From Thermotoga caldifontis AZM44c09 (GTDB lineage: Bacteria > Thermotogota > Thermotogae > Thermotogales > DSM-5069): a stretch of DNA of 64,000 nucleotides. Of the stretch, positions 1 to 64,000 are shown one piece after another. The translations under genes and the position numbers were made by a program. The first letter of the stretch is position 1; each line of letters opens with the position of its first letter. The DNA lies in the NCBI RefSeq assembly GCF_000828655.1, contig NZ_AP014509.1, positions 1 through 64,000 of the forward strand, in the 5' to 3' direction. Under the pieces are notes generated by a model that saw nothing but the letters and a program-made list of their open reading frames with translations, was not told where the DNA came from and did no database searches.

Positions 1-30
1 AAAGAGGCGGACCTCCGCCTCTTTTCTTTT
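1..30 (+). terminator. Intrinsic terminator of a gene left of the window
   Basis: A perfect 10-bp stem (AAAGAGGCGG / CCGCCTCTTT) with a 4-nt loop is followed by a T-rich tail (TCTTTT). It should end a plus-strand transcript entering from the left, so dnaA needs its own promoter. Confidence 0.8.
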
Positions 31-78
31 CCCTCTCACCCCGGTGGAAGTTTTTTAGAACATAAACAATTCTGTTCC

Positions 79-108
79 TTGATCCACCCCATCTGCTGGA
101 TAGATAAT
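79..108 (+). promoter_or_regulatory. Possible dnaA promoter
   Basis: TTGATC (79-84) and GATAAT (103-108) are separated by 18 nt, just after the terminator and about 45 nt before the preferred dnaA start. The fit is moderate and the region is AT-rich, so other -10 placements are possible. No DnaA-box cluster was recognised here. Confidence 0.35.
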
Positions 109-151
109 AATAGTGCTCGCTCACTCTCTCAGACAGATTGGGGTCTCATTC

Positions 152-1474
152 ATGAAAGAAAAGATCGTAGAGGCGCTCAAAGCCAAGCTGAACCGTCGAA
201 CCTGGGATAGCTGGTTCAGCACGTTCGATGTCAAAGAAATAGGGGAAAATCTTGTCGTCTTCGAGGTTGGCAATCTCTTCATAAAGGATTGGCTCGAGAT
301 GAAGTATGGTAGTCTCATAGCCCGTACGCTGAAAGAGGTCTTCAATCGCCCGATGGAGTTCAGGATAGAGCACGCACCGCTACAGAACCAGCCCGAAGAA
401 GACGAGCGTGAGCCTTTGGTCAGGAAAAGGCCGCTCGTTCTCACCCCACTGAATCCCATCTTCACGTTCGAGAACTTCGTGGTGGGACCTGGCAACATGT
501 TCGCTTACAGTGCCTGTTTGGAAGTTGCGAAGCATCCGGGCAAGTACAATCCTCTGTTCCTGTATGGGGGCGTGGGGCTGGGAAAAACTCACCTTCTGCA
601 GGCCATAGGCCATTATCTGTTCAAGCACCAGCCAGAGATGAGGGTTGTCTATTTGACCAGCGAGCGGTTCTTGAACGAGCTGATAGAGGCCATCCAGAGG
701 GGTACCGCTCAGGAATTCAGGGAGCGTTACAGAACGAAGATAGACGTGCTGTTGCTGGACGATGTACAGTTCCTCATCGGTAAGAACGGCATTCAGACTG
801 AGCTGTTCCACACCTTCAACGAACTCCACAACGCCGGTAAACAGATCGTGATATGTTCCGACAGAGACCCGCAAATGCTCGACGGATTTCAGGATAGACT
901 GATAAGCCGCTTCCAGATGGGTGTGGTTGTGAAGATAGAAAAACCGGACGTTGAAACCTGCTTCAAGATCGCTCAGAAGATGGTCAAACTCGAAGGAGGA
1001 GACCTGCCAGACGACGTCTTGATGCTCATCGCGGAGAAGTTCAACGACAACATGAGAAGACTGAAAGGCGCCATCGCGAAGCTCCTGATGCACAAGCAGA
1101 TCTACAACGAGGATATCAACGTTTCAAAGGCGAGACAGATACTCTCGATTGAGCCAGAAACGGTGAAAAAACCCATAGAAGAAGAACTCTTCGAAGTCCT
1201 ATGTACGATCTTCAACGTTACACAAGAAGAACTCAAAGGGAACAGCAGAAAGAGTAACGTTCTCATCGCTCGCCAGCTCGGTATGTACGTGGCGAAGAAT
1301 TACCTCGGACTATCCCTGAGAAAGATAGCGGAGACATTCAACAAATCCCATCCCACGGTGTCCAACGCCATCGAAAGGTTCGCGCTGAATCTGAAGAACA
1401 ACAAATCGCTTGAATCGGCTTTGAACAAGGTTCTTGAACACTTCAGAGGCAAAACGGCGAACCAATTGATGTGA
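152..1474 (+). CDS. dnaA: Chromosomal replication initiator DnaA
   Basis: DnaA is the AAA+ initiator that binds oriC and loads the helicase. The 440-residue product has the four-domain order: an N-terminal oligomerisation domain, the conserved NPIFTFENFVVGPGN entry to the ATPase, Walker A GGVGLGKTH, Walker B DVLLLDDVQFL, and a C-terminal DNA-binding domain with the signature region (RKIAETFNKSHPTVSNAIER). An in-frame GTG at 113 would add 13 residues; ATG 152 is preferred because it gives the T. maritima length and an MKEKI start. The 3' end overlaps convergent gpsA by 32 nt. Confidence 0.97.
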   Translation: MKEKIVEALKAKLNRRTWDSWFSTFDVKEIGENLVVFEVGNLFIKDWLEMKYGSLIARTLKEVFNRPMEFRIEHAPLQNQPEEDEREPLVRKRPLVLTPLNPIFTFENFVVGPGNMFAYSACLEVAKHPGKYNPLFLYGGVGLGKTHLLQAIGHYLFKHQPEMRVVYLTSERFLNELIEAIQRGTAQEFRERYRTKIDVLLLDDVQFLIGKNGIQTELFHTFNELHNAGKQIVICSDRDPQMLDGFQDRLISRFQMGVVVKIEKPDVETCFKIAQKMVKLEGGDLPDDVLMLIAEKFNDNMRRLKGAIAKLLMHKQIYNEDINVSKARQILSIEPETVKKPIEEELFEVLCTIFNVTQEELKGNSRKSNVLIARQLGMYVAKNYLGLSLRKIAETFNKSHPTVSNAIERFALNLKNNKSLESALNKVLEHFRGKTANQLM

Positions 1475-2453
1475 GACTGCTCTCCACCTTCAAGGGTCTT
1501 TTCATCAACTGCTGAATGCTCAATTCTGGATTCTTCCTTTCGAACAGTATCTCGTAAACCTGTTCACATATTGGCATCTCGACGTTCAAGCTCTTCGCCA
1601 GTTTCAACAGTGGTCCTACGGTGTGAACGCCTTCCGCAACCATCTTCATCTGTGAGAGCACCGCGGACAGTTCGAACCCTTTCGCGACCATCTCACCGAC
1701 ATACCTGTTTCTGCTGTACGGGCTGTTGCACGTCACCACGAGATCCCCAACACCGGCGAGCCCCATGAACGTGAGAGGACTCTCCGCGCCGAACGCCAGT
1801 CCGAAGCGGGCCATCTCGTGCAGACCCCGCGTGATCAACGCGGCCTTGGCGTTGTACCATCCTCCCAATCCATCCACGACACCCGCAGCGATCGCGATAA
1901 CGTTTTTGATCGCTCCGCAGACCTCCACACCGATCACATCGTGACTGATGTAAGATCTGAAATAGGAATTGCTGACAGCTTTCTGTAAGATTTCGGCCTG
2001 CCTCAAATCCTTCGATGCGATGACCACGGCTGTCGGGCGTCTGCTGGCCACTTCCACGGCATGACAGGGGCCTGAGAGCACCGCGTAGGTCGTTTCAGGC
2101 CAGATTTTGCGAACGATCTGACTTACCGTTTTCAGATCCTCGTTGATCCCCTTCGACAGATTCAGAACCACTTTCGGTGCAGGGTGTATTCTTTGCAAGA
2201 TCTCTTCTGTGTGTTTCACAGGTACGGCTATAACCAGGAGATCGGAAAAATTTCGTATTTCCTCGAGATCGTTCGTCGCCCTCAGCTGATGCGGAAGCTC
2301 CATTCCTTCGAGGTATTCACTTCTGTGCTGTTCGTTGATCGAATCTGCAGTTTCAGTTCTTCTTGCCCACAAAAGAACCTCGTGACCGTTTTCGACGAGC
2401 AATTTCGCGAACGCGGTTCCCCAGCTGCCAGCACCAAGAACTGAAAATCTCAA
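1443..2453 (-). CDS. gpsA: Glycerol-3-phosphate dehydrogenase [NAD(P)+]
   Basis: Reduces dihydroxyacetone phosphate to sn-glycerol-3-phosphate for phospholipid synthesis; cytoplasmic. The 336-residue product starts with the Rossmann motif SVLGAGSWGTAFA. It carries LSKGI, the catalytic-lysine region GAIKNVIAIAAG, and GLAGVGDLVVTC as in the family. The start chosen is TTG 2453: it overlaps the trmB stop (TTGA), has an upstream GAGGTG, and gives the expected N-terminus; the longer reading frame adds an unrelated Cys-rich leader. It is last in a minus-strand operon and overlaps dnaA tail to tail. Confidence 0.95.
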   Translation of the reverse strand: MRFSVLGAGSWGTAFAKLLVENGHEVLLWARRTETADSINEQHRSEYLEGMELPHQLRATNDLEEIRNFSDLLVIAVPVKHTEEILQRIHPAPKVVLNLSKGINEDLKTVSQIVRKIWPETTYAVLSGPCHAVEVASRRPTAVVIASKDLRQAEILQKAVSNSYFRSYISHDVIGVEVCGAIKNVIAIAAGVVDGLGGWYNAKAALITRGLHEMARFGLAFGAESPLTFMGLAGVGDLVVTCNSPYSRNRYVGEMVAKGFELSAVLSQMKMVAEGVHTVGPLLKLAKSLNVEMPICEQVYEILFERKNPELSIQQLMKRPLKVESSLTSIGSPFCL

Positions 2454-3382
2454 GTGCTTATCACCTCTGCAACCTTCCTGACAGAGAACTTCACAACGAA
2501 GGTTCTGTACGCAAACGCATCTGGATCGAGCTTGACGAGCCATCCTTCAGGTTTCTTCTCGACACTGATGAAGTATCTCTGCTGGAAGTTCGACTCGCTG
2601 GAGACGATCCTCAGCAGGTATTCGTTTTCCGAGGTGTAGACATCCTTGACGACGAACACACCCCGTTCGTGCTTGAACACCTGCTCCTTCAGTCCGAGCA
2701 ATTTTTGTCTGTCCACATCTTTGACGTGTACGTGTGGCACGGTTGTCTCCCCCCAGGTCCATCTCTCAACCGTTCTGTGATCGGTTTTGACAGCCCTCAA
2801 CGTGTAACTCACTTTCCCTTGAGACAACCATTTTCTCTCGTAACGTGTTCCCAGCACGATGCGATCGTTTGTGAAAATGGAGACTTCCCCGAAGCATCCG
2901 TTTTCCTCCATGAGCGAGGCCATATCGCGAACGTACCATTCAACATCGCTCGTCAGATGGAACCTTCCACCCTTCTTCAGAACCGCGGCCACGGTCGTGA
3001 CGAAAGCCTGGTTTGTGAACCTTCTCTCCGCGTGCGCCTTCTTGGGCCAGGGACAGGGAAAGTTTATGTAGATTTCCTGCACGGAATTGTCCTCAAAGAA
3101 CTCCCTCAAACCGAAATGTCCATCAACCATGAAAACGCGAACGTTGTTCAAACCTTCAGAATGAATCTTTTTCTGGATCTTGACAATGCTCGTGAGGGAC
3201 GTTTCAAAACCGATGTAGTTTCTCGAAGGATCCTGCTTGGCGAGTCCGACCAGGAATTCCCCATTACCAAAACCGAGCTCAACTACGAGCTCGGCTTCTC
3301 TGTTGAACAAACTTTCCCAATCTATTGGAAGCGGCAGCTTTCTCGCGTCGATACAGTAGGAAAAGACTCCAAGATCCATCAC
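2450..3382 (-). CDS. trmB: tRNA (guanine-N7-)-methyltransferase TrmB
   Basis: Methylates G46 of the tRNA variable loop using SAM. The product (310 aa) has SAM motif I VVELGFGNGEFLVGLA, ETSL in the next strand, and the TrmB signature YINFPCPWPKKAHAERRF. The C-terminal ~90 residues form an extension beyond the common ~210-residue enzyme, like the longer Thermotoga TrmB (recollection). The start GTG 3382 overlaps the stop of the upstream gene (GTGA); ATG 3379 directly follows and is equally possible. Confidence 0.93.
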   Translation of the reverse strand: MMDLGVFSYCIDARKLPLPIDWESLFNREAELVVELGFGNGEFLVGLAKQDPSRNYIGFETSLTSIVKIQKKIHSEGLNNVRVFMVDGHFGLREFFEDNSVQEIYINFPCPWPKKAHAERRFTNQAFVTTVAAVLKKGGRFHLTSDVEWYVRDMASLMEENGCFGEVSIFTNDRIVLGTRYERKWLSQGKVSYTLRAVKTDHRTVERWTWGETTVPHVHVKDVDRQKLLGLKEQVFKHERGVFVVKDVYTSENEYLLRIVSSESNFQQRYFISVEKKPEGWLVKLDPDAFAYRTFVVKFSVRKVAEVIST

Positions 3383-4539
3383 TCAATTTTACTCAGAAAA
3401 TATCTGGCGTGTGGTGCGTAGAGACTCTCTGGATACCTTCGCAGAAAGTCTTCAAACGTTTTCTTCGCTTCATCCTTTTTGCCTGCAGAGTAATAGCTCA
3501 GCGCCATGTAGTAATACACATCGTCCTTGAAGTAAACCTCATCGCCCAGCTGGTCAAAAAGGTTTTTGAGAATCTCTGCAGCATCCAGATAATAGCCCCT
3601 CTTGTAAAGATCGTATCCGAACAACCAGAACGAACGCGCTGTGTTGAGATCGAACTTCGAATGCACGCTGTACTGAGCTTTTTCGTTGGCCGCACCTGTA
3701 CCAGCCAGCCGATCGATTCGTCCCGATAATTGCCTGATTTCGTTCATGATTTCATCGCTCTTCTGTTCGCCAGACTGAATCCTCGCAACGATGTCGTTCA
3801 CGCTGAGCTTCAGTTCCACGAGACTCTGCGACAGCTCGAGCTGTGTCTTTGACATCCCTTCAAATTTCGATTCTAAGCTCGTCAGGCTCTCGGCCAACCG
3901 ATTCGATGTTTCTCCCAATCTTTCAACCTTTTCGGAAACGGGTGATATCTGTTCCTTCACGACCGCCTCGATCGCAGCCTTGCTGGGTCCTGAACGTAAC
4001 AGTCCAACGACGCTGAAAACCAACGTAGCACAGATGAGGACTAAGATGACGAGATCGAAAGATCTTTTCTGTGTCCCCTCCACCCTCCTTGAGAGGGATG
4101 GATGCGACGCATCGAGCTTCCTCAGGAGCTCTTCGAAGATCTTCTCGCGCGCTTTGTCCCCCTTCCTGCGAGCAAGCTCCAGTTTCAGTGCAACGACTTC
4201 TACCAGCTCCGGATAAGACTTGGAAACGGCCTCCAGGATCGCCATCGCACCTTCAAGGTTCGCCCTGTCCATCTCTTCGAACGAGTCTTTGACGTCTTCT
4301 TTGTAGTTCTCCCTCACCCTCTCTTGAGCAGTTTTGTAGAGCGTCTTGTACTCTTCCTTCTTTTCCTCGCTCAAACGCTCGTAAATTTTTAAAACAGCCA
4401 TCCAGTTTCCAGACGCAGCCTCGAGTTCGAGCAGAAGGTGAGGATAATCGTCATGAAAGATACTCAGAACTCCCCTGGCGCGTGAAAGTTGATTTTCCCT
4501 GATCAGATCCCTCACCAATCTTTCAACGGCGTCACTCAT
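3379..4539 (-). CDS. Membrane protein with coiled coil and C-terminal TPRs
   Basis: Unnamed 386-residue protein. The first ~150 residues are helical and charged. One membrane segment follows at about 162-182 (FDLVILVLICATLVFSVVGLL), then a long heptad-rich stretch (about 195-280) suggesting coiled coil. The C-terminus has TPR-like helices (GYDLYKRGYYLDAAEILKNL, YYMALSYYSAGKKDEAKKTF) ending RYPESLYAPHARYFL. That order (membrane anchor, coiled coil, TPR) recalls the CpoB/YbgF envelope proteins, an analogy rather than an assignment. It overlaps the genes on both sides by 4 nt. Confidence 0.8.
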   Translation of the reverse strand: MSDAVERLVRDLIRENQLSRARGVLSIFHDDYPHLLLELEAASGNWMAVLKIYERLSEEKKEEYKTLYKTAQERVRENYKEDVKDSFEEMDRANLEGAMAILEAVSKSYPELVEVVALKLELARRKGDKAREKIFEELLRKLDASHPSLSRRVEGTQKRSFDLVILVLICATLVFSVVGLLRSGPSKAAIEAVVKEQISPVSEKVERLGETSNRLAESLTSLESKFEGMSKTQLELSQSLVELKLSVNDIVARIQSGEQKSDEIMNEIRQLSGRIDRLAGTGAANEKAQYSVHSKFDLNTARSFWLFGYDLYKRGYYLDAAEILKNLFDQLGDEVYFKDDVYYYMALSYYSAGKKDEAKKTFEDFLRRYPESLYAPHARYFLSKIE

Positions 4540-6074
4540 CTGGCCACCTCCTCAATGGCGTACGGTATGAGATCCGGCAGCTCGCTGACGAGCATCGTAC
4601 CTTCACTCGCGTTGTACTTTTCACTCGCAAGACCGTGAATGTAAACGCCAAGGATGCTCGCTTCCAGCGGTGTTACACCTTGAGCGAGAAAGCCACCGAT
4701 CACGCCGGCAAGGACATCGCCACTACCCGCCTTGGCGAGCGAAGTGTTTCCTGTAAGATTGTAATACGTGTTCTTCCCATCTGTGACGATCGTCGTTGCT
4801 CCTTTGAGCACCAGAATGACACCATAACGATGCGCAAACTGCTCGGCCAGCACGTAGTTGTATCTAACCTGTTCGACAGGTTGCTTCACTAAACGGGCAA
4901 ACTCTCCAGGATGCGGTGTCATGACGATGGGTGCGCTCAGTGAACCGAGGACGCTCAGATCGCGTGAAAGACAGTTCAAACCGTCCGCATCGATCAGGAT
5001 AGGCTTTTCAACCTGTTTCAAGAAGTTCACAACGAACTCGCACACGCTCGGCTCGTCGGTCAAGCCCGGTCCCAGTACGATCGCATCCGATTCCTGTGCG
5101 AGTTTCAACGCCGTGTCGATGTCCTTCGGTGAGAAACTGTCAGCCTCGATAGCCGTGAACACCAATCCAGGTTCCCGACCAACCGCGAGTTTCCCGACTT
5201 CTTCACAGCTGAGCAGCCTCACGTAACCACACCCTGCCCTCAGTGCCCCCAGGCACGTGAGCACAGGGGCGCCGAGATACCGACGAGAACCCGCTATTAC
5301 GAGCAGACTACCGAAGGTTTTCTTGTGAGAATCTTTCTTTCTCTCCGGCAGGATCTTCTTCACCATTCCCTTGGTGACGATGTTCCTCCTCAGGTTCATG
5401 GACTCACAAAGGACTCTGGGTATCCCTATGCTCGCGACCTTCAACTTACCGGTGAGTTCCCTTCCGGGAAACAGCACGTGGCAAGGCTTTGGAAACGCGA
5501 ACGTAACGGTCAGATTCGCCCTGACGGCCATACCGAGCACCTTTCCTGTATCGCACTCCACGCCGGAAGGGAGATCTACAGAGACAACGTAACTCGCGTA
5601 CAGGTTCACGAGCTTTATAACGTCCAGAATCGGGTTTTTCACCTCACCACGTGTGCCGGTACCGAGCAGGGCATCTATCACTACATCGCTCTCCTTGATC
5701 AACTCAGCCAGGCCGTCAAGATCGATGTCTACCCCTAACTTCTTGATATCGACGCCGAGTGACTTCAACCTCTCAAAATTTTCGCGAGTCAGGCTGGTCA
5801 TCTTTTCCTCTTCGCCCACAACCACACAGCTGACCATGTCGGTGTGGTCCAGCAAATTCCTCGCCACGACCAGGCCATCGCCGCCGTTGTTACCGGTCCC
5901 ACACAGCACCAAGAAAGATCTGTTGGAAAGCTCGCCGAACTCCTGCTCGAGCGCTAAGACCACCGCGAGCCCTGCACGTTCCATGAGAAAAGATGCCGGA
6001 ATCTTGAACGACTCTTCCGTCAGGCGTTCAAGTGTCTTCATCTCTTCGGAGCTGATGACTTTCAAGTGTCTCAC
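4536..6074 (-). CDS. nnrD: Bifunctional NAD(P)HX epimerase/dehydratase
   Basis: Repairs hydrated NAD(P)H, an adduct made faster at high temperature. The N-terminal ~210 residues form the YjeF_N epimerase domain (LCGTGNNGGDGLVVARNLL, ALLGTGTRGEV, VDLPSGV). The C-terminal half is the ADP/ATP-dependent dehydratase of the ribokinase fold (LGPGLTDEP, MTPHPGEFARL, LAKAGSGDVLAGVIGG). The 512 residues match the fused two-domain form, like T. maritima TM0922. Start GTG 6074 overlaps the upstream stop. Confidence 0.95.
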   Translation of the reverse strand: MRHLKVISSEEMKTLERLTEESFKIPASFLMERAGLAVVLALEQEFGELSNRSFLVLCGTGNNGGDGLVVARNLLDHTDMVSCVVVGEEEKMTSLTRENFERLKSLGVDIKKLGVDIDLDGLAELIKESDVVIDALLGTGTRGEVKNPILDVIKLVNLYASYVVSVDLPSGVECDTGKVLGMAVRANLTVTFAFPKPCHVLFPGRELTGKLKVASIGIPRVLCESMNLRRNIVTKGMVKKILPERKKDSHKKTFGSLLVIAGSRRYLGAPVLTCLGALRAGCGYVRLLSCEEVGKLAVGREPGLVFTAIEADSFSPKDIDTALKLAQESDAIVLGPGLTDEPSVCEFVVNFLKQVEKPILIDADGLNCLSRDLSVLGSLSAPIVMTPHPGEFARLVKQPVEQVRYNYVLAEQFAHRYGVILVLKGATTIVTDGKNTYYNLTGNTSLAKAGSGDVLAGVIGGFLAQGVTPLEASILGVYIHGLASEKYNASEGTMLVSELPDLIPYAIEEVAR

Positions 6075-6553
6075 CTCAACCAGAAATACAGGATCTTGTA
6101 AACTCTGTAGTAATTCATAACCTTCTTAACGTAAGCGGCGGCTTCACGTTCAAACTCTCCCACCCTGGATGGTCCAACGTAGTAGGCCGCCAGCGCCTTT
6201 TCAAGATCACCATTGTACAGGTTCAGCAGATAGCTCAAATAGAGCAAACCAAAAGTGATGTTGTCTTCAACCCGGTGAATGTCTCCTTCCAGCTTGAACC
6301 TCTCTTTCAACCAGGAGAACGTTGAAGGCATCAGCTGCATCAATCCCACAGCGCCAGCCGGAGAAACTGCGTCTTCCCGAAAACCGCTTTCAACCTTTAT
6401 CAATGCCATGACGAGCAAAGGATCGATCCCCTGAGCTTCTCTGACCACTGTATTGTAATACCTTATGGGGAACAGTTTGTAAAGCACAAGGATCGAAACA
6501 AACACTGAAAAGATAAAGAAGGCAAGAAAGTATTTGAGGCTCGATTTCTCCAT
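6071..6553 (-). CDS. Membrane-anchored lytic transglycosylase (SLT domain)
   Basis: Cleaves peptidoglycan glycan strands to leave 1,6-anhydro ends. A hydrophobic segment at residues 8-27 probably anchors the protein. The SLT fold follows with the catalytic glutamate in ALIKVESGFREDAVSPAGA and the conserved GLMQLMPST and AYYVGPSRV motifs. At 160 aa it is little more than the catalytic domain. An AAGGGGGTC Shine-Dalgarno precedes ATG 6553. It sits beside prepilin peptidase and NnrD. Confidence 0.92.
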   Translation of the reverse strand: MEKSSLKYFLAFFIFSVFVSILVLYKLFPIRYYNTVVREAQGIDPLLVMALIKVESGFREDAVSPAGAVGLMQLMPSTFSWLKERFKLEGDIHRVEDNITFGLLYLSYLLNLYNGDLEKALAAYYVGPSRVGEFEREAAAYVKKVMNYYRVYKILYFWLR

Positions 6554-6576
6554 CGCTGACCCCCTTCAGAACACCC

Positions 6577-7290
6577 TTACACGAGTGAGTTCACCAGCAA
6601 GATCGCGTACCCAGCCGGTGCCAGAAAGGTTCCGAAGGGAATCTTCTGTTTCGGATCGAGTCTTCCTTTTCCCTTCACGAGTGCGTAGATTATGGCGGAC
6701 ACCGATGACGCCAAGAGCACGTAGAAAGATTCGATGAACCCCACTCCTATTCCTATCGCTCCTATCAGGACTACGTCTCCTTCCCCCATTCCTCCTCTGT
6801 AAACGATCCCAAGCAGCCACAGAAGAAACATCGCTGCAGCGGCTCCGACAGCGTTCCAGACAGGGAAACCCTTCATCCACCATACCAGAAAACCTGCAAC
6901 CCAGCTGAGAACGAGTGTCACGTCGGGTATGGCTAAGAATTCGAAATCGATGCAACTCATCACTATGGCACAGGAGGCGAACAGACATAAAGAGAGATAG
7001 ACCACCAAATTCGGTACGAAAGAGTTGGCCAGATAAGCCAGGGCACTCACCGTTTCGACCAGAGGATACCTGACACTTATTGAAGAACCGCAGTTTCTGC
7101 ACTTTCCTCTCAGAATGAAATAACTGAGGATAGGTATGTTGTCGTACCACGCGATCTGTGCGCCACACTTCGGACAGATCGACCTTGCAGGCTTAAGAAT
7201 GCTCAAATGACTCCTCGGCAGTCTGTATATCACCACGTTCAGGAAACTCCCTATGATCGCTCCCAGCACGAAGTTCAAAAGATGCCACAA
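6577..7290 (-). CDS. pilD: Prepilin peptidase (type IV leader peptidase)
   Basis: Polytopic aspartyl protease that cleaves type IV prepilin leaders and usually N-methylates them. The 237 residues include GSFLNVVIYRLPR, the two zinc-type CxxC pairs (CPKCG, CRNCG) of the methylase part, AIPDVTLVL with the first catalytic Asp and GMGEGDVVLIGAIG with the second. The TTG start at 7290 has GGAGGAG upstream and lies inside the end of the preceding TPR gene. No pilin gene is in this window. Confidence 0.93.
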   Translation of the reverse strand: MWHLLNFVLGAIIGSFLNVVIYRLPRSHLSILKPARSICPKCGAQIAWYDNIPILSYFILRGKCRNCGSSISVRYPLVETVSALAYLANSFVPNLVVYLSLCLFASCAIVMSCIDFEFLAIPDVTLVLSWVAGFLVWWMKGFPVWNAVGAAAAMFLLWLLGIVYRGGMGEGDVVLIGAIGIGVGFIESFYVLLASSVSAIIYALVKGKGRLDPKQKIPFGTFLAPAGYAILLVNSLV

Positions 7291-8348
7291 GTGCGCATCT
7301 CCTCCTCGTTCATGAACTCTGACAAGAATTCCCTATTACCGTACAGGAACCACGGGCTGTGATCTTTGACCTCGAGGAACGCCTGCCTGGCTTTCTCCAG
7401 CTTTCCTTGTTTCAAATCACAGAGCGCGGACAGCAGTTTCACATAAGGCTTCATTCTTTCTGTGTCTGGCAGCAGGTTCAGAAATTCCTGGACACGCTGG
7501 TAGTTACCGTGTTTCAGCTGAACTCTGGCCCACGGTTCGATATCCTCCGCACGGGTCGGCCTCGTTTCAAGGATCCTCTGTTCGATACGTTGTGCGTCTT
7601 CATGCCTTCCGGCATCCCTGTAAGCCTGAGCGAGCTGGAACATCGCCACGATACTTTCAGGATCTCTCTTCAACAGTCTTTCTAAAACGTCGCAGACTTT
7701 GTCGTAAGCTTTGATCTTCCTGTATGCATCCGCGAGCATGAAGTAGGTGAGTCTGTTGTCCGGCGCGTACTCGATCTCCCTTTCCCAGTAGGAAGCCGCT
7801 CTCAGGTAATCTCCACTGTTGTAATACGCCTCTCCAAGCGAAGCGTAAGCCGGTACCAGCCACGGATCGATCTCGATCGCTTTGTCCAAATACTTGATAC
7901 CCTGCTCTATTTCTCCCTTCTCGATGAGAAGAGAACCGTAAAGTTCGTAGGCGGGAGCATAATTCTTGTCTACCTCCAGCATGTACCTGACCACTTTGAA
8001 AGCTTCCTCGTGCAAATCTCCGTCGGCGTAGTCCAGTGCCAGATCGTAAAGTCCCGCCAGCGAGGCATGAACGAAATCCTTTGGCAATATGTTCTTCTCC
8101 TCGAACCAATGTTTCAGCTCATCGAAGCACACAGGTTCGTATATGATCTCGTTCAGCGATACCACGTTCTCCTCGATGAAAATGCACTTCTCGATCTCTT
8201 CGATTATGTCCTTTTTCTCCTTCAAATCCTGCATCATCGTGTGCCAGTCTCCATCGTAGAACAGATCCCTCACCATCACCACCAGGGGTGTATCAGTGGT
8301 GATTTCGATGTTTCTGTCACGAATGATGAGATCGATGACTCGTCCCAC
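7275..8348 (-). CDS. TPR-repeat protein
   Basis: The 357-residue product has no membrane segment. The first ~100 residues match nothing I know; after that come at least five TPR units (for example GSLLIEKGEIEQGIKYLDKA, AYYNSGDYLRAASYWEREI, AQAYRDAGRHEDAQRIEQRI). This suggests a cytoplasmic scaffold. It is first in the minus-strand operon running to gpsA and overlaps prepilin peptidase by 16 nt. A role in pilus or envelope assembly is only an inference from that neighbour. Confidence 0.85.
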   Translation of the reverse strand: MGRVIDLIIRDRNIEITTDTPLVVMVRDLFYDGDWHTMMQDLKEKKDIIEEIEKCIFIEENVVSLNEIIYEPVCFDELKHWFEEKNILPKDFVHASLAGLYDLALDYADGDLHEEAFKVVRYMLEVDKNYAPAYELYGSLLIEKGEIEQGIKYLDKAIEIDPWLVPAYASLGEAYYNSGDYLRAASYWEREIEYAPDNRLTYFMLADAYRKIKAYDKVCDVLERLLKRDPESIVAMFQLAQAYRDAGRHEDAQRIEQRILETRPTRAEDIEPWARVQLKHGNYQRVQEFLNLLPDTERMKPYVKLLSALCDLKQGKLEKARQAFLEVKDHSPWFLYGNREFLSEFMNEEEMRTCGIF

Positions 8349-8389
8349 CGAACCACTCCCTTGAAATCTTTGCTTTACCTCTACTTCAC

Positions 8390-8395
8390 ATTATA
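8390..8395 (-). promoter_or_regulatory. -10 element for the TPR-to-gpsA operon
   Basis: On the minus strand this reads TATAAT, about 40 nt before the first codon of the TPR gene. No good -35 hexamer is seen at 16-18 nt spacing. Confidence 0.5.
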
Positions 8396-8400
8396 ACCCA

Positions 8401-8648
8401 TGCTTTCAAGATTTCACACCCCAAGAAATATGAATGTGCGGATCATGTACCCCGATTGAGCATCTTTTTCGAACCGATCTGATGGCAAATTAAAGGATCG
8501 CAGAAGAAATACATGTTACACCACGCAACACAGTAGAAAAGCGAGGATTAAGGGACTGAAAAACGCCTCAGGGAGATGTTATCATGGAAGTGAAAGCGCG
8601 GACGGCCACCAGCAACCTCTACCCATACAAGCACCTTCTCACACGTTG
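8401..8648. other. Intergenic stretch without a recognised gene
   Basis: Roughly 250 bases between the TPR operon promoter and the orphan hairpin at 8649. A 72-codon frame starting at 8584 has no family features and runs through the hairpin. I compared the stretch by eye with SRP RNA, 6S RNA, tmRNA and RNase P landmarks and saw none. A small plus-strand RNA ending at the hairpin remains possible. Confidence 0.5.
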
Positions 8649-8670
8649 GGGGGCGTTGCCCCCGTTTTTT
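8649..8670 (+). terminator. Plus-strand intrinsic terminator with no known gene
   Basis: GGGGGC-GTT-GCCCCC followed by GTTTTTT is a textbook terminator oriented to the plus strand. Both flanking genes read on the minus strand, and the U-tract lies on the wrong side to end them. Confidence 0.75.
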
Positions 8671-9457
8671 AAATACTTTTTATCACACACCGATAAGCTT
8701 CCATCAATTTCTTTGAAAACTCGTGGCAAAAGTCTTTCACATCGAAACCAGAGAACAACCTTTCGTACTCGATGCAAACGCTCGTCAGAACAGGTGAAGT
8801 GAAATTGATGCTCTGATACTTCGCCTTGCACGCGAATCTGTATTTAGATTTGAGCAGTTGCGCGATTTCCGCGAGCAAGGGAACGTGCGATCTATCCACA
8901 TCCTCTGGCGCTCTCAACAAACACAGGATCCCCTCATCCAGCAGGCGAACCGTCACCAGGTCTATCGAAGCGTTGTTCAAAGACAGCAGCTGTCTGTAGA
9001 TAGATTCATCAACGAGTTCCGCGAAAGACAGTTTTCTCTCTCCATAAATCTTCTCCTTGAAGATCTCCTTACCGAGAAAATCTTCATCGCCCACACCGCA
9101 GATCATCTTGAAATCGAACGGGAGCCTCACGATGCCGCATCTGTGAAAAGCTGGGCTGACCGAGAACAAACGTTCGTAAACGTCTTCAACTTCCACTCGC
9201 GACTTCAACGAATATATCGGTAAATTCTTCTCGAAGGGATTCACGATCGACAAACCCGCCGTTCTTCTTCCAAGATGGTCCACGGCCACGAAAAGGTGAA
9301 AATTCTCTGATCTTCCAGCAGAGAAAAGCACCACGTGCCTGTGGTACTGGTCCAACTTCTCCTTGAAGGCTTCCATCTGAACCAGGAAATCGCCGACCTC
9401 GATCCTTTCGAACACCCTTTTCAATTCGTTCGCAACACTGGCTGGCCCCACGCTCAC
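8669..9457 (-). CDS. Unknown protein downstream of VWA/MoxR genes
   Basis: The open frame reaches 9688, but GTG 9457 is preferred: it overlaps the stop of the upstream gene (GTGA) and everything before it is a shadow of that gene. The 262-residue product has no membrane segment and no motif I recognise. It contains a run of hydrophobic strands (HVVLFSAGR, FHLFVAVDHLGRR, IDLVTVRLLDEGILCLL). Tight coupling to the MoxR-like ATPase and DUF2201 protein suggests the three act together. Confidence 0.8.
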   Translation of the reverse strand: MSVGPASVANELKRVFERIEVGDFLVQMEAFKEKLDQYHRHVVLFSAGRSENFHLFVAVDHLGRRTAGLSIVNPFEKNLPIYSLKSRVEVEDVYERLFSVSPAFHRCGIVRLPFDFKMICGVGDEDFLGKEIFKEKIYGERKLSFAELVDESIYRQLLSLNNASIDLVTVRLLDEGILCLLRAPEDVDRSHVPLLAEIAQLLKSKYRFACKAKYQSINFTSPVLTSVCIEYERLFSGFDVKDFCHEFSKKLMEAYRCVIKSI

Positions 9458-10632
9458 CAATCCAGAACCACCACGCTCGAACGTCCGTACGTCTCGCGTG
9501 CCTGCATCAAGAACTCGTCGCTGTGATATTTGGACAGAACGAAGAGAACTCTCCTTCTCACCTTTGGAAGGTCCGCATACCCGTCCGTGAAGATCACCAG
9601 CCCCTCGGGCCTGTAGTTGTGCTCGAGGTAATCCACGGCAGGTTGAAGGTCCGTCTCTCCACCACCGACGATCTGCAAGTTCCTCCACATGCCCCTGGAG
9701 TAGTTCACTTTCAAATTCACCGCTCTGTCGACCTGCACGAGCACCAGACTCGTGTCCACGTAGCGTGACAGCGCCTCTATCTCGGTGAAGAAGGCATCCA
9801 ACTCTTCCTGAACTATGCTACCACTCGTGTCGACGATGAGCCCGAGCCTGGCCGCACGTTCCACTTTCCAGCCTGGCTGATCCTCGTAACGCCTGTTCGG
9901 TTTCAGAGGGGTCATGTACCTCTCACCGTATTCGGAAACGCCGGCGAACCGCCTGAGAGTGTCTCGCCAGTTCAAAACAGGTTTGAGAATGGAAAGTTCC
10001 ACCATCCTCCTCACACCCGAGGGCAGTTCCCTGCCGTAAAGGTTGAAAGCCTTGGAGAGCATGCTTTGACTCAACTCGAGCATCATGTCCACGTTGTCGC
10101 ACGTGCGCATCTGCTGGTGAGAATCCAGACTGCTTTCTCGCAGTTCTGCAACGACCAGAACATCGAACTTGCCGAGTCTTTCCATCTCCTGCAGGATCCA
10201 GTTGTGGTATTCTTCTGCGGACCTGTCTGGCATCCAGTCGGGAGGGAGAACGAAGAGGTTCTCGTTGTCCACACCGTGACCTTCTTCGACGAGCAGGTTC
10301 AGAGGGACACCGAACGCGGCCAGCTCCGGGATGTGCTGATTGATGGCGGCATCCATCGCCAAGTCCCATATGGCCCTGTCCCGATCGTCCTTCGGTTTGA
10401 TGAGAAAATGCAGGTTTATCAAATGCATGAGCTGGTGGAGCAGGAAAGCCTCAACGAACTGCTCGGACTTTCGCTCGATCCAGCGCGGGTTGTAAACGAT
10501 GGTGAATCTGCCGTTTTTGAAAGACAGATAGAGCTTCTCCGCTTCGAGTGAAGGCTGAACCGACATGTTCAGAAGCAGGTACATGTAGAAAGGGGAACGT
10601 CTGGCGAGGTTGATGAAAATCTTTTCGATCAT
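9454..10632 (-). CDS. DUF2201 / VWA-like metallopeptidase-like protein
   Basis: 392 residues. The N-terminal half carries the DUF2201 putative metallopeptidase region (LLHQLMHLINLHFL then WDLAMDAAINQHIP); the HQLMH pattern resembles a zinc HExxH with Gln in place of Glu. The C-terminal half is VWA-like: GLIVDTSGSI (DxSxS, a MIDAS-type motif), VGGGETDL and VIFTDGYAD. Such proteins usually pair with MoxR ATPases, and that is the upstream gene here (ATGA overlap). The substrate is unknown. Confidence 0.88.
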   Translation of the reverse strand: MIEKIFINLARRSPFYMYLLLNMSVQPSLEAEKLYLSFKNGRFTIVYNPRWIERKSEQFVEAFLLHQLMHLINLHFLIKPKDDRDRAIWDLAMDAAINQHIPELAAFGVPLNLLVEEGHGVDNENLFVLPPDWMPDRSAEEYHNWILQEMERLGKFDVLVVAELRESSLDSHQQMRTCDNVDMMLELSQSMLSKAFNLYGRELPSGVRRMVELSILKPVLNWRDTLRRFAGVSEYGERYMTPLKPNRRYEDQPGWKVERAARLGLIVDTSGSIVQEELDAFFTEIEALSRYVDTSLVLVQVDRAVNLKVNYSRGMWRNLQIVGGGETDLQPAVDYLEHNYRPEGLVIFTDGYADLPKVRRRVLFVLSKYHSDEFLMQARETYGRSSVVVLDW

Positions 10633-11702
10633 AGATCCTTCAGCGCCGCCCTCGTGTTGTCAAGGTTTGAGAGCCTTTCGAGCAGTTTTTCGAAGAATTC
10701 GGAGTTACGCTCGTCCTTGTTCGCCCTGTCCACGATGAACCTCACCAACGCATAGAAAGAGTCCTTCGGCAGTATCGAAGCGAGTCTATCTATATTCTGA
10801 GCCACCCTCGAAACGTGTGCGATCAGAAGTTCTGCTTCCTCACTGCTCAATTTGGAGAAGTAGTCTATCAGTCTGAGGATCAACGAGTTGGATCTGTCGA
10901 GATCGCTCTTGTAAACTTCCTCAACACCTTCGAGCAGAACCTTGCGCGGCATGGGTACAGATTCGGACCTTTTGAACTCGATGAAGGCCTTCGCCGCCTC
11001 GGCACCCACTATCGCCGATGCGAGTGTGTAGCCGTACTTTTCGATCTCCTCTTCCGACATGTATTTCAAAACCTTGCTGAGCTTGTACCAGCTCCTCGGG
11101 CTCGGTCTCAGCTCGGCTCGAAGGGACAACGGATTGCTCGCATAAAGGAACTCTGGATAGTTCGTGATGAACTCCAACACCTTCGAGTCGACACCGTTGA
11201 GTTGCGCCCACTCTCTCCATTCCTCCACCGTGGGGTTCACGTAAAGGACGAAGAAGCGCGACAGAAAGGCTGGATCCGTTATGAGGTCGGCCTGGTCGTA
11301 CTCTTCGTCTGGCGGGTTCATCGTGGCCATGATCCAGACTCCGTCCGGTAGAACATGGTTGTGAATGCGCCTGTCTATAAGGAGCTGCATGATCGCGTTC
11401 CTTATCGATCTGTGAGCGCGGTTTATCTCATCCAGAACTATCAGATAATCCCCGTTCTCCGGCCACCAGTCTGGTTTCAGGAAACTCGTTCTGTCTTCTT
11501 GCTTCGAAGGAAGTCCTATGAGGTCTCCGGGCTCCATCTGTGAGAGGACCAATACGACGATCTTCCTGTTCGTCTCGGCGGCGATCTGTCTGGCCACGTC
11601 AGTTTTACCAACGCCGAAATGTCCAACGAGCAGGGGAACTTCTCCCGCCTGCATGATCTTCTTGCACAAAAACTTTGCTTCGTTCACCGTCAAATTCATC
11701 AC
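10629..11702 (-). CDS. MoxR-type AAA+ ATPase
   Basis: The 357-residue product has Walker A LVGHFGVGKTDVAR, Walker B YLIVLDEINRA, sensor 1 WIMATMNPP and an arginine-finger region (LITDPAFLSRF). MoxR ATPases remodel partner proteins, usually with a VWA protein encoded beside them, as here. The translation start is uncertain. GTG 11702 and ATG 11699 lie only a few bases from GGGAG; TTG 11693 is better spaced from it. Confidence 0.9.
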   Translation of the reverse strand: MMNLTVNEAKFLCKKIMQAGEVPLLVGHFGVGKTDVARQIAAETNRKIVVLVLSQMEPGDLIGLPSKQEDRTSFLKPDWWPENGDYLIVLDEINRAHRSIRNAIMQLLIDRRIHNHVLPDGVWIMATMNPPDEEYDQADLITDPAFLSRFFVLYVNPTVEEWREWAQLNGVDSKVLEFITNYPEFLYASNPLSLRAELRPSPRSWYKLSKVLKYMSEEEIEKYGYTLASAIVGAEAAKAFIEFKRSESVPMPRKVLLEGVEEVYKSDLDRSNSLILRLIDYFSKLSSEEAELLIAHVSRVAQNIDRLASILPKDSFYALVRFIVDRANKDERNSEFFEKLLERLSNLDNTRAALKDL

Positions 11703-11715
11703 TCCCGATCACAAG

Positions 11716-11721
11716 ATTATA
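11716..11721 (-). promoter_or_regulatory. -10 element for the MoxR trio
   Basis: Reads TATAAT on the minus strand about 14 nt before the first possible start of the MoxR gene, implying a very short leader. No -35 match is evident. Confidence 0.45.
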
Positions 11722-11795
11722 GAACAACTACGAGAGGCTTTTTTGTGTTCAAAACACCATCGAACAAAATTCATCCAGAGTTCTTCCACGCAGTC

Positions 11796-11801
11796 TATAA
11801 T
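11796..11801 (+). promoter_or_regulatory. -10 element for rlmN
   Basis: TATAAT lies 18 nt before the TTG start of rlmN and is followed by GAGGTGA as ribosome binding site. The -35 region is poor. Confidence 0.45.
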
Positions 11802-11819
11802 CATTGTTGAGGTGAGAGT

Positions 11820-12848
11820 TTGAACCTGCTCGAGATGAGTTACGATGAAGTGGTCAATGCCGTAACCCAGATGGGCCTTGAAAGGTATCGTGCAGATCAA
11901 CTGCTCGACTGGGTCTACAAAAAACGTGTCTTCACCTTCGAGGCCATGACGAACCTATCCAAAGAACACAGGGCCCTGTTCAGGGAGAAGTTCACCATAA
12001 GATTGCCCAAACTGCTCGAAAAGAGAGTGTCGAAGATAGACAAAACGACAAAGTTTCTGTACGAACTCGAGGACGGCAACACCATCGAGTCGGTCCTTCT
12101 GTTCCACGAAGGGTACGCCACCGCGTGCATCTCCACGCAGGTGGGTTGTCCCATAAAGTGCACCTTCTGTGCCACGGGTCAGAGCGGTTTCGTGAGGAAT
12201 CTGACCGTGGATGAGATCGTGGGACAGGTCCTCGCGGTAGAGAACGATTCTGGAAGAAACGTCAGAAACATCGTTTACATGGGCATGGGAGAACCGTTCC
12301 TGAACTACGACAACGTGGTGAAGAGCATCAGGATGTTGATACATCCGAAGATGAAGGACGTCGGAGTTCGCAGGATCACGGTCAGCACGGTGGGTATCCC
12401 GGACAAGATAGTGAAGTTCGCCGAAGAGGGGCTCGACGTTCGACTCGCCATATCGCTTCACGCGGCGAGCAACGAAAAACGGGACGCGATCGTCCCCATC
12501 AACAGAAAGTATTCCATCGAAGAAATACTGCACGCGGTCAAGATATACCAGGAGAAAACTGGCAGGCGTGTCACGATCGAGTACATACTCATAAAAGAGT
12601 TCAACGATTTCGACGAGGACGCGCGAAGGCTCGCGAAGCTCCTGAAAGATCTGAAAGTGTATGTCAATTTGATTCCCGTTAACCCCACGATGGCCGGCTT
12701 CGAAAAACCATCCCGATGGAAGATGACGAGGTTCAAAGAGATTCTCCTCGAGAACGGGATCGAAGCAGAACTAAGGCAGGAGAAAGGAGCGGACATCGAA
12801 GCGGCATGCGGTCAGCTCAGGCTCAGAAAACTTCAAGCAAAGTCTTGA
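11820..12848 (+). CDS. rlmN: 23S rRNA/tRNA adenine C2-methyltransferase RlmN
   Basis: Radical SAM enzyme that methylates C2 of A2503 in 23S rRNA and A37 in some tRNAs. The 342-residue product has the iron-sulphur motif CPIKCTFCATG (CxxxCxxC), GMGEPFLNYDNV, STVGIPDKI, and the methyl-carrying cysteine near the C-terminus (DIEAACGQLR). TTG 11820 is chosen for its GAGGTGA at proper spacing and its N-terminal sequence. Confidence 0.95.
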   Translation: MNLLEMSYDEVVNAVTQMGLERYRADQLLDWVYKKRVFTFEAMTNLSKEHRALFREKFTIRLPKLLEKRVSKIDKTTKFLYELEDGNTIESVLLFHEGYATACISTQVGCPIKCTFCATGQSGFVRNLTVDEIVGQVLAVENDSGRNVRNIVYMGMGEPFLNYDNVVKSIRMLIHPKMKDVGVRRITVSTVGIPDKIVKFAEEGLDVRLAISLHAASNEKRDAIVPINRKYSIEEILHAVKIYQEKTGRRVTIEYILIKEFNDFDEDARRLAKLLKDLKVYVNLIPVNPTMAGFEKPSRWKMTRFKEILLENGIEAELRQEKGADIEAACGQLRLRKLQAKS

Positions 12849-13327
12849 GAAACATCCTCAATTTCACCGTCTTCTTGTTCATCGGTTCCTTCCTCGGTGC
12901 ACTGGCTTTCTTCATCTTCTTCTGGATCAGGCCGGCACAGACGGTCGTTCCCAACGTGGCCGGCACGAGTGTTGAACAAGCGAGGAAGATGCTCGAAAAC
13001 GCTGGCTTGAAGGTCGGTCAAGTCCATGGGGAAGGGACCGTTCAATTCACCGTTCCGCAGGCGCAGAGTAAAGTGCGAAAAGGCAGAACGGTGAATCTGT
13101 TCTGTGAAGAACCGCGCAAATTTGTGGTACCGAATCTGGTCGGGGTACCGAGAGAAACGGCCGAAACCATATTGCGGGGTATGGGTTTTAAAGTTAGAAT
13201 AGTTCAAATGCCCTTCAAGGGCGTGGATGGTAGAGTGATGGGCATACACCCACCGCCAGGCAGCGAGTTGAAAAAGGGTGAGGAAGTCTCCATTCTCATA
13301 GATGTGGGTGAACCGGGGAGGGATTGA
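12806..13327 (+). CDS. Single-pass membrane protein with PASTA domains
   Basis: About 173 residues: a short basic tail, one membrane segment (FTVFLFIGSFLGALAFFIFF), then two PASTA repeats (TVVPNVAGTSVEQARKMLEN and KFVVPNLVGVPRETAETILR) outside the cell. PASTA domains bind peptidoglycan or beta-lactams and usually sit on PknB kinases or PBPs; no kinase or transpeptidase domain is present here. ATG 12806 is one possible start; TTG 12845, overlapping the rlmN stop (TTGA), is the other. Confidence 0.85.
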   Translation: MRSAQAQKTSSKVLRNILNFTVFLFIGSFLGALAFFIFFWIRPAQTVVPNVAGTSVEQARKMLENAGLKVGQVHGEGTVQFTVPQAQSKVRKGRTVNLFCEEPRKFVVPNLVGVPRETAETILRGMGFKVRIVQMPFKGVDGRVMGIHPPPGSELKKGEEVSILIDVGEPGRD

Positions 13328-14201
13328 CATCAGGAACAGAGGCATAGTGGTCAAATTCATGTCGAACGCTCTGCTCGTGGAAGACATCAACACCAAAGAG
13401 AGGATAAGGTGTGTGCTGAGAGGAAGGTTCAGACTGTCGAACCTCAAACCGGTCGTCGGAGACATCGTCGAATACGTGCGCGTACACGACACGGGCGTGG
13501 TGGAGTCCATACTGAAGAGGAAGAACGAACTTCCAAAACCTAAAATCGCGAACGTGGATCAGGTGGTCTGCGTCTACACGTTGAAGAGACCTGAAGTTCC
13601 ACTGCTCGTACTCGACAAACTCCTTGTGCTCGTCGAGGAAGCGAACCTGAACGCACTCATCGTTCTCAACAAGATAGACTTGCTCGGCGAGGAAGATGAG
13701 GAGAGGAAAAGATATTTTCTGGAAACGTATTCAAAATTGTATCCCGTGGTGATGACGAGTGCCAAGACCAAGGAAGGCATAGACAAACTCGTGGAACATT
13801 TCAAAGATAAAGTTTCTGTCTTCGCGGGGCTTTCCGGTGTCGGTAAGAGCAGTCTGCTCAACGTCATCTGCCCGGGTGCCAATTTGAGGACGCAGGAAGT
13901 TTCAGAAAAGCTCGAGCGTGGTCGGCACACCACCACGGCCGCCGAACTGCTACACCTTCCCTTCGGTGGTCTGGTCGCCGACACACCCGGTTTTTCACTG
14001 ATAGAGATCGATCACATAAGACCGGACAAGTTGAAGTACTACTTCAAAGAAATCAGAGAGCACGGAAACTGCCTCTTCAAGGACTGCAACCATGTGGATG
14101 AACCGGGATGCAGGATAAAGGAACTCGTCGAAGAAGGTGTGATAGCCAGAACCCGCTACGAAAACTACCTTGAAATGTTCAGGGAAGTGAGCAAAGGATG
14201 A
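13302..14201 (+). CDS. rsgA: Ribosome small-subunit GTPase RsgA
   Basis: Circularly permuted GTPase that checks late 30S maturation. It has an N-terminal OB fold (GIVVKFMSNALLVED), then G4 NKIDL, G5 TSAKT, Walker A GLSGVGKSSLLN, G2 RHTTT, G3 DTPGF, and a C-terminal zinc motif (CLFKDCNHVDEPGC). The true start is unclear. By similarity to T. maritima YjeQ, the protein should begin near 13323, where the codon is ATT beside GGGGAGGG. ATG 13302 and GTG 13308 lie inside the preceding gene. Confidence 0.93.
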   Translation: MWVNRGGIDIRNRGIVVKFMSNALLVEDINTKERIRCVLRGRFRLSNLKPVVGDIVEYVRVHDTGVVESILKRKNELPKPKIANVDQVVCVYTLKRPEVPLLVLDKLLVLVEEANLNALIVLNKIDLLGEEDEERKRYFLETYSKLYPVVMTSAKTKEGIDKLVEHFKDKVSVFAGLSGVGKSSLLNVICPGANLRTQEVSEKLERGRHTTTAAELLHLPFGGLVADTPGFSLIEIDHIRPDKLKYYFKEIREHGNCLFKDCNHVDEPGCRIKELVEEGVIARTRYENYLEMFREVSKG

Positions 14202-14854
14202 GGATGATTTCTGCTTCCATCCTCGCCTGCGATCTTTCAAGGCTCGCCGAAGAAATCAGGAGGGTTCAACCCTACGTGGACATGATCCATCTCGATGTGA
14301 TGGATGGCGTGTTCGTGCCGAACATCACTTTCGGTTTTCCACTGCTGGAAGCGGTCAAATCCTGCACGAACTTGCCGATAGACGTTCATCTGATGATCAT
14401 CGATGCAGACAAATACGTAGAAAGTTTCGCCAGATCTGGGGCATCGTGGATCGGGGTTCACTACGAAGCGTGTGTGCACCTCCATCGCACAGTACAGAAG
14501 ATAAAGGAAAACGGTGCAAGAGCGTACGCGGTTCTCAATCCGCACACGCCCGTGGAGGTACTCACGGACATCCTTGTGGAACTCGACGGCGTGCTCGTGA
14601 TGACGGTCAATCCCGGTTTTTCGGGTCAGAAGTTCATAGAGTGGACCGTTGAGAAGATCAAACGGCTCAGGCGCATGATAGATGAAAGGTCGCTGGATGT
14701 GAAGATCATGGTCGATGGCGGTGTTAACGAAGAAACGATGGAAAAAGTTGTCTGCGCCGGTGCCGAAATACTCGTCATGGGTTATGGCATATTCAGAAAT
14801 CCAGATCCAGCTTCGGTGAGAAAGATGCTGGAGGGGATCGAATGCTCCTGTTAG
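14198..14854 (+). CDS. rpe: Ribulose-phosphate 3-epimerase
   Basis: Interconverts ribulose-5-phosphate and xylulose-5-phosphate in the pentose phosphate pathway. The TIM barrel (218 aa) shows SASILACDLSRL, HLDVMDGVFVPNITFG, DVHLMI, VMTVNPGFSGQKF and IMVDGGVN, with the metal-binding His and Asp residues in place. ATG 14198 overlaps the rsgA stop by 4 nt. Confidence 0.96.
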   Translation: MRMISASILACDLSRLAEEIRRVQPYVDMIHLDVMDGVFVPNITFGFPLLEAVKSCTNLPIDVHLMIIDADKYVESFARSGASWIGVHYEACVHLHRTVQKIKENGARAYAVLNPHTPVEVLTDILVELDGVLVMTVNPGFSGQKFIEWTVEKIKRLRRMIDERSLDVKIMVDGGVNEETMEKVVCAGAEILVMGYGIFRNPDPASVRKMLEGIECSC

Positions 14855-15426
14855 CGACCAGGAACGAACACAAAGTCGAAGAAATCAGGAGGTTCGTCCC
14901 TGAAGGTGTAAAGATCGTCACGCTGAAGGATCTCTGTATTAAAGCTGAAGCCGAAGAAGATGGAGAAACTTTCACGGAGAACGCCGTAAAGAAAGCGATG
15001 TTTTATGCAAGAAAAGCGAATCTTCCAACGATCGCTGACGATTCTGGTCTGGTGATAGATGCACTCAACGGATTTCCAGGCGTTCATTCTGCGAGGTTCA
15101 TGCCGAAAGCCAGTTACGAAGAAAAGATGAGGTTCATCCTGAAGATGCTCGAAGGTAAGACTGATAGAACCGCACGATTCGTCTGCGCCGCTGCTTACTA
15201 CGATCCTGTTGGAAAGCTGCTGGTCTGCACAGAAGGGATCGTCGAAGGGCACATAAGTGAGGAGATACGTGGAAAATATGGTTTCGGTTACGATCCGATC
15301 TTCATCCCAGAAGGTTTTGCTCAAACGTTCGGAGAACTCGGCCAGGAGAAGCATAACGTGAGCCACAGGTACAGGGCGTTTTCGAAGCTCTTTTCGTTGC
15401 TGAATGATATAATCTTAGCTAAGTAG
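14842..15426 (+). CDS. rdgB: dITP/XTP pyrophosphatase (HAM1/RdgB)
   Basis: Removes non-canonical purine triphosphates. The 194-residue product has the family motifs LLATRNEHKVEEI at the N-terminus, ENAVKKA, IADDSGLVIDALNGFPGVHSAR and YGFGYDPIFIPEG, ending with SHRYRA. It overlaps rpe by 13 nt, so the two are translationally coupled. Confidence 0.95.
   Translation: MLLLATRNEHKVEEIRRFVPEGVKIVTLKDLCIKAEAEEDGETFTENAVKKAMFYARKANLPTIADDSGLVIDALNGFPGVHSARFMPKASYEEKMRFILKMLEGKTDRTARFVCAAAYYDPVGKLLVCTEGIVEGHISEEIRGKYGFGYDPIFIPEGFAQTFGELGQEKHNVSHRYRAFSKLFSLLNDIILAK
15408..15413 (+). promoter_or_regulatory. Possible internal promoter for leuS
   Basis: TATAAT lies in the last codons of rdgB, 27 nt before the GTG start of leuS. 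The -35 region is weak, so this may be chance. Confidence 0.3.
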
Positions 15427-15440
15427 CTGGAGGTGGTGCT

Positions 15441-17888
15441 GTGCCGAAGTACGAACCGAGTGAAATAGAACCGAAATGGCAGAGGTACTGGGAGGAGAGA
15501 GGCCTTTTCAGAACACCTCAGAGGAGTGAAAAGCCCAAATACTACATGCTCGTCATGTTCCCTTATCCTTCTGGAACACTGCACGTCGGACACGTTAAGA
15601 ACTACGTGATAGGCGATGCAGTTGCGCGTTACAAGCGCATGCGTGGTTACAACGTGCTGCATCCGTTCGGTTACGACGCCTTCGGATTGCCCGCGGAGAA
15701 CGCCGCGATCGAAAGGAAGATCCATCCAAAGGACTGGACTCTGAACAACATCAACACGATAAGAAAACAGATAAAACGTCTCGGGATCAGCTACGACTGG
15801 GATAGAGAAATAATCACGTGTCTCGAACCTTACTACAAGTGGACCGAGTGGGTCTTTCTGAAACTGTACGAAGCAGGTCTTGCGTACAAGAAGAAGGCTG
15901 CCGTGAACTGGTGTCCAAAGTGTATGACCTCGCTCGCGAACGAGCAGGTGAAAGATGGAAGATGTGAGCGCTGCGGAACTCCCATAACGATAAGGCACCT
16001 TGAACAGTGGTTCTTCAAGATAACCAATTACGCAGAAAGGCTTTTGAAAGATCTGGATAAGCTCACGGGCTGGCCCGAGCACGTCAAAACGATGCAGCGA
16101 AACTGGATCGGTGAGAGCAAAGGTGCGAAGGTGAAGTTCAAAGTCGAGGGACTCGATGTCGATATCGAGATATTCACAACCAGACCGGACACGCTCTGGG
16201 GTGTCACTTTCATGGCCCTCGCGCCGGAATCACCGTTGGTGGAACAGATCGTCCTGCCAGAACTCAAACACGACCTTGAACAATTCCTTGTACGCGTCAG
16301 CATGCAGGACAGGCACAGAAGGGGTGCGCTCGAAGCAGAAAAGGAAGGCTTCTTCACCGGCAGGTACGCGATAAATCCCGTGAACGGTGAGAGGGTTCCC
16401 ATCTACGTGGCGAACTACATCCTCATGGAGTACGGTACCGGCGCGATCATGGGAGTGCCGGCACACGATCAGAGAGATTACGAATTCGCGAAGAAGTACG
16501 GCATACCGATAAGGCAGGTCATACAGCCTTCCGAACCGTTCAACGAAGATAGAGCTTACGATGGGCCGGGCATCATGGTGAACAGTGGACCATTGAGTGG
16601 AACGAAGGTTCCGGAAGAGATGGAGAAGGTCATAGAATGGCTCGAAGAACGTGGGATCGGAACACGCTCGGTACAGTACAAATTGAGGGACTGGCTCATA
16701 TCCCGCCAGAGATACTGGGGTGCCCCGATACCCATCATCTACTGTGAAAAATGTGGCGTAGTTCCAGTGCCTGAGAAGGATTTACCCGTGACGCTCCCGT
16801 ACGACGTCGAATTCCTGCCGACGGGACAGTCCCCACTGGCGCTGAAAGAAGAATTCAAGAGAACGACCTGTCCGAAATGTGGTGGTCCGGCCACGCGCGA
16901 AGTGGACACGATGGACACCTTCGTCGATTCCTCATGGTACTTCTTGAGGTACATCAATCCCGATTTGGAAGACGCCCCGTTCAAAAAAGAAGACGTGAAC
17001 TACTGGTTGCCGGTCGATCAGTACGTTGGCGGAGTGGAACACGCCATACTCCATTTGCTCTACTCGAGATTCATCACGAAGGTCCTGCACGACCTTGGTT
17101 ATCTCGACTTCGACGAACCCTTCACCAACCTGTTCACGCAGGGCATGATATACAAAGACGGTGCAAAGATGAGCAAGAGTAAGGGGAACGTCGTTTCTCC
17201 CGACGACATGATCGAAAAGTACGGTGCCGACACGTTGAGGCTCTACATACTGTTCATGGGACCTCCCGAGAAGGATGCCGAGTGGAGCGATGCGGGCATC
17301 GAGGGTGTACACAGGTTCATCAGAAGGGCCTGGAACCTCATAGACAAGATCATTTCACTCGAACCTAAGAATTCGTCGAACTTCGGTCCTCGAGAAAGAG
17401 AACTCAGAAGGAAGTTACATTCTGCCCTGCTGAAGATCACGCAGGACATGGAAGGCGGTTTCAAATTCAACACGGCCATCAGTGGCTTGATGGAACTCGT
17501 CAACGACGTGTCGGATTATCTTCAGGAAGTTCCGGAAGATTCGTGGCACGTGCCGCTGTTGAAAGAGTTTGCTGAGAAGTTCGTTTTGATGATCTCTCCG
17601 TTCGCACCGCACTTCGCTGAAGAACTCTGGCACGCGATGGGCAAAACGACATCGATCATGGAGGAACCATGGCCAGAGTACGATCCCGACGCGCTGAAAG
17701 TCGAAGAAGTGGAGATCGCGGTCCAGGTGAACGGTAAACTGAGAGACAGGGTGAAGGTCCCCATCGACGCAACGAAAGAAGAAGTCCTCAGGATCGCTTT
17801 GGAGAGCGAAAAGGTGAAGAAATTCGTGAGCAACAGTCCGAAAGATGCCGTGTACGTTCCAAAAAGATTGCTGAACATCATCGTGTGA
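15441..17888 (+). CDS. leuS: Leucyl-tRNA synthetase
   Basis: Class I synthetase of 815 residues, typical for bacterial LeuRS. Visible: the HIGH-type motif PYPSGTLHVGHVKNY, the CP1 editing domain (TTRPDTLWGVTF), two CxxC zinc pairs (CPKC/CERC and CEKC/CPKC), and KMSKSKGNVV. The GTG start follows GGAGGTGG. The stop codon lies in the ascending arm of a strong terminator. Confidence 0.97.
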   Translation: MPKYEPSEIEPKWQRYWEERGLFRTPQRSEKPKYYMLVMFPYPSGTLHVGHVKNYVIGDAVARYKRMRGYNVLHPFGYDAFGLPAENAAIERKIHPKDWTLNNINTIRKQIKRLGISYDWDREIITCLEPYYKWTEWVFLKLYEAGLAYKKKAAVNWCPKCMTSLANEQVKDGRCERCGTPITIRHLEQWFFKITNYAERLLKDLDKLTGWPEHVKTMQRNWIGESKGAKVKFKVEGLDVDIEIFTTRPDTLWGVTFMALAPESPLVEQIVLPELKHDLEQFLVRVSMQDRHRRGALEAEKEGFFTGRYAINPVNGERVPIYVANYILMEYGTGAIMGVPAHDQRDYEFAKKYGIPIRQVIQPSEPFNEDRAYDGPGIMVNSGPLSGTKVPEEMEKVIEWLEERGIGTRSVQYKLRDWLISRQRYWGAPIPIIYCEKCGVVPVPEKDLPVTLPYDVEFLPTGQSPLALKEEFKRTTCPKCGGPATREVDTMDTFVDSSWYFLRYINPDLEDAPFKKEDVNYWLPVDQYVGGVEHAILHLLYSRFITKVLHDLGYLDFDEPFTNLFTQGMIYKDGAKMSKSKGNVVSPDDMIEKYGADTLRLYILFMGPPEKDAEWSDAGIEGVHRFIRRAWNLIDKIISLEPKNSSNFGPRERELRRKLHSALLKITQDMEGGFKFNTAISGLMELVNDVSDYLQEVPEDSWHVPLLKEFAEKFVLMISPFAPHFAEELWHAMGKTTSIMEEPWPEYDPDALKVEEVEIAVQVNGKLRDRVKVPIDATKEEVLRIALESEKVKKFVSNSPKDAVYVPKRLLNIIV

Positions 17889-17912
17889 GCGCGCAGTTGC
17901 GCGCTCTTTTTT
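17887..17912 (+). terminator. Intrinsic terminator overlapping the leuS stop
   Basis: GAGCGCGCA-GT-TGCGCGCTC forms a 9-bp stem with a nominal 2-nt loop and TTTTTT after it. The stem begins within the TGA stop of leuS (17886-17888). Ribosomes reaching the stop could interfere with folding. Confidence 0.85.
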
Positions 17913-17926
17913 CCGGAGTGATGATC

Positions 17927-19516
17927 GTGTACGACGTGCTGGTAGTGAACGGAATGGTGGTGGATGGAACGCGTAATCCCTGGTTCTACGCAGATCTGGC
18001 CATCGAAAACGGAAAGATAGTCGAGGTAGGAAAACTCGGCCGGAGGAAAGCGAAGATAGTGATCAACGCGAAGGGTATGTTCGTGTGCCCAGGTTTCATA
18101 GACATACACAGCCACTCAGACTTCTCTGCCTTCGTGAATCCTTTCTGTGAGAGCAAGCTGAGACAGGGTGTCACCACCGAACTCGTCGGAAACTGCGGTT
18201 ATTCTCTCGCCCCACTGCTGGGTGACGCACTCGAAGAAACGAAACAGTACTACAGAGACATGTACGGCGTTGAAGCGGGCTGGCAAACCGTTCAAGATTA
18301 TCTGAACGCGCTCCAGGACGCGAAACCTGCGATAAACTACGCCACCCTCGTCGGGCACGGAACGGTTCGAAAGTCCGTGATGGGGTACGAAAACAGAAAG
18401 CCCACGCCTGAAGAAATGAAGAAGATGAAGAAACTCGTGGCAGAATCCATGAGACAGGGTGCGTTCGGCATGAGCACCGGTTTGATATACCCACCGGGAA
18501 GTTTCGCAGACATTGACGAGATAGTTGAACTGTGCGAAGTTGTGCACAGGTACAATGGTTTTTACGCCACACACATGCGTAGTGAGAGTGCGAGGTTGAT
18601 CGAATCGGTTCAGGAAACGATCGGGATCGGTAAGAAGAGCAAAGTTTCCGTTCAGATCTCCCATCACAAAGCCTGCGGAGAGAAATACTTCGGCAAGGTG
18701 AAAGAAACGCTCAGGATGATAGAGCAAGCACGCGTCGAAGGTTACGACGTCACGTGCGACGTTTACCCTTACACGGCAACGTCGACCGATCTGGACGCGA
18801 TACTGCCAGACTGGGTCCACGAAGGCGGGCTCGAAAAGATGCTCGAAAGGTTGAGAGATGCGAAGATCAGAGAAAGGATCAAACAACAGATCGATCCTGT
18901 GCAGAAGGCCATGGGTGGTTACGATAAAATACACATCAGCTACGTGTTCAGCGAAAAGAACAAGCCGTTTCAGGGAAAAATCCTCAGCGAGATCGCAAAA
19001 GTTCTCAACAAAGATCCGCTCGAAACCGCGTTCGATCTCATCCTTGAAGAACGGGGTCGGGTCGGGATGATAAGGTTTGCGATGGACGAAGAGGATGTCA
19101 AGCTCGTCATCAAAAGCCCTTATTCGATGATAGGCTCGGACGGCAGTGCGCTTTCAGTTTCCGGACCGCTCTCACACGGCCATCCACATCCGAGGAACTT
19201 TGGGACCTTTGTGAGGGTGCTGGCGCGCTACGTCAGGGAGCAGAAGCTTCTGAGCGTGGAAGAAGCCGTCTGGAAGATGACGGGTTTCCCTGCGAGAAAG
19301 ATCGGACTTTTCGACAGGGGCATCCTGAGACCGAAGATGGTTGCGGACATCGTCGTGTTCGATCTGGAAAAAGTTCAGGAGCTTGCAACCTTCGAAGATC
19401 CAAAAAGGTATCCCGAAGGCATCGTGCACGTTCTCGTCAACGGAGTGGTCGTGTTGCGCGATGGACAGTTCACGGGTGAAAGACCTGGCAAGGTTCTGAG
19501 AAAGTTCAACCACTGA
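17927..19516 (+). CDS. N-acyl-D-amino-acid deacylase family amidohydrolase
   Basis: Metal-dependent amidohydrolase of 529 residues. It has [16 protein letters not shown] with the HxH metal ligands, [28 protein letters not shown] and QISHHKACG with further metal histidines, and IGSDGSALS with the catalytic Asp, ending in a composite beta domain. This is the D-aminoacylase pattern; the substrate (N-acyl-D-amino acids or a related dipeptide) cannot be told. GTG 17927 is spaced 8 nt from GGAG; ATG 17921 is also possible. Confidence 0.88.
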
Positions 19517-19527
19517 GGAGTGATAGC

Positions 19528-20562
19528 GTGCTCGATCTTCGTTCGGACACGGTCACGAAACCGACACCTGAGATGAGAAAGGCGATGGCCGAAGCCGAAG
19601 TCGGCGACGACGTCTACGGTGAAGATCCCACAGTGAACAAACTCGAGCAACTCGCCGCGGAGATGTTCGGCAAGGAATCTGCCCTCTTCGTTGCGTCTGG
19701 AACGATGGGAAATCAGGTCAGCATCATGGCACACACGCAGCGTGGAGATGAGGTGATACTCGAAGCGGACAGCCACATCTTCTGGTACGAGGCCGGCGCC
19801 ATGTCTGTCCTCTCCGGTGTCATGCCGCACCCGATAAAAGGTAAAAACGGTGCGATGGATCCAAACGATGTCAGGAAGGCCATAAGATCGAAGGACATAC
19901 ACTTTCCAAGGACCTCACTGATAACGATAGAAAACACCCACAACAGATCGGGCGGTAGAGTCGTCCCACTGGAAAACTTCAAGGCGATATACGAGATCGC
20001 AAAAGAATATGGGATAAACGTTCACGTGGATGGAGCGAGGATCTTCAACGCCTCGATCGCGTCCAACGTTCCCGTCAAGGAGTACGCTAAGTACGCCGAT
20101 TCGCTGATGTTCTGTCTCTCCAAAGGTCTCTGTGCCCCGGTAGGTTCGATAGTCGTGGGAAGCAGGCAGTTCATCGAGAAGGCGAGAAAGGCGAGGAAGA
20201 TCCTCGGTGGGGGTATGAGACAGGCGGGCGTTCTGGCGGCGGCAGGCATCATCGCCCTGACCAGGATGGTCGATCGGTTGAAGGAAGATCACGAGAACGC
20301 GAAGTTCTTAGCGATGAAACTGAGGGAGATTGGTTATTCGGTGAACGTTGAAGATGTGGAAACGAACATGGTGATATTGAAGACCGACAATCTGAAAGTC
20401 AACGCACACCAGTTCTTGAGCGCGATGCGGGAAAAGGGTGTACTGGCAGTTGCATTTTCAGACACCTCGATACGACTCGTCACACACAACGATGTGTCGA
20501 GAGAGAATATAGAGGAAGCCCTGAACGCGTTCGAAGAACTCTTCAGAGAATTCAGACGATGA
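19528..20562 (+). CDS. ltaA: L-allo-threonine aldolase
   Basis: PLP enzyme that splits L-allo-threonine (and L-threonine) to glycine and acetaldehyde. The 344 residues match the T. maritima enzyme closely. They begin [19 protein letters not shown], carry [25 protein letters not shown] and [10 protein letters not shown], and the PLP lysine in [16 protein letters not shown] start 19528 with GAGGAGTG upstream. It follows the deacylase by 11 nt and converges on a cupin gene. Confidence 0.95.
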
Positions 20563-20565
20563 AGC

Positions 20566-20883
20566 TCAGGATTTGATCATCACCAGAACCATTTTGAACT
20601 TCTCAACAGCGTTCACTGCGTGTGGCTCGTTCGCGGGCATCACTACGAATTCTCCCGCCCTGAGACGGTACGGCTTGTTCGATATCCTGATCTCACACTC
20701 ACCATCCAGAACGTACACCAGTGCATCGAACGGTGCCGTATGCTCTGAAAGCTTTTGGTCTTTGTCGAAGGCAAAGACTGTCACGTTCCCCGTCTTTTTG
20801 TCGAGGATCGTTTTGCTCACTATCGCACCATCTTGGTACTGAACCAGGTCGGAGAGCTTTCCTGAAGGTACTTCCAGAGTCAT
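20566..20883 (-). CDS. Small cupin protein
   Basis: A single cupin domain of 105 residues with metal-type histidines in KLSEHTAPFDALVYVLDGE and in motif 2 (GEFVVMPANEPHAVNA). Such small cupins may be enzymes or ligand binders; the function is unknown. AAAGGAGGG precedes ATG 20883. It is divergent from the formate dehydrogenase operon with only 69 nt between starts. Confidence 0.88.
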   Translation of the reverse strand: MTLEVPSGKLSDLVQYQDGAIVSKTILDKKTGNVTVFAFDKDQKLSEHTAPFDALVYVLDGECEIRISNKPYRLRAGEFVVMPANEPHAVNAVEKFKMVLVMIKS

Positions 20884-20911
20884 GCTTGGACCCTCCTTTT
20901 CGCAATTGTAC

Positions 20912-20917
20912 TATAAT
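20912..20917 (+). promoter_or_regulatory. -10 element of the formate dehydrogenase operon
   Basis: TATAAT lies 35 nt before the fdhA start. On the opposite strand, TATAGT (20910-20915) could serve the divergent cupin, so the two promoters would overlap and compete. No clear -35 is seen for either. Confidence 0.5.
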
Positions 20918-20952
20918 TGTGTAAAAATCACATTCCCACAGGGGGTGAAGGT

Positions 20953-23643
20953 ATGATCATCTTCATTAACGATCGAGCATACGAAGCCAGGGAAGGTCAG
21001 ACCATCTATGATGTTGCGATAGCAAACAACATAGACACACCAATTCTGTGCCACCATCCCGCACTGGAACCTATAGGTGCCTGCCGGATCTGCGTTGTTG
21101 AAGTACAGGGTATGAAAAACCTGCAAACGGCGTGCACGACGAAGGTGACTGACGGAATGCGTATCTACACCAACACAGAGAGAGTCATCAAAGCAAGGCG
21201 CATGAACCTCTTTTTACTCCTGAAGGTTCATCCAAACGATTGTATGACGTGCGACGCAAATGGAAACTGTAAATTACAGGATCTCGCCTACCTGTACAAT
21301 GTAAAAGTTCCCATAGACCAGATCGAGCTGAGGAATCTCCCGATCGATGACAGCAACCCGTTCATAGTGAGAGATTTGAACAAGTGCATCCAGTGTCAGC
21401 TATGTGTCAGGGTATGCGACGAGATAGAGAACATGTCCATCTACTCCATGGTGGAAAGAGGGTACGAAACTTTACCCCAACCAGCCTTCAATTTGCCACT
21501 CGCAGAAAGTGGTTGTGTCTTCTGTGGCCAGTGTGCCACTGTCTGTCCTGTCGGTGCGATAGTGGAGAAACCTGCCCTTGGGAAAGCCAGATGGTGGCAG
21601 GTGAAAAAGACCACGACAGTTTGTCCTTACTGTGGGGTTGGTTGTCTGATAGATGTGTACACCCACAAGCAAGAAGTCGTACGCGTTCATGGGTCTGGTT
21701 ACAATCCAGACGTAAACGATGGTGTTGCCACGTGTGTAAAGGGCAAATTTGGTTTAGACTTTGTGAATGATCCCGCAAGACTCAAGAAACCTCTGATCAA
21801 GAAAGATGGAAAGTTCGTCGAGACCGATTGGGAAGAAGCTCTCGATTATGCGGTTCAAGGGCTTAAGAAAGTCATAGAGAAGTACGGTCCGGAAAGCGTG
21901 GGAATTCTTTCCTCTGCGAAGTGTACCAACGAGGAGAATTACCTAATGCAGAAGTTCGCCCGTGCGGTCATCAAGACGCCCCATGTGGATCACTGCGCCA
22001 GACTCTGCCATGCCTCAACTGTAGCAGGATTGGCACGAGCTTTTGGTAGCGGAGCAATGACGAATAGCCTGAAGGACATCCTCGAGGCCGAAGTCATTCT
22101 TGTAACTGGTTCTAACACGACAGAAGCTCATCCTGTCTACGGTTCAAGGATTAAGAGGGCTGTCAGGAAAGGCACCAAACTCATCGTTGCCGATCCAAGA
22201 AAGATTGAGCTGGTCAAGTATGCGACGATCTGGTTACGGCAGAGACCAGGAACCGATGTGGCCCTGTTCAACGCAATGCTCAATGTGATCATCAAGGAAG
22301 ATTTGATCGATGAGAAATTCATCGCTGAAAGAACGACAAATTTCGAAGAAGTTAAGAAGGCCATCGAAAAATACACTCCGGAGTACGTCGAACAAATCAC
22401 GGGAGTACCAAAAGAAAAAATCGTTCAGGCCGCTCGTCTGTATGCGTCAGCGAAGAGGGCTGCAATAGTCTACGCAATGGGAATAACACAACACGAGCAC
22501 GGTGTGGACAACGTTCTCGCTTTAGCCAACTTGGCACTTGCAACCGGGAACATCGGAAAACCTGGAGCAGGGGTGAATCCACTCAGAGGACAAAACAACG
22601 TCCAGGGAGCTTGTGACATGGGGGCTCTACCCGATGTGCTGCCTGGATATCAAAGAGTGACCGACGCACAGGTTGTTGAGAAATTCGAAAAGGCCTGGAA
22701 AACGACTATCCCAGCCAAAGTTGGCCTCACGGTTGTCGAGATGATCCATGCAGCTCTGGAAGGTAAGATAAAAGCCATGGTCATAATGGGAGAAAACCCG
22801 AGACTTTCGGACCCGGACGCATCTGTCGTGGACGAGGCGCTCTCACGACTCGAGTTTTTCGTGTCCATAGACATGTTCGTAAATGAAACGAACAAACATG
22901 CTCACGTCGTATTCCCAGCGGCTTCTTTTCTGGAAAAAGACGGTACCTTCACCAACACCGAACGACGCGTTCAGTTACTCAGAAAAGCTTTCGAGCCAAT
23001 AGGTGAGAGCAAGCCAGACTGGCAGATCATAATGGAACTCTCCAGAAGGTTTGGCTACCACATGGAGTACCGTTCAACGGCCGAAATCATGGAAGAAATC
23101 AGATCACTCACGCCCATCTACGGTGGAATAACACACGAAAGAATAGAGCTCCTGAAGGGCATACAGTGGCCTTGCAGAACCACAGAAGATACTGGAACGC
23201 CCATACTTCACACCAGCAGGTTCAACACACCCGACGGTAAAGCGAAGTTCCACGTTGTTGAGTACAGACCTTCTCCTGAGCTTCCGGACGATGAATATCC
23301 TTTTTTCCTCACCACAGGTCGATACCTGTTCCATTTCCATACCGGTACCATGACTCGAAGAAGCACTATTGCGAAATACACGAACGAGCCGTTCATCGAA
23401 ATCAACCCTGTGGATGCCGAGAAGCTAGGTATCAAGAACGGTGACGAAGTGTACGTGGTGTCGCGACGTGGAAAGGTGAAGGGTAAAGCGAAAGTCACAG
23501 AAAGAGTGCCACCAAAGACTGTTTTCAGTACTTTCCACTTCTACGAAACACCCATAAATGAACTCACCATGGCAAATCCGCTGGATCCTATTGCAAAGAT
23601 ACCGAATTTTAAAGTCTCAGCTGTGAGGATTGAGAAAGCTTGA
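20953..23643 (+). CDS. fdhA: Formate dehydrogenase, Mo/W-bis-PGD catalytic subunit
   Basis: An 896-residue iron-sulphur molybdo/tungsto-enzyme oxidising formate or reducing CO2. N-terminal part, NuoG-like: a 2Fe-2S domain (Cys 33, 44, 47 and one near 61), a His-Cys 4Fe-4S motif (HPNDCMTC...C) and two 4Fe-4S motifs (CIQCQLCVRVC, CVFCGQCATVC). Catalytic part: CPYCGVGC, then VDHCARLCHASTVAG with Cys352 where many enzymes have selenocysteine, and a C-terminal dinucleotide-binding domain. ATG 20953 has GGGGGTGAAGG upstream. First of a five-gene overlapping operon. Confidence 0.94.
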   Translation: MIIFINDRAYEAREGQTIYDVAIANNIDTPILCHHPALEPIGACRICVVEVQGMKNLQTACTTKVTDGMRIYTNTERVIKARRMNLFLLLKVHPNDCMTCDANGNCKLQDLAYLYNVKVPIDQIELRNLPIDDSNPFIVRDLNKCIQCQLCVRVCDEIENMSIYSMVERGYETLPQPAFNLPLAESGCVFCGQCATVCPVGAIVEKPALGKARWWQVKKTTTVCPYCGVGCLIDVYTHKQEVVRVHGSGYNPDVNDGVATCVKGKFGLDFVNDPARLKKPLIKKDGKFVETDWEEALDYAVQGLKKVIEKYGPESVGILSSAKCTNEENYLMQKFARAVIKTPHVDHCARLCHASTVAGLARAFGSGAMTNSLKDILEAEVILVTGSNTTEAHPVYGSRIKRAVRKGTKLIVADPRKIELVKYATIWLRQRPGTDVALFNAMLNVIIKEDLIDEKFIAERTTNFEEVKKAIEKYTPEYVEQITGVPKEKIVQAARLYASAKRAAIVYAMGITQHEHGVDNVLALANLALATGNIGKPGAGVNPLRGQNNVQGACDMGALPDVLPGYQRVTDAQVVEKFEKAWKTTIPAKVGLTVVEMIHAALEGKIKAMVIMGENPRLSDPDASVVDEALSRLEFFVSIDMFVNETNKHAHVVFPAASFLEKDGTFTNTERRVQLLRKAFEPIGESKPDWQIIMELSRRFGYHMEYRSTAEIMEEIRSLTPIYGGITHERIELLKGIQWPCRTTEDTGTPILHTSRFNTPDGKAKFHVVEYRPSPELPDDEYPFFLTTGRYLFHFHTGTMTRRSTIAKYTNEPFIEINPVDAEKLGIKNGDEVYVVSRRGKVKGKAKVTERVPPKTVFSTFHFYETPINELTMANPLDPIAKIPNFKVSAVRIEKA

Positions 23644-24206
23644 TAGCCATCGTACTGAATGGTGGTAGTTCCCACAGGTTCGGTTCTGATAAATGTAGTT
23701 ATGTCTTCCGCTCGAAGCCGATGATAGAAAACGTGGTAGAAAGGCTCAGGCTCGTTTTCGATCGTGTCGTGCTGGTTGGAAGGACTTATGGAGACTTCGA
23801 GTGTATCGAAGATGAGCTTTGTCGTGGGCCCGTCGGTGGTGTGATGATAGCCTTGCAACGTTTGAAAGATGACGTTTTCGCTGTTGGTTGTGACATGCCA
23901 CTTCTACAACCACACGTTATCAGTTTCATGTGGGAAGTGTTCCGAAGCGGCGACTCAGATGCCGTTGTAGCGAGATTTTGCGATGGGATACACCCGCTGC
24001 ACGCTTTCTATTCAGTGAGGATGATGGAACATTTTCGGTGGAGCATTGAGCAAGGTGACGGCTCTTTCAGATCAGCCCTCGAGCGTGCAAAGGTTGTCTG
24101 GCTGTCGGAAAAGCATCTCTCGCACCTACCCAACTGGCACGAAAGCTTCTTCAACGTGAACGTTCCGAGCGATCTCAATAGAATTGGGGTGGAAGAGTGC
24201 TGCTGA
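23640..24206 (+). CDS. mobA: Molybdenum cofactor guanylyltransferase-like protein
   Basis: Transfers GMP to molybdopterin to make the MGD cofactor that formate dehydrogenase needs. The 188-residue product has the nucleotidyltransferase start IVLNGGSSHRFGSDK (LxGGxSxRxGxDK), GPVGGVMIAL and the metal motif VGCDMPLLQPHVI. TTG 23640 overlaps the fdhA stop (TTGA). Placement between fdhA and fdhD supports the cofactor role. Confidence 0.9.
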   Translation: MIAIVLNGGSSHRFGSDKCSYVFRSKPMIENVVERLRLVFDRVVLVGRTYGDFECIEDELCRGPVGGVMIALQRLKDDVFAVGCDMPLLQPHVISFMWEVFRSGDSDAVVARFCDGIHPLHAFYSVRMMEHFRWSIEQGDGSFRSALERAKVVWLSEKHLSHLPNWHESFFNVNVPSDLNRIGVEECC

Positions 24207-24883
24207 AGATCTTAAGGATAGAATCCAGTGGTAACTGTGTGATCATGAACGATGAGCTGATCGAAGACTCGCTTCTGGATTTCTATGTGAATGACGTTTG
24301 TGTAGAACGGTTTCATTGCCTGGCACAGGACCTTGAGGAACTCGCGCTCGGTCATCTGATATACATGGGTACAAGGCCTAACAGATGGAGCGTGAGGATC
24401 GACAACCGTTCGATAAGAATCTTTCTGGAAGATCACCAGAAAGTTGAAGATGAACTTTTGCCTTTCAAGACAAAAGTGAGCGCAAGAAAGATCATAGAGG
24501 CAATGGAAGACCTTCTGAATGACCCACTGCATAAAACGACCGGTGCGGTACACATCGCAGGATTGTACGATAAAGATGGGAAAAGATTGGTGAGGTTCGA
24601 AGACGTTGGCAGACACAACGTTGTCGATAAAGTGATCGGCTGGATAGTGAAGAACGACGTGCCGGCCGAAGGGAAAATGTTGCTTTGCAGCGGTAGACTT
24701 CCGGCGGACATGGTGTTGAAATGTGTCAGGGCAAGGGTGGAAATTCTGGCATCAAAAGCCCCAGCCTTGATGAGCGCGATAGGGATGGCCCAGCGTTACG
24801 GTCTCACGCTGATCGGCTTCGTGAGGGAAAAGCGAATGAACGTGTACACAAACCCAAGCAGGATAGAGGAGGTGTCCGTATGA
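24197..24883 (+). CDS. fdhD: Formate dehydrogenase accessory protein FdhD
   Basis: FdhD transfers sulphur to the metal cofactor of formate dehydrogenase. The 228 residues contain the family signatures LALGHLIYMG, TGAVHIAGLY, FEDVGRHNVVDKVIGW and TLIGFVREKRMNVY. The mid-protein CxxC loop that carries persulphide in E. coli FdhD is absent: that stretch reads LLPFKTKVSARKII. Remaining cysteines (14, 35, 41 and two C-terminal) are not arranged as CxxC. The start GTG 24197 overlaps mobA by 10 nt. Confidence 0.9.
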   Translation: MLLKILRIESSGNCVIMNDELIEDSLLDFYVNDVCVERFHCLAQDLEELALGHLIYMGTRPNRWSVRIDNRSIRIFLEDHQKVEDELLPFKTKVSARKIIEAMEDLLNDPLHKTTGAVHIAGLYDKDGKRLVRFEDVGRHNVVDKVIGWIVKNDVPAEGKMLLCSGRLPADMVLKCVRARVEILASKAPALMSAIGMAQRYGLTLIGFVREKRMNVYTNPSRIEEVSV

Positions 24884-25683
24884 AGTCACCTGTTGAGGTT
24901 CAAAAAGCTCTCATCGAAGAGGTTGGTGTGAAGAAAGCGAACCTCAGCTTCACTCAAATGGCTTTGCTCGGTGTCCTCGCAGGCATGTACATAGGTTTTG
25001 GTGGGATCATGGCGCTCACTGCCATGACTCAGGTAGAACCGTACGGGTTGAAGAAAGTCCTGGGTGGCGCTGTCTTCACTGTGGGCCTGATGCTTGTTGT
25101 CATCGCCGGTGCGGAGCTGTTCACGGGTAACGTGCTGATGCTTGGTTCACTGTACGCGCGAAAGATTTCACTCAAACAGATGCTCAGGAACTGGATCGTT
25201 GTCTACATTTTCAACTTGATAGGTTCCCTATTGATAGCATGGATGCTCGTTCAAACTAAACTGTGGGGTTCGGCAGGTGCGATCAACGATTTTGGAAAGA
25301 CCGCGATATCGGTTGCAAACGCGAAAGTGTCGGCCAGCTTCGGTGCCATATTCTTCAGAGGAATTCTGTGCAACATTCTGGTCGATCTCGCAGTGATTCT
25401 GGCTCTCGCTGCAGACAGCGTTGAAGGTAAGATACTGGGCATCTTTTTCCCGATCATGACCTTCGTTGCCATCGGTTTTGAGCACAGTGTTGCAAACATG
25501 TCGTTGATACCGATCGGTCTTTTCATAAAATCTGCTTCAGGTTTCGGACCGGAAACACTCACGTGGGCTGGATTCTGGAAGAACATCGCTGCAGCAACTC
25601 TGGGTAACATCGTTGGTCCTGGTGTATTCACTGCGCTGTTCTACTATCTGAGCTACTACAGACCAAACGTTCAAAAAGGTTGA
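24880..25683 (+). CDS. focA: Formate/nitrite transporter (FNT family)
   Basis: Pentameric channel, probably for formate beside its dehydrogenase. The 267-residue protein has about six membrane segments, with the family patterns GVLAGMYIGFGGIMALTA, GAELFTGNVLML, RGILCNILVDLAV and FEHSVANMSLIP. ATG 24880 overlaps the fdhD stop (ATGA) and has AGGAGGTG upstream. Formate rather than nitrite is inferred from the operon. Confidence 0.92.
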   Translation: MKSPVEVQKALIEEVGVKKANLSFTQMALLGVLAGMYIGFGGIMALTAMTQVEPYGLKKVLGGAVFTVGLMLVVIAGAELFTGNVLMLGSLYARKISLKQMLRNWIVVYIFNLIGSLLIAWMLVQTKLWGSAGAINDFGKTAISVANAKVSASFGAIFFRGILCNILVDLAVILALAADSVEGKILGIFFPIMTFVAIGFEHSVANMSLIPIGLFIKSASGFGPETLTWAGFWKNIAAATLGNIVGPGVFTALFYYLSYYRPNVQKG

Positions 25684-25745
25684 AGGTTCAGCCGTTCACT
25701 CACGTTCCAACTTCAACCCTTGATCGAGAAGGGGGGTATGCGTTC

Positions 25746-26213
25746 ATGCTGCTGAAAGTTTTTGCATTCGGTCTTGTGCTCATTTGTTGTGGCTTACTGG
25801 CACAGGAACTTTTTTGCCTGAGTCATCCTTCGATCGACACCATTCAGAAATGGGACGAATCTGCGGTTTTCATCACTTTATCGTACGTCTCGGGTGGATT
25901 CGTACCTCACAGATCGAAGCTGTATATACAAAAAGTTAATGGTCGTTTCGTGTGCAGAAAGATTACAACAATGTCAGAGTCCTTCTTTGAGCTCGATCGA
26001 GAACGCATCATGAAAGTTTTGGATTATCTGAGATTCCTCCCCCCAAACACTGTCCTCGGTGAGCCCAGGACCAACTGTGACATGTACAGGGTAACAGCGT
26101 TGCTTGAGAACGGAAGCGTCGTCATCTTGACCATTTATACGCCCCCGGGATCATCAATCGAACTTCCGGATGAACTTGCCAACTTGCTCGCTCTGGTGAG
26201 AGAAACACCGTGA
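25746..26213 (+). CDS. Small exported protein after the formate transporter
   Basis: The frame opens at a TTG (25680) overlapping the transporter stop, but ATG 25746 is preferred. It follows GGGGGG at good spacing and starts with a clear signal or anchor segment (MLLKVFAFGLVLICCGLLAQ); a Cys in that segment does not form a clear lipobox. The mature ~130 residues match nothing I recognise. It closes the formate operon. Confidence 0.7.
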   Translation: MLLKVFAFGLVLICCGLLAQELFCLSHPSIDTIQKWDESAVFITLSYVSGGFVPHRSKLYIQKVNGRFVCRKITTMSESFFELDRERIMKVLDYLRFLPPNTVLGEPRTNCDMYRVTALLENGSVVILTIYTPPGSSIELPDELANLLALVRETP

Positions 26214-26809
26214 GATTCAAGCCCCCACAACCAGTTCGTATCTTTGTACAAACAAAAAGAAAAAGCGGGCCATGCCCGCTTAGGTTTCTTCACCATCCTT
26301 GATTCACCATCGAAAAATGTGTTACCGGCTTTCACTGTCTCTTTCTGGAAGATATTCTTCAAAGGTGTTCGGTTTGGACCGAAAACCGTGACGGTCAATC
26401 CGAAACCCGAATGGGTAGACTTATCCCACTGTACGCTGTGGTTCTGAGAGCTTTCAGTCCGGCGCGCCTTTCCACTACATATATACGGAGTGATAAAAAC
26501 TAACATTCGAGGTGAACTCTCTTTCCAGAAGGTAAAAAACACACGCAAGTTTCAAAACCCCGCCTCGAATCAAACATGCAAGAATGCACGATCGAAAACG
26601 AACGATGGGAGACTTCCAGACACATCGAACGACCAAACTGAAGAAGTCACATCTATCGAACTTGAAAGTGTGCTTATTCCCAGAGGCCTGTACCTCATCG
26701 ACGCGATCGAACAGATCGAACACATCCACTCATTCGGAACGAACCCAGAAAAAAGATATCCGAGCCCGAAGTCGTCCTGGTGGCTTCAAAGCCGACGATT
26801 CGTTCATAC
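26214..26809. other. 600-base gap without a convincing gene
   Basis: Between the formate operon (plus) and the SDR gene (minus). It holds the minus-strand terminator at 26263-26281. Frames at 26490-26822 (plus) and 26475-26729 (minus) have odd, shadow-like composition. A minus frame at about 26290-26548 reads more like protein (GLTVTVFGPNRTPLKNI, KAGNTFFDGESRMVKK) and might be a remnant or a small gene; I could not assign it. Confidence 0.5.
26250..26281 (-). terminator. Intrinsic terminator for the minus-strand unit
   Basis: AAGCGGGC-CAT-GCCCGCTT forms a perfect 8-bp stem. Read on the minus strand it is followed by a long U-rich tract (complement of the A-rich 26250-26264), so it ends transcripts from the SDR/agmatine deiminase side. 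Confidence 0.75.
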
Positions 26810-27580
26810 TCACTCAACGTAGATCATCTTCACGGTCATGCCTCCATCGACTGTGAAGTTGACACCCGTGATGAATCCAGATTTTTCGTTGTCCGCCAGG
26901 AACAAGCACAGGTTCGCGATGTCCATGGGATCTCCGACGCGACCCGCCGGGTGTTGTTCGTGATCGATCGGCCTCAATTCTGGCTCTTTCCTCAGAGAGC
27001 CCTTCTTCCACCTCGACGTCTCTATCCATCCCGGACTGATGCACACGACCCTGATTCTGTATTTGGCCAGGCTTATCGCGAGTGAATGGGTCAACGCAAC
27101 CACACCGCCCTTGGATGCGGAGTAGGGCTCGGTGTCTGGCTCCGACATGAATGCCCTCGTGCTGGCGATGTTTATTATGACCCCACCGCCTCTCTTGATC
27201 ATCTGCTCGCTGCAATAACGTGCGCAGATGTAAGGACCTGTCAGGTTCACACGTATGACCTTTTCCCACTCCTCAAGAGTCCTTTCAAAAATACTCTTCG
27301 TGGAACTTATGGCTGCGTTGTTCACCAGAACATCCACACCACCGTAAAACTGCAGGGTCTGTTCGACCATCCTCTTGACGGATCCTTCGTCAGACACATC
27401 GGTTCTTATGAACTTCACATCGTACCCGCTGGACCTCAGAATGCTCTCACGCTCGATCCCAGCCTCTTCGTCTATCTCTGCGATCACCACTTTCATACCG
27501 TTCTGCGCGAACACTTGGGCTATGGCGGCACCTATGCCCTGCCCACCGCCCGTCACGATCGCCACCCTGTTCTTCAACAT
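26810..27580 (-). CDS. Short-chain dehydrogenase/reductase
   Basis: Classical SDR of 256 residues. It has [16 protein letters not shown] (cofactor site), NNAA, the serine in INIAST, the catalytic YSASKGG (YxxxK) and CISPGWIET. An acidic residue after the second strand ([11 protein letters not shown]) suggests NAD(H) preference. The substrate cannot be read from sequence. ATG 27580 follows AGGGGTGAG and overlaps the agmatine deiminase end by 7 nt. Confidence 0.9.
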
Positions 27581-28671
27581 CTTCTCACCCCTAAAGGTTG
27601 TTGTAAAGTTACGCAGTGGATCGCTCCTCCCCCGAGCAGGATCTCGCGCGCATAGACGGGAACGATCTTTCTGTCTGGTAGAATCTCTCTGAACTTTCTC
27701 AGCGCTTCTTCGTCTTTCGGATCGTTGAAGATGGGAACGATCAAAGCACCGTTGGCGAAGTAGAAGTTGACGTACGACGCGGGCAACCTGTACCCCGCAG
27801 GCCTTCTGTGCGTCCTCTCTGAAAAATCAACACCGTTGGCCTCTTCCTCGGTCACGTAGATGGGTGATGGTTGGTGAATCAAATGGATCTTCAGCTTCCT
27901 TCCCTTCGCATCGGTTTCGTTGGAAAGTATTTCGTAATTCTCCCTGCTGATCTCGTATTGCGGATCGTTCCTATCTTCGGTCCAAGTCAGAACGACTTCG
28001 CCCGGCCTGACAAACCTGCACAGGTTGTCCACGTGTCCACTCGTTTCGTCGTTGTACACACCACGCTTCAACCAGATGATCTTCTCAACACCGAGATAGT
28101 CTTTCAAGAATTGCTCTATCTGTTCCTTTGAAAGCTGTGGATTTCTGCTTGGGTTCAGAAGACACTCCTCGGTCGTTACGAGGGTCCCTTCACCATCGAC
28201 ATCGATCGAACCACCTTCGAGGACCATGGGGGCTTGGTAACAGTCCATTTCTTCCATATCGGCGACTTTCAGAGCCACGAGCTCATCCTTGACCCAGGGA
28301 AAGTACAGTCCTCCCCACGCGTTGAACTTCCAGCGCACCGCACGCACGATCCCCTCGTCGTTCACCACGAAGGTTGGACCAACATCGCGCATCCACGCAT
28401 CGTTGCTCGACATTTCGACGATTCTCACGCGTGAGGGAAGTTTCCTTCTCGCGTTGTAGTACTGATCGTGCGAGACGCACAGGGTGACTTTCTCGAACTG
28501 GCTGATGGCCTCAGCGACCTTCGAGTAAGCCTCCTGCGCCGGTTTTGCACCGTTTCTCCAGTTGTCCGATCTTTCTGGCCAGATCATCCAGCACCTTGAA
28601 TGAAGCTCGAATTCTGAGGGCATCCTGAAACCGTCCTCACGCGGGATACTTTTGAGTAGGTTCATCTTCAA
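27574..28671 (-). CDS. aguA: Agmatine deiminase family protein
   Basis: Guanidino-group enzyme that turns agmatine into N-carbamoylputrescine (polyamine route), or a close peptidylarginine-deiminase relative. The 365 residues show [49 protein letters not shown] with the catalytic His, and the catalytic cysteine in [14 protein letters not shown]. The N-terminus ([20 protein letters not shown]) is typical of agmatine deiminases. No carbamoylputrescine amidase is adjacent. Confidence 0.9.
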
Positions 28672-28805
28672 TCTCTCCCCAGTTTACAATGAATTTACAA
28701 ACCCGAACTGAACCGTCCAGAAAAACACATCGTCTAAAGTGTGGAACCAGGGCGAGACCCCCCACCCTCCTTTGACAAGATAGACACGCGGATAGAATGT
28801 TTCTT

Positions 28806-28835
28806 GGGCGATCGAAAGATCGCCCATATTTTTTA
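28806..28835 (+). terminator. Hairpin with plus-strand U-tract after the cupin gene
   Basis: GGGCGATC-GAAA-GATCGCCC, an 8-bp stem with a GNRA loop, is followed on the plus strand by ATATTTTTTA. It abuts the stop of the minus-strand cupin, for which it lacks a U-tract. It may act on the plus strand, or fold as an RNA-stabilising hairpin for the cupin transcript. Confidence 0.6.
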
Positions 28836-29099
28836 GCCGATCCTGTAGTGCTTGAAAATGGGTTTCTTCACGTGCCAGGTGCACCTCATTCCCGCCGGGA
28901 ACTTCACCATGTCGCCTGGTCCAAACTGTATTTTTCTACCATCTTCCAGCGTGACCTCCACCACTCCCTCAACCACGTAGAACTGTTCATCCTCATCGTA
29001 GTACCAATCGAAAACGCTTTCTTCCTTCGACCAGGTGGGCCACTTCTTGGCTTCTCTCATTTCCTCTTCGCTGGGTTTCCAAACCTTCACTTCTTTCAT
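28833..29099 (-). CDS. Small cupin, TM1112-like (DUF861)
   Basis: The 88 residues follow the T. maritima TM1112 cupin closely: WPTWSKEESVFDWYYDEDEQF, FYVVEGVVEVT, FGPGDMVKFPAGMRCTWHV and KHYRIG at the end. The usual metal histidines of motif 1 are missing, as in TM1112. This Cupin_3 family includes ureidoglycolate-type enzymes, but no function is established here. It is divergent from the TM1459-like cupin. Confidence 0.9.
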   Translation of the reverse strand: MKEVKVWKPSEEEMREAKKWPTWSKEESVFDWYYDEDEQFYVVEGVVEVTLEDGRKIQFGPGDMVKFPAGMRCTWHVKKPIFKHYRIG

Positions 29100-29123
29100 T
29101 TGAATACCCCCTTACAGGTATTG

Positions 29124-29139
29124 TACAGCAAGTGCTGTA
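29124..29139. promoter_or_regulatory. Perfect inverted repeat between divergent cupins
   Basis: TACAGCA-AG-TGCTGTA: two 7-bp arms with a 2-nt spacer, centred between the divergent cupin starts (29099 and 29158). It has the size and symmetry of a dimeric repressor operator. No regulator gene is nearby. Confidence 0.5.
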
Positions 29140-29157
29140 ATATCTCTGGGAGGGATC

Positions 29158-29496
29158 GTGGTGCTGATCAAACACTGGAATGAAGTACAACCTCAAAAGC
29201 TCATGGACGGTAAGATCTTGAAAAGGGTTCTCATCGACAAAAACGAAGCGCCAACCTTCGTCATGAGGTTGTTCACTCTCGAACCGAACGCGTCCACCCC
29301 GTTCCATTCGCATCCATGGGAACACGAAGTGTTCGTTGTCGAAGGGAAGCTCAAGGTGGTATCCCAGAACGAAGAAAGAATTGTAGAGGAAGGATTCTTC
29401 GTCTATGTGGCTCCAAACGAACTCCATCAGTTCGTCAACATTTCAGATGGACCTTCGTCCTTCATCTGCGTCGTGCCGAAGGAAGGTGAAGTGTGA
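29158..29496 (+). CDS. Manganese-type cupin, TM1459-like
   Basis: A 112-residue cupin very similar to T. maritima TM1459: FVMRLFTLEPN, then FHSHPWEHEVFVVEGKL with three metal histidines, and the fourth in PNELHQFVN. TM1459 binds manganese and can cleave alkenes oxidatively in vitro (known of the family). GTG 29158 or GTG 29161 may be the start; GGGAGGG favours the latter. Confidence 0.93.
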   Translation: MVLIKHWNEVQPQKLMDGKILKRVLIDKNEAPTFVMRLFTLEPNASTPFHSHPWEHEVFVVEGKLKVVSQNEERIVEEGFFVYVAPNELHQFVNISDGPSSFICVVPKEGEV

Positions 29497-30146
29497 AGAG
29501 ACATTTCGATCATTTCTGCGGCATCGATCCTTCTTGGACAGGAAAGAAACCTACCGCTGTTTCTGTTCTGGACAGACAGTTCCGTCTGGTCGATTTTGTC
29601 TACAGTAAAGATATCGAACGGATCGTTCAACCGTTGAGGAACTATAAAAACGCGGTCATCGGTGTGGACGCACCCTTGGTGATTCGGAACGAAACCGGGC
29701 ACAGACCAAACGAGAAGGAATTTCTCAAGCACTTCGCAAGGTTCGGGCTCTCTCTTTATCCTGTGAACAGAAGAAGGTATCCCTTCTTTTTTCCCGAAAA
29801 ACTCTACGAAGCCTTGAAAACCATCGGGTACAGCTTTCAAAAGGGCAACATCTTCGAAGTCTACCCTCACGCCACGATCTTGGTCCTTTTCAACAACATG
29901 AGAGTGTTTCACTACAAAAAGTTGCGATCTGAAGAAAAACTCGAGAAACTCGAATACTTGAGAAAGAAAATCGAAACGTTCATCGAAATACCAGACGACT
30001 TCGATGCAGTCCGGGGCGATGTCAAAAGTTACGAAGACTTCCTCGACTCACTGGTCTGTGCGATCACGGTCGGGCTCGCGAGCGAAAGATCGTTTCTAAC
30101 GTTTGGCAACGAAGATGTGGGCATCTTGCTGGTGCTCACACCATGA
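29493..30146 (+). CDS. DUF429 (predicted RNase H-like) protein
   Basis: 217 residues with the DUF429 pattern: an N-terminal acidic motif HFCGIDPSWTGKKPTAVSVL, VIGVDAPLVI, a basic NRRRYPFFFP, EVYPHAT, and a C-terminal acidic stretch (YEDFLDSLVCAITVGLAS). The family is predicted to have an RNase H-like fold; no activity is known to me. GTG 29493 overlaps the cupin stop (GTGA). Confidence 0.8.
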   Translation: MKRHFDHFCGIDPSWTGKKPTAVSVLDRQFRLVDFVYSKDIERIVQPLRNYKNAVIGVDAPLVIRNETGHRPNEKEFLKHFARFGLSLYPVNRRRYPFFFPEKLYEALKTIGYSFQKGNIFEVYPHATILVLFNNMRVFHYKKLRSEEKLEKLEYLRKKIETFIEIPDDFDAVRGDVKSYEDFLDSLVCAITVGLASERSFLTFGNEDVGILLVLTP

Positions 30147-30180
30147 AAAAGAGGAGGGCGGGCTGCCCTCCTCTCTATTT
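30145..30180. terminator. Bidirectional terminator between DUF429 gene and groEL
   Basis: GAGGAGGGC-GGGCT-GCCCTCCTC is a 9-bp stem. The right flank is T-rich (TCTATTTT) and the left flank is A-rich (GAAAAA), so it can end both the plus-strand DUF429 transcript and the minus-strand groESL transcript. Confidence 0.8.
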
Positions 30181-30194
30181 TCTATCGATCTTCA

Positions 30195-31826
<1,632 letters not shown>

Positions 31827-32102
31827 TCAGTTTTCGATTTTCGCCAGTATATCGTTGGCATCAATGATGATGTACTCAACATCATCGATCTTGATTTCGG
31901 TACCGGCGTACTTCGAGTAAATAACTTTGTCACCGGGCTTTACATCGATGTTCTCAACTTTTTCCCCAACGGCGATCACTTCTGCCTTCATGGGTTTTTC
32001 CTTGGCCGAATCTGGCAACACGATCCCACCTTCGGTCTTCTTCTCCTCCTTGATGGGTTTGATCAAAAGCCTTTCACCGAGCGGTACAACCTTCATAGCC
32101 AC
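31827..32102 (-). CDS. groS: Co-chaperonin GroES (HSP10)
   Basis: The 91-residue lid of the GroEL chamber: VVPLGERLLIKPI, the mobile loop KTEGGIVLPDSAKEKP, VIAVGEKV, VKPGDKVIYSKYAGTEI and a VEYIIIDANDILA end. AGGAGGTCG precedes ATG 32102. It is first in the groESL operon, under promoter and CIRCE at 32119-32173. Confidence 0.98.
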   Translation of the reverse strand: MAMKVVPLGERLLIKPIKEEKKTEGGIVLPDSAKEKPMKAEVIAVGEKVENIDVKPGDKVIYSKYAGTEIKIDDVEYIIIDANDILAKIEN

Positions 32103-32118
32103 GACCTCCTTTCGAATT

Positions 32119-32145
32119 TTATCACTCTGTATATCTGAGTGCTAA
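32119..32145 (-). promoter_or_regulatory. CIRCE operator (HrcA site) of groESL
   Basis: On the minus strand: TTAGCACTC, 9 nt, GAGTGATAA; this matches CIRCE (TTAGCACTC-N9-GAGTGCTAA) with one mismatch. It lies directly downstream of the -10 box, where HrcA binding would block transcription. HrcA itself is not in the window. Confidence 0.92.
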
Positions 32146-32173
32146 TTATAGAATACACCACTTTCCGTGACAA
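32145..32173 (-). promoter_or_regulatory. groESL promoter
   Basis: On the minus strand: TTGTCA (32173-32168), 17 nt, TATAAT (32150-32145), a near-consensus housekeeping promoter whose -10 abuts the CIRCE arm. Confidence 0.88.
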
Positions 32174-32281
32174 ATCAAGTCCACATTTTTGGCGTTTATG
32201 ACTCAGTAATTCCGATTGTAGGCGATTACTCCGAAATATTTTCCAAGTAAACGCTTTTTCTCCCGAAAACTAACGCTTTAA

Positions 32282-32290
32282 TGGTAAAAT
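32282..32290 (+). promoter_or_regulatory. Extended -10 for the YitT gene
   Basis: TGGTAAAAT (TGn extended -10) lies 24 nt before the GTG start. The same ATGGTAAAATC string recurs before mreB. Confidence 0.45.
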
Positions 32291-32313
32291 CTTTCCTGTG
32301 CGGAGGTGAGAAT

Positions 32314-33171
32314 GTGAGCAGGAAGTACATCCTCAAAGAGTACGTACTCGCCACTCTTGGTGTGGTCATCACGGCGATCGGTGTGGTCTCTTTCCTCATT
32401 CCGAATTCGATCGCCGCCGGAGGCGCGAGCGGTCTGGCGATCGTTCTCAACAAACTCGTGGGCCTTCCTGTGGGTGTGTGGATGTACATCATAAACGCTC
32501 TGCTCTTCCTGGTTGGTTTCATCACGGTGGGAAAGGACTTCAGCCTGAAAACGATATACTGCACGTTCCTCCTCAACTTTTTCGTAGACTTCTTCGACAG
32601 GATCGTTCCGACCCCGAAATTCACCGACGATCTCATCATCGCCGTGCTCTTCGGTGACATCATCACCGCGGTTGGCATGGCCCTCACCTTCACTCAGAAC
32701 GCGTCCACGGGCGGTACCGACATAGTCGCACGCATCTTCAACAAGTTCTTCGCCGCACCCATGGGTACCACGCTCCTGATAGCAGACCTGCTCATAGCGA
32801 TCTTCGCTGGTACCGTCATGGGAACGAAACTTGGAATGTACGCCGTGCTCGCCATACTGATCAACGGAATGATGATAGACTTCGTATTGAAAGGTATCGA
32901 ATCCTCAACTCAGGTGATGGTGGTCTCGGACAAACACGAGGAGATAGCCAGCTTCGTCCTCAAAGAGCTTAAAAGGGGTGCGACTTACATAGAAGGTAAG
33001 GGTGCGTACACCCAGAAGGACAGGAAGATACTGCTCATAGTCCTCAGAAGGAGAGAGCTTGGAGAACTGATATCGTTCATTCGAAAACTCGACAAAAATG
33101 CGTTCATAATAATCAGTGAGGCTCGCCACGTGATAGGTGAAGGTTTTCAGAACATAGGGAACGTGTTCTGA
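32314..33171 (+). CDS. YitT family membrane protein (DUF2179)
   Basis: 285 residues: about five membrane segments (for example VLATLGVVITAIGVVSFLI, GVWMYIINALLFLVGFITVG), the family motifs NSIAAGGASGLAIVLNKL and QNASTGGTDIVARI, and a cytoplasmic DUF2179 domain after about residue 205 (MVVSDKHEEIASFVLKEL, RGATYIEGKGAY). The transport role is unproven for the family. GTG 32314 has GGAGGTG upstream; the longer frame lacks a ribosome site. Confidence 0.9.
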   Translation: MSRKYILKEYVLATLGVVITAIGVVSFLIPNSIAAGGASGLAIVLNKLVGLPVGVWMYIINALLFLVGFITVGKDFSLKTIYCTFLLNFFVDFFDRIVPTPKFTDDLIIAVLFGDIITAVGMALTFTQNASTGGTDIVARIFNKFFAAPMGTTLLIADLLIAIFAGTVMGTKLGMYAVLAILINGMMIDFVLKGIESSTQVMVVSDKHEEIASFVLKELKRGATYIEGKGAYTQKDRKILLIVLRRRELGELISFIRKLDKNAFIIISEARHVIGEGFQNIGNVF

Positions 33172-33185
33172 GGAGGTTTGAAACC

Positions 33186-33386
33186 TTGAGGACGGTCTCG
33201 AACATTCTTTTCTACGCGGGCTCGATCGTTCTTCTGTTCGCAATCATAAGCTTTGAACTGGGTCTGAAGGCGATGAGAAACCAGGAAAATGAGAAGATGA
33301 GGGATCACAACAGAAGAGGCTGGAAGGCTTTGCTGATCACAGCTGTACTGTATGGCCTGTCTTTCTTCACCGCTTACTTCGCCTGA
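33186..33386 (+). CDS. Small two-helix membrane protein
   Basis: A 66-residue product with two hydrophobic helices (ILFYAGSIVLLFAIISFELG and LLITAVLYGLSFFTAYFA) around a charged loop (RNQENEKMRDHNRRGWK). TTG start with GAGGAGG upstream, 14 nt after the YitT gene. It resembles small conserved membrane proteins of unknown role; I cannot name it. Confidence 0.7.
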   Translation: MRTVSNILFYAGSIVLLFAIISFELGLKAMRNQENEKMRDHNRRGWKALLITAVLYGLSFFTAYFA

Positions 33387-33395
33387 TGGTAAAAT
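33366..33395 (+). promoter_or_regulatory. mreB promoter with extended -10
   Basis: TTCACC (33366-33371), 18 nt, TAAAAT (33390-33395) with TGG just before it. It overlaps the end of the small membrane protein gene, 25 nt before the first mreB start codon. Confidence 0.5.
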
Positions 33396-33420
33396 CGATT
33401 TAGTGCGATAAAAAAGGACG

Positions 33421-34440
33421 GTGCGCATCGTGGTGAGGAAGGATCTGGGAATCGATCTCGGCACGGCGAACACCCTCGTTTACGTGAAAGGCAAAGGTAT
33501 CGCGATAAACGAACCCTCCGTTGTTGCCATAAATGCCGATACTGGAGAAGTGATCAAAGTGGGTCTCGAGGCGAAGATGATGCTCGGCAAAACCCCAGCT
33601 TCCATCATCGCCGTCAGACCACTCAGAGACGGTGTCATAGCCGATTACGACGTGGCACTCGCAATGCTCAAGTACTTCATAGGTAAAACGAGGACCTCGT
33701 TCTCTCTCTTCAAACCGAGGGTTGTCATAGGTGTTCCCATCGGCATCACCGATGTGGAGAAGAGGGCCATTCTGGAAGCTGGCCTCGAAGCGGGTGCAGC
33801 CCGAGTGTTTTTGATAGAAGAACCCATGGCGAGCGCGATAGGGCTCGGACTCGACGTTGAGGAACCCAACGGGAACATGATCGTCGACATCGGTGGTGGA
33901 ACGACGGAAGTTGCCGTCATATCGCTGGGTAGCATCGTGGTCTGGGAATCGATAAGGATCGCCGGCGATGAGATGGACGAAGCGATCGTCCAGTACGTTC
34001 GGGAAACCTACCGTGTGGCGATCGGTGAGAGAACCGGTGAAAGGATCAAAATAGAGATAGGCAACGTCTTCCCATCACCGGAGTATGACGATCTGGAGAC
34101 CACGGTGACCGGTATAGACCTTTCGACGGGTCTTCCAAGGAAGATCACGATAAGGGGAGGGGAAGTCAGGGAAGCTTTGATGGTACCTGTGAGCGCCATC
34201 ATCGACGCGATCAAATCCACACTCGAGAGGACTCCACCAGAGCTGGTCACGGACATCGTCGAAAGGGGTATAGTCACAACAGGTGGTGGTTCCCTCACCA
34301 GAGGCATCGACAAACTCATAGAAAAAGAAACCGGTATCAAAGTCGTCAGGGCGGAGGATCCCATGAGTTGTGTTGCGGTTGGGGCTGGAAAGGTGCTCGA
34401 TAAGGTGGATATTCTGAAGAAACTCCAGCAGGTGGACTGA
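33421..34440 (+). CDS. mreB: Rod-shape actin MreB
   Basis: Bacterial actin that guides lateral wall synthesis. The 339-residue product has phosphate loop 1 [25 protein letters not shown], the connecting [16 protein letters not shown], phosphate loop 2 [18 protein letters not shown], the adenosine motif [15 protein letters not shown], and a C-terminal VGAGKVLD. It matches T. maritima MreB almost throughout. GTGs at 33421, 33430 and 33433 can all start it; similarity favours 33433. Confidence 0.97.
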
Positions 34441-35102
34441 TGAGCACCCGTCAGCTCAATTTCTTCATCGCGTATCTGTTCATTTTTGCCACCATTTTCG
34501 CCCTGAATGCCGTTTTTCTCTCAAAACCGGCAAAATTTCTCTTCCGTTTTGTTCATTCCATTGTGTACCCTGCAAACGTGTTGAGGCACACGCTTCACAA
34601 GTTGAACGAAGCCGTCGCGCTGGTGCTCCAAGGCGTCGAACGGGAGAACGTCATCAGGATAGGTGATGTCATTTTCGAACAATCGAACGTTGTTCTGGGT
34701 TTCAGACAGAACTACTTGATAGCGACTGGGCAGGCCAAGGCGGGAGATATCGCGATAGATCCAGAGAACAAAAGGTTCGTAGGGATCGTCAGACACACCA
34801 GCGATCACGTGTGCTGGGTTGAACTTTGGAACTCTCCAGAATTCTCGATGCAGGTCACCGTCGAATCGAGTCAGGTGAGCTTGGAAGGTGATCTCACGGG
34901 TGGAACGAGGCTGTACGTTTATGAAGACATCGATGTTACAGGCTTCACCGTGAGGATCTCCGAAAGTTTCAGCAACGGCAAGCTTCTCAGGGACATGGGG
35001 TGCGACGTGCTGGGCGAGGTCGTCGGAAGACAAGGCGATTCGTTCGTCGTTAAGACTGCTTTCGTTCGTCCGAATCGTCTGTGCTATCTTCCGGGTTATT
35101 GA
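34440..35102 (+). CDS. mreC: MreC-like cell-shape protein
   Basis: MreC links MreB to the wall-synthesis complex. The 220 residues have one N-terminal membrane segment (FFIAYLFIFATIFALNAVFL), a short helical part, then a periplasmic beta region with the MreC-like pattern NYLIATGQAKAGDIAI, KRFVGIVRHTSD, and LLRDMGCDVLGEVV near the end. Similarity is moderate and it is shorter than most MreC proteins; position right after mreB (stop/start overlap) carries much of the call. Confidence 0.8.
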   Translation: MSTRQLNFFIAYLFIFATIFALNAVFLSKPAKFLFRFVHSIVYPANVLRHTLHKLNEAVALVLQGVERENVIRIGDVIFEQSNVVLGFRQNYLIATGQAKAGDIAIDPENKRFVGIVRHTSDHVCWVELWNSPEFSMQVTVESSQVSLEGDLTGGTRLYVYEDIDVTGFTVRISESFSNGKLLRDMGCDVLGEVVGRQGDSFVVKTAFVRPNRLCYLPGY

Positions 35103-35880
35103 CGAGCTGCTGCATGATCTGAGACAGTATCTTCGCGTCTTCTTCGCTGTACTGGTCTTTTTCCTCCATCTTCTTCAGGATGGCGAAAGGATCCTCCCCA
35201 ATGGAAACCTCTGCTTCTTCCTTCTGTCCTTCTCTGGAGATTATCTCCTGAACGATACTCTCGATCTGCGCCTCGAGTTTCTGTAACTCTTCGTCAGTTT
35301 CAAAATCGATGACTGTCTTACCTTCCTTCAGGCTGTTCGAAACCATACCGATCTCTTCGAGTTGGCGTTCGAGCTTCTCCTCCACCGTGGGCTGCTCCTG
35401 CTCAACGGGCCGTTTACGCCTCAACATTCTCAGCAGCAAGAAAGAAAGCGCGAAACTGATTACAAACACACCCACGGCGAGCAGCACAGGAGACCTCTTC
35501 TTCGTGACCTGCACCTGTACAGGACCGGGGGGAGGGATTCTCGATCTCAACCATTCCATCCATTCTTCGCTTCTTTCTGTACCTTCTCGGATCGCTTTGA
35601 GCACGTTCGCGGCCACAACGTTGCTCGATTCGTACGGTTCCAGATAAGCCCTGGCCTTCGCGTAATCTTTGAGCGCGAACGCGCACAGACCCATTCTGAG
35701 CTTCAACAGCGGATCGTACGATTCTATGCTCGGATCGAGCTTCAAAGCCGTTTCAAACCACTCCAGCGCGTTTTTGTAATCTTTCTGCACGTAAGCGTTC
35801 AGGGCAGAGTTGTAATACTCCATCGCGCTCGCGAGCACCAGTGTCGAGAGTAGGGCGAACACGCAGATGAGGTACCTCAC
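35050..35880 (-). CDS. Exported/membrane TPR protein
   Basis: 276 residues: a signal-like N-terminus (MRYLICVFALLSTLVLASA), TPR units (YYNSALNAYVQKDYKNALEW, LGxCAFALKDY-type repeat), one membrane segment near 130-150 (SPVLLAVGVFVISFALSFLL), and a very acidic cytoplasmic tail with coiled-coil character. It has the BatE-like TPR-plus-membrane form. GTG start 35880. Its 3' end overlaps the convergent mreC-like gene by 53 nt. Confidence 0.8.
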   Translation of the reverse strand: MRYLICVFALLSTLVLASAMEYYNSALNAYVQKDYKNALEWFETALKLDPSIESYDPLLKLRMGLCAFALKDYAKARAYLEPYESSNVVAANVLKAIREGTERSEEWMEWLRSRIPPPGPVQVQVTKKRSPVLLAVGVFVISFALSFLLLRMLRRKRPVEQEQPTVEEKLERQLEEIGMVSNSLKEGKTVIDFETDEELQKLEAQIESIVQEIISREGQKEEAEVSIGEDPFAILKKMEEKDQYSEEDAKILSQIMQQLVNNPEDSTDDSDERKQS

Positions 35881-35890
35881 GTTTCATCCC

Positions 35891-38245
35891 TCACTTCAAT
35901 TTATACACCTCCACGCGCGATTCTGTCAGAACGTAAAGCTTTTCACCATCGGTGGTGATGGCGTTCATTCTCTCCGAAAAGGACTGATAAGAAGATCTCA
36001 AACTCAACCTTTGAAGGTCAAAGGCGAAGATTGTAGATGTACCAGCGATCAATACAGTGTTCTTGAGGGACAAAAATACTTCCGGGTCGATCCAGCCTTC
36101 CGCACCCCAAGTGTAAGTTCCGGTCCTTAGATTGTACACGAGCAGGCTGTAACCCCTGAGGCCCACGAACAGAAGGTCAGAAGCCATCAGGCAACTTTTG
36201 AAATCGACGGATCTTCCCTCGATTTTGATCTTCGACGAATCTAAAAGTTTTCTCAGATTGCCGGCAGAAAAGTCATAGATCTCCCTGTTCGTCATCAACA
36301 AGAGTGGAGAACCATCGATGAACTTCCCATAGACTCCCGAAAGGATCTGGACTTGCTTCCATCCATTCTCCCAGCGGGCCAGAACGAGACTTTCATTACT
36401 CCTCAGCAACGCGAATATGCCACCATCCGTCGCCAGAACATCTTCCACACCCGCCAGGTCTATCCTTCCAAGATCTGTGACCTTACTACCGCTGAAACGA
36501 TAAAGTCTGTCGTTCGCGACGAAACTGATGCCATCGTTGAGGACGTGGACGTAACGAATCGTGCCAGGTTGTACCCTTTTTCCATCGCTGTACAGGCCAT
36601 CCTCGAGCACGTAGAAGAGCTTTCCCAGGGCGAAGTGTATACTCCTCGCACCTTTGAGGTTCAGCGTCTCGAGTTTCGTAAGAAGCTGGGACCGTTCGAA
36701 TCTGACCGGCAATGAGACGCGCGACTGAACGGTTCCTTCTCCCTTCGTTTCCACCTGCGTTGGACTCTTTGTTTCCGTTGCGGGTTTGACTATTCTTTCC
36801 GTCTGCTGAGCCTGAGGCGCCCTCTCGGGATAGGTCTCTTCTCTGTAGCTCGGTATCTCCACCCGGGTCTGGGCAAGAAAATCTTTCAGTTTGGCATGAA
36901 AGGCGGGATCGAGATAGCAATCGAAGAACGATCCGTTCAGAACGATCTTGTCGGCTCCTTCTATCGTTGCACTCTCGTGGCTCACGACCCCGTCACCCTT
37001 ACCCTTAACGAGTTCTGGATAAAAGATCTCGAGCTGTGTTCCGGCTACATCTATCGAGGCTGGAGGTGAGTTCCCCACAGCCACGAGATACCTCACATCT
37101 TTTCTGACAGTCTTGTCAAGCTTCTTGAGCAAATCGGAACCAGTGAGTATCTCAGAGTAAACCGGACCGAGCGCTTCGAGGTAGTGTAGAAGGTGTGATT
37201 TCATCGCATCCACAACGAACCGATCGAGTCCAAAGTTGTTCGCCACAACCTGCGAATCCTTTCTGTAAAGCAACGCACCGTAGTAGAGCGGATTCACCAC
37301 GTTCGTCCCTCTGTTGGGAGGACTCACCAAGATCAAACTCCGCACGTTCTTCACTTCAGGATGCAATTCCACGGCGAGCCTCGCGATTATGGCTCCCACA
37401 CCGTGTGCGACGATGTCGAACTCGAAGTTCTTCAACCTCACCAGCTCCATCGCGAGTTTTTCAGCCTCGAAGAGCAGATAACTCGGCATGTTTCGTTGCG
37501 CAAAACTGCGGAAAGAGTTCATGTACGAAACCGACCGCGTGCCTGCAAGGGGATACTCGTAGTACATGATCGTTCTGTCTGGAAAGAGTTCGATCCAGAA
37601 GTTCGTCGCCTGCGAAGAGTTGACGAAACCAAGGAAACCCCTGTCCACGTCGGGAATCAGCAGAAGAACAGGTTCGATGGTTCTCTCTCTTTCAATAAGG
37701 AGCTGCAAGCCGAGTTTTTGCTTTTCAGGAACATCCGCGATCAATCCCACGATAGATGTGTGAAATGCGTGAGCTTCTATGTAAGCACCTCTATCGTCGA
37801 AGCCCATATTCGTTCCGCCGAAAACCCTGTAGATGGGTTGCTTAGGGTCGGGTATGTACGCCAGTCTCACGTTGGCGTAGTCTGCCCCGAGGTAAAGGTC
37901 CTTCGGGAGCCTGTAGACGATCCTGATCGGCTTCATGGCGAACTCGTCCACACCATCGGAGGGCGAAACCTCGTACAGATCCCCCACGAAGATGTTGGCG
38001 ATCGTGGGAGACAGACTATCGCGCGACACGCGCTTGACAGCGAACGCTTTTTGAGTGCTGTACGATCCATCTGGTACAACGACGGTGAGCGGAACGGCCG
38101 TCTCTTCGCCCTTCTTCACGATCTTTGGCCGGGTCGAATAGAAGCGCCACAGCATGAGGGATACGAAGAATGCTAACGCTGCGAGGAGCGTTATGAGCAA
38201 CAACCGCCTTCTGAGGATCGTTAAGAAAAGCTCGGAAAATTTCAT
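35891..38245 (-). CDS. Membrane-anchored alpha/beta-hydrolase-like protein
   Basis: 784 residues: an N-terminal membrane anchor (about 12-33), a beta-rich part, an alpha/beta-hydrolase-like domain (about 190-470) and a C-terminal ~230 residues with beta-propeller-like repeats. In the hydrolase part the nucleophile elbow reads FDIVAHGVGAIIARL near residue 283, with Gly where lipases have Ser. LVSPPNRGTNVVNP and GDGVVSHESA are lipase-like. It may be a non-catalytic or altered enzyme. It follows the prenyl synthase in the same direction. Confidence 0.75.
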   Translation of the reverse strand: MKFSELFLTILRRRLLLITLLAALAFFVSLMLWRFYSTRPKIVKKGEETAVPLTVVVPDGSYSTQKAFAVKRVSRDSLSPTIANIFVGDLYEVSPSDGVDEFAMKPIRIVYRLPKDLYLGADYANVRLAYIPDPKQPIYRVFGGTNMGFDDRGAYIEAHAFHTSIVGLIADVPEKQKLGLQLLIERERTIEPVLLLIPDVDRGFLGFVNSSQATNFWIELFPDRTIMYYEYPLAGTRSVSYMNSFRSFAQRNMPSYLLFEAEKLAMELVRLKNFEFDIVAHGVGAIIARLAVELHPEVKNVRSLILVSPPNRGTNVVNPLYYGALLYRKDSQVVANNFGLDRFVVDAMKSHLLHYLEALGPVYSEILTGSDLLKKLDKTVRKDVRYLVAVGNSPPASIDVAGTQLEIFYPELVKGKGDGVVSHESATIEGADKIVLNGSFFDCYLDPAFHAKLKDFLAQTRVEIPSYREETYPERAPQAQQTERIVKPATETKSPTQVETKGEGTVQSRVSLPVRFERSQLLTKLETLNLKGARSIHFALGKLFYVLEDGLYSDGKRVQPGTIRYVHVLNDGISFVANDRLYRFSGSKVTDLGRIDLAGVEDVLATDGGIFALLRSNESLVLARWENGWKQVQILSGVYGKFIDGSPLLLMTNREIYDFSAGNLRKLLDSSKIKIEGRSVDFKSCLMASDLLFVGLRGYSLLVYNLRTGTYTWGAEGWIDPEVFLSLKNTVLIAGTSTIFAFDLQRLSLRSSYQSFSERMNAITTDGEKLYVLTESRVEVYKLK

Positions 38246-38249
38246 TCTT

Positions 38250-39092
38250 TCACCTTTTCATAAAATCTTCGAGCAACTCCCGCGTGAAGTGCAGTTCGTT
38301 CCTCTTCAAACTGTGCATGAGAGATCCGAATAGTTTATCGGCAAAAACCTCGCTCCGTTCAAGACCGAGGAGTTTTACAACGGTGGGCTTACCGAGGGCA
38401 ACATCCCTGCCAACTGGTTTTCCGAGTTTGGTTTCATCGCCCCTCGCATCTTCGATGTCGTCCCTAACCTGAAACCAGATTCCGAACGCTTCACCAATTT
38501 TTGAGAATCTGTCAACGCGATCGAACCTTCCGGCGAGGATCGGGCCACAGGCGAAACAGAACGAAAACAGTGCGCCGGTCTTTTCAGCGTACATTCTCAG
38601 AACCTGTCCGAGGCTCGGCTCGGCACCGGTGTACTCCACATCCAGCGCTTCCCCAAGGAGCACCCGATATGTGGCCCTTGCAAAGTACTGAAACAGCAGT
38701 TCCTTCCTGGTGGCGTCTGCACACGAATCGGCCAGAACGCAGAACGCTTTGAGCATGAGACCGTCTCCTGCGAGGATCGCCGTGTCGTTGCCGAAAACGA
38801 CGTGGCACGAAGGTTTGCCCCTCCTCAAGGGGGAATCGTCTATCTGTGGAAGATCGTCGTGGATCAAAGAGGCGGTGTGAAAAAGTTCCACAGCGAGTGC
38901 AGGATGCCACACAAACTTCAGATCGACGTTCATATCTCTGCAGATCGACCATATCAAGAGTGGCCGGAGCCTTTTGCCCGGCGTCAGTGCGCTGTAAGCC
39001 ATCGCCTGCTCTACCTTGCAGCAGGCGTTTTTCATCTCCTCTTTCAAAAGTTCTTCGAACCTGCCCAGAAATTCAGTCTCTGTCTTCTTCAT
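38250..39092 (-). CDS. ispA: Polyprenyl (farnesyl/geranylgeranyl) diphosphate synthase
   Basis: Condenses IPP with allylic diphosphates. The 280-residue product (start ATG 39092, inside the DUF151 gene end) has LTPGKRLRPLL, the first Asp-rich motif in LIHDDLPQIDDSPLRRGKP, and the second in WFQVRDDIEDARGDETKLGK. The short-chain form (C15/C20) is likely from its length and motif 1, but product length cannot be settled by eye. The longer frame is out-of-frame DUF151 sequence. Confidence 0.93.
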   Translation of the reverse strand: MKKTETEFLGRFEELLKEEMKNACCKVEQAMAYSALTPGKRLRPLLIWSICRDMNVDLKFVWHPALAVELFHTASLIHDDLPQIDDSPLRRGKPSCHVVFGNDTAILAGDGLMLKAFCVLADSCADATRKELLFQYFARATYRVLLGEALDVEYTGAEPSLGQVLRMYAEKTGALFSFCFACGPILAGRFDRVDRFSKIGEAFGIWFQVRDDIEDARGDETKLGKPVGRDVALGKPTVVKLLGLERSEVFADKLFGSLMHSLKRNELHFTRELLEDFMKR

Positions 39093-39627
39093 CTTCCGCC
39101 TTCGGTTCGTCCCTGAGCATCTTTTTGAAAGCGTCGATGTCAAGGTTTTCGACGAACTTCTTGAACTCCTCGTCGCTCGATTCTTCGGGCATTTCAAGGT
39201 CTATGGCGTGCTCGTCCACGATCTCGTTGCTCACATAGATGGGCACACCCTTTTTCACCGCGAGCACTATCGAATCTGATGGCCTGGCGTCCATCTCTAT
39301 GATCGCGTGATCGTCCGATTCCTCGTCTTCTCCCTCGATCGCTGCGAGGTCTCTGATCATCAGCGTCGCGTAATAGACGTTGTCCTTCACACTGTGTATG
39401 ACTATTCGTTCCAGCCTCGCGTCGAGCGCATCGAGTATGTTGAGTATCAGATCGTGGGTTAGGGGCCTTGGAAACTCGAAACCTTCAAGGCTCATGGCCA
39501 GCGCGTTCGCCTCACACGCACCGATCCATATGGGCAGAACTTTGTTCGTACCTTCGATGCCCAGAATGACGACCGGAGAGTTGTGTATTTTGTCCAGAAC
39601 GAGTGCTTTCACCCACGCCTTTCTCAT
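39073..39627 (-). CDS. DUF151 bifunctional-nuclease family protein
   Basis: 184 residues close to T. maritima TM0160: MRKAWVKALVLDKIHNSPVV, LPIWIGACEANALAM, EFPRPLTHDLILNIL, and the DUF151 core RPSDSIVLAVKKGVPIYVS. An acidic, low-complexity C-terminus (KAEDEEDRD) overlaps the prenyl synthase start. ATG 39627 is preferred because GGGGGTG sits 6 nt upstream; GTG 39636 would add three residues. Plant members have been called bifunctional nucleases; the bacterial role is unclear. Confidence 0.92.
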   Translation of the reverse strand: MRKAWVKALVLDKIHNSPVVILGIEGTNKVLPIWIGACEANALAMSLEGFEFPRPLTHDLILNILDALDARLERIVIHSVKDNVYYATLMIRDLAAIEGEDEESDDHAIIEMDARPSDSIVLAVKKGVPIYVSNEIVDEHAIDLEMPEESSDEEFKKFVENLDIDAFKKMLRDEPKAEDEEDRD

Positions 39628-39639
39628 CGAGATCACCCC

Positions 39640-40377
39640 CTATTGAAGCCTCCCGAGTTCTTCGACACCTTTTCTGACTGTGTCCTCGACTGCCTTCGCC
39701 AGTTCGACCTCATCTTCGAACTGTGCAGGATCGACTGGCGCATGAACTTTCATCAACACCGTACCGGGATTGAGCACGAGGCTCTTCTTGGGTACCAAGA
39801 ACATTGTACCCCATATCGAAACTGGGAGCACCTTCACTCCGAGTTTCTTGGCGATTTTGAAAGCGGCGGTCTTGAACTCTCGAACCGAGCCATCTTCGCT
39901 CCGTGTACCTTCCGGAAAGATCAAGAAAGATTCCCCTTTTCTGAGTAGATCCATCATCTCTCTTATGACTCGTGCACCCTCGGACGGGTTTTTCCTGTCG
40001 AGGAAAATTCCCTTCATGTAACGAATGTACCAGCTCACTCCAGGCACCCAGGCCAGCTCCTTCTTCGCCACCATCGGCATCGGATCGATGTAACCCAGAA
40101 TCAGAGGTATGTCCATCAAACTCTGATGGTTCGGTGTGACGATGTAGCTGGTGCCAGGTTTGTAATTTTCCAGACCGAGTGCGATCACCTTACAGAACAT
40201 GAACCTGAAGGTGTTCTTGCCGAAAAGCTTGACCTGTTTGAGAACGAACCTTCTCGCTTTCTGTTTTCCCACAAAGAAACCCAGAATCCATCCCAGAAAG
40301 AGCACCAGTGCGCCCACCACCACGACGTAGATGACGGCCGAGACGAGAAAATAGATCGTGATGAGTATTCTTTTCAT
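39640..40377 (-). CDS. plsC: 1-acyl-glycerol-3-phosphate acyltransferase
   Basis: Makes phosphatidic acid from lysophosphatidic acid. The 245 residues start with a membrane segment and carry the acyltransferase motif HX4D in VTPNHQSLMDIPLILG, GIFLDRKNPSEG, FPEGTRSEDGSVREFK, and VLPVSIWGT. ATG 40377 overlaps the E1-like gene stop (ATGA). Confidence 0.93.
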   Translation of the reverse strand: MKRILITIYFLVSAVIYVVVVGALVLFLGWILGFFVGKQKARRFVLKQVKLFGKNTFRFMFCKVIALGLENYKPGTSYIVTPNHQSLMDIPLILGYIDPMPMVAKKELAWVPGVSWYIRYMKGIFLDRKNPSEGARVIREMMDLLRKGESFLIFPEGTRSEDGSVREFKTAAFKIAKKLGVKVLPVSIWGTMFLVPKKSLVLNPGTVLMKVHAPVDPAQFEDEVELAKAVEDTVRKGVEELGRLQ

Positions 40378-41042
40378 GTTGCACCACTCCGAATCGCTAC
40401 AGTTTCAAACCTCATGTTGAAGAGATCTATCAGCATCAGCTTGCCGTTCAACAGAGGTTCCTGTCCGCAGAGCAACCTCACCGCTTCGCTCGCCTGCAAA
40501 GATGCGACGAGAACGACCAGGGGTGGAAAGATCTGTCTCGCTCTATCTTCTTTTGGAGGTGTGGGGAAGATCTGTCTCAATCTCAAAGAGCCTGGTAAGA
40601 TCGTGGTCAATTGTCCACAGAATTTTTCGACACCCGCATGCACCAGCGGAACCTGTTTTTTCTCGCACAGAATGTCCAGTGCGAATTTCGATTCGAAGCT
40701 GTCCAGGCAATCGATCACCACGTCGACGCTCGGAAGGCAAAAATCGACGTCGAGCCTGACGTCCAGTGGGACGATCATGGACTGGGGATTCATTTGAGAC
40801 AGTTTCCTTTGAGCAACCACCACCTTCTTGTGTCCGAGGTCAGATCTGTCGTAGAGGATCTGTCTGTTCAAATCGGGTTCATCCACAACGGCATCATCCA
40901 GTAGATAGACCTGTCCAGCCCCGAGACGGATCAAGAGCGACGAGACCGTGCAACCCAGCCCTCCCACACCAGCGATCAGCACCTTAGCTTTGAAAAGCTT
41001 TTCCATGCATTCTCCGAGCAACTGGCTGTGGCGCTGAAACAT
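40374..41042 (-). CDS. E1-like (MoeB/ThiF/HesA) adenylyltransferase
   Basis: Activates the C-terminal Gly-Gly of a small sulphur carrier with ATP. The 222 residues have the nucleotide loop IAGVGGLGCTVSSLL, VDEPDLNRQILYDRSDLGHKK with the adenylation Arg/Lys set, and IDCLDSFESK with the catalytic Asp. The paired CxxC zinc motifs of MoeB/ThiF are missing (LRLRQIFP stands where CxxC is expected). ATG 41042 follows a MoaD-like gene whose product it may activate. It is not separable into MoeB or ThiF by eye. Confidence 0.88.
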   Translation of the reverse strand: MFQRHSQLLGECMEKLFKAKVLIAGVGGLGCTVSSLLIRLGAGQVYLLDDAVVDEPDLNRQILYDRSDLGHKKVVVAQRKLSQMNPQSMIVPLDVRLDVDFCLPSVDVVIDCLDSFESKFALDILCEKKQVPLVHAGVEKFCGQLTTILPGSLRLRQIFPTPPKEDRARQIFPPLVVLVASLQASEAVRLLCGQEPLLNGKLMLIDLFNMRFETVAIRSGAT

Positions 41043-41043
41043 C

Positions 41044-41331
41044 TCATCCACCACTGACCGGGACGAACACCACGAGCTCCCCATCCCAAACGCTCGAGGG
41101 CGAAAGATCGACCACGTTGATCCCGTTCAACAGTGCGATGACCCAGCTCTTCCTGGCCGTTCCGTTCTCCTCCACGATGAGGTACGCACTGTCGTCTTTG
41201 ATGTCCAGTCGAACCTTTTTGCCGGCCACGTGGGAGATCTGTTCGAATATTTCTTCCTTCCTTCCCGGTTTCACTTCGATTTCTTTCAATCCCACCATTG
41301 TGTCAGCCAGATTCGAGAATTTCACTCGCAC
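41044..41331 (-). CDS. MoaD/ThiS-like ubiquitin-fold sulphur carrier
   Basis: 95 residues ending in GELVVFVPVSGG, the Gly-Gly tail of MoaD/ThiS carriers (family ending: PPVxGG). Upstream strands (VRVKFSNLADTMVGLKEIEV) and NGINVV fit a beta-grasp fold. GTG 41331 is chosen: GGAAGGTGA lies just before it. The E1-like gene begins beside its stop. The role could be molybdopterin, thiamine or tRNA thiolation; none is proven by sequence. Confidence 0.8.
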   Translation of the reverse strand: MRVKFSNLADTMVGLKEIEVKPGRKEEIFEQISHVAGKKVRLDIKDDSAYLIVEENGTARKSWVIALLNGINVVDLSPSSVWDGELVVFVPVSGG

Positions 41332-41349
41332 CTTTTCACCTTCCGATTT

Positions 41350-41358
41350 ATTATATAT
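41350..41358. promoter_or_regulatory. Overlapping divergent -10 elements
   Basis: On the minus strand, TATAAT (41355-41350) lies 18 nt before the MoaD-like start. On the plus strand, TATATT (41353-41358) lies only 4 nt before the PfkB ATG. The -35 regions are weak. Confidence 0.45.
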
Positions 41359-41362
41359 TCTG

Positions 41363-42148
41363 ATGAAAACCAAGATCGCCGTGCTCGGTGGAAGCTTTGT
41401 GGATGTATACATATATGGTAACGAGCCACACAGGTGTGAGATCCTTGAAGACTGCGGTGGTTCGGGACTGAACGTGGCGTTCGCCCTTCAACAGCTCGGC
41501 TTTGAAGTTGTGTTCTTCTCGAACGTCGGAGATGATCACAGGGGAGATTTCTTTCTCAACAAACTGAAGAAGCTCGGCTTCGACACGAGTTACATCAAAC
41601 GTAAACGTGGACCGACCGGCCTTCACATCTCTCTCAACGACAGAACCGTAGCCGTCGAGAGAGGAGTGAACAATCTGGAGCTGGATCTGGACTGGAAAAT
41701 CCTCTCTGAATGCCGGCTCGCTTTCGTCAACACCGAGATTCCCAGAGAAACCATAGAACGCTTCCTGAAAGACTTCCAGGGCACGGTGTTTCTCGACGTC
41801 GGTCCCAGAAGGATCCTTGATCCCAGCGTGAGGTCACTTCACCAAGATCTCCTCTTGATTGGGAACGCATCGCAGTGTGAACTCCTACCGTGTGATATCG
41901 TCAAGATGGGTTCGAGCGGGGCAAAATGGGGCGAGCTGTTCGTCCCTACAGACGGACAGGCCCACCCCTACACGACCGGCTGTGGCGACGTGTTCGACGC
42001 CGTACTCATACACTGCCTACTGCAGAGTAAGGACCGAAAAACTGCGCTCGAAACGGCCGTCAGGGTCTCAGAGGAAGCTGCAAAAACCTTCAAAACCGCC
42101 TTCGCGAAGGCTCAAGCTGTGAAAGATCTGCTCAGTGCATCACTGTGA
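41363..42148 (+). CDS. PfkB-family carbohydrate kinase
   Basis: Ribokinase-fold sugar or nucleoside kinase of 261 residues: IAVLGGSFVDVYIYG, DCGGSGLNVAFALQQLG, GDDHRGDFFLNKLKKLG and the catalytic anion-hole motif TTGCGDVFDAVLIH (GxGD). The substrate is not clear. ATG 41363 has no Shine-Dalgarno and follows a -10-like TATATT within 4 nt, so translation may be leaderless. The frame extends left through a shadow of the minus-strand gene. Its end overlaps a convergent gene by 17 nt. Confidence 0.88.
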   Translation: MKTKIAVLGGSFVDVYIYGNEPHRCEILEDCGGSGLNVAFALQQLGFEVVFFSNVGDDHRGDFFLNKLKKLGFDTSYIKRKRGPTGLHISLNDRTVAVERGVNNLELDLDWKILSECRLAFVNTEIPRETIERFLKDFQGTVFLDVGPRRILDPSVRSLHQDLLLIGNASQCELLPCDIVKMGSSGAKWGELFVPTDGQAHPYTTGCGDVFDAVLIHCLLQSKDRKTALETAVRVSEEAAKTFKTAFAKAQAVKDLLSASL

Positions 42149-42593
42149 ACACCGTGACGATGTGAAAGCCAGGTGTGGTTTCGTCTCTGATGCTGAACAG
42201 GCCCACCCCGAAGTGTTTGTAGCGGTCAGGTATGTCGATCCCGAGGATCTTCTCAAGCAAAGCGATCAGGGTTCCGGGCTTTTCGATCGTGCCCGCGTTC
42301 GTCGGTACCAGATCCCAGACCACGCTGACCCTCAGGTATGCACCGGAGAGTGGTGGCAGAGGGTTGGGAACGTCCGAAGTGTCGATCTTCAAAAACGCAG
42401 AATACGGTCCCAGACCCCATTTGGCCGGTGCATTGCCATAGTTGTAGAGAAGAACTCCTTTGTCTTGAGGAAGGCCGGAGAAGAAAACGAGCGTTTCTGG
42501 AACTACGGCGAGTTTCGACACTTTGATAGGAATCAGCTGTTGAGCCAGCACGACCGTGACCAAGCAGGCCAGAAGAAGTACCGTGAACCTCAT
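42132..42593 (-). CDS. Exported protein of unknown function
   Basis: 153 residues with a clear signal peptide (MRFTVLLLACLVTVVLAQQ). The mature part is beta-rich (LVFFSGLPQDKGVLLYNYG, AYLRVSVVWDLVP). No family recognised. It lies in a minus-strand row after an outer-membrane-barrel-like gene, so an envelope role is plausible. Confidence 0.7.
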   Translation of the reverse strand: MRFTVLLLACLVTVVLAQQLIPIKVSKLAVVPETLVFFSGLPQDKGVLLYNYGNAPAKWGLGPYSAFLKIDTSDVPNPLPPLSGAYLRVSVVWDLVPTNAGTIEKPGTLIALLEKILGIDIPDRYKHFGVGLFSIRDETTPGFHIVTVFTVMH

Positions 42594-42644
42594 CGATATC
42601 CCCCCCTTTCACTACTTTTTTAGCGGGGGGAGATTAAAAAAACA

Positions 42645-43208
42645 TTAGAACGAATAGCCAATCCTCAGCAGTGCGAAAGGCACAAAACCGCTGAGCCTGA
42701 TCGAATCCGATTCTCTCACCGAAAAATACCTGAGCCCTCCTCCGATGGCCACTGACAGATTCTCACTCAGAAACTTTTCGAAAACCGCCTTCCCCGCAAA
42801 GAGATTTCCCGTGTAACTCGCCTGTGACAGCTGGCCATCCTGACAGGAAAATGAGTTGATCACCCAGTGCGTTTCACCGGATATCTGTAAGACGATGTCC
42901 AGAAAATCCATCGCAAAAAGACCCTCGAGCCCTGCACACAGTAAGCTGAAGTTGAGAATTTCACCCGCGAACCTCACTGAGAAACTCTGAGATGAAAATA
43001 TCGCCCCGAGTCTCAGGCCCCTGTGCAGACCGTAATCGAGGCCGAACTGCAGGCCATAATTGGTGAGCACGTCGATCTGCTTGCGCTCTCCTTCAACCAC
43101 AAGGTCGTTGGACACACCAAACCCGAGGAACGAATCGAAGTTCGCAAAGACTCCTGCAAAAACTGAGGAAACGAACACGAGCATGAGACACAGCACGATC
43201 CTTTTCAT
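42645..43208 (-). CDS. Predicted outer-membrane beta-barrel protein
   Basis: 187 residues with a signal peptide (LCLMLVFVSSVFAGVFA), amphipathic strand-like alternation throughout (for example YGLQFGLDYGLHRGLRLGAI), and a C-terminal strand ending in Phe (FALLRIGYSF), the signature recognised by Bam machines. The Thermotogota outer sheath is called the toga. ATG 43208 has GGGGGTGAG upstream; TTG 43211 is adjacent. Confidence 0.7.
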   Translation of the reverse strand: MKRIVLCLMLVFVSSVFAGVFANFDSFLGFGVSNDLVVEGERKQIDVLTNYGLQFGLDYGLHRGLRLGAIFSSQSFSVRFAGEILNFSLLCAGLEGLFAMDFLDIVLQISGETHWVINSFSCQDGQLSQASYTGNLFAGKAVFEKFLSENLSVAIGGGLRYFSVRESDSIRLSGFVPFALLRIGYSF

Positions 43209-43269
43209 CAACTCACCCCCCAGAAAATGATACCGCCAGAAAGGTTCGATTCAACTTCATTTTTTCCAA

Positions 43270-43899
43270 TCACTTCTGTGTGGCTCCTTCTGCCTGATCC
43301 CATCCTTCCAGAACTCTTCTCAGCTCTTCTTCCAAGTCGATCTGGTCTGTGACGTGTACGGTTCTGAAACCGAGCTCTCGCGCGACGTTGACGTTCTCGA
43401 GCTTATCATCGATGAAAACGCTCTCCTGAGGCGCGATACCGTACCTTCGGATCAGCTCGAGGAAGATCTCTTTTTCAGGCTTCGCGAGCTTGACGTGTGA
43501 AGAGATGATCATGCCATCGAAGAATTTGAAAAAGTCGTACTTCTTGTAGACCGTATCGAAATGCCTTTCGCTGAAGTTGGACAGAACGTACAGTTTGAAA
43601 CCTTTCTCTTTGAGCTTTGGGAGAAGTCTCACGTTTTTCTCTATCGGAACTAAGAGCTCTATCACCGCTTTCTTCATGTGCAGTATGTACTCTTTCAGAT
43701 GTGGTAGCTCTTCCGTCTTCTTCTGCCACAGCTGTTCTTCGTTCATGAGCCCCTTATCCATCAACCAGAAATCCCTGCTCTCAAAGATCTTTTCGTTCAT
43801 CTCGTCCGCCACGTGCTTTGGAAACGTCTTCAGCATGTACTGGTACGGCTCCCAGCTGAGCAAAACCCTTCCAAGATCGAAGACGATGTTTTTGATCAC
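43270..43899 (-). CDS. HAD-superfamily hydrolase (YihX-like)
   Basis: 209 residues. Motif I VFDLGRVLLSW has Gly at the acid/base position, a variant seen in YihX-type members. Motif II LYVLSNFSE, motif III lysine LAKPEKEIF, motif IV VFIDDKLENV. It is probably a small-molecule phosphatase. GTG 43899 follows AAGGAGG. It is divergent from the cysE operon. Confidence 0.88.
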   Translation of the reverse strand: MIKNIVFDLGRVLLSWEPYQYMLKTFPKHVADEMNEKIFESRDFWLMDKGLMNEEQLWQKKTEELPHLKEYILHMKKAVIELLVPIEKNVRLLPKLKEKGFKLYVLSNFSERHFDTVYKKYDFFKFFDGMIISSHVKLAKPEKEIFLELIRRYGIAPQESVFIDDKLENVNVARELGFRTVHVTDQIDLEEELRRVLEGWDQAEGATQK

Positions 43900-44018
43900 A
43901 TCGAATCCTCCTTCAACCAGAATGCTGGTGGATCCTGTTTTTGATTATAAACGCTCCTTAAACGTCCGTTCGCAATGTTCTGGTATCATAAAATCAGACT
44001 TCATAAGGAGGTGTTTTT

Positions 44019-44045
44019 ATGCTCGTGGGGTGCGTTGGTTCGTAA
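44019..44045 (+). other. Possible leader peptide or frameshifted cysE start
   Basis: An excellent ribosome site (AAGGAGGTG) lies 6 nt before ATG 44019, but that ATG reads only 8 codons (MLVGCVGS, including a Cys codon) and stops at 44045. The cysE frame overlaps it in another phase from GTG 44030. One extra G in the GGGG run would join this ATG to cysE. Either a Cys-containing leader or an indel may explain it. Confidence 0.45.
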
Positions 44046-44656
44046 AGGCCGTCAAGGAAGATGTGAAGGCGTACCTTCGCCTTGATCCTGCCACCTCGAA
44101 CGTGTTCCAGCTGATTTTCTTCAACGCTTCCTTCCAAGGCTTACTCCTCTACAGAATCTCCCACCTCTTCTACCGATGGAAAATTTACCCTCTGGCCTAT
44201 GTTTTTCATTATCTGTGTCGCGTGCTCTTTTCGATGGACATCCACCCGGCCGCGGAGATCGAACCCGGTGTGGTCATAGACCACGGGATCGGTGTGGTGA
44301 TCGGCGCGACCGCAACCGTGAAAAGTGGTACCGTGATCTACCACGGTGTGACGCTGGGTGCGAAACGCATCTGCTCTGGAAAAAGACATCCTGATGTGGG
44401 CCGAAACGTGATCATCGGAGCCGGAGCCAAGATACTCGGTCCGATAAGAGTTGGTGACAACTCCGTCATCGGAGCGAACGCCGTTGTTCTGAACGACGTG
44501 CCGGAGAACTGTCTCGCTGTGGGAATTCCCGCAAGGATCGTAAGAAGGAGGGATGAGAATGCTGAACTTAGTGGGCAACACACCGATTGTGAGATTGAAA
44601 ACGGAACCGAGGGTGTTCGTCAAACTCGAGAGGAACAACCCGTGGGGAAGTGTTAA
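44030..44656 (+). CDS. cysE: Serine O-acetyltransferase
   Basis: Makes O-acetylserine from serine and acetyl-CoA. About 208 residues: helical start (FVKAVKEDVKAYLRLDPATS), then the left-handed beta-helix with DIHPAAEIEPGVVIDHGIG, VIYHGVTLGAKRI, RHPDVGRNVIIGAGAKILG, ending at VGIPARIVRRR. The last ~34 residues (DENAELSG...) lie inside cysK in another frame and look non-native. GTG 44030 is used for want of a better in-frame start; its own ribosome site is poor. Confidence 0.9.
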   Translation: MRWFVKAVKEDVKAYLRLDPATSNVFQLIFFNASFQGLLLYRISHLFYRWKIYPLAYVFHYLCRVLFSMDIHPAAEIEPGVVIDHGIGVVIGATATVKSGTVIYHGVTLGAKRICSGKRHPDVGRNVIIGAGAKILGPIRVGDNSVIGANAVVLNDVPENCLAVGIPARIVRRRDENAELSGQHTDCEIENGTEGVRQTREEQPVGKC

Positions 44657-45434
44657 AGATAGACCGGCCCTCTTCATGATCGAAGCGGCAGAAAAGAAAG
44701 GACTGATAAAGAATGGCGTCATCGTCGAGCCAACCAGCGGTAACATGGGCATCGCCCTGGCCGCGATAGGTGCCCTGAAAGGGTTCAAGGTGATACTGAC
44801 GATGCCAGAGAGCGTGAGCCAGGAGAGGGTGAAACTTCTGAAGGGCTACGGTGCGGAGGTTGTTCTGACACCCGCCGAAAGGGGCATGAGCGGAGCGATC
44901 GAGAAGGCGCATCAAATCGTTCAAGAACTGGACGCCTACATGCCCAACCAGTTCGAAAATTTCTACAACGTGCTCGCGCACGAGACCACCACGGCGCACG
45001 AAATTCTCACCCAGATGAACTACAGAATCGATGCCTTCGTTGCCGGTGTCGGCACGGGTGGAACCATCACCGGGGTGGGAAGGGTTCTAAAAAAACTCTA
45101 CGGAGAAAGGGTCATGGTCGTGGCTGTGGAACCTGCGAGCTCTCCGGTTCTTTCGAAAGGCGTGGCTGGAAGTCACAGGATCCAGGGCATAGGTGCGGGA
45201 TTCGTACCGAAGATTCTGGATCTGTCCGTAGTTGATAGAATAGAAACGGTCACAGACGACGAAGCGTTCGAAACTGTGAAGTTTCTGATGAAAAAGGAAG
45301 CCCTGGCCCTCGGCATCTCGAGCGGGGCGAACGTGGCGGTGGCCCTGAGGATCGCTCGACAGCTCCCCGAGGATGCGCGCGTGGTCACGATCGCCCCGGA
45401 CGGGTTTGAAAAGTACCTGAGCGTGTTCTCATGA
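44559..45434 (+). CDS. cysK: Cysteine synthase (O-acetylserine sulfhydrylase)
   Basis: PLP enzyme making cysteine from O-acetylserine and sulphide. The 291 residues show LVGNTPIVRL, the PLP lysine in NPWGSVKDRPA, EPTSGNMGIALA (phosphate and substrate loop), VAGVGTGGTITGVGRVLK, and GISSGANVAVAL near the C-terminus. ATG 44559 is preferred over 44553 by its spacing to AGGAGG. It overlaps cysE by 98 nt. Confidence 0.95.
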   Translation: MLNLVGNTPIVRLKTEPRVFVKLERNNPWGSVKDRPALFMIEAAEKKGLIKNGVIVEPTSGNMGIALAAIGALKGFKVILTMPESVSQERVKLLKGYGAEVVLTPAERGMSGAIEKAHQIVQELDAYMPNQFENFYNVLAHETTTAHEILTQMNYRIDAFVAGVGTGGTITGVGRVLKKLYGERVMVVAVEPASSPVLSKGVAGSHRIQGIGAGFVPKILDLSVVDRIETVTDDEAFETVKFLMKKEALALGISSGANVAVALRIARQLPEDARVVTIAPDGFEKYLSVFS

Positions 45435-45814
45435 AAGGCACTTATCTGCTGGTTTTGAAGCTCGAGTACGGTGTTTCCATAAAAGATCGCTGGCGTCTCG
45501 AGCCTGGACTGTACGCCTACGTCGGTTCTGCCATGAACGATCTCGTCGCGAGGGTTTCGAGACACCTTCGAAAGGAGAAGAAAAAACACTGGCACATAGA
45601 TCATCTGCTGGAACACGCAAAGATACTCTCCGTTATCATGATTCCGTCCGAACTCAGGCTCGAGGAAAGTCTTTCGCTGGCACTTTCCAAAAGGTTCGAC
45701 GGCCCTGTGGGCTTCGGTTCGAGCGATCTGAAGGTGAAGACGAACCTCTACAGGGTGGACCAAATCGACGAACTGTTCAAAGTCATCGGTGGCTTTCTCC
45801 AGAGAGGGGGATAG
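45431..45814 (+). CDS. DUF123 (GIY-YIG-like) protein
   Basis: 127 residues: GTYLLVLKLE, RLEPGLYAYVGSAMNDLVAR with a GIY-YIG-like strand pair, HWHIDHLLEHA and VGFGSSDLKV. The DUF123 family is a GIY-YIG nuclease relative found mostly in archaea and thermophiles; function unproven. ATGA overlap with cysK. Confidence 0.85.
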   Translation: MKGTYLLVLKLEYGVSIKDRWRLEPGLYAYVGSAMNDLVARVSRHLRKEKKKHWHIDHLLEHAKILSVIMIPSELRLEESLSLALSKRFDGPVGFGSSDLKVKTNLYRVDQIDELFKVIGGFLQRGG

Positions 45815-45818
45815 ATCG

Positions 45819-46952
45819 GTGAACCATTTCGTCAGGCTCGGGAACTGGGAGGAACTGCTCCAGCTCTTCGAGAAGAAACAGCACGTCGTTCTGGGATTGA
45901 TGTCGGGAACGTCGGCGGACGGTCTGGACATAGCCCAGGTGAAGTTCTCCTGGAACAGACAGCTCAACTTCGAGCTTTTGAACGCGGTGACGGTGAGTTA
46001 CGAACAAACGTTCAGAGAAAAGATCGTTCGCTCCTACGACAGGCGTTCTTCCAGCGTCGATCATGTCACCGTGCTGAACTACGAGATCGCTCGAAAACAC
46101 GCCGAGATGGTGAAGACTTACAACTTTCAGTGCGATTTCGTTGCCTACCACGGTCAAACCGTGTGGCACGCCCCGACGCAGGGTGCGACGCTCCAGCTGG
46201 GAGAAGCGGACGTGCTCGCGGTGGAACTTCAAAAACCCGTGGTCCACAGTTTCAGGACCAAGGACGTGGCGCTGTCCGGTGAAGGGGCCCCCATAAGCGC
46301 GTACTTCGACCTGGTCTTCCTGATAGGTTCGGATCCTTCCACAGCAGTGCTGAACGTGGGTGGCATCGCGAACGTCACGGCGATCGATGAAAAAGGTAAT
46401 CCCATCGCCTTCGACACCGGGCCTGGAAACTGTCTGATAGACACGGTCGTTCGAAACTTTCTCAACAGAGACTTCGACGAGGGCGGTTCACTCTCGAGGG
46501 AAGGCAGGATAAATCCAGATCTGCTAAGCAGGATGATGGAACACGAGAGAGATTACATACTCAGAAAACCACCGAAGACAACCGGAAGAGAAGTGTACAA
46601 CATGGAGTTTTTGAAAGAGGTCGGAGCCACGAGAATGTTTCAACCGAAGGATACGTTGAGAACTGTCGTGATGTTCACAGCGAAGATGGTCAAGGAAAAC
46701 CTCACCCTCCATTTACCACACGTGAAACGCCTCATCGTCACGGGGGGAGGAGCGTACAACCAGACGCTCGTTGAAGACCTCCGCCAGCTCGGCTTCGAAG
46801 TCAAGATTCCGGAAAAGAAGTTGATAGACTTCCGTGAAGCTGTGGCGATCGCGTTCCTGGGTGAACTGTTCGTGAAAGGCTTAGCCCCTTCGAAAAACGT
46901 GACCGGTGCGCGAAGAAGCTGCGTGATGGGCAAGCTGGCCCTGCCGTGGTGA
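45819..46952 (+). CDS. anmK: Anhydro-N-acetylmuramic acid kinase
   Basis: Phosphorylates 1,6-anhydroMurNAc during cell-wall recycling. The 377 residues have the ASKHA motifs VVLGLMSGTSADGLDIAQV, YHGQTVWHAP, NVGGIANVT, DTGPGNCLIDTVV and LIVTGGGAYNQTL. GTG 45819 is chosen because GGGGG lies 8 nt upstream. This fits the lytic transglycosylase at 6.1-6.6 kb, which produces the anhydro sugar. Confidence 0.94.
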   Translation: MNHFVRLGNWEELLQLFEKKQHVVLGLMSGTSADGLDIAQVKFSWNRQLNFELLNAVTVSYEQTFREKIVRSYDRRSSSVDHVTVLNYEIARKHAEMVKTYNFQCDFVAYHGQTVWHAPTQGATLQLGEADVLAVELQKPVVHSFRTKDVALSGEGAPISAYFDLVFLIGSDPSTAVLNVGGIANVTAIDEKGNPIAFDTGPGNCLIDTVVRNFLNRDFDEGGSLSREGRINPDLLSRMMEHERDYILRKPPKTTGREVYNMEFLKEVGATRMFQPKDTLRTVVMFTAKMVKENLTLHLPHVKRLIVTGGGAYNQTLVEDLRQLGFEVKIPEKKLIDFREAVAIAFLGELFVKGLAPSKNVTGARRSCVMGKLALPW

Positions 46953-46955
46953 ATC

Positions 46956-48035
46956 GTGCTTGAAACCATCAGGAAACGCTGCGTCCTGTGTGGGTTCGAA
47001 TCTGAATCGATCGGCAGTTCGTTGAAAGTCTGCGTACGGTGTCTGAGAGAAAGACCAATCGAATCTCTCGAAATCGTTCGAAGAACGCGGGCCAGATGGC
47101 GTCGATCGATCGACCTTCCGGTTAGTCCACCGCGCGGTGGTGAGAGATGTTTTCTGTGCGTCAACGAGTGTGAAATTTCCCAGAACGACACAGGTTACTG
47201 CGGAGTGATCAAGAACGTCGATGGTAGATTGATCTTTCTGACAGACAGCTTCGACGAAGCTTACCTTCGCTACTATCTCGATCCCCATCCGACCAACTGC
47301 GTCGCGTTGCCCGTCTGTCCGGAGAAGGACCACAGAGGCTTCTTCAACCTCGCCGTGTTCTTCGCCGGGTGCAACCTGGATTGTCTCTTCTGCCAGAACA
47401 TAGACCACAAATACATGATCGCGGGCGGAACGATGAGAGACGGCGAACGGGTGTCGGTTGAAGAACTCGTCCGCGTCGCCGAACAGAACAGAGTCAGCTG
47501 CGTTTGCTACTTCGGAGGAGATCCGGTGCCCTGGTCATTTTTCACCCTGAAGGCTTCGAGAAAGATGAAGAAAAGGATCTGCTGGGAAACGAACGGTCTG
47601 ATGAACGATTCGATCGCGAAACAGATGGCTTCGATCAGCCTCGAGACGGGTGGGATCATCAAGATAGACTGGAAAGCGTTCAGCCCGTCCGTTTACGAAG
47701 CCCTCACCGGTGTGGATGGAGAAAAAGCTGTCGATAGGTTGAAACGCAACGTCGAGCTGATCGCCAAGATGGACGTAAGAAAGGAACCACCGTTGCTCGT
47801 TGTGAGCACACTGATCGTTCCACACTACGTAGACGAGTTCGAAGTCTTCAACATCTCCCGCTTCCTCGCCCAGATCGATGAGAAAATACCCTACGTCCTG
47901 CTCGCTTTCGCACCCCAGCATCTGATGCACGATCTGCCCACAACGAGCAGAGAACAGATGAGGAGAGTTCTGGAGGCTGCCAGATCGTCAGGTTTGAAGA
48001 ACGTGTTCGTCGAGAACGTCTGGCTCCTGAGCTGA
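46956..48035 (+). CDS. Radical SAM protein, PflA-like
   Basis: 359 residues. An N-terminal zinc-type region (CVLCGF, CVRCL, CFLCVNEC) precedes the radical SAM motif FFAGCNLDCLFCQN (CxxxCxxC). WETNGLMNDS and IKIDWKAFSPSVYEALTG follow as in pyruvate-formate-lyase-activating relatives. Target unknown. GTG 46956 lies 3 nt after anmK. Confidence 0.85.
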   Translation: MLETIRKRCVLCGFESESIGSSLKVCVRCLRERPIESLEIVRRTRARWRRSIDLPVSPPRGGERCFLCVNECEISQNDTGYCGVIKNVDGRLIFLTDSFDEAYLRYYLDPHPTNCVALPVCPEKDHRGFFNLAVFFAGCNLDCLFCQNIDHKYMIAGGTMRDGERVSVEELVRVAEQNRVSCVCYFGGDPVPWSFFTLKASRKMKKRICWETNGLMNDSIAKQMASISLETGGIIKIDWKAFSPSVYEALTGVDGEKAVDRLKRNVELIAKMDVRKEPPLLVVSTLIVPHYVDEFEVFNISRFLAQIDEKIPYVLLAFAPQHLMHDLPTTSREQMRRVLEAARSSGLKNVFVENVWLLS

Positions 48036-48129
48036 TTTTCGGTGTGTTTGGTCCGAAGGTGCAACTTTAATTCCAGTTTAAATGCTACAATAAAATTGAA
48101 TCTTTCTAAGACATGCTGGGGGTGTAAAC

Positions 48130-49812
48130 ATGCAACCGCTCGAAGAAGTCAGCGTCCTCATAAGTGGTGCGGCGGGACAGGGAATTCAGACCGTCGAACA
48201 GGTGCTCACGGCCATCGTCAAGGACTCCGACCTTTACGTGTTCGCAACGAAAGAGTACATGTCGCGCGTTCGAGGGGGTAACAATTCCACAACGCTCAGG
48301 ATTTCGTGCAAACCCGTGTACGCCAACATCGACCGTGTCGATCTGCTCCTGGTGCTGAACGAGAACGCCATCGAAAGGCACAGATGGAGAATGACCCCCT
48401 CAACGATCGTTCTCGGAGAGGAGAAATTCGTCAGAGATGAACCCAACCATGTGGTCGTGGAGTTTTCGAAGCTCGCCGAAAGTTTTGGAAACAAAATCTA
48501 TGCGAACTCTGTCGCGATCGGAGTACTCGCCGGCATCATGAACCTCGATGTGGAAGCCGTCTCGAAGAACATTGAACGGTACTTCTCCGGAAAATCGAAG
48601 CAACTGGTCGATGCCAACGTTTCATCGGCGCTGAAAGGTTACGAAATCGGAAGATCGCTCGGACTGAAGCTCGAACTGAGAAGGTGTGAGGAAGTCAAGG
48701 GAAAGAGACTTTTGAACGGTTCGCTCGCCGTGGCACTCGGTGCCGTGGCGGGAGGCTGTAACTTCGTCTCCTCGTACCCCATGTCCCCCTCCACGGCCGT
48801 CTTCACCGAGCTCGCGAAACTCGCCAGAGAGCACGGAATAATAGTAGAACAGGCGGAAGATGAGATCGCGGCTGCAAACATGGTCATCGCCGCGTGGTAC
48901 GCGGGGGCCAGAGGACTGGTCACGACGTCGGGTGGGGGATTCGCGCTCATGTGTGAAGCGATCAGCCTGGCGGGTATGATCGAAACGCCTATCGTGGTGC
49001 ATCTGGGTCAAAGACCCGGACCTGCCACGGGCCTCCCGACGCGCACCGAACAGGCCGATCTCAACCTGGTGTTGTACGCGGGTCACGGTGAATTTCCCCG
49101 CGTGGTCTACGCGCCCGGCAGCATAGAAGAAGCCTACGAGTTGACGGCTCGAGCCTTCAACGTCGCGGACAAGTTTCAGATTCCCGTGTTCGTCCTGACG
49201 GATCAGTACCTGCTCGACTCTTACTATCTGGTCGGTGAACTGAAGAGCGTTCCTGTGGAAAGGTACATCGTCAAGACGGATTCGAACTATCGCAGATACG
49301 AAGTGACCGAAGACGGCATCTCACCAAGAGGCATCCCAGGTTATGGCGAAGGGCTGGTGAGAGTCGACAGCGACGAGCACGACGAGTTCGGTCACATCAC
49401 CGAGAGCGCCCTCGTCAGACGAACGATGGTGGAAAAAAGGCTCAAGAAGATGAAGAAAATAATCGAAGAATCCGTTCCGCCAAAATTCTCAGGACCCGAT
49501 GACTACGAAACACTCATCGTGAGCTGGGGATCGACCTATCTCATCGTGGAGGAGGCTCTGAAGCTCCTCAACGAACCTCGAATCGCTCACCTTCACTTCT
49601 CTCAGGTCTATCCTGTACCGCCCGTGGCAAGAACGTACTTCGAAAGAGCCAGAAGAACCATCTTCATCGAGCAGAATGCCACGGGACAGTTCGCAAACTT
49701 GATAAAACAGACCTTCTGCATCGACACATCGGAGAAGATTTTGAAGTACGACGGATTTCCCTATTCCGTCGAACAGATCGTGAAGGCTGTTCGAGAAAAA
49801 CTGGGGGTGTGA
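48130..49812 (+). CDS. korA: 2-oxoacid:ferredoxin oxidoreductase, gamma-alpha fusion
   Basis: Part of a TPP enzyme that oxidises 2-oxoacids to acyl-CoA with ferredoxin. The first ~175 residues are the gamma domain ([35 protein letters not shown]). The rest is the alpha subunit ([75 protein letters not shown]). Substrate (2-oxoglutarate or another oxoacid) is not fixed by sequence. Its partner follows with a GTGA overlap. Confidence 0.92.
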
Positions 49813-49814
49813 GC

Positions 49815-50645
49815 ATGTTCAGACCTGAAGATTACGACATCCCAAACACAGACATCGCGTGGTGCCCTGGCTGTGGAAACTTCGGCATCATACGCGCGTT
49901 GAAAACGGCTCTCGCTCAGCTGAACATACCGCCACAGAAGGTCGTCATCGTGTCTGGAATAGGGCAGGCAGCGAAGACGCCACAGTACGTGAAGGCTCAC
50001 ATGTTCAACGGGCTACACGGTAGGTCCTTACCGGCGGCCGTTGCGATAAAGATGGTCAACCCGGAACTGGTCGTGATCGCGGAGAGTGGTGATGGCTGCA
50101 CGTACGGTGAGGGAGGAAACCACTTCATCCACACGATCAGGAGGAACCCAGACATAACCAACATCGTGCACAACAACCAGATATACGGCCTCACCAAGGG
50201 GCAGGCGTCTCCCACCACGCCGAGGGGACAGGTCACCACACTCCAGATCGACGGTGTGTACGTCGATCCTTTCAATCCCATAGCCGTCGCTGTGGCCTTG
50301 GACGCATCCTTCGTGGCGCGCACCTTCTCAGGTTACCTCGATCTGACGATTGAGATATTCAAGCAAGCGATCCAGCACAGAGGTTACGCCTTGGTGGACG
50401 TGTTTCAGCCGTGCGTTTCCTTCAACAAGGTGAACACCTACGAGTGGTACAGGCAGAACACCTACATACTCCCGGACAGTTACGATCCTACGGACAGAGA
50501 ACTGGCATTCAAGGTTGCGAGTGAAACTGGAAAATTCGCGCTCGGTATCATTTACAAAAATCCGAACAAACCGATCTTCGAAGAACAGCTGATTCCCTAC
50601 AGGAACGACAAAACTCCCGTTGCTCTGAGGGGGTTGGAGGTATGA
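49815..50645 (+). CDS. korB: 2-oxoacid:ferredoxin oxidoreductase, beta subunit
   Basis: TPP-binding subunit, about 276 residues: [20 protein letters not shown], the TPP motif [17 protein letters not shown] with [16 protein letters not shown], and a C-terminal [11 protein letters not shown]. The start is ATG 49815 (with GGGGGTG upstream) or GTG 49809. No separate ferredoxin (delta) subunit gene follows, so this is the two-subunit archaeal-like type. Confidence 0.93.
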
Positions 50646-51604
50646 AAAAGTTGGCGGAATTTTCTCTCATGGATGACACCGATCGTTCCTTCAACAACCA
50701 GAACCTTCTTGGAGACTACTGGGTGATCTATTTCTATCCGAAAGCCGGAACTTCGGGCTGCGCCATGGAAGCACAGCAGTTCAACGAGCTCTTCGATGAG
50801 TTCGACGGTCACATCGTGGCAGTTTCCCCAGACTCCGTTCAAGCACTGGCTTCTTTCAGAAAAAAGTACGGTTTGAAGTTCGTCCTGCTCTCCGATCCAA
50901 AGCGAGAGCTGGCGGAAAAACTCGGAATCGTGAAGGATGGAAAGCTGATCCGCTCGACGTTCATCATCGATCCGTGGGGAAGGATCAGAAAGGAATGGAT
51001 CGGCGTGAAGATCGACGGTCACGCACGGGAGGTACTCGAAGCCTACAGAAAAATCAAGGAAGAGGATTTTTCGATCAACCCTTCGATCCTTCAAAGAAGG
51101 GCCTTTCGCGGTTTGAGAACCGATCCCATCGAAGATGAAAAACTTTTCAGACTCTTCGAAGCTGCGCATCTTGCCCCGTCCTGTGCGAACAAACAGCCTT
51201 GGAGGTTTCTGGTAGTGAGAACGAGGGAAAACCTTGAAAAGTTACACGAAGCGTTGCCCGGGGGCAATTACTGGATGAGGTACGCACCGGTGATAGTGAT
51301 CGTCCACACGAAGGACGAATTCGATTGCCAGCTGAGCGACAACAGGAACTACGCGTGGTTCGACACGGGTCTGGCCGTTGGCTTCCTTCTGATCCAGGCG
51401 ACACAGATGGGCCTGGTAGCACACCCCGTGGCTGGCTACGATCCCATCAAGGTGAAGGAATCGTTCGGCATAGACGGGAGCATCGTGACGCTGATCGCCA
51501 TCGGGAAGTGGGGAAAGTTCGATCAGCTGAACGAAAAGCATCTCGAAGCCGAGAAAAGCCCGAGGAACAGAGTGCCGCTCTCACAGGTGGTGAAGTTCGT
51601 TTGA
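50642..51604 (+). CDS. Peroxiredoxin-nitroreductase fusion protein
   Basis: 320 residues joining two enzymes. Residues ~1-140: BCP-type peroxiredoxin ([18 protein letters not shown], with the peroxidatic Cys in PxxxTxxC, and [10 protein letters not shown]). Residues ~150-320: FMN nitroreductase ([44 protein letters not shown]). A like fusion is known from T. maritima, where the nitroreductase part may reduce the peroxidase. ATG 50642 overlaps korB (ATGA). Confidence 0.93.
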
Positions 51605-51710
51605 AAAACTCCGTTCCTGTGTGAGCTTCCCCATCTTCGACGTGCTCGAGAAAGTCCTATCGATGCCGTGCGGGAGTTTTTATCGATCACCTCAGTATCG
51701 AACCGGATCT

Positions 51711-52976
51711 TCAACCCTGGATGTCCAAGGGGGCTTTCTTCGCCTTCTTCATCCGGTACATCGCCTCGTCCGCTTTCTGAAGGACCTTCAAATGATCGGC
51801 ACCCGGCTCAAGTTCAGCCACACCGTAGCTGATGTCCACGTTCAACCCAAGTTCTTTCGAAACCGCGACTTTTTCTCTTATCCTCTGAGCGATCTGTTCA
51901 GCCTGCTTTTCACTGGCATCGTGGAGCACGACGATGAACTCGTCCCCACCGTAACGCGCGGCGAAATCGGAGGAACGGATCGAACTGGCGATGCACCTGG
52001 CGACGGTCTTGAGCACCTCATCACCGGTGATGTGCCCGAAAGAATCGTTGATCTTTTTGAAATCGTCAACATCGATCATGATGAAGGACAGTGGAATCTT
52101 ACAGAGTGCGGCATGCTTGGTCTGTCTCTGGATCCACTCGTTGAAGTGTGCCCTGTTGAAAAGGTTCGTGAGGGTGTCACGGCGCGCCACTTCCTCGAGA
52201 TGTTCTCTTTCTCTGTTGAGCTCTAAAAGCAGGGACTGAACAGGATCCTTCAACGAATTCACGATCACGCCGTTCAAAATCACCAGGTAAGAGACGAACC
52301 TGAACACGTGGCCGAGGAAGTTGAAAAAGCCATAGACGTCCACGTACAGCGTGAAGGAAAGCTCACCGAGGATCGTGAAGACGATCGCCGATACGATTGA
52401 CCTTCGAAGCACAGAAATTGAAGTATCCCTGCTTCTCATGCACTTGATCAGTACGAGCAGAAGGACAGAGACCATGAGGTATTCCATAGCTATCTTGAAA
52501 ACTGTGAGCCCAGAACCTTCAACGAAACAATCCGGAAAGAATCCAAACCAAACTGCCGAAATCAAGAACGCCGTCAGTGGACCAAACAGAAAGAACAGTG
52601 CCCGTTCGGTGATTTTTGGAAAGAACAGGATGAGAAAGAACCCCAGTACCTCGAGCGATCTGCCCGCTATCCAGAACTGGGTGGGTTGGTTTGCAGTCCA
52701 GTTTCGAAAAACACCCATCCCTTTGTACGCGAGCGTGTGGAGAAAGTCAACGATCGGAACGAAGAGATAAACGATTCCAAACTTCATGAAGATCCTGTTC
52801 TGGTTGAACCCGCGCGTCGCGAAGGAGACCAGACTGATCGACAAGCCCGTGAATATCGCAAAGAACTCTATGATCGAATGGTACAGCAGATAGTTCTTCC
52901 GGGCGACAAAAAGCAAAGCAATGAAGATCGACGTATACGCAGCGATGATCGCAAACTTTTTAAGGATATTTCTCAA
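51711..52976 (-). CDS. Membrane diguanylate cyclase (MASE3-GGDEF)
   Basis: 421 residues. The first ~250 carry seven or so membrane segments matching MASE3 (DFLHTLAYKGMGVFRN, FWIAGRSLEVLGFFLILFF). Then the GGDEF domain: DTLTNLFNRAHFNEW, FIMIDVDDFKKINDSFGH, AARYGGDEFIVVL, SYGVAELEPG. The active-site motif is intact, so c-di-GMP synthesis is likely. No PAS domain. The MASE3 signal is unknown. Confidence 0.92.
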   Translation of the reverse strand: MRNILKKFAIIAAYTSIFIALLFVARKNYLLYHSIIEFFAIFTGLSISLVSFATRGFNQNRIFMKFGIVYLFVPIVDFLHTLAYKGMGVFRNWTANQPTQFWIAGRSLEVLGFFLILFFPKITERALFFLFGPLTAFLISAVWFGFFPDCFVEGSGLTVFKIAMEYLMVSVLLLVLIKCMRSRDTSISVLRRSIVSAIVFTILGELSFTLYVDVYGFFNFLGHVFRFVSYLVILNGVIVNSLKDPVQSLLLELNREREHLEEVARRDTLTNLFNRAHFNEWIQRQTKHAALCKIPLSFIMIDVDDFKKINDSFGHITGDEVLKTVARCIASSIRSSDFAARYGGDEFIVVLHDASEKQAEQIAQRIREKVAVSKELGLNVDISYGVAELEPGADHLKVLQKADEAMYRMKKAKKAPLDIQG

Positions 52977-53140
52977 CGCTAATCACCTGAGAAAAATGTA
53001 TCACAGAAAAACCCTCAAATACAAGATGGACGCACCGGTTTCGTCTGCGAAAGTACGCTCGCCAGAGTTTTCCTTGTCCGTCTTCCAATCTATAAAGGAA
53101 TCGAAACACAAACCTGCTATATTGAAGTTGAGGTGAAAGG

Positions 53141-53905
53141 ATGCTCCTCGCCTTTCTGGGTGACGTTCACGCCAACCTGGAGGCGCTGATGGCCGTTCTC
53201 GAAGACATCGAAAGAAGGAAAGTGGACGAAGTCTACTGTCTCGGGGACCTTGTCGGGTACGGTCCCGATCCCGAAGAGGTGGTTAGAGAGATCGAAAAAA
53301 GAAGTATCAAAAGCATCATGGGAAACTACGACGATGCGGTCGGCCATTCTAAGAGCAGCTGCGGTTGCAGTTACTCTCCAGGGAGAGAAACGGAAGTTGG
53401 AGACATCTCGCTGAACTGGACCATAGAACACACTTCCGAAGAGGTGAAAAGGTTTCTGCGAGCCCTTCCGAAAAGACTTTCTTTCGAAGTGGAGCACGTG
53501 AAGTTCCTCCTGGTCCATGGAAGTCCCCTGAACGAGCTGCTCGAATACATCAAACCGGATACACCTGCGGACAGGTTGAGAGAGATCGTTCAGGCCGTTT
53601 CTGAGGACATCGTCGTGATGGGACACACCCATCTTCCCATGGTGAAGTACGCCTTTGGAAAACTGCTCGTGAATCCGGGAAGCGTGGGACGACCGAAAGA
53701 TGCAGACCCGAGGGCCTCTTACATGATCGCACGTGTGGAAAAAGGCGTGGTGCAGTTCGAACTGGTGAGGGTCGCCTACGATGTGAAGAAGACGATCGAG
53801 AAGATCGTGAGCCGTGATCTTCCGTTAGAACTCGCAACGGTGCTGGCCCTGGGTCAGAGTTTCAACATGGGCCGTGGAAAGGTCGACTTCTCTCTGAATC
53901 TGTGA
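53141..53905 (+). CDS. Calcineurin-like metallophosphoesterase (YfcE/MJ0936-type)
   Basis: 254 residues with the full metal set: FLGDVHANLEAL, CLGDLVGYGPDPEE, IMGNYDDAV (GNHD-like with Tyr for His), LVHGSPLNELL, and VMGHTHLPMVK. The NPGSVGRPKD motif is typical of the family. Substrate unknown. It is followed at 19-26 nt by the flavodiiron protein gene. Confidence 0.9.
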   Translation: MLLAFLGDVHANLEALMAVLEDIERRKVDEVYCLGDLVGYGPDPEEVVREIEKRSIKSIMGNYDDAVGHSKSSCGCSYSPGRETEVGDISLNWTIEHTSEEVKRFLRALPKRLSFEVEHVKFLLVHGSPLNELLEYIKPDTPADRLREIVQAVSEDIVVMGHTHLPMVKYAFGKLLVNPGSVGRPKDADPRASYMIARVEKGVVQFELVRVAYDVKKTIEKIVSRDLPLELATVLALGQSFNMGRGKVDFSLNL

Positions 53906-53930
53906 AACGATCAGAAAGGAAGGTGTGACG

Positions 53931-55127
53931 ATGGTGAAGGTTTGGATCGAAAAGGTTCTCACCGATCCAGAGGTTTATCTTCTGAGGATCGACGATGGAG
54001 AGATCAAATACTTCGAGGCCAGCTGGGACATTCCAGAAGGTATCAGTTACAACGCTTACCTTGTGAAACTGAACGGTGCAAACGTTTTGATCGACGGCTG
54101 GAAGAAGAACTACAGCAACGATTTCCTCAAGGCACTTTCAAGCCTCATCGATCCAAAGGACATCACACACATCATCGTCAACCACAGTGAGCCGGACCAC
54201 AGCGGAACGCTTCCTGACGTACTGAACGCGAACAAGAACAAAGCGAAGGTGATCGCTTCGAACTTCGCCAAGAAACTCCTCGAAAGCTTTTACGGCATCA
54301 CGAACGTGGAGGCGGTCTCGGACGACCAGCAGATGCGGATCGGCGAGAAAACCTTCCGTTTCGTCATGACGCCCTGGCTGCACTGGCCAGACACGATGGT
54401 GACCTACCTGGAGGGAGTTCTGTTCGGCTGCGACGTTGGAGGAGGTTATTCGTTACCAGCAGCCATCGACGATTCGGACGAAAGGATCGTGGAGGAGTAC
54501 CTCCCGTACGTGACCAAATACATCGTGACCGTGATAGGACATTACAAAAGCTACATCGTGGAGGGCGCGAAGAAATTATCGAACCTCGACATAAAAGTCT
54601 TGTTACCCGGCCACGGACTGATATGGAAAAAAGATCCTCAAAGACTTCTGCAACACTACGTGAACGTCGCAAACGGCGTGGCTCAGGAAAAGAAGATCCT
54701 TGTCGTTTACGACTCCATGTACGGTTTCGTCGAGAACGTGATGAACAGAGTCCTGGGCGTGTTGAAAGAAAAAGGTTACAACCTTGTCGTTCACAGATTC
54801 ACCGATCAACACGACTCTCCCCTGAGCGAAATCCTGAAAGATGTGCCTGACAGTCGCGCGCTCGTGTTCGGTGTTTCGACGTACGAAGCCGACATCCATC
54901 CCAAGATGAGGTACGTCCTCTACGAGATCATGGACAAGGCGAACTACGAGAAACCCGTGCTCTTTTTCGGCGTTCATGGCTGGGCGGCGTCCGTTGAACT
55001 CACGGTGAAAAAAATTCTGAAAGATTCAAAATTCAAGTTCGTGTCCTTCGTCGAAACGAAAGGCGGCAGAGTCGACGAAGAAAGAATGAAGCAGGCGATG
55101 GAAGGATTTTTGAAGGAGCTGGAGTGA
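53931..55127 (+). CDS. fprA: Flavodiiron protein (FprA/ROO-type oxygen reductase)
   Basis: About 398 residues. The N-terminal beta-lactamase-like domain holds a diiron site (VNHSEPDHSGTLPDVL, HWPDTMVTYL, and GCDVGGGYS). The C-terminal flavodoxin domain binds FMN (LVVYDSMYGFVENVMNRVLG, FGVSTYEAD). Known members reduce O2 to water, or NO to N2O, with electrons from rubredoxin. The rubredoxin reductase gene follows with overlap. ATG 53931 is chosen; GTG 53925 would add two residues. Confidence 0.95.
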   Translation: MVKVWIEKVLTDPEVYLLRIDDGEIKYFEASWDIPEGISYNAYLVKLNGANVLIDGWKKNYSNDFLKALSSLIDPKDITHIIVNHSEPDHSGTLPDVLNANKNKAKVIASNFAKKLLESFYGITNVEAVSDDQQMRIGEKTFRFVMTPWLHWPDTMVTYLEGVLFGCDVGGGYSLPAAIDDSDERIVEEYLPYVTKYIVTVIGHYKSYIVEGAKKLSNLDIKVLLPGHGLIWKKDPQRLLQHYVNVANGVAQEKKILVVYDSMYGFVENVMNRVLGVLKEKGYNLVVHRFTDQHDSPLSEILKDVPDSRALVFGVSTYEADIHPKMRYVLYEIMDKANYEKPVLFFGVHGWAASVELTVKKILKDSKFKFVSFVETKGGRVDEERMKQAMEGFLKELE

Positions 55128-55132
55128 AGAGT

Positions 55133-56212
55133 ATGAAAGTCGTGATCGTTGGGAACGGCCCCGGTGGGGTGGAACTCGCGAAGCTTTTAGCGAAAGAACA
55201 CGACGTGACGATCGTCGAGAAAGAAGAGATACCTCACTACGTCAAGCCCATGATGAGCCACTACGTGGCAGGAGATGCCGACAAGTCACAGCTGTTTCCG
55301 TATCCGCTGGACTGGTACAGGAAGAACCGCATAGAACTGCTCCTCAAGACTGAAGCGAGAAGGATCGACGCCGAAAACAAGATCCTTCACACCGACGCGG
55401 GTGCTCTGAGTTTCGATGTGCTCGTGCTCGCAACGGGTGCCAGGGCCCGAAAAATAACGGTGCCCGGTGCGGAGAACATGCTCACGCTGAGAACTTGGCA
55501 GGATGCGGAGAAGCTCAAAGAAAGGCTCGAAAAAGAGAAAGAGCTGTTGATCGTTGGGGCGGGCTTCATCGGACTGGAACTGGCTGGGAACCTTGCGAAA
55601 AAAGGCTACAGGATCAGAGTGGTTGAGAAGACAAACTCTCTGCTCAATCTCGAGAAGGAACTGACCGAAAGGATAAAAGAGAGGCTCGAAAGTTACGGTG
55701 TCGAGTTCTTCCTCGGTAGGGACATCGAAAGGATAGAGAAAGACGTCCTGGTGACGGACAAAGAAGAGATCCCCGCAAGGCTGATACTCTGCGCGATCGG
55801 TATCGTTCCCGAGATCGAGCTCGCGAAAGAAAGCGGTGCGAAGGTGAACAGGGGCGTTCTCGTCGACAAAAAATTCAGAACGTCCCTGCCGAACGTTTAC
55901 GCCATAGGGGACTGCGCCGAATTCGAGGGGATCATTTCAGGCACGGCGAAAGCGGCCATGGATCAGGCAAAGGTGCTGGCGAACATCCTGAGCGGACTAT
56001 CCAACGAATTCGATTTTCAGTTCAGATCCTCCTACTTCAAATTCGCCGACCTGCCGGTGGCGATCCTTGGTCGTCTTGAGGGCGAGCCGAGATGGATAGA
56101 CGAACGCACCAGAGCTTTTTATAAGGACGATCGCATCGTCGGTGTTGTCGTCCTTGAGGACATCAAGCAAGCCCGCGCGTGGGAAGAGAGGCTCAGGAAA
56201 AACTCAGTCTGA
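55133..56212 (+). CDS. NADH:rubredoxin oxidoreductase-like flavoprotein
   Basis: About 359 residues with two dinucleotide folds: FAD site VVIVGNGPGGVELAKLL, NAD site LLIVGAGFIGLELAGNLA, the ATGARARK linker and YAIGDCAEFEG near the FAD. The EIPHYVKPMMSHYVAG region resembles T. maritima TM0754-type NROs. It likely passes NADH electrons to rubredoxin (57605-57766), then to the flavodiiron protein. ATG 55133 has GGAG at good spacing; GTG 55124 overlaps the upstream stop. Confidence 0.92.
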   Translation: MKVVIVGNGPGGVELAKLLAKEHDVTIVEKEEIPHYVKPMMSHYVAGDADKSQLFPYPLDWYRKNRIELLLKTEARRIDAENKILHTDAGALSFDVLVLATGARARKITVPGAENMLTLRTWQDAEKLKERLEKEKELLIVGAGFIGLELAGNLAKKGYRIRVVEKTNSLLNLEKELTERIKERLESYGVEFFLGRDIERIEKDVLVTDKEEIPARLILCAIGIVPEIELAKESGAKVNRGVLVDKKFRTSLPNVYAIGDCAEFEGIISGTAKAAMDQAKVLANILSGLSNEFDFQFRSSYFKFADLPVAILGRLEGEPRWIDERTRAFYKDDRIVGVVVLEDIKQARAWEERLRKNSV

Positions 56213-56215
56213 ATC

Positions 56216-57517
56216 CTATTGATCCTTCCAGTCCAGCAACCTCTTTTCACCTTCGAGTTTTTTGATGTCGGTGACATCTTGGACGAGTTCCAATGTTCCC
56301 AGATATTCGCCGTTTCTGCTGTGAACCGGAAAGTATCTTATGTGAACCAGCCTTCCACCGAGGTTTATCCAGAACTCCGCCACTCGCTTTCTTCCCTCTT
56401 TGAAGGATTTCAAGATCCTGTTGACGATGTGCACGCTCCTCGGCGGATGACAGAACTGAACGGGTCTTCCTATGACCGTGATGGCTCTGTGGAATATCCT
56501 CTGGCCGTGCGAGAAGAACTTGACCCTGTCGTTCTCATCGATGAAGGTGATGTCCAACGGCAGGGTCCTGAAAATGGCTTCGAGTTCTTCAACGTTGAGG
56601 AAACCGCTTCTAAACTCGAGATCTTTTTCTTTACGCACCATGTAATTGTCTGGAGTGAGTGTGCCGACAACTTTTCTGACCTCTTCCGGCATCTTTCGGT
56701 AGGTTTCTTCGTCCACTCTGGGATCTATCTCGAACGGTAACAACGGCTTCTGTGACGGTTGCCATTCTCTCTTCACATCAATCTTGTAGAAGCCGATCTC
56801 CTCTTCGAACTGGCTCACGGCAGCCCACTCACCTTCCGAGAGGAGCACCAGCAAGGTGGGATAGAGGATGTTGTTCTCTCTGAAGACCATGTCCGCCATC
56901 ATGCGGGACAGCTCGAGTGATTCCTTCTTCAAACGTTCTTCATCTTTTGAAGTTTCGTACAGATCCAGAACCAGTTTCACCTTCAACCTTATCTCATCGT
57001 GTTTGGACCAGAGGACACTCGGTACTGCGGTGATCCCTCTCCTTTCCAGATAAGGAAAAACAAGCATCTCTTCTCTGGTGTAATGTGTGAACCCTATGTT
57101 TCTCATCTGTCTCAAGAGTTCCTTCAACCTGCTCAAAAGTTCGCCTTTCTTTTCCCCTTCAGGCAGCGAGAAGGCAGTCGAAGCCAGCAGAGAGAGCGCT
57201 TCTGAATCTTTCAGGATTTCCTTGTTTTCCTCGAACAAGTTCCTCAGAGGATGACCCTGGGGAAGTTCCTCAATCTTGCTCGATGCTCCGCTCACGGCCC
57301 CCCTGAATAGCTCCACGTGAAGGTCGCACATCTTCACGATGTCTCTCACCGTTATCTCGCCTTCTCTGAGGAGTTCCTGCTCGATGGTGGCAATCTCGAA
57401 GGGTGAAAGCTTCGAGATGATCTCGCCGAACTCTTCCTTCAGAGATTCGATGCTCTCACCCTGATGAAGCCTCTTCAGAATGGTCTTGAAAAGTTCTACC
57501 TTTTCCTTCTGTTCCAC
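56216..57517 (-). CDS. DUF438/hemerythrin/PAS sensor-like protein
   Basis: 433 residues. The N-terminus is DUF438 (ILKRLHQGESIESLKEEFGE, LSPFEIATIEQELL). The middle resembles hemerythrin (GFTHYTREEMLVFPYLERR, SVLWSKHDEIRLKVKL, ENNILYPTLLVLL), which would bind a diiron-O2 site. The C-terminus is PAS-like (LPLDITFIDENDRVKFFS, PVQFCHPPRSVHIVN). This order is common in anaerobes and thought to be oxygen/redox-linked. GTG 57517 with AGGAGGG, shortly after a terminator. Confidence 0.88.
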   Translation of the reverse strand: MEQKEKVELFKTILKRLHQGESIESLKEEFGEIISKLSPFEIATIEQELLREGEITVRDIVKMCDLHVELFRGAVSGASSKIEELPQGHPLRNLFEENKEILKDSEALSLLASTAFSLPEGEKKGELLSRLKELLRQMRNIGFTHYTREEMLVFPYLERRGITAVPSVLWSKHDEIRLKVKLVLDLYETSKDEERLKKESLELSRMMADMVFRENNILYPTLLVLLSEGEWAAVSQFEEEIGFYKIDVKREWQPSQKPLLPFEIDPRVDEETYRKMPEEVRKVVGTLTPDNYMVRKEKDLEFRSGFLNVEELEAIFRTLPLDITFIDENDRVKFFSHGQRIFHRAITVIGRPVQFCHPPRSVHIVNRILKSFKEGRKRVAEFWINLGGRLVHIRYFPVHSRNGEYLGTLELVQDVTDIKKLEGEKRLLDWKDQ

Positions 57518-57534
57518 GGATCCTTCCCTCCTTT

Positions 57535-57559
57535 TTAAAAAAGCCCCCTCGCGGGGGCT
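57535..57559 (-). terminator. Terminator between rubredoxin and the hemerythrin gene
   Basis: AGCCCCC-TCGC-GGGGGCT stem (7 bp) with, on the minus strand, TTTTTT immediately after. It should end the rubrerythrin-SOR-rubredoxin message; the DUF438 gene starts 18 nt further on and may get only read-through. Confidence 0.8.
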
Positions 57560-57604
57560 CCATTTTTTGTGAAAGACTCGGTTCGATCGGCGCAATCAAC
57601 GCGC

Positions 57605-57766
57605 TCATTCGACCGGTTCAAACTGGTCTTTCGAAGCTCCGCACAGCGGACAGACCCAATCGTCCGGCAACGCCTCGAAAGGTGTTCCCGGAGGTACGTT
57701 GGCATCAGGATCGCCCACTTCTGGATCGTAGATGTAACCGCACAGCATGCAGCGATATTTCTTCAT
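57605..57766 (-). CDS. Rubredoxin
   Basis: A 53-residue gene read directly from the sequence: [20 protein letters not shown] at the N-terminus and [19 protein letters not shown] at the C-terminus. The two CxxCG pairs bind one iron; the intervening FEALPDDW is typical. It carries electrons from NADH:rubredoxin reductase to flavodiiron protein, superoxide reductase or rubrerythrin. It follows SOR by 9 nt. Confidence 0.97.
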
Positions 57767-57775
57767 GTTTCCACC

Positions 57776-58171
57776 TCATTCTTCAACGACGATCTTCTTG
57801 CTGCTCTCCCAGAGACCGTGTATGTTGCAGTAAGACAGTGCCAGTATGGTGCCGGATCTGTTCAACTTCACCTTGCTCACCACGACGGGTTCTGTGTAGA
57901 CCGCGCCCGTGTTCGGACCCTGGACGGATTCTCCGTGTGCGCTGAATTCGTACTTTCCTACCTCGTAAATGTAGGGATCACCATCTGGCTGGAAGAAGAC
58001 CTGAATCCATCTGATGTGATGCTCCGTCGTGTTGGGATGTGGAATTTCTTTCCCGACGGTGACCGTGATCTGGACTGGTTCGTTCTTCTTAACCTTATCG
58101 GGTGCCTCGATGACCGGAACGTGCTTTTCCTTTTTGAAATCTTCACTCTTGATGAAATCTGCCAGTTTCAT
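57776..58171 (-). CDS. Superoxide reductase (neelaredoxin)
   Basis: Reduces superoxide to peroxide without making O2. The 131 residues keep the Fe(His)4(Cys) ligands: EKHVPVIEAP, EHHIRWIQVFF and SYCNIHGLWESS. There is no N-terminal desulforedoxin domain, so it is a class II (neelaredoxin) form. ATG 58171 has GAGGAGGG upstream; the longer frame runs into the rubrerythrin gene. Confidence 0.96.
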   Translation of the reverse strand: MKLADFIKSEDFKKEKHVPVIEAPDKVKKNEPVQITVTVGKEIPHPNTTEHHIRWIQVFFQPDGDPYIYEVGKYEFSAHGESVQGPNTGAVYTEPVVVSKVKLNRSGTILALSYCNIHGLWESSKKIVVEE

Positions 58172-58182
58172 GTTTTCCCTCC

Positions 58183-58695
58183 TCAAACGGAGAATTCCCT
58201 GTAGGAATTCTTCGGAGCCCCACAGACTGGACACTTCTCGGGTGGTTCGTTCTCGACCGTGTGGCCGCAGACAGGGCAGATGTAGATCTTCGCGGCTGGA
58301 TAGTCTTCTTTCTTTTCGACGAGCTGCTTCGCCTTCTTGTACATCTCCGCATGGATCTTCTCAGCTTCCCAGGCGAACTTCGTGCTCCTCTCTGCACCTT
58401 TCTCCTGCTGAAACTGTGCGACCGTGTTGTAGACCGGATACATCTCGTTGATCTCGAACGTTTCGCCGTCGATGCACTGCTGCACGTTCTCAGGCATTTC
58501 CCTGTAGATCTTTCCGAGTTCTCTGTAATGATTCCGTGCATGAACAAACTCTGCGTAGGCGATGGCTCTGAAAAGGTTCGCGAGTTTCTTGAGTCCTCTC
58601 TGTTCGGCTTCCTCCGCGAAGATCAAATACTTCATGTGTGCCATGCTTTCTCCCGCGAAGGCGTCCTCGAGGAACTTCTTCGTCATCTCCCTCAC
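58183..58695 (-). CDS. Rubrerythrin
   Basis: Peroxide-reducing protein: an N-terminal four-helix diiron domain (FAGESMAHMKYLIFAEEAEQ, RAIAYAEFVHARNHY, AEKIHAEMY) and a C-terminal rubredoxin domain (YICPVCGHTVENEPPEKCPVCGA, CxxC pairs). About 170 residues. GTG 58695 has GGGGGTGG upstream; ATG 58686 is possible. First gene of the minus-strand set with SOR and rubredoxin. Confidence 0.95.
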   Translation of the reverse strand: MREMTKKFLEDAFAGESMAHMKYLIFAEEAEQRGLKKLANLFRAIAYAEFVHARNHYRELGKIYREMPENVQQCIDGETFEINEMYPVYNTVAQFQQEKGAERSTKFAWEAEKIHAEMYKKAKQLVEKKEDYPAAKIYICPVCGHTVENEPPEKCPVCGAPKNSYREFSV

Positions 58696-58726
58696 AAGAC
58701 CACCCCCTGAAAGCTTTCTCAATTTG

Positions 58727-58732
58727 ATTGTA
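58727..58732 (-). promoter_or_regulatory. -10 element of the rubrerythrin operon
   Basis: Minus strand: TGG-TACAAT, an extended -10 sequence 31 nt before the GTG start. The -35 match is poor. No PerR-like palindrome was recognised. Confidence 0.45.
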
Positions 58733-58780
58733 CCACATTTTTTCTGAATGGAACCATTTCAATGTTCAAACGATTGAAGT

Positions 58781-59446
58781 TCACCGTTCAGACACGAACC
58801 ACACCGTCTCGCGTTTTCCACGAACGTGGCGCGCCGGGATTGGACTATCGAGCAGGACCTCGGCGAGCCTCTTCTTTTTCTCTTCCCCTCCGATCACGAA
58901 AAAGATGTACTCTGCACTGTTCAGAGCGTTGAAGGTCAGCGAAATCCTACGAACATGAGGATCTCCTGCGGCAGGGGTCGTGACCACCCATCTTTCACTC
59001 TTACCGAGTTCCACATCGAAGATCGAAGCGACATGACCGTCCGGTCCCATGCCGAGGATACAGACGTCGAAGTGGTCGGTGGTGTTCCTTATTTCTCTTT
59101 CGTACCTCTCTGCACACCGTTCCAAAGGCAGATTGGTATCGACGAAGTGAACGTTTTCGTCTGGAACAGAAACTTTTTTGAAAAGCGCTTCGCTGATGTT
59201 TTTGAAGTTGCTCCGTTCAGAATCGAGCGGCACGTACCTCTCATCGCTCAGAAAGAAGTGTATTTTCTCCCACTGTATGTTGTAGCGAGCGAGGGTCTCG
59301 TAGACGGGGATCGGAGTCTTGCCACCCGCCAGAACGATGAAGAGTTTTTCTTTCTCTGAGAGTAGAGATCTGAGCTTTTCGAAGATCACGTTCGCCGTGA
59401 ACTCGACGAAGCCTTCATCCAGAAGGTAGATCACGGTCTTAGCCAT
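58781..59446 (-). CDS. pgl: 6-phosphogluconolactonase
   Basis: Hydrolyses 6-phosphogluconolactone. The 221 residues have [46 protein letters not shown] and the C-terminal [21 protein letters not shown] 59446 is inside the end of zwf (16-nt overlap). The open frame further upstream is out-of-frame zwf sequence. Confidence 0.95.
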
Positions 59447-60939
59447 CGCCTGCCGTCCCTCTCTATCAGTTCGTCGGCCTCCTTTGGTCCCCAGCTGCCG
59501 GCTCTGTAGATCTCGGGCGCGAAACGCTCCGGTTCTCTTTCCCAGGCCTTCAGGATTGGATCGAGCAACTGCCAGGAAACTTCCAGATCGTCCTTCCTCA
59601 TGAACAGCGTCGGATCGCCCAGCAAAACGTCCAGAATCAACCTCTCGTAGGCGTCCGGCAGTTTCACACCGAAGTGATCTTCGTATTTGAAGTCCATGCT
59701 GAGCAACTGTGGAACCATTCCAGGGCAGGGACGTTTGAGCTGAAAGCACAGGGATATACCCTCGTTCGGTTGAATCGTGAAGATGATGGCGTTCGGTTCG
59801 ATCTGTTCAACGGAAAGGCTTGAAAACACCGAGTGGGGAACTTTCTTAAAGACCACGGCGATCTGCGTTATTTTCTTTGCGAGTCTCTTTCCTGAGCGCA
59901 GGTAGAACGGCACACCGCTCCATCTCCAGTTGTCTATGAACAGTTTCATGGCGACGAAGGTCTCGACGTTCGAATCCGGAGCCACACCGGGTTCTTCTCT
60001 GTAGGAAGGAATGTATTTTCCATCGATCACGTTCGAACCGTACTGACCCCTGACGATCCAGTTCTTCAGTTCCTCCACTTTGAAAGGCCTAATGGATCTG
60101 AGAAGCTTGATCCTCTCGTCCCTGAAGCTTTCGGCGTTGAAGCTGGCGGGTGGCTCCATCGCAACCAGGGCGAGCAACTGAAGCATGTGGTTCTGGAACA
60201 TGTCTCTCAACAGGCCTGTGGTTTCGAAATAGCCGGCTCTGTGTTCCACGCCGATATCTTCCGCGATCGTTATTTGAACGTGGTCCACGAACTTGTTGTT
60301 CCAGATCTCTTCGAAGATGAAGTTGGCGAATCTGAACACGAGGATGTTCTGCACCGTTTCTTTTCCAAGGTAGTGATCGATCCTGTATATCTGGTGTTCT
60401 CTGAACGATCTCTGAAGCGTTTCTTCGAGTGCCCGCGCGGAATTCAAGTCCTTCCCGAACGGCTTTTCGATCACGATCCTCGTTTTGGGATTCTCTTCAC
60501 TGTTCAGACCGACCCTCGAGAGATTCTCGATGATGGGAACGTAGACGTCAGGAGGGACGGCCAAATAGAACACCAGTGTCTTCGCATGTGTTCCTTTCAA
60601 AAGTTTTTCTAAGGAATCCTTCAGGTGCCTGAAGCTCTCTTCGCTTCGATAATCGATCGACGCGTAGTAGCACTTGCTGGAAAACTCAGAATCCACTTTC
60701 AAACGTTGCCTGAAATCTTCGTCCGACATCGGCGTTCTCGCCACACCGAGCACGAAGAAATCCTTTGGAAGAACGTTCGCCCTGAACAGACTGTTCAACG
60801 CCGGCACGAGCTTTCTCTTCGTGAGGTCTCCCGATGCACCGAATATGACCATGCCGAAAGGTTCGTTCACCTTTGGAAAACAACTCAGATCCGTGACCAC
60901 GTTCTCGGGACATGTCTTCGGTTCAACTCGACAGTTCAA
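59431..60939 (-). CDS. zwf: Glucose-6-phosphate dehydrogenase
   Basis: First enzyme of the oxidative pentose phosphate pathway; 502 residues. [16 protein letters not shown] is the coenzyme site, [21 protein letters not shown] the substrate site, and [13 protein letters not shown] and [14 protein letters not shown] are also typical. TTG 60939 follows GAGGTGG. It is co-transcribed with pgl. Confidence 0.96.
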
Positions 60940-61112
60940 AATTCCACCTCGATTCTATTTTAACCACGATAGTTCAAAGCGGATTAAGAAAGCTCAAAAA
61001 CGCTACAGTTTCCTGGAGAAACTCGATTTCTAACGGTGAACCACTGTGCCGAGAGAAGACGGTAACCACACGTGTTAGAATAGGTGTAGATAGAAGATTG
61101 GAGTGAGGAAGT

Positions 61113-62426
61113 GTGGATCTCACGATCAAAGTACCTCTCAAATCTTTTGTTAAGCTTTTCAGAGAAATGAAAGTCTTAGAATACAAGTATTTTGTGAAAC
61201 ATTCCATACAGGTAGCGAAATTAACGATGAAGATCGCAGAGAAGCTGGATCTTCCTTACGATAGAGATAACGCGTATCTTTTAGGCCTGTTCCACGACCT
61301 CGGGCTGATCTTGAAGGCGTCGATTGAAAACTACGATCTGTTCGCCGACATGTTCAGAAGGGTTCCAGACCTGGAAAGGGTGGTGACAACGCTCGACAGG
61401 CAAGATCAGCACTCGGCCATCTCCTACATGATAGCACGCCAGAGTAAACCTCTCTGTCCTGTCTGCGCGAGGGCTATCCTCTATCACCACACACCCTTTC
61501 AAAAGATAAAGGAAGACGATGATCTGATCCTCTTATCCAGTAGTATCAAAACGGCCGATTTGATTTCGCTCGCCGCTCTGAAACAGGAAGAGACGAACAA
61601 AGAACTGGACGCGGAGTTCTTCACCCATGTGATTTCTTCGATCAAGAAGGATGCAGGCATACCGGACGATGTGAAGAAAGCCGCCGTCGATGTACTGCTT
61701 GACGTCATCGCGAACTCTATCATCAGCGACGATGATCTGTGTTTCGATTCCGACCAGAAGCTAGACATCACAGATTTCAAACAGCTCGCCAGAATAATTG
61801 CCACCTTGCTGGACTTTCGAAGCCCGTACACGAGAAATCACACCTTCGTCTGCATGAAAATAGCGGAAATACTCAGTGGAGAAACGCTGGGCGATGCGGA
61901 CGTAACTTTGATCAGCACCGCCGCCTTGCTACACGATATAGGAAAGATCAAAACCCCACTGAGCATACTGCACAAGAGAGGCAGGCTCGATGCGGAGGAA
62001 TTCGTTATAATGAAGAGACACGTGGTCGACACGTATTACATGCTGGAACGTGCGGACCTCAGAGTTTTTTCCATCATCGGTGCGGCGCACCACGAGAGAC
62101 TCGATGGGAGCGGTTATCCTCTCGGATTGAGAGATGAACAGCTGCTGTACCACCAGAAGATCATACAGATCTGCGACGTTTTTTCCGCGCTCGTGGAAGA
62201 AAGGCCATACCGAAGTGCGCTGAGCATCGAAGAAGCGCTCGGGGTGATCGAAAAAGAGGTTGCACACGGTAAACTCGACGCAGGCATCTTTGAAAGGCTC
62301 AAGGCAATAGCCCGCAACTACGACCTTAAAGAACTAATCTCTTTCAAACACGTGTTTGAAGAACTGTTCCAAGAGGATGTTGATGAAGTGAGTCAGATGA
62401 TCAGCCTGGAAGCGGAAAAAATTTAA
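61113..62426 (+). CDS. Tandem HD / HD-GYP phosphodiesterase-like protein
   Basis: 437 residues. The N-terminal ~170 contain a first HD-type region ([26 protein letters not shown]). The second half is an HD-GYP domain: [62 protein letters not shown]. The GYP motif is intact, so c-di-GMP cleavage is likely; no membrane segment or PAS domain. GTG 61113. An H-NOX chemoreceptor gene follows by 20 nt. Confidence 0.92.
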
Positions 62427-62446
62427 TCTTTCCGGGAGGGAAGGAC

Positions 62447-64000
62447 ATGAAAGGTTTCATCGTCAACGTTTGGTTGCAAACCTGGTCCAGAATGTTCGGC
62501 GCAGAGACCGTGAAGAGGTTGAAGGAAAAGTACGGTGTGCCCCTCGACACTTTCTACAAACCGATCGAAGACGTGCCGGATGATCTACCTGTCAACATGT
62601 CGAAAGAACTGGCAGCGATGAAGAATCTCACTTACGAAGAACTCTGGTATCGAACTGGTAAGGAAAACCTGAGAACGTTCTTCGAACACTACCCTGAATA
62701 CTTCAAGAAATCGGGTTTTCTCTCGTTCATGGCCGCGATGGACGCGGTCCACAGGGTGCTGACCAGAAGGATCAAGGGTGCGACGCCACCGAGGGTCTTC
62801 TTCAAACTGGTCGATCCGCACAGAGCGATCGTGAGGTACGAGTCCAGGAGAAACTTCAAGAACTACTTTTTGGGCCTGATGGAGGCGGCCTCCGAGCTGT
62901 TCAACGATCCAGTGAAGTACAAAATTTTACGGGAGGGTAGTGCCGACGGAAAGAATTTCCTCGAGGTTCAAATAGAAGCGACGAAAGCGTACGGAAGGTT
63001 CGAAAAGCTCAGGAGCCTGACGGTTCTGGGTCTTGGGTTCATCAAGTCGATCGTTCCCATCAACGTGCTGATGATCCCGTTGTTCAGTTTTCTCATCGTG
63101 TTTCTGGTTTTCACCTTCGTACCAGCTGGGAACCTCATCAGATCGATCATCAGTGCTCTGGGTATCTCTGCCCTGATGTTTTTCGACGTCAAAGGTTTGG
63201 AGAAGGGTTTGAAAGTGCTGAAAGAGACTGTGGGGTTGATCTCCAGAAAGAACTTCGATAATCCCGTTTTGATCGGCAACGTGAAAGAATTCTCCGATCT
63301 CTCTGAAAGCCTGAACGAATCTGTGGAGAAGATCAAGGAAGTGTTCCTGGGAATATCCGGTGACATCCAGGAGATAAGCACCTACTCGTCTAAGGTGATA
63401 GACGCCGTGAACAGCATGAGAGAACAACTCGACACCATGGGCTCGCTTTCGAACGAGATAGCCAACACCGCGGTACAGATAAGCAACGACACCGAGAGGA
63501 TCTCGAACGCGGTGACGTCGAACGTTGACACCATCACGGCCATAATATCTGAACAAACGCAGATCGTGAAATCTCTCAACGAAGCTGTTTCACTGATCGT
63601 CCGTTCGGCGGGCAACGTCGAGCAATCCGCAGACGGCATAGTCAAAATGAGTCAGAGGTTCTCCAACCTCGTGGAAGAGGCAAGAAAGTTACAAGAACAG
63701 GCCGGCATGATCATGCAGGTTGCGGCGACCGTGTCGAGCATCGCGGAACAGACCAACCTGCTCGCGCTCAACGCCGCTATAGAAGCCGCGAGGAGCGGGG
63801 AAGCGGGAAGAGGCTTCGCGGTCGTGGCAGACGAGATAAGAAAGCTCGCCGAGGAGAGTCGAAATTCTTCTTCGAAGATAGCCGAATTCCTCTCGTCCAT
63901 AAACACTGGCATCGACAGATTGGTTCAAACCATCCAGGCAGAGTTCAACGAGATGAAGGAACAATCGAACAGATTGCTCGAAAGCTCCGAGAAAAACAAA
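62447..64000 (+). CDS. H-NOX heme sensor fused to chemoreceptor (partial)
   Basis: Cut by the right edge: 518 residues present. Residues 1-~190 are a heme H-NOX domain: proximal His102 ([10 protein letters not shown]), Pro115 (KGATPPR), heme-propionate motif YxSxR at 131-135 (YESRR). The O2-type distal pocket Trp9, Asn74, Tyr140 is intact. Then about two membrane segments (~200-245), and a methyl-accepting signalling domain with the hairpin [20 protein letters not shown] and [18 protein letters not shown]. It resembles Caldanaerobacter/Thermoanaerobacter tengcongensis Tar4 (H-NOX-MCP). ATG 62447 follows GGGAGGGAAGG. Confidence 0.95.

Follow-up and report, generated by a model that had tools for sequence, protein, structure and literature searches.

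Gene layout and structure of the pair

The window analysed here comprises bases 1–64000 of the single-contig, 2,014,912-base genome of Thermotoga caldifontis AZM44c09 (G000). On its minus strand, an open reading frame at 41044–41331 starts with GTG at 41331, has a stop codon ending at 41044 and encodes a 95-residue MoaD-like β-grasp sulphur carrier with the C-terminal tail FVPVSGG, as a sequence-only reading of this DNA had described. The gene that follows directly (40374–41042, minus strand) encodes a zinc-less MoeB/ThiF-type E1 of 222 residues, counted from an ATG at 41042 that lies one base past the carrier stop codon; its own stop ends at 40374. In-frame GTG codons just 5′ of this ATG would overlap the carrier, and the profile searches used the E1 as 40374–41048 (224 residues). 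The E1 stop overlaps, at 40377, the start of a plsC-like acyltransferase gene (39640–40377, minus strand; Pfam Acyltransferase, E = 5.7e-31), so that the carrier, E1 and plsC genes form one minus-strand unit, again as first described. plsC is a conserved neighbour of the E1: the order E1–plsC–BFN nuclease–polyprenyl synthase recurs in all four f1 relatives read (L083–L086), whose genes were named by resemblance to the Pfam-scanned genes of the window. Scanning for promoters and terminators gave nothing usable above chance.

The carrier reading frame is not a chance one, because it is conserved in 16 sequences and its codon differences from three same-genus relatives are mostly synonymous (20 versus 6, 38 versus 17 and 46 versus 16, synonymous first). 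G94 and G95 are invariant in all 16 aligned sequences. The AF2 model built from this alignment adopts a β-grasp fold with a mean pLDDT of 94.7. Among its PDB neighbours, Urm1 (4wwm, Z 8.5) heads a list that also holds a Thermus MoaD-related protein (1v8c, Z 7.7) and SAMP1, and ranks 1–18 are mostly MoaD, Urm1 and SAMP proteins. E. coli MoaD (1fm0_D) aligned with Z 6.1 and an rmsd of 3.1 over 74 residues, and TtuB (5gha_H) with Z 4.8; a fold of this size is expected to give only moderate Z values. These values come from a second structural comparison; with Foldseek alone, the carrier model had no hit reaching E ≤ 0.001, although the top rows were still proteins of the same kind.

Family models recognize the carrier poorly. 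Pfam gave no model at E ≤ 1, leaving it below the ThiS cut-off, and the protein fell under every NCBIfam cut-off, with moaD_arch (TIGR01687) at only E 0.11; annotation may therefore have missed moaD. Within the carrier family, 12 of the 16 proteins matched TIGR01687 with E ≤ 1, the best of them at 4.7e-7. Profile–profile comparison (hhalign) linked the family to the classical MoaD of AOR/FDH operons (97.3%, E 2e-11), and identities of 20–27% to four aligned f9/f5 carriers mark it as a divergent subfamily.

The E1 matched Pfam ThiF with E 3.3e-50 and passed no NCBIfam cut-off. Its best model was NF006204 (154.8 of 339 bits), which we take to represent a Thermococcales family (PRK08328); MoeB and ThiF models came next, and the score against the MoeB equivalog TIGR02355 was 114.9 bits, below the cut-off of 376.55. 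The AF2 model of the E1 (pLDDT 90.7) was closest to E. coli MoeB from the MoeB–MoaD complex (1jw9_B; Z 31.5, rmsd 1.8, 220 residues), with ThiF tied. An alignment to MoeB bears out the nucleotide and Asp motifs first noticed in the sequence: the GVGGLG motif coincides with that of MoeB, and D51, R62, K75 and D116 align to MoeB D62, R73, K86 and D130, presumably the catalytic residues. The two CxxC zinc pairs are indeed missing, since no CxxC occurs anywhere in the window E1; the first CxxC of MoeB lies opposite non-cysteine residues, and the alignment stops short of the second. The crossover-loop cysteine of ThiF/MoeB, which has a role in E1 function, likewise lacks a counterpart there. The predicted folds, the Gly-Gly tail, the gene layout and co-conservation collectively back the original assignment of the two genes as a sulphur-carrier pair.

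We also considered that the pair chiefly conjugates its carrier to proteins, as a SAMP/Urm1-like modifier, with sulphur transfer secondary. The NCBIfam SAMP1 and Urm1_like models match 13 and 8 of the 16 carrier-family members, respectively (E up to 1), Urm1 is first in the structural list, and the available text of a Thermococcus kodakarensis study mentions protein attachment as a further fate of Thermus TtuB, SAMPs and T. kodakarensis Ubls (PMC11323500). Yet the E1 lacks the crossover-loop cysteine by alignment, the neighbourhoods listed, which are partly annotated, showed neither an E2 nor a JAB gene, and the operon links of relatives are to cofactor genes, making a main role in conjugation very improbable.

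Cofactor and sulphur genes in the T. caldifontis genome

Throughout the 2.01-Mb genome, no other ThiF-family gene and no second MoaD/ThiS-domain carrier scored over cut-off, so the pair is the sole recognizable carrier-thiocarboxylate source for the cofactor pathway of formate dehydrogenase (FDH). One weak ThiS-domain match, at 898779–898865, was rejected as a second carrier; it lies inside a 712-residue RelA/SpoT-like protein with a TGS domain, named by eye. The sequence-only reading had named in advance what would speak against it, namely a full MoaD/MoeB set elsewhere together with a short protein lacking a β-grasp fold; no other set scores over cut-off, and the β-grasp fold is present.

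The window encodes an FDH alpha subunit, a molybdopterin dinucleotide enzyme (20917–23643, plus strand; Pfam Molybdopterin 2e-85, Molydop_binding 3.8e-32). Adjoining it are genes for a MobA-like nucleotidyltransferase (23640–24206, plus strand; NTP_transf_3 1.5e-26) and an FdhD/NarQ family protein of FDH sulphuration (24197–24883, plus strand; FdhD-NarQ 3.5e-49); a formate transporter is also encoded in the 64 kb. This FDH is the probable end user of the cofactor. The window pair is not beside Mo/W genes, the FDH gene being ~17 kb off. Searching the genome for moaA, moaC, moaE and thiG, as had been proposed, found MoaA and MoaC and neither MoaE nor a true ThiG; the MoaA, MoaC and MOSC genes are grouped together. 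The best ThiG match (E 1.1e-9) covers only profile positions 175–225 and was taken for another barrel, and the lack of a true ThiG rules out a thiamine role. Full-length ThiG occurred only in G024 and G050 among 61 genomes. TtuA, the tRNA-thiolation enzyme, is encoded in the genome (TIGR00269 match at G000 C1:265817-266113; L057 8784–9752, Pfam TtuA_LIM_N 1.1e-11).

Two further genes lie in tandem on the plus strand 2–3 kb from the pair, encoding a hexapeptide (serine acetyltransferase-like) protein at 43577–44656 and a PALP (cysteine synthase-like) protein at 44553–45434. Elsewhere in the window, 27574–28671 (minus strand) encodes an agmatine/peptidyl-arginine deiminase family protein (PAD_porph 1.7e-130). 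The proximity of the tandem could suggest that the pair serves cysteine or methionine synthesis in the manner of CysO/HcyS, with the two neighbouring proteins as clients. We find this scarcely credible: the tandem is on the strand opposite to the pair and resembles what we assume to be an ordinary free-sulphide CysE–CysK layout; hexapeptide/PALP genes lie close to the pair of G004 (L083), yet the listed stretches of L084, L085 and L086 contain none; and such a role would leave the tracking of MoaA, described below, unexplained.

A zinc-less E1 clade and its neighbourhoods

To place the window E1 among its relatives, we drew on 103 Thermotogota genomes. The E1 profile matched 65 of them, and CxxC motifs were checked in 44; the other 21, all scoring ≤116 bits, are unclassed, which makes the count of 40 zinc-less genomes of 103 a minimum. 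The checked set had 45 E1 rows, comprising those 44 genomes and one Halarchaeum locus; 40 rows held no CxxC and five held two. The locus search for relatives also gave one distant CxxC-bearing locus, L035. In a midpoint-rooted tree of 41 rows, with G013, G033 and G047 as long branches, a branch with support 97/96 separates 36 zinc-less from five zinc-type rows, and on its zinc-less side the window E1 and the AOR/moaA-linked E1s of genus g20 share a branch of 26 rows (94/94). The missing zinc site is thus a trait of an E1 clade. Beside one zinc-type E1, that of G027, a MoaD-like protein (L028 1154–1429, plus strand) ends in GGDEN, three residues past Gly-Gly, and would therefore need trimming before activation.

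We read 29 neighbourhoods of zinc-less E1s, the window included (G097, L141, is in the CxxC check but outside the 29), and Mo/W genes adjoin the E1 in 12 of them. Neighbour names are Pfam-confirmed in L131 (14 proteins), L128 (3) and L136 (3), and genes at the other loci were named by resemblance. The order AOR–MoaD–E1–radical SAM is found in G052, G065 and G067, and AOR–MoaD–E1 in G087, G089, G090 and G092, with moaB–moaC–moaA directly after in G087 and the AOR frame split in G089. The E1 of G088 adjoins moaA–moaC–moaB. G094, G095 and G096 share FDH–mobA–MoaD–E1 followed by ferredoxin and AOR and, where the listed stretch extends, a transporter, a mobB-like gene, moeA, moaA, moaC, MOSC and moaB; at L131 the MobA-like gene (16493–17089) sits between FDH and MoaD–E1. 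At a deletion-like junction in G098 (L134 4528–6883), an E1 that has lost its N-terminus directly adjoins moaB, MOSC and a truncated moaC, and moaA, moeA, AOR, mobA and FDH of the sister operons are gone, which looks like a recent loss of the Mo/W operon. The pair is accompanied by plsC instead of Mo/W genes in the window's own family, and by hydF and an aspartase-like lyase in rows that we label Thermosipho-like (Pfam-confirmed for L094).

Co-occurrence with MoaA and TtuA

MoaA (PF06463) was detected in 33 of the 103 genomes. The zinc-less E1 is present in 27 of these 33 versus 13 of the 70 MoaA-negative genomes (Fisher p 9e-10), and it is broken or degenerate in none of the 27 versus six of the 13 (p 4e-4), both p values being too small because related genomes were treated as independent. 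The co-decay, which spans several genera, is together with the operons a stronger argument than these p values. Stop codons interrupt both E1 and carrier in the MoaA-negative G016 and G026 (loci L098 and L143), both Thermosipho-like; of the other damaged E1s in MoaA-negative genomes, that of G055 has an internal gap, those of G013 and G029 have lost the Gly and RQ motifs, and that of G098 lacks its N-terminus. In seven MoaA-negative genomes no lesion was detected in the zinc-less E1, that of G064 being a contig-edge fragment, as is the E1 of G002 among the 27 MoaA-positive rows; G089 was scored MoaA-positive although its MoaA match contains two stops. The six MoaA-positive genomes without an identified zinc-less E1 comprise G047 and G056 with CxxC-type E1s, G059 with weak partial matches only, G069 with an E1 match outside the CxxC check, and G046 and G066 with no listed match.

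This pattern bears on a reading in which the pair is of the TtuB/TtuC type, the carrier giving sulphur to TtuA for 2-thiouridine of s2T54, and the Mo/W association is incidental. TtuA is encoded in the pair's genome, every MoaA-negative genome with a zinc-less E1 in the 61-genome set has a TtuA match, and dual carrier use has precedent in the available text of PMC11323500. However, TtuA (TIGR00269), present in 46 of the 61 genomes, does not track the zinc-less E1, which occurs in 22 of 46 TtuA-positive versus 4 of 15 TtuA-negative genomes (p 0.23). All four genomes with a zinc-less E1 and no TtuA match have MoaA, so that every zinc-less-E1 genome among the 61 has TtuA or MoaA. Additionally, G016 and G026 (below the curated cut-off) and G055 (above it) keep a TtuA match despite a broken E1, and T. 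maritima lacks TtuB, for which sulphide can substitute, according to the available text of PMC7138817. We therefore regard an exclusive TtuB/TtuC-type role as unlikely.

Absence of MoaE

MoaE is the large subunit of molybdopterin synthase and the usual partner of MoaD. No MoaE (PF02391) was detected in either the 61-genome or the 103-genome Thermotogota set (0/61 and 0/103), G000 included; as a control, the same search was positive in 11 of 14 reference genomes. The carrier–E1 pair is present in G006 (L013). According to the available text of PMC4148951, molybdopterin genes are found in T. thermarum and T. lettingae, but their moaD and moaE escaped identification. Beyond that T. thermarum remark, the mainly open-access literature, in the text available, yielded no report of a Thermotogota-wide MoaE absence, nor any of a zinc-less E1 family.

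MOSC-domain proteins are encoded with moaA–moaC (L128 11252–11713, L131 2753–3211 and G000 C1:245466-245780, all minus strand), and MOSC was found in 19 of 19 MoaA-positive versus 2 of 42 other genomes of the 61-genome set. The GKxC cysteine is absent in three aligned sequences of genus g36, in an alignment of 15 motif-found sequences from 13 loci; the remaining six of 19 loci, the window's genome among these, gave no motif match. MOSC proteins are commonly Mo-linked anyway. For this reason, and because of the cysteine missing in g36, MOSC as a MoaE substitute is a weak lead, although the MOSC protein of the moaA–moaC cluster is the only candidate seen for an acceptor that would hold cPMP.

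Discussion

We conclude that the pair probably fills the MoaD/MoeB role in a molybdopterin (Mo/W cofactor) pathway of Thermotogota that lacks MoaE. Among the uses first listed for it, Mo/W-pterin synthesis appears the best supported, judging by operons in relatives, co-occurrence with MoaA and decay upon MoaA loss; tRNA thiolation via TtuA is a possible second use, and thiamine synthesis falls away with ThiG. Against this conclusion count the distance of the window pair from Mo/W genes, the divergence of its carrier, the MoaA-negative genomes that keep an intact zinc-less E1, the MoaA-positive ones in which none was identified, and the absence of MoaE as the normal partner. By analogy with MoeB and MoaD, the E1 would bind ATP and adenylate the C-terminal glycine of the carrier. 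Since the E1 has neither a zinc site nor a crossover-loop cysteine, the acyl-adenylate is probably attacked directly, with sulphide or a desulphurase persulphide as the putative attacker, generating a C-terminal thiocarboxylate on the carrier. From this thiocarboxylate the MoaA/MoaC product would receive its dithiolene sulphurs with no recognizable MoaE involved, and the resulting cofactor would go to the window FDH; the charged carrier may feed TtuA too. Adenylation, thiocarboxylate, client and sulphur source are all inferred. More speculatively, and with rather low expectation, the Thermotogota molybdopterin synthase as a whole could be MoaE-free, with the zinc-less E1 charging the divergent carrier while a protein from a different family holds cPMP and takes the sulphurs.

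The window pair shares with E. coli MoaD–MoeB (1jw9, 1fm0) the folds, the carrier–E1 logic, the GG tail and the adenylation residues, but it lacks the zinc site, its genome has no MoaE match, and its carrier falls under the Pfam ThiS cut-off. Its tandem layout recalls TK2118–TK2117 (UblB–E1), which serve the tungsten cofactor in the hyperthermophile T. kodakarensis; that organism has three carriers versus one in the window genome. As far as the available text of that study goes, TK2117 forms PPi with TK2118, encoded in the same operon; in sulphur-poor media, growth on maltodextrin and W-enzyme activity depend on UblB, and with a rich sulphur supply molybdopterin does not require the Ubls (PMC11323500). 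AOR-linked MoaD/MoeB clusters have been described (Iyer et al. 2006, PMC1779556, in the text available), and the zinc-less E1 relatives L093, L128, L136 and others show the same layout, whereas the window pair is detached from AOR and lies with plsC instead. Thermus TtuB–TtuC–TtuA may use the same chemistry, TtuA is in the genome and TtuB is in the carrier's structural list; in contrast to that system, the E1 here lacks the CxxC pairs and the crossover cysteine, and no significant co-occurrence with TtuA was seen. Acetogens offer a parallel, with a Mo cofactor pathway for which MoaE is not reported in the available text (PMC5039349).

The pair likely fills half of the gap published for T. thermarum, supplying MoaD and MoeB there (PMC4148951, in the text available). 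The missing MoaE extends to every searched genome of one phylum (0/103), which joins the acetogens in this respect (PMC5039349, likewise). Our results also show that a whole E1 clade can lack the zinc site of MoeB. Dithiolene formation without MoaE thereby becomes testable in operons that seemingly hold all else.

Follow-up and report, generated by a model that had tools for sequence, protein, structure and literature searches.

The closest described system to the receptor analysed here is the H-NOX-MCP protein of Caldanaerobacter subterraneus subsp. tengcongensis, whose sensor domain (Tt, Cs or Ct H-NOX; PDB 1u4h, 1u55 and 1xbn) is also fused to an MCP. H-NOX domains of this class bind not only O2 but also NO and CO, and according to a study of the Caldanaerobacter protein from 2021 the O2-sensor role long ascribed to the H-NOX-MCP proteins of anaerobes is not yet demonstrated (PMC9814294). 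The H-NOX of Clostridium botulinum, compared here by its description rather than by its sequence, shares the ligand-contacting distal residues and also binds O2; its Kd is 53 uM, while that of the Caldanaerobacter protein is 44 nM (PMC7356049). Because these two values differ a thousand-fold, the distal triad formed by Trp9, Asn74 and Tyr140 does not fix the affinity for O2, which is not predictable from it. A further relative, from Acetoanaerobium noterae (NZ_CP154629, L111), is a protein of 604 aa with the same domain order and 31% identity, in which Trp9, Asn74, His102 and Tyr140 are aligned; it was the one match of a plasmid search, and the 2.63-Mb record labelled plasmid on which it lies (NZ_CP154629.1) is probably a chromosome. 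Finally, the NO-selective stand-alone H-NOX proteins, such as those of Shewanella, Vibrio and Nostoc and, among the Thermotogota examined, L014, have in common with our receptor the H-NOX fold, the proximal His102 and the YxSxR motif.

Architecture and distal pocket of the receptor

The window, that is, the whole stretch of DNA that was analysed, comprises the first 64,000 nucleotides of contig NZ_AP014509.1 from Thermotoga caldifontis AZM44c09. The receptor gene starts at ATG 62447 on the forward strand, preceded by a ribosome-binding-like GGGAGGGAAGG (62434..62444, + strand), and is truncated by the end of the window at residue 518 (62447..64000). The complete gene encodes 606 aa (L032:8448-10268), corresponding to about 62447-64267 in window numbering. 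The product consists, in this order and all encoded on the + strand, of an H-NOX sensor domain (62447..62986, residues 1-180), a two-helix membrane segment (63014..63190, residues ~190-248) and an MCP signalling domain, of which 63644..64000 lies within the window. The first domain is recognized by Pfam HNOB (PF07700; residues 2-159, 1e-37) and the last one by Pfam MCPsignal (residues 400-509, 1.4e-29). According to hydropathy, the two hydrophobic helices between them act as a membrane anchor, and since there are two of these stretches, the H-NOX and MCP domains would both face the same side of the membrane, presumably the cytoplasmic one. The features of a chemoreceptor are thus present, including the hairpin tip of the MCPsignal domain and a CheA in the same genome.

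The original prediction held that eight residues of the H-NOX domain (W9, N74, H102, P115, Y131, S133, R135 and Y140) occupy the very positions that they have in the T. tengcongensis protein. Translation from ATG 62447 bears this numbering out, and all eight align without gaps: phmmer pairs residues 1-178 of the receptor with residues 1-178 of PDB 1u4h with zero gaps (E 1.5e-30), with 60 of 179 positions identical (34%). The identical residues, carrying the same numbers, include Phe78 and Leu144 besides the eight named ones, and Met98 is also shared. In contrast, T. caldifontis, which belongs to another phylum, has Leu75 instead of Ile and Ala97 instead of Met. The codons of the distal triad lie at 62471..62473 (Trp9), 62666..62668 (Asn74) and 62864..62866 (Tyr140, the distal hydrogen-bond donor to O2), that of the proximal heme ligand His102 at 62750..62752, and those of the heme propionate clamp, Tyr131-x-Ser133-x-Arg135, at 62837..62851, all of them on the + strand.

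An AlphaFold model, built from the window sequence together with three relatives, reaches a mean pLDDT of 76.8 and finds its best structural matches in the Caldanaerobacter structures, with a TM of up to 0.88 (1u55) and, in the Foldseek comparison with 1u4h, an E of 8e-17 and a TM of 0.87. In this model, Trp9 lies on helix 3-17, Asn74 on helix 63-81, His102 on helix 91-107 and Tyr140 on helix 138-151. Tyr140 is therefore on the expected helix, without the shift that would have spoken against the original prediction, and its misalignment is ruled out by the gapless alignment. With profile, fold, His102 and YxSxR heme clamp all present, the domain belongs to the H-NOX family, and the W9/N74/Y140 hydrogen-bond triad would place it among the O2-binding H-NOX proteins of obligate anaerobes.

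Distribution and conservation in the Thermotogota

A search of the genome contigs for the H-NOX domain returned three close relatives only, and the distribution was taken from a search of the phylum. This search for the fusion, which the original prediction had proposed, found H-NOX in 46 of 103 Thermotogota genomes; in all but one of these it is part of an MCP fusion, complete or truncated. The fusion, already a known kind of receptor, is therefore neither new nor rare, and is here shown to be widespread in the Thermotogota. Nearly all of these proteins have about 605 aa and the same domain order; the two shortened copies are L025, at a contig end, and L047, with 311 aa.

The 45 fused domains have a median pairwise identity of 44%, and no more than 22 of the 179 columns show no variation among them. 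All eight named residues are included in these columns, an outcome with a hypergeometric chance of 1.4e-8, which is descriptive, as the sequences are related and not independent. That His102, the propionate clamp and the O2 triad never vary among them argues for selection on both heme and a gaseous ligand. The sole stand-alone H-NOX of the phylum (L014, from genome G004) differs in both respects, having L9/W74/F140 instead of the triad and lacking the MCP fusion, and its pocket is, to judge by these residues, of the NO type. In the maximum-likelihood tree, L014 falls among the H-NOX proteins of other phyla. Those sampled alongside mostly retain the heme clamp, and the triad occurs in none of that set.

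In the same tree, the 45 fused domains form one clade (support 99/95), sister to the Caldanaerobacter sensor (support 100/99). The groups within it mostly track families, of which f1 would correspond to the Pseudothermotogaceae, a name based on the named contigs L049 and L051, and f10 to the Petrotogaceae, with likely transfers of the receptor, for instance into G092/G093, which appear to have received it from within the window's own family. Genome G046 carries a second H-NOX-MCP copy on a long branch (L048/L105), which keeps the triad and has changes at Pro83 and Leu144; its other copy is linked to rubrerythrin.

H-NOX is found in 45 of the 79 Thermotogota genomes with CheA versus 1 of the 24 without it (Fisher 2.6e-6, uncorrected for relatedness), the one exception being a genome that is only 60% complete. 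This distribution is as expected for an input into chemotaxis.

Two unusual arrangements were observed in other phyla. In G125, the order is reversed, with an MCP-type sequence followed by a C-terminal H-NOX (L064:560-2737) that has His102 and Tyr140, but Thr74 and Met9. In G359, four consecutive genes (L068:1503-3930) encode H-NOX-like products of 177-199 aa in which Phe or Cys replaces the proximal His102 and the clamp Arg is gone. The joint loss of both residues gives a picture of heme loss, and these would probably be heme-free proteins with the H-NOX fold.

Gene neighbourhood, ligand and output

Oxygen-defence genes encoding rubrerythrin, desulfoferrodoxin, FprA and NADH:rubredoxin oxidoreductase occupy 53925-58722 of the window. 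Rubrerythrin (58183..58722, - strand) and desulfoferrodoxin/superoxide reductase (57776..58234, - strand) act on peroxide and superoxide. The original prediction drew attention to the 4 kb separating the receptor from these genes. The distance is correct, but it makes weak evidence, since this spacing is found otherwise only in the sister species G059 and, in the window's own lineage, the receptor is not consistently accompanied by oxygen-defence genes; the distance was consequently set aside as a strong argument for O2. Beside the rubrerythrin and FprA genes, 56216-57595 encodes a DUF438-hemerythrin-PAS protein, possibly a second O2-responsive sensor, of a non-heme type.

The case for O2 or reactive oxygen is better made by family f10, where nine loci (L084, L085, L088-L093 and L098), one per genome and spread over five genera, have the receptor immediately followed on the same strand, across a gap of some 100-200 bases, by rubrerythrin and then desulfoferrodoxin. 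Among the open-licence papers searched, none on H-NOX dealt with members of the Thermotogota, and 'H-NOX' and 'rubrerythrin' never appeared together. Other arrangements were seen in the same family: one further genus has a peroxiredoxin-like gene two or three genes 5' of the receptor, and a conserved cluster of peroxiredoxin-like, HD-GYP-like, adenosine-specific-kinase-like small protein and H-NOX-MCP genes is present in one f10 genus (L086, L087, L100, L101, L037 and L039), the names of its two small proteins being assigned by eye, without a profile search.

These neighbours bear on the nature of the ligand. The receptor might chiefly sense nitric oxide, with NO as the physiological signal and Tyr140 serving to slow oxidation by O2 or to tune ligand release. 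FprA-type flavodiiron proteins reduce NO in some species, and an FprA gene lies 7 kb upstream of the receptor. The promiscuity of the Caldanaerobacter H-NOX, which takes NO and CO besides O2, points the same way (PMC9814294). Against this, the O2 triad is present in 45/45 fused domains while the NO-type pocket is that of the only stand-alone protein, and the partner genes in five genera are those of rubrerythrin and desulfoferrodoxin, a direct linkage that supports O2 rather than NO. We therefore regard a receptor chiefly for NO as improbable and retain O2 as the likely ligand.

The HD-GYP neighbour that had been described was confirmed as an HDOD/HD + HD-GYP protein (61113..62426, + strand), which ends 20 bases 5' of the receptor and has an intact HHExxDGxGYP motif. 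Its gene keeps this position, on the same strand as the receptor, in the window's own family and in the lineages that probably acquired the receptor by transfer, usually with a spacing that ranges from an overlap (one case) to about 45 bases, and with an inserted gene at one locus. In lineages with this neighbour, both chemotaxis and c-di-GMP outputs are possible. An output chiefly through c-di-GMP, where the receptor and the adjacent phosphodiesterase would control attachment instead of swimming, would fit the presence of the HDOD-HD-GYP gene directly 5' of the receptor at most of this family's loci, its occurrence in lineages to which the receptor was apparently transferred, and its intact motif. 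However, the other families lack this neighbour and still conserve the receptor, and H-NOX follows CheA phylum-wide, which makes such an output unlikely and leaves chemotaxis as the probable main one.

Cofactor supply and proposed mechanism

What the original prediction of an oxygen receptor overlooked is that the pathway for the cofactor is missing, so that the heme itself needs explaining. Ferrochelatase (PF00762) was found in none of the 103 Thermotogota genomes and HemB (PF00490) in just 4 of them, 3 of which have H-NOX; HemB is thus missing from 43 of the 46 H-NOX genomes, including that of T. caldifontis, in whose closed genome HemC was not found either. The same searches were positive in control genomes from all over the Bacteria and, in the case of HemB and HemC, also from the Archaea, and HemB scores were near 1e-144 in the three positive relatives, which makes missed detection unlikely. 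HemB and HemC are common to all known heme routes, and their absence implies that T. caldifontis makes no heme by any known route. In Acetoanaerobium noterae, ferrochelatase is likewise absent from the 2.63-Mb record, whereas HemB is present, so that an early tetrapyrrole step exists there.

Either the heme is scavenged, or something other than heme occupies the pocket. Under the second alternative, the domain would dispense with heme and act as a redox sensor or through its fold alone, in keeping with a genome devoid of HemB, HemC and ferrochelatase. Precedents are the redox mode of the Vibrio cholerae H-NOX, which is based on zinc-bound cysteines and works without heme (PMC7108781), and the ethanol sensing of Bacillus subtilis HemAT, which bypasses its heme (PMC7542364). 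However, inspection of the whole 606-aa receptor found no cysteine at all, and hence no Vibrio-type zinc-binding cysteines, which rules out cysteine redox sensing; cysteines are also lacking in 37 of the 46 Thermotogota domains. Furthermore, the residues that serve only heme or O2 are invariant here, while in the L068 homologues the proximal His and the clamp Arg have disappeared together. Heme-free operation is accordingly a reading to which we give little credence, and scavenged heme would be the most economical one.

As for possible signs of heme use or uptake, cytochrome bd was not found in this genome and is discarded as such a sign. Its subunit I occurs in G008, G009 (L106, L107), G010 and G011, all from one Thermotogota genus and without ferrochelatase, HemB or H-NOX, that is, as a heme protein in organisms that do not make heme. 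The T. caldifontis genome does encode a BtuFCD/IsdE-like importer, whose binding protein scores 1.5e-24 with IsdE and 1.1e-17 with BtuF, both far under the curated cut-offs. PF01032 permeases of this class, which may carry B12 or siderophores, are present in 102 of the 103 Thermotogota genomes without any tie to H-NOX, and are uninformative as an H-NOX-linked heme transporter.

Taken as a whole, we favour, with a probability of about 70%, a membrane-anchored, cytoplasmic O2 receptor for taxis that is filled with imported heme. Because the cell makes no heme, scavenged external heme would load the sensor, possibly via the FecCD/BtuC-class importer, and in the H-NOX domain His102 and the clamp residues Tyr131, Ser133 and Arg135 would hold heme b. 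O2 diffusing into the cell would then bind the ferrous iron and be hydrogen-bonded by Tyr140, itself positioned by Trp9 and Asn74. The resulting shift of heme and domain would cross the membrane by way of the two-helix hairpin and reach the MCP tip, altering CheA, with a response that is most likely repellent, away from O2. The oxygen taxis receptor originally predicted is thus strengthened by the phylum-wide invariance of the triad and by the gene linkage in f10, and qualified by a triad that leaves the affinity unfixed and by the absent heme pathway; its role as an O2 sensor is well supported, but not proven.

For the specialist, the novelty would reside in the heme-less background and in the rubrerythrin-desulfoferrodoxin linkage, partner genes that suggest the purpose of the signal. 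Cofactor supply is the unsolved side of this known kind of receptor. Since heme synthesis is lacking, adding or withholding hemin could switch the sensor on and off, which makes its O2-sensing role directly testable. A more tentative idea, which we consider rather unlikely as it stands, is that an entire lineage unable to produce heme keeps a heme-based O2 sensor solely thanks to heme from its neighbours, in which case the receptor would answer only in places with both O2 and foreign heme, and the balance between its apo and holo forms would itself report the presence of heme-makers. If the heme is indeed scavenged, a signalling pathway in much of the phylum would depend on other organisms for its cofactor.
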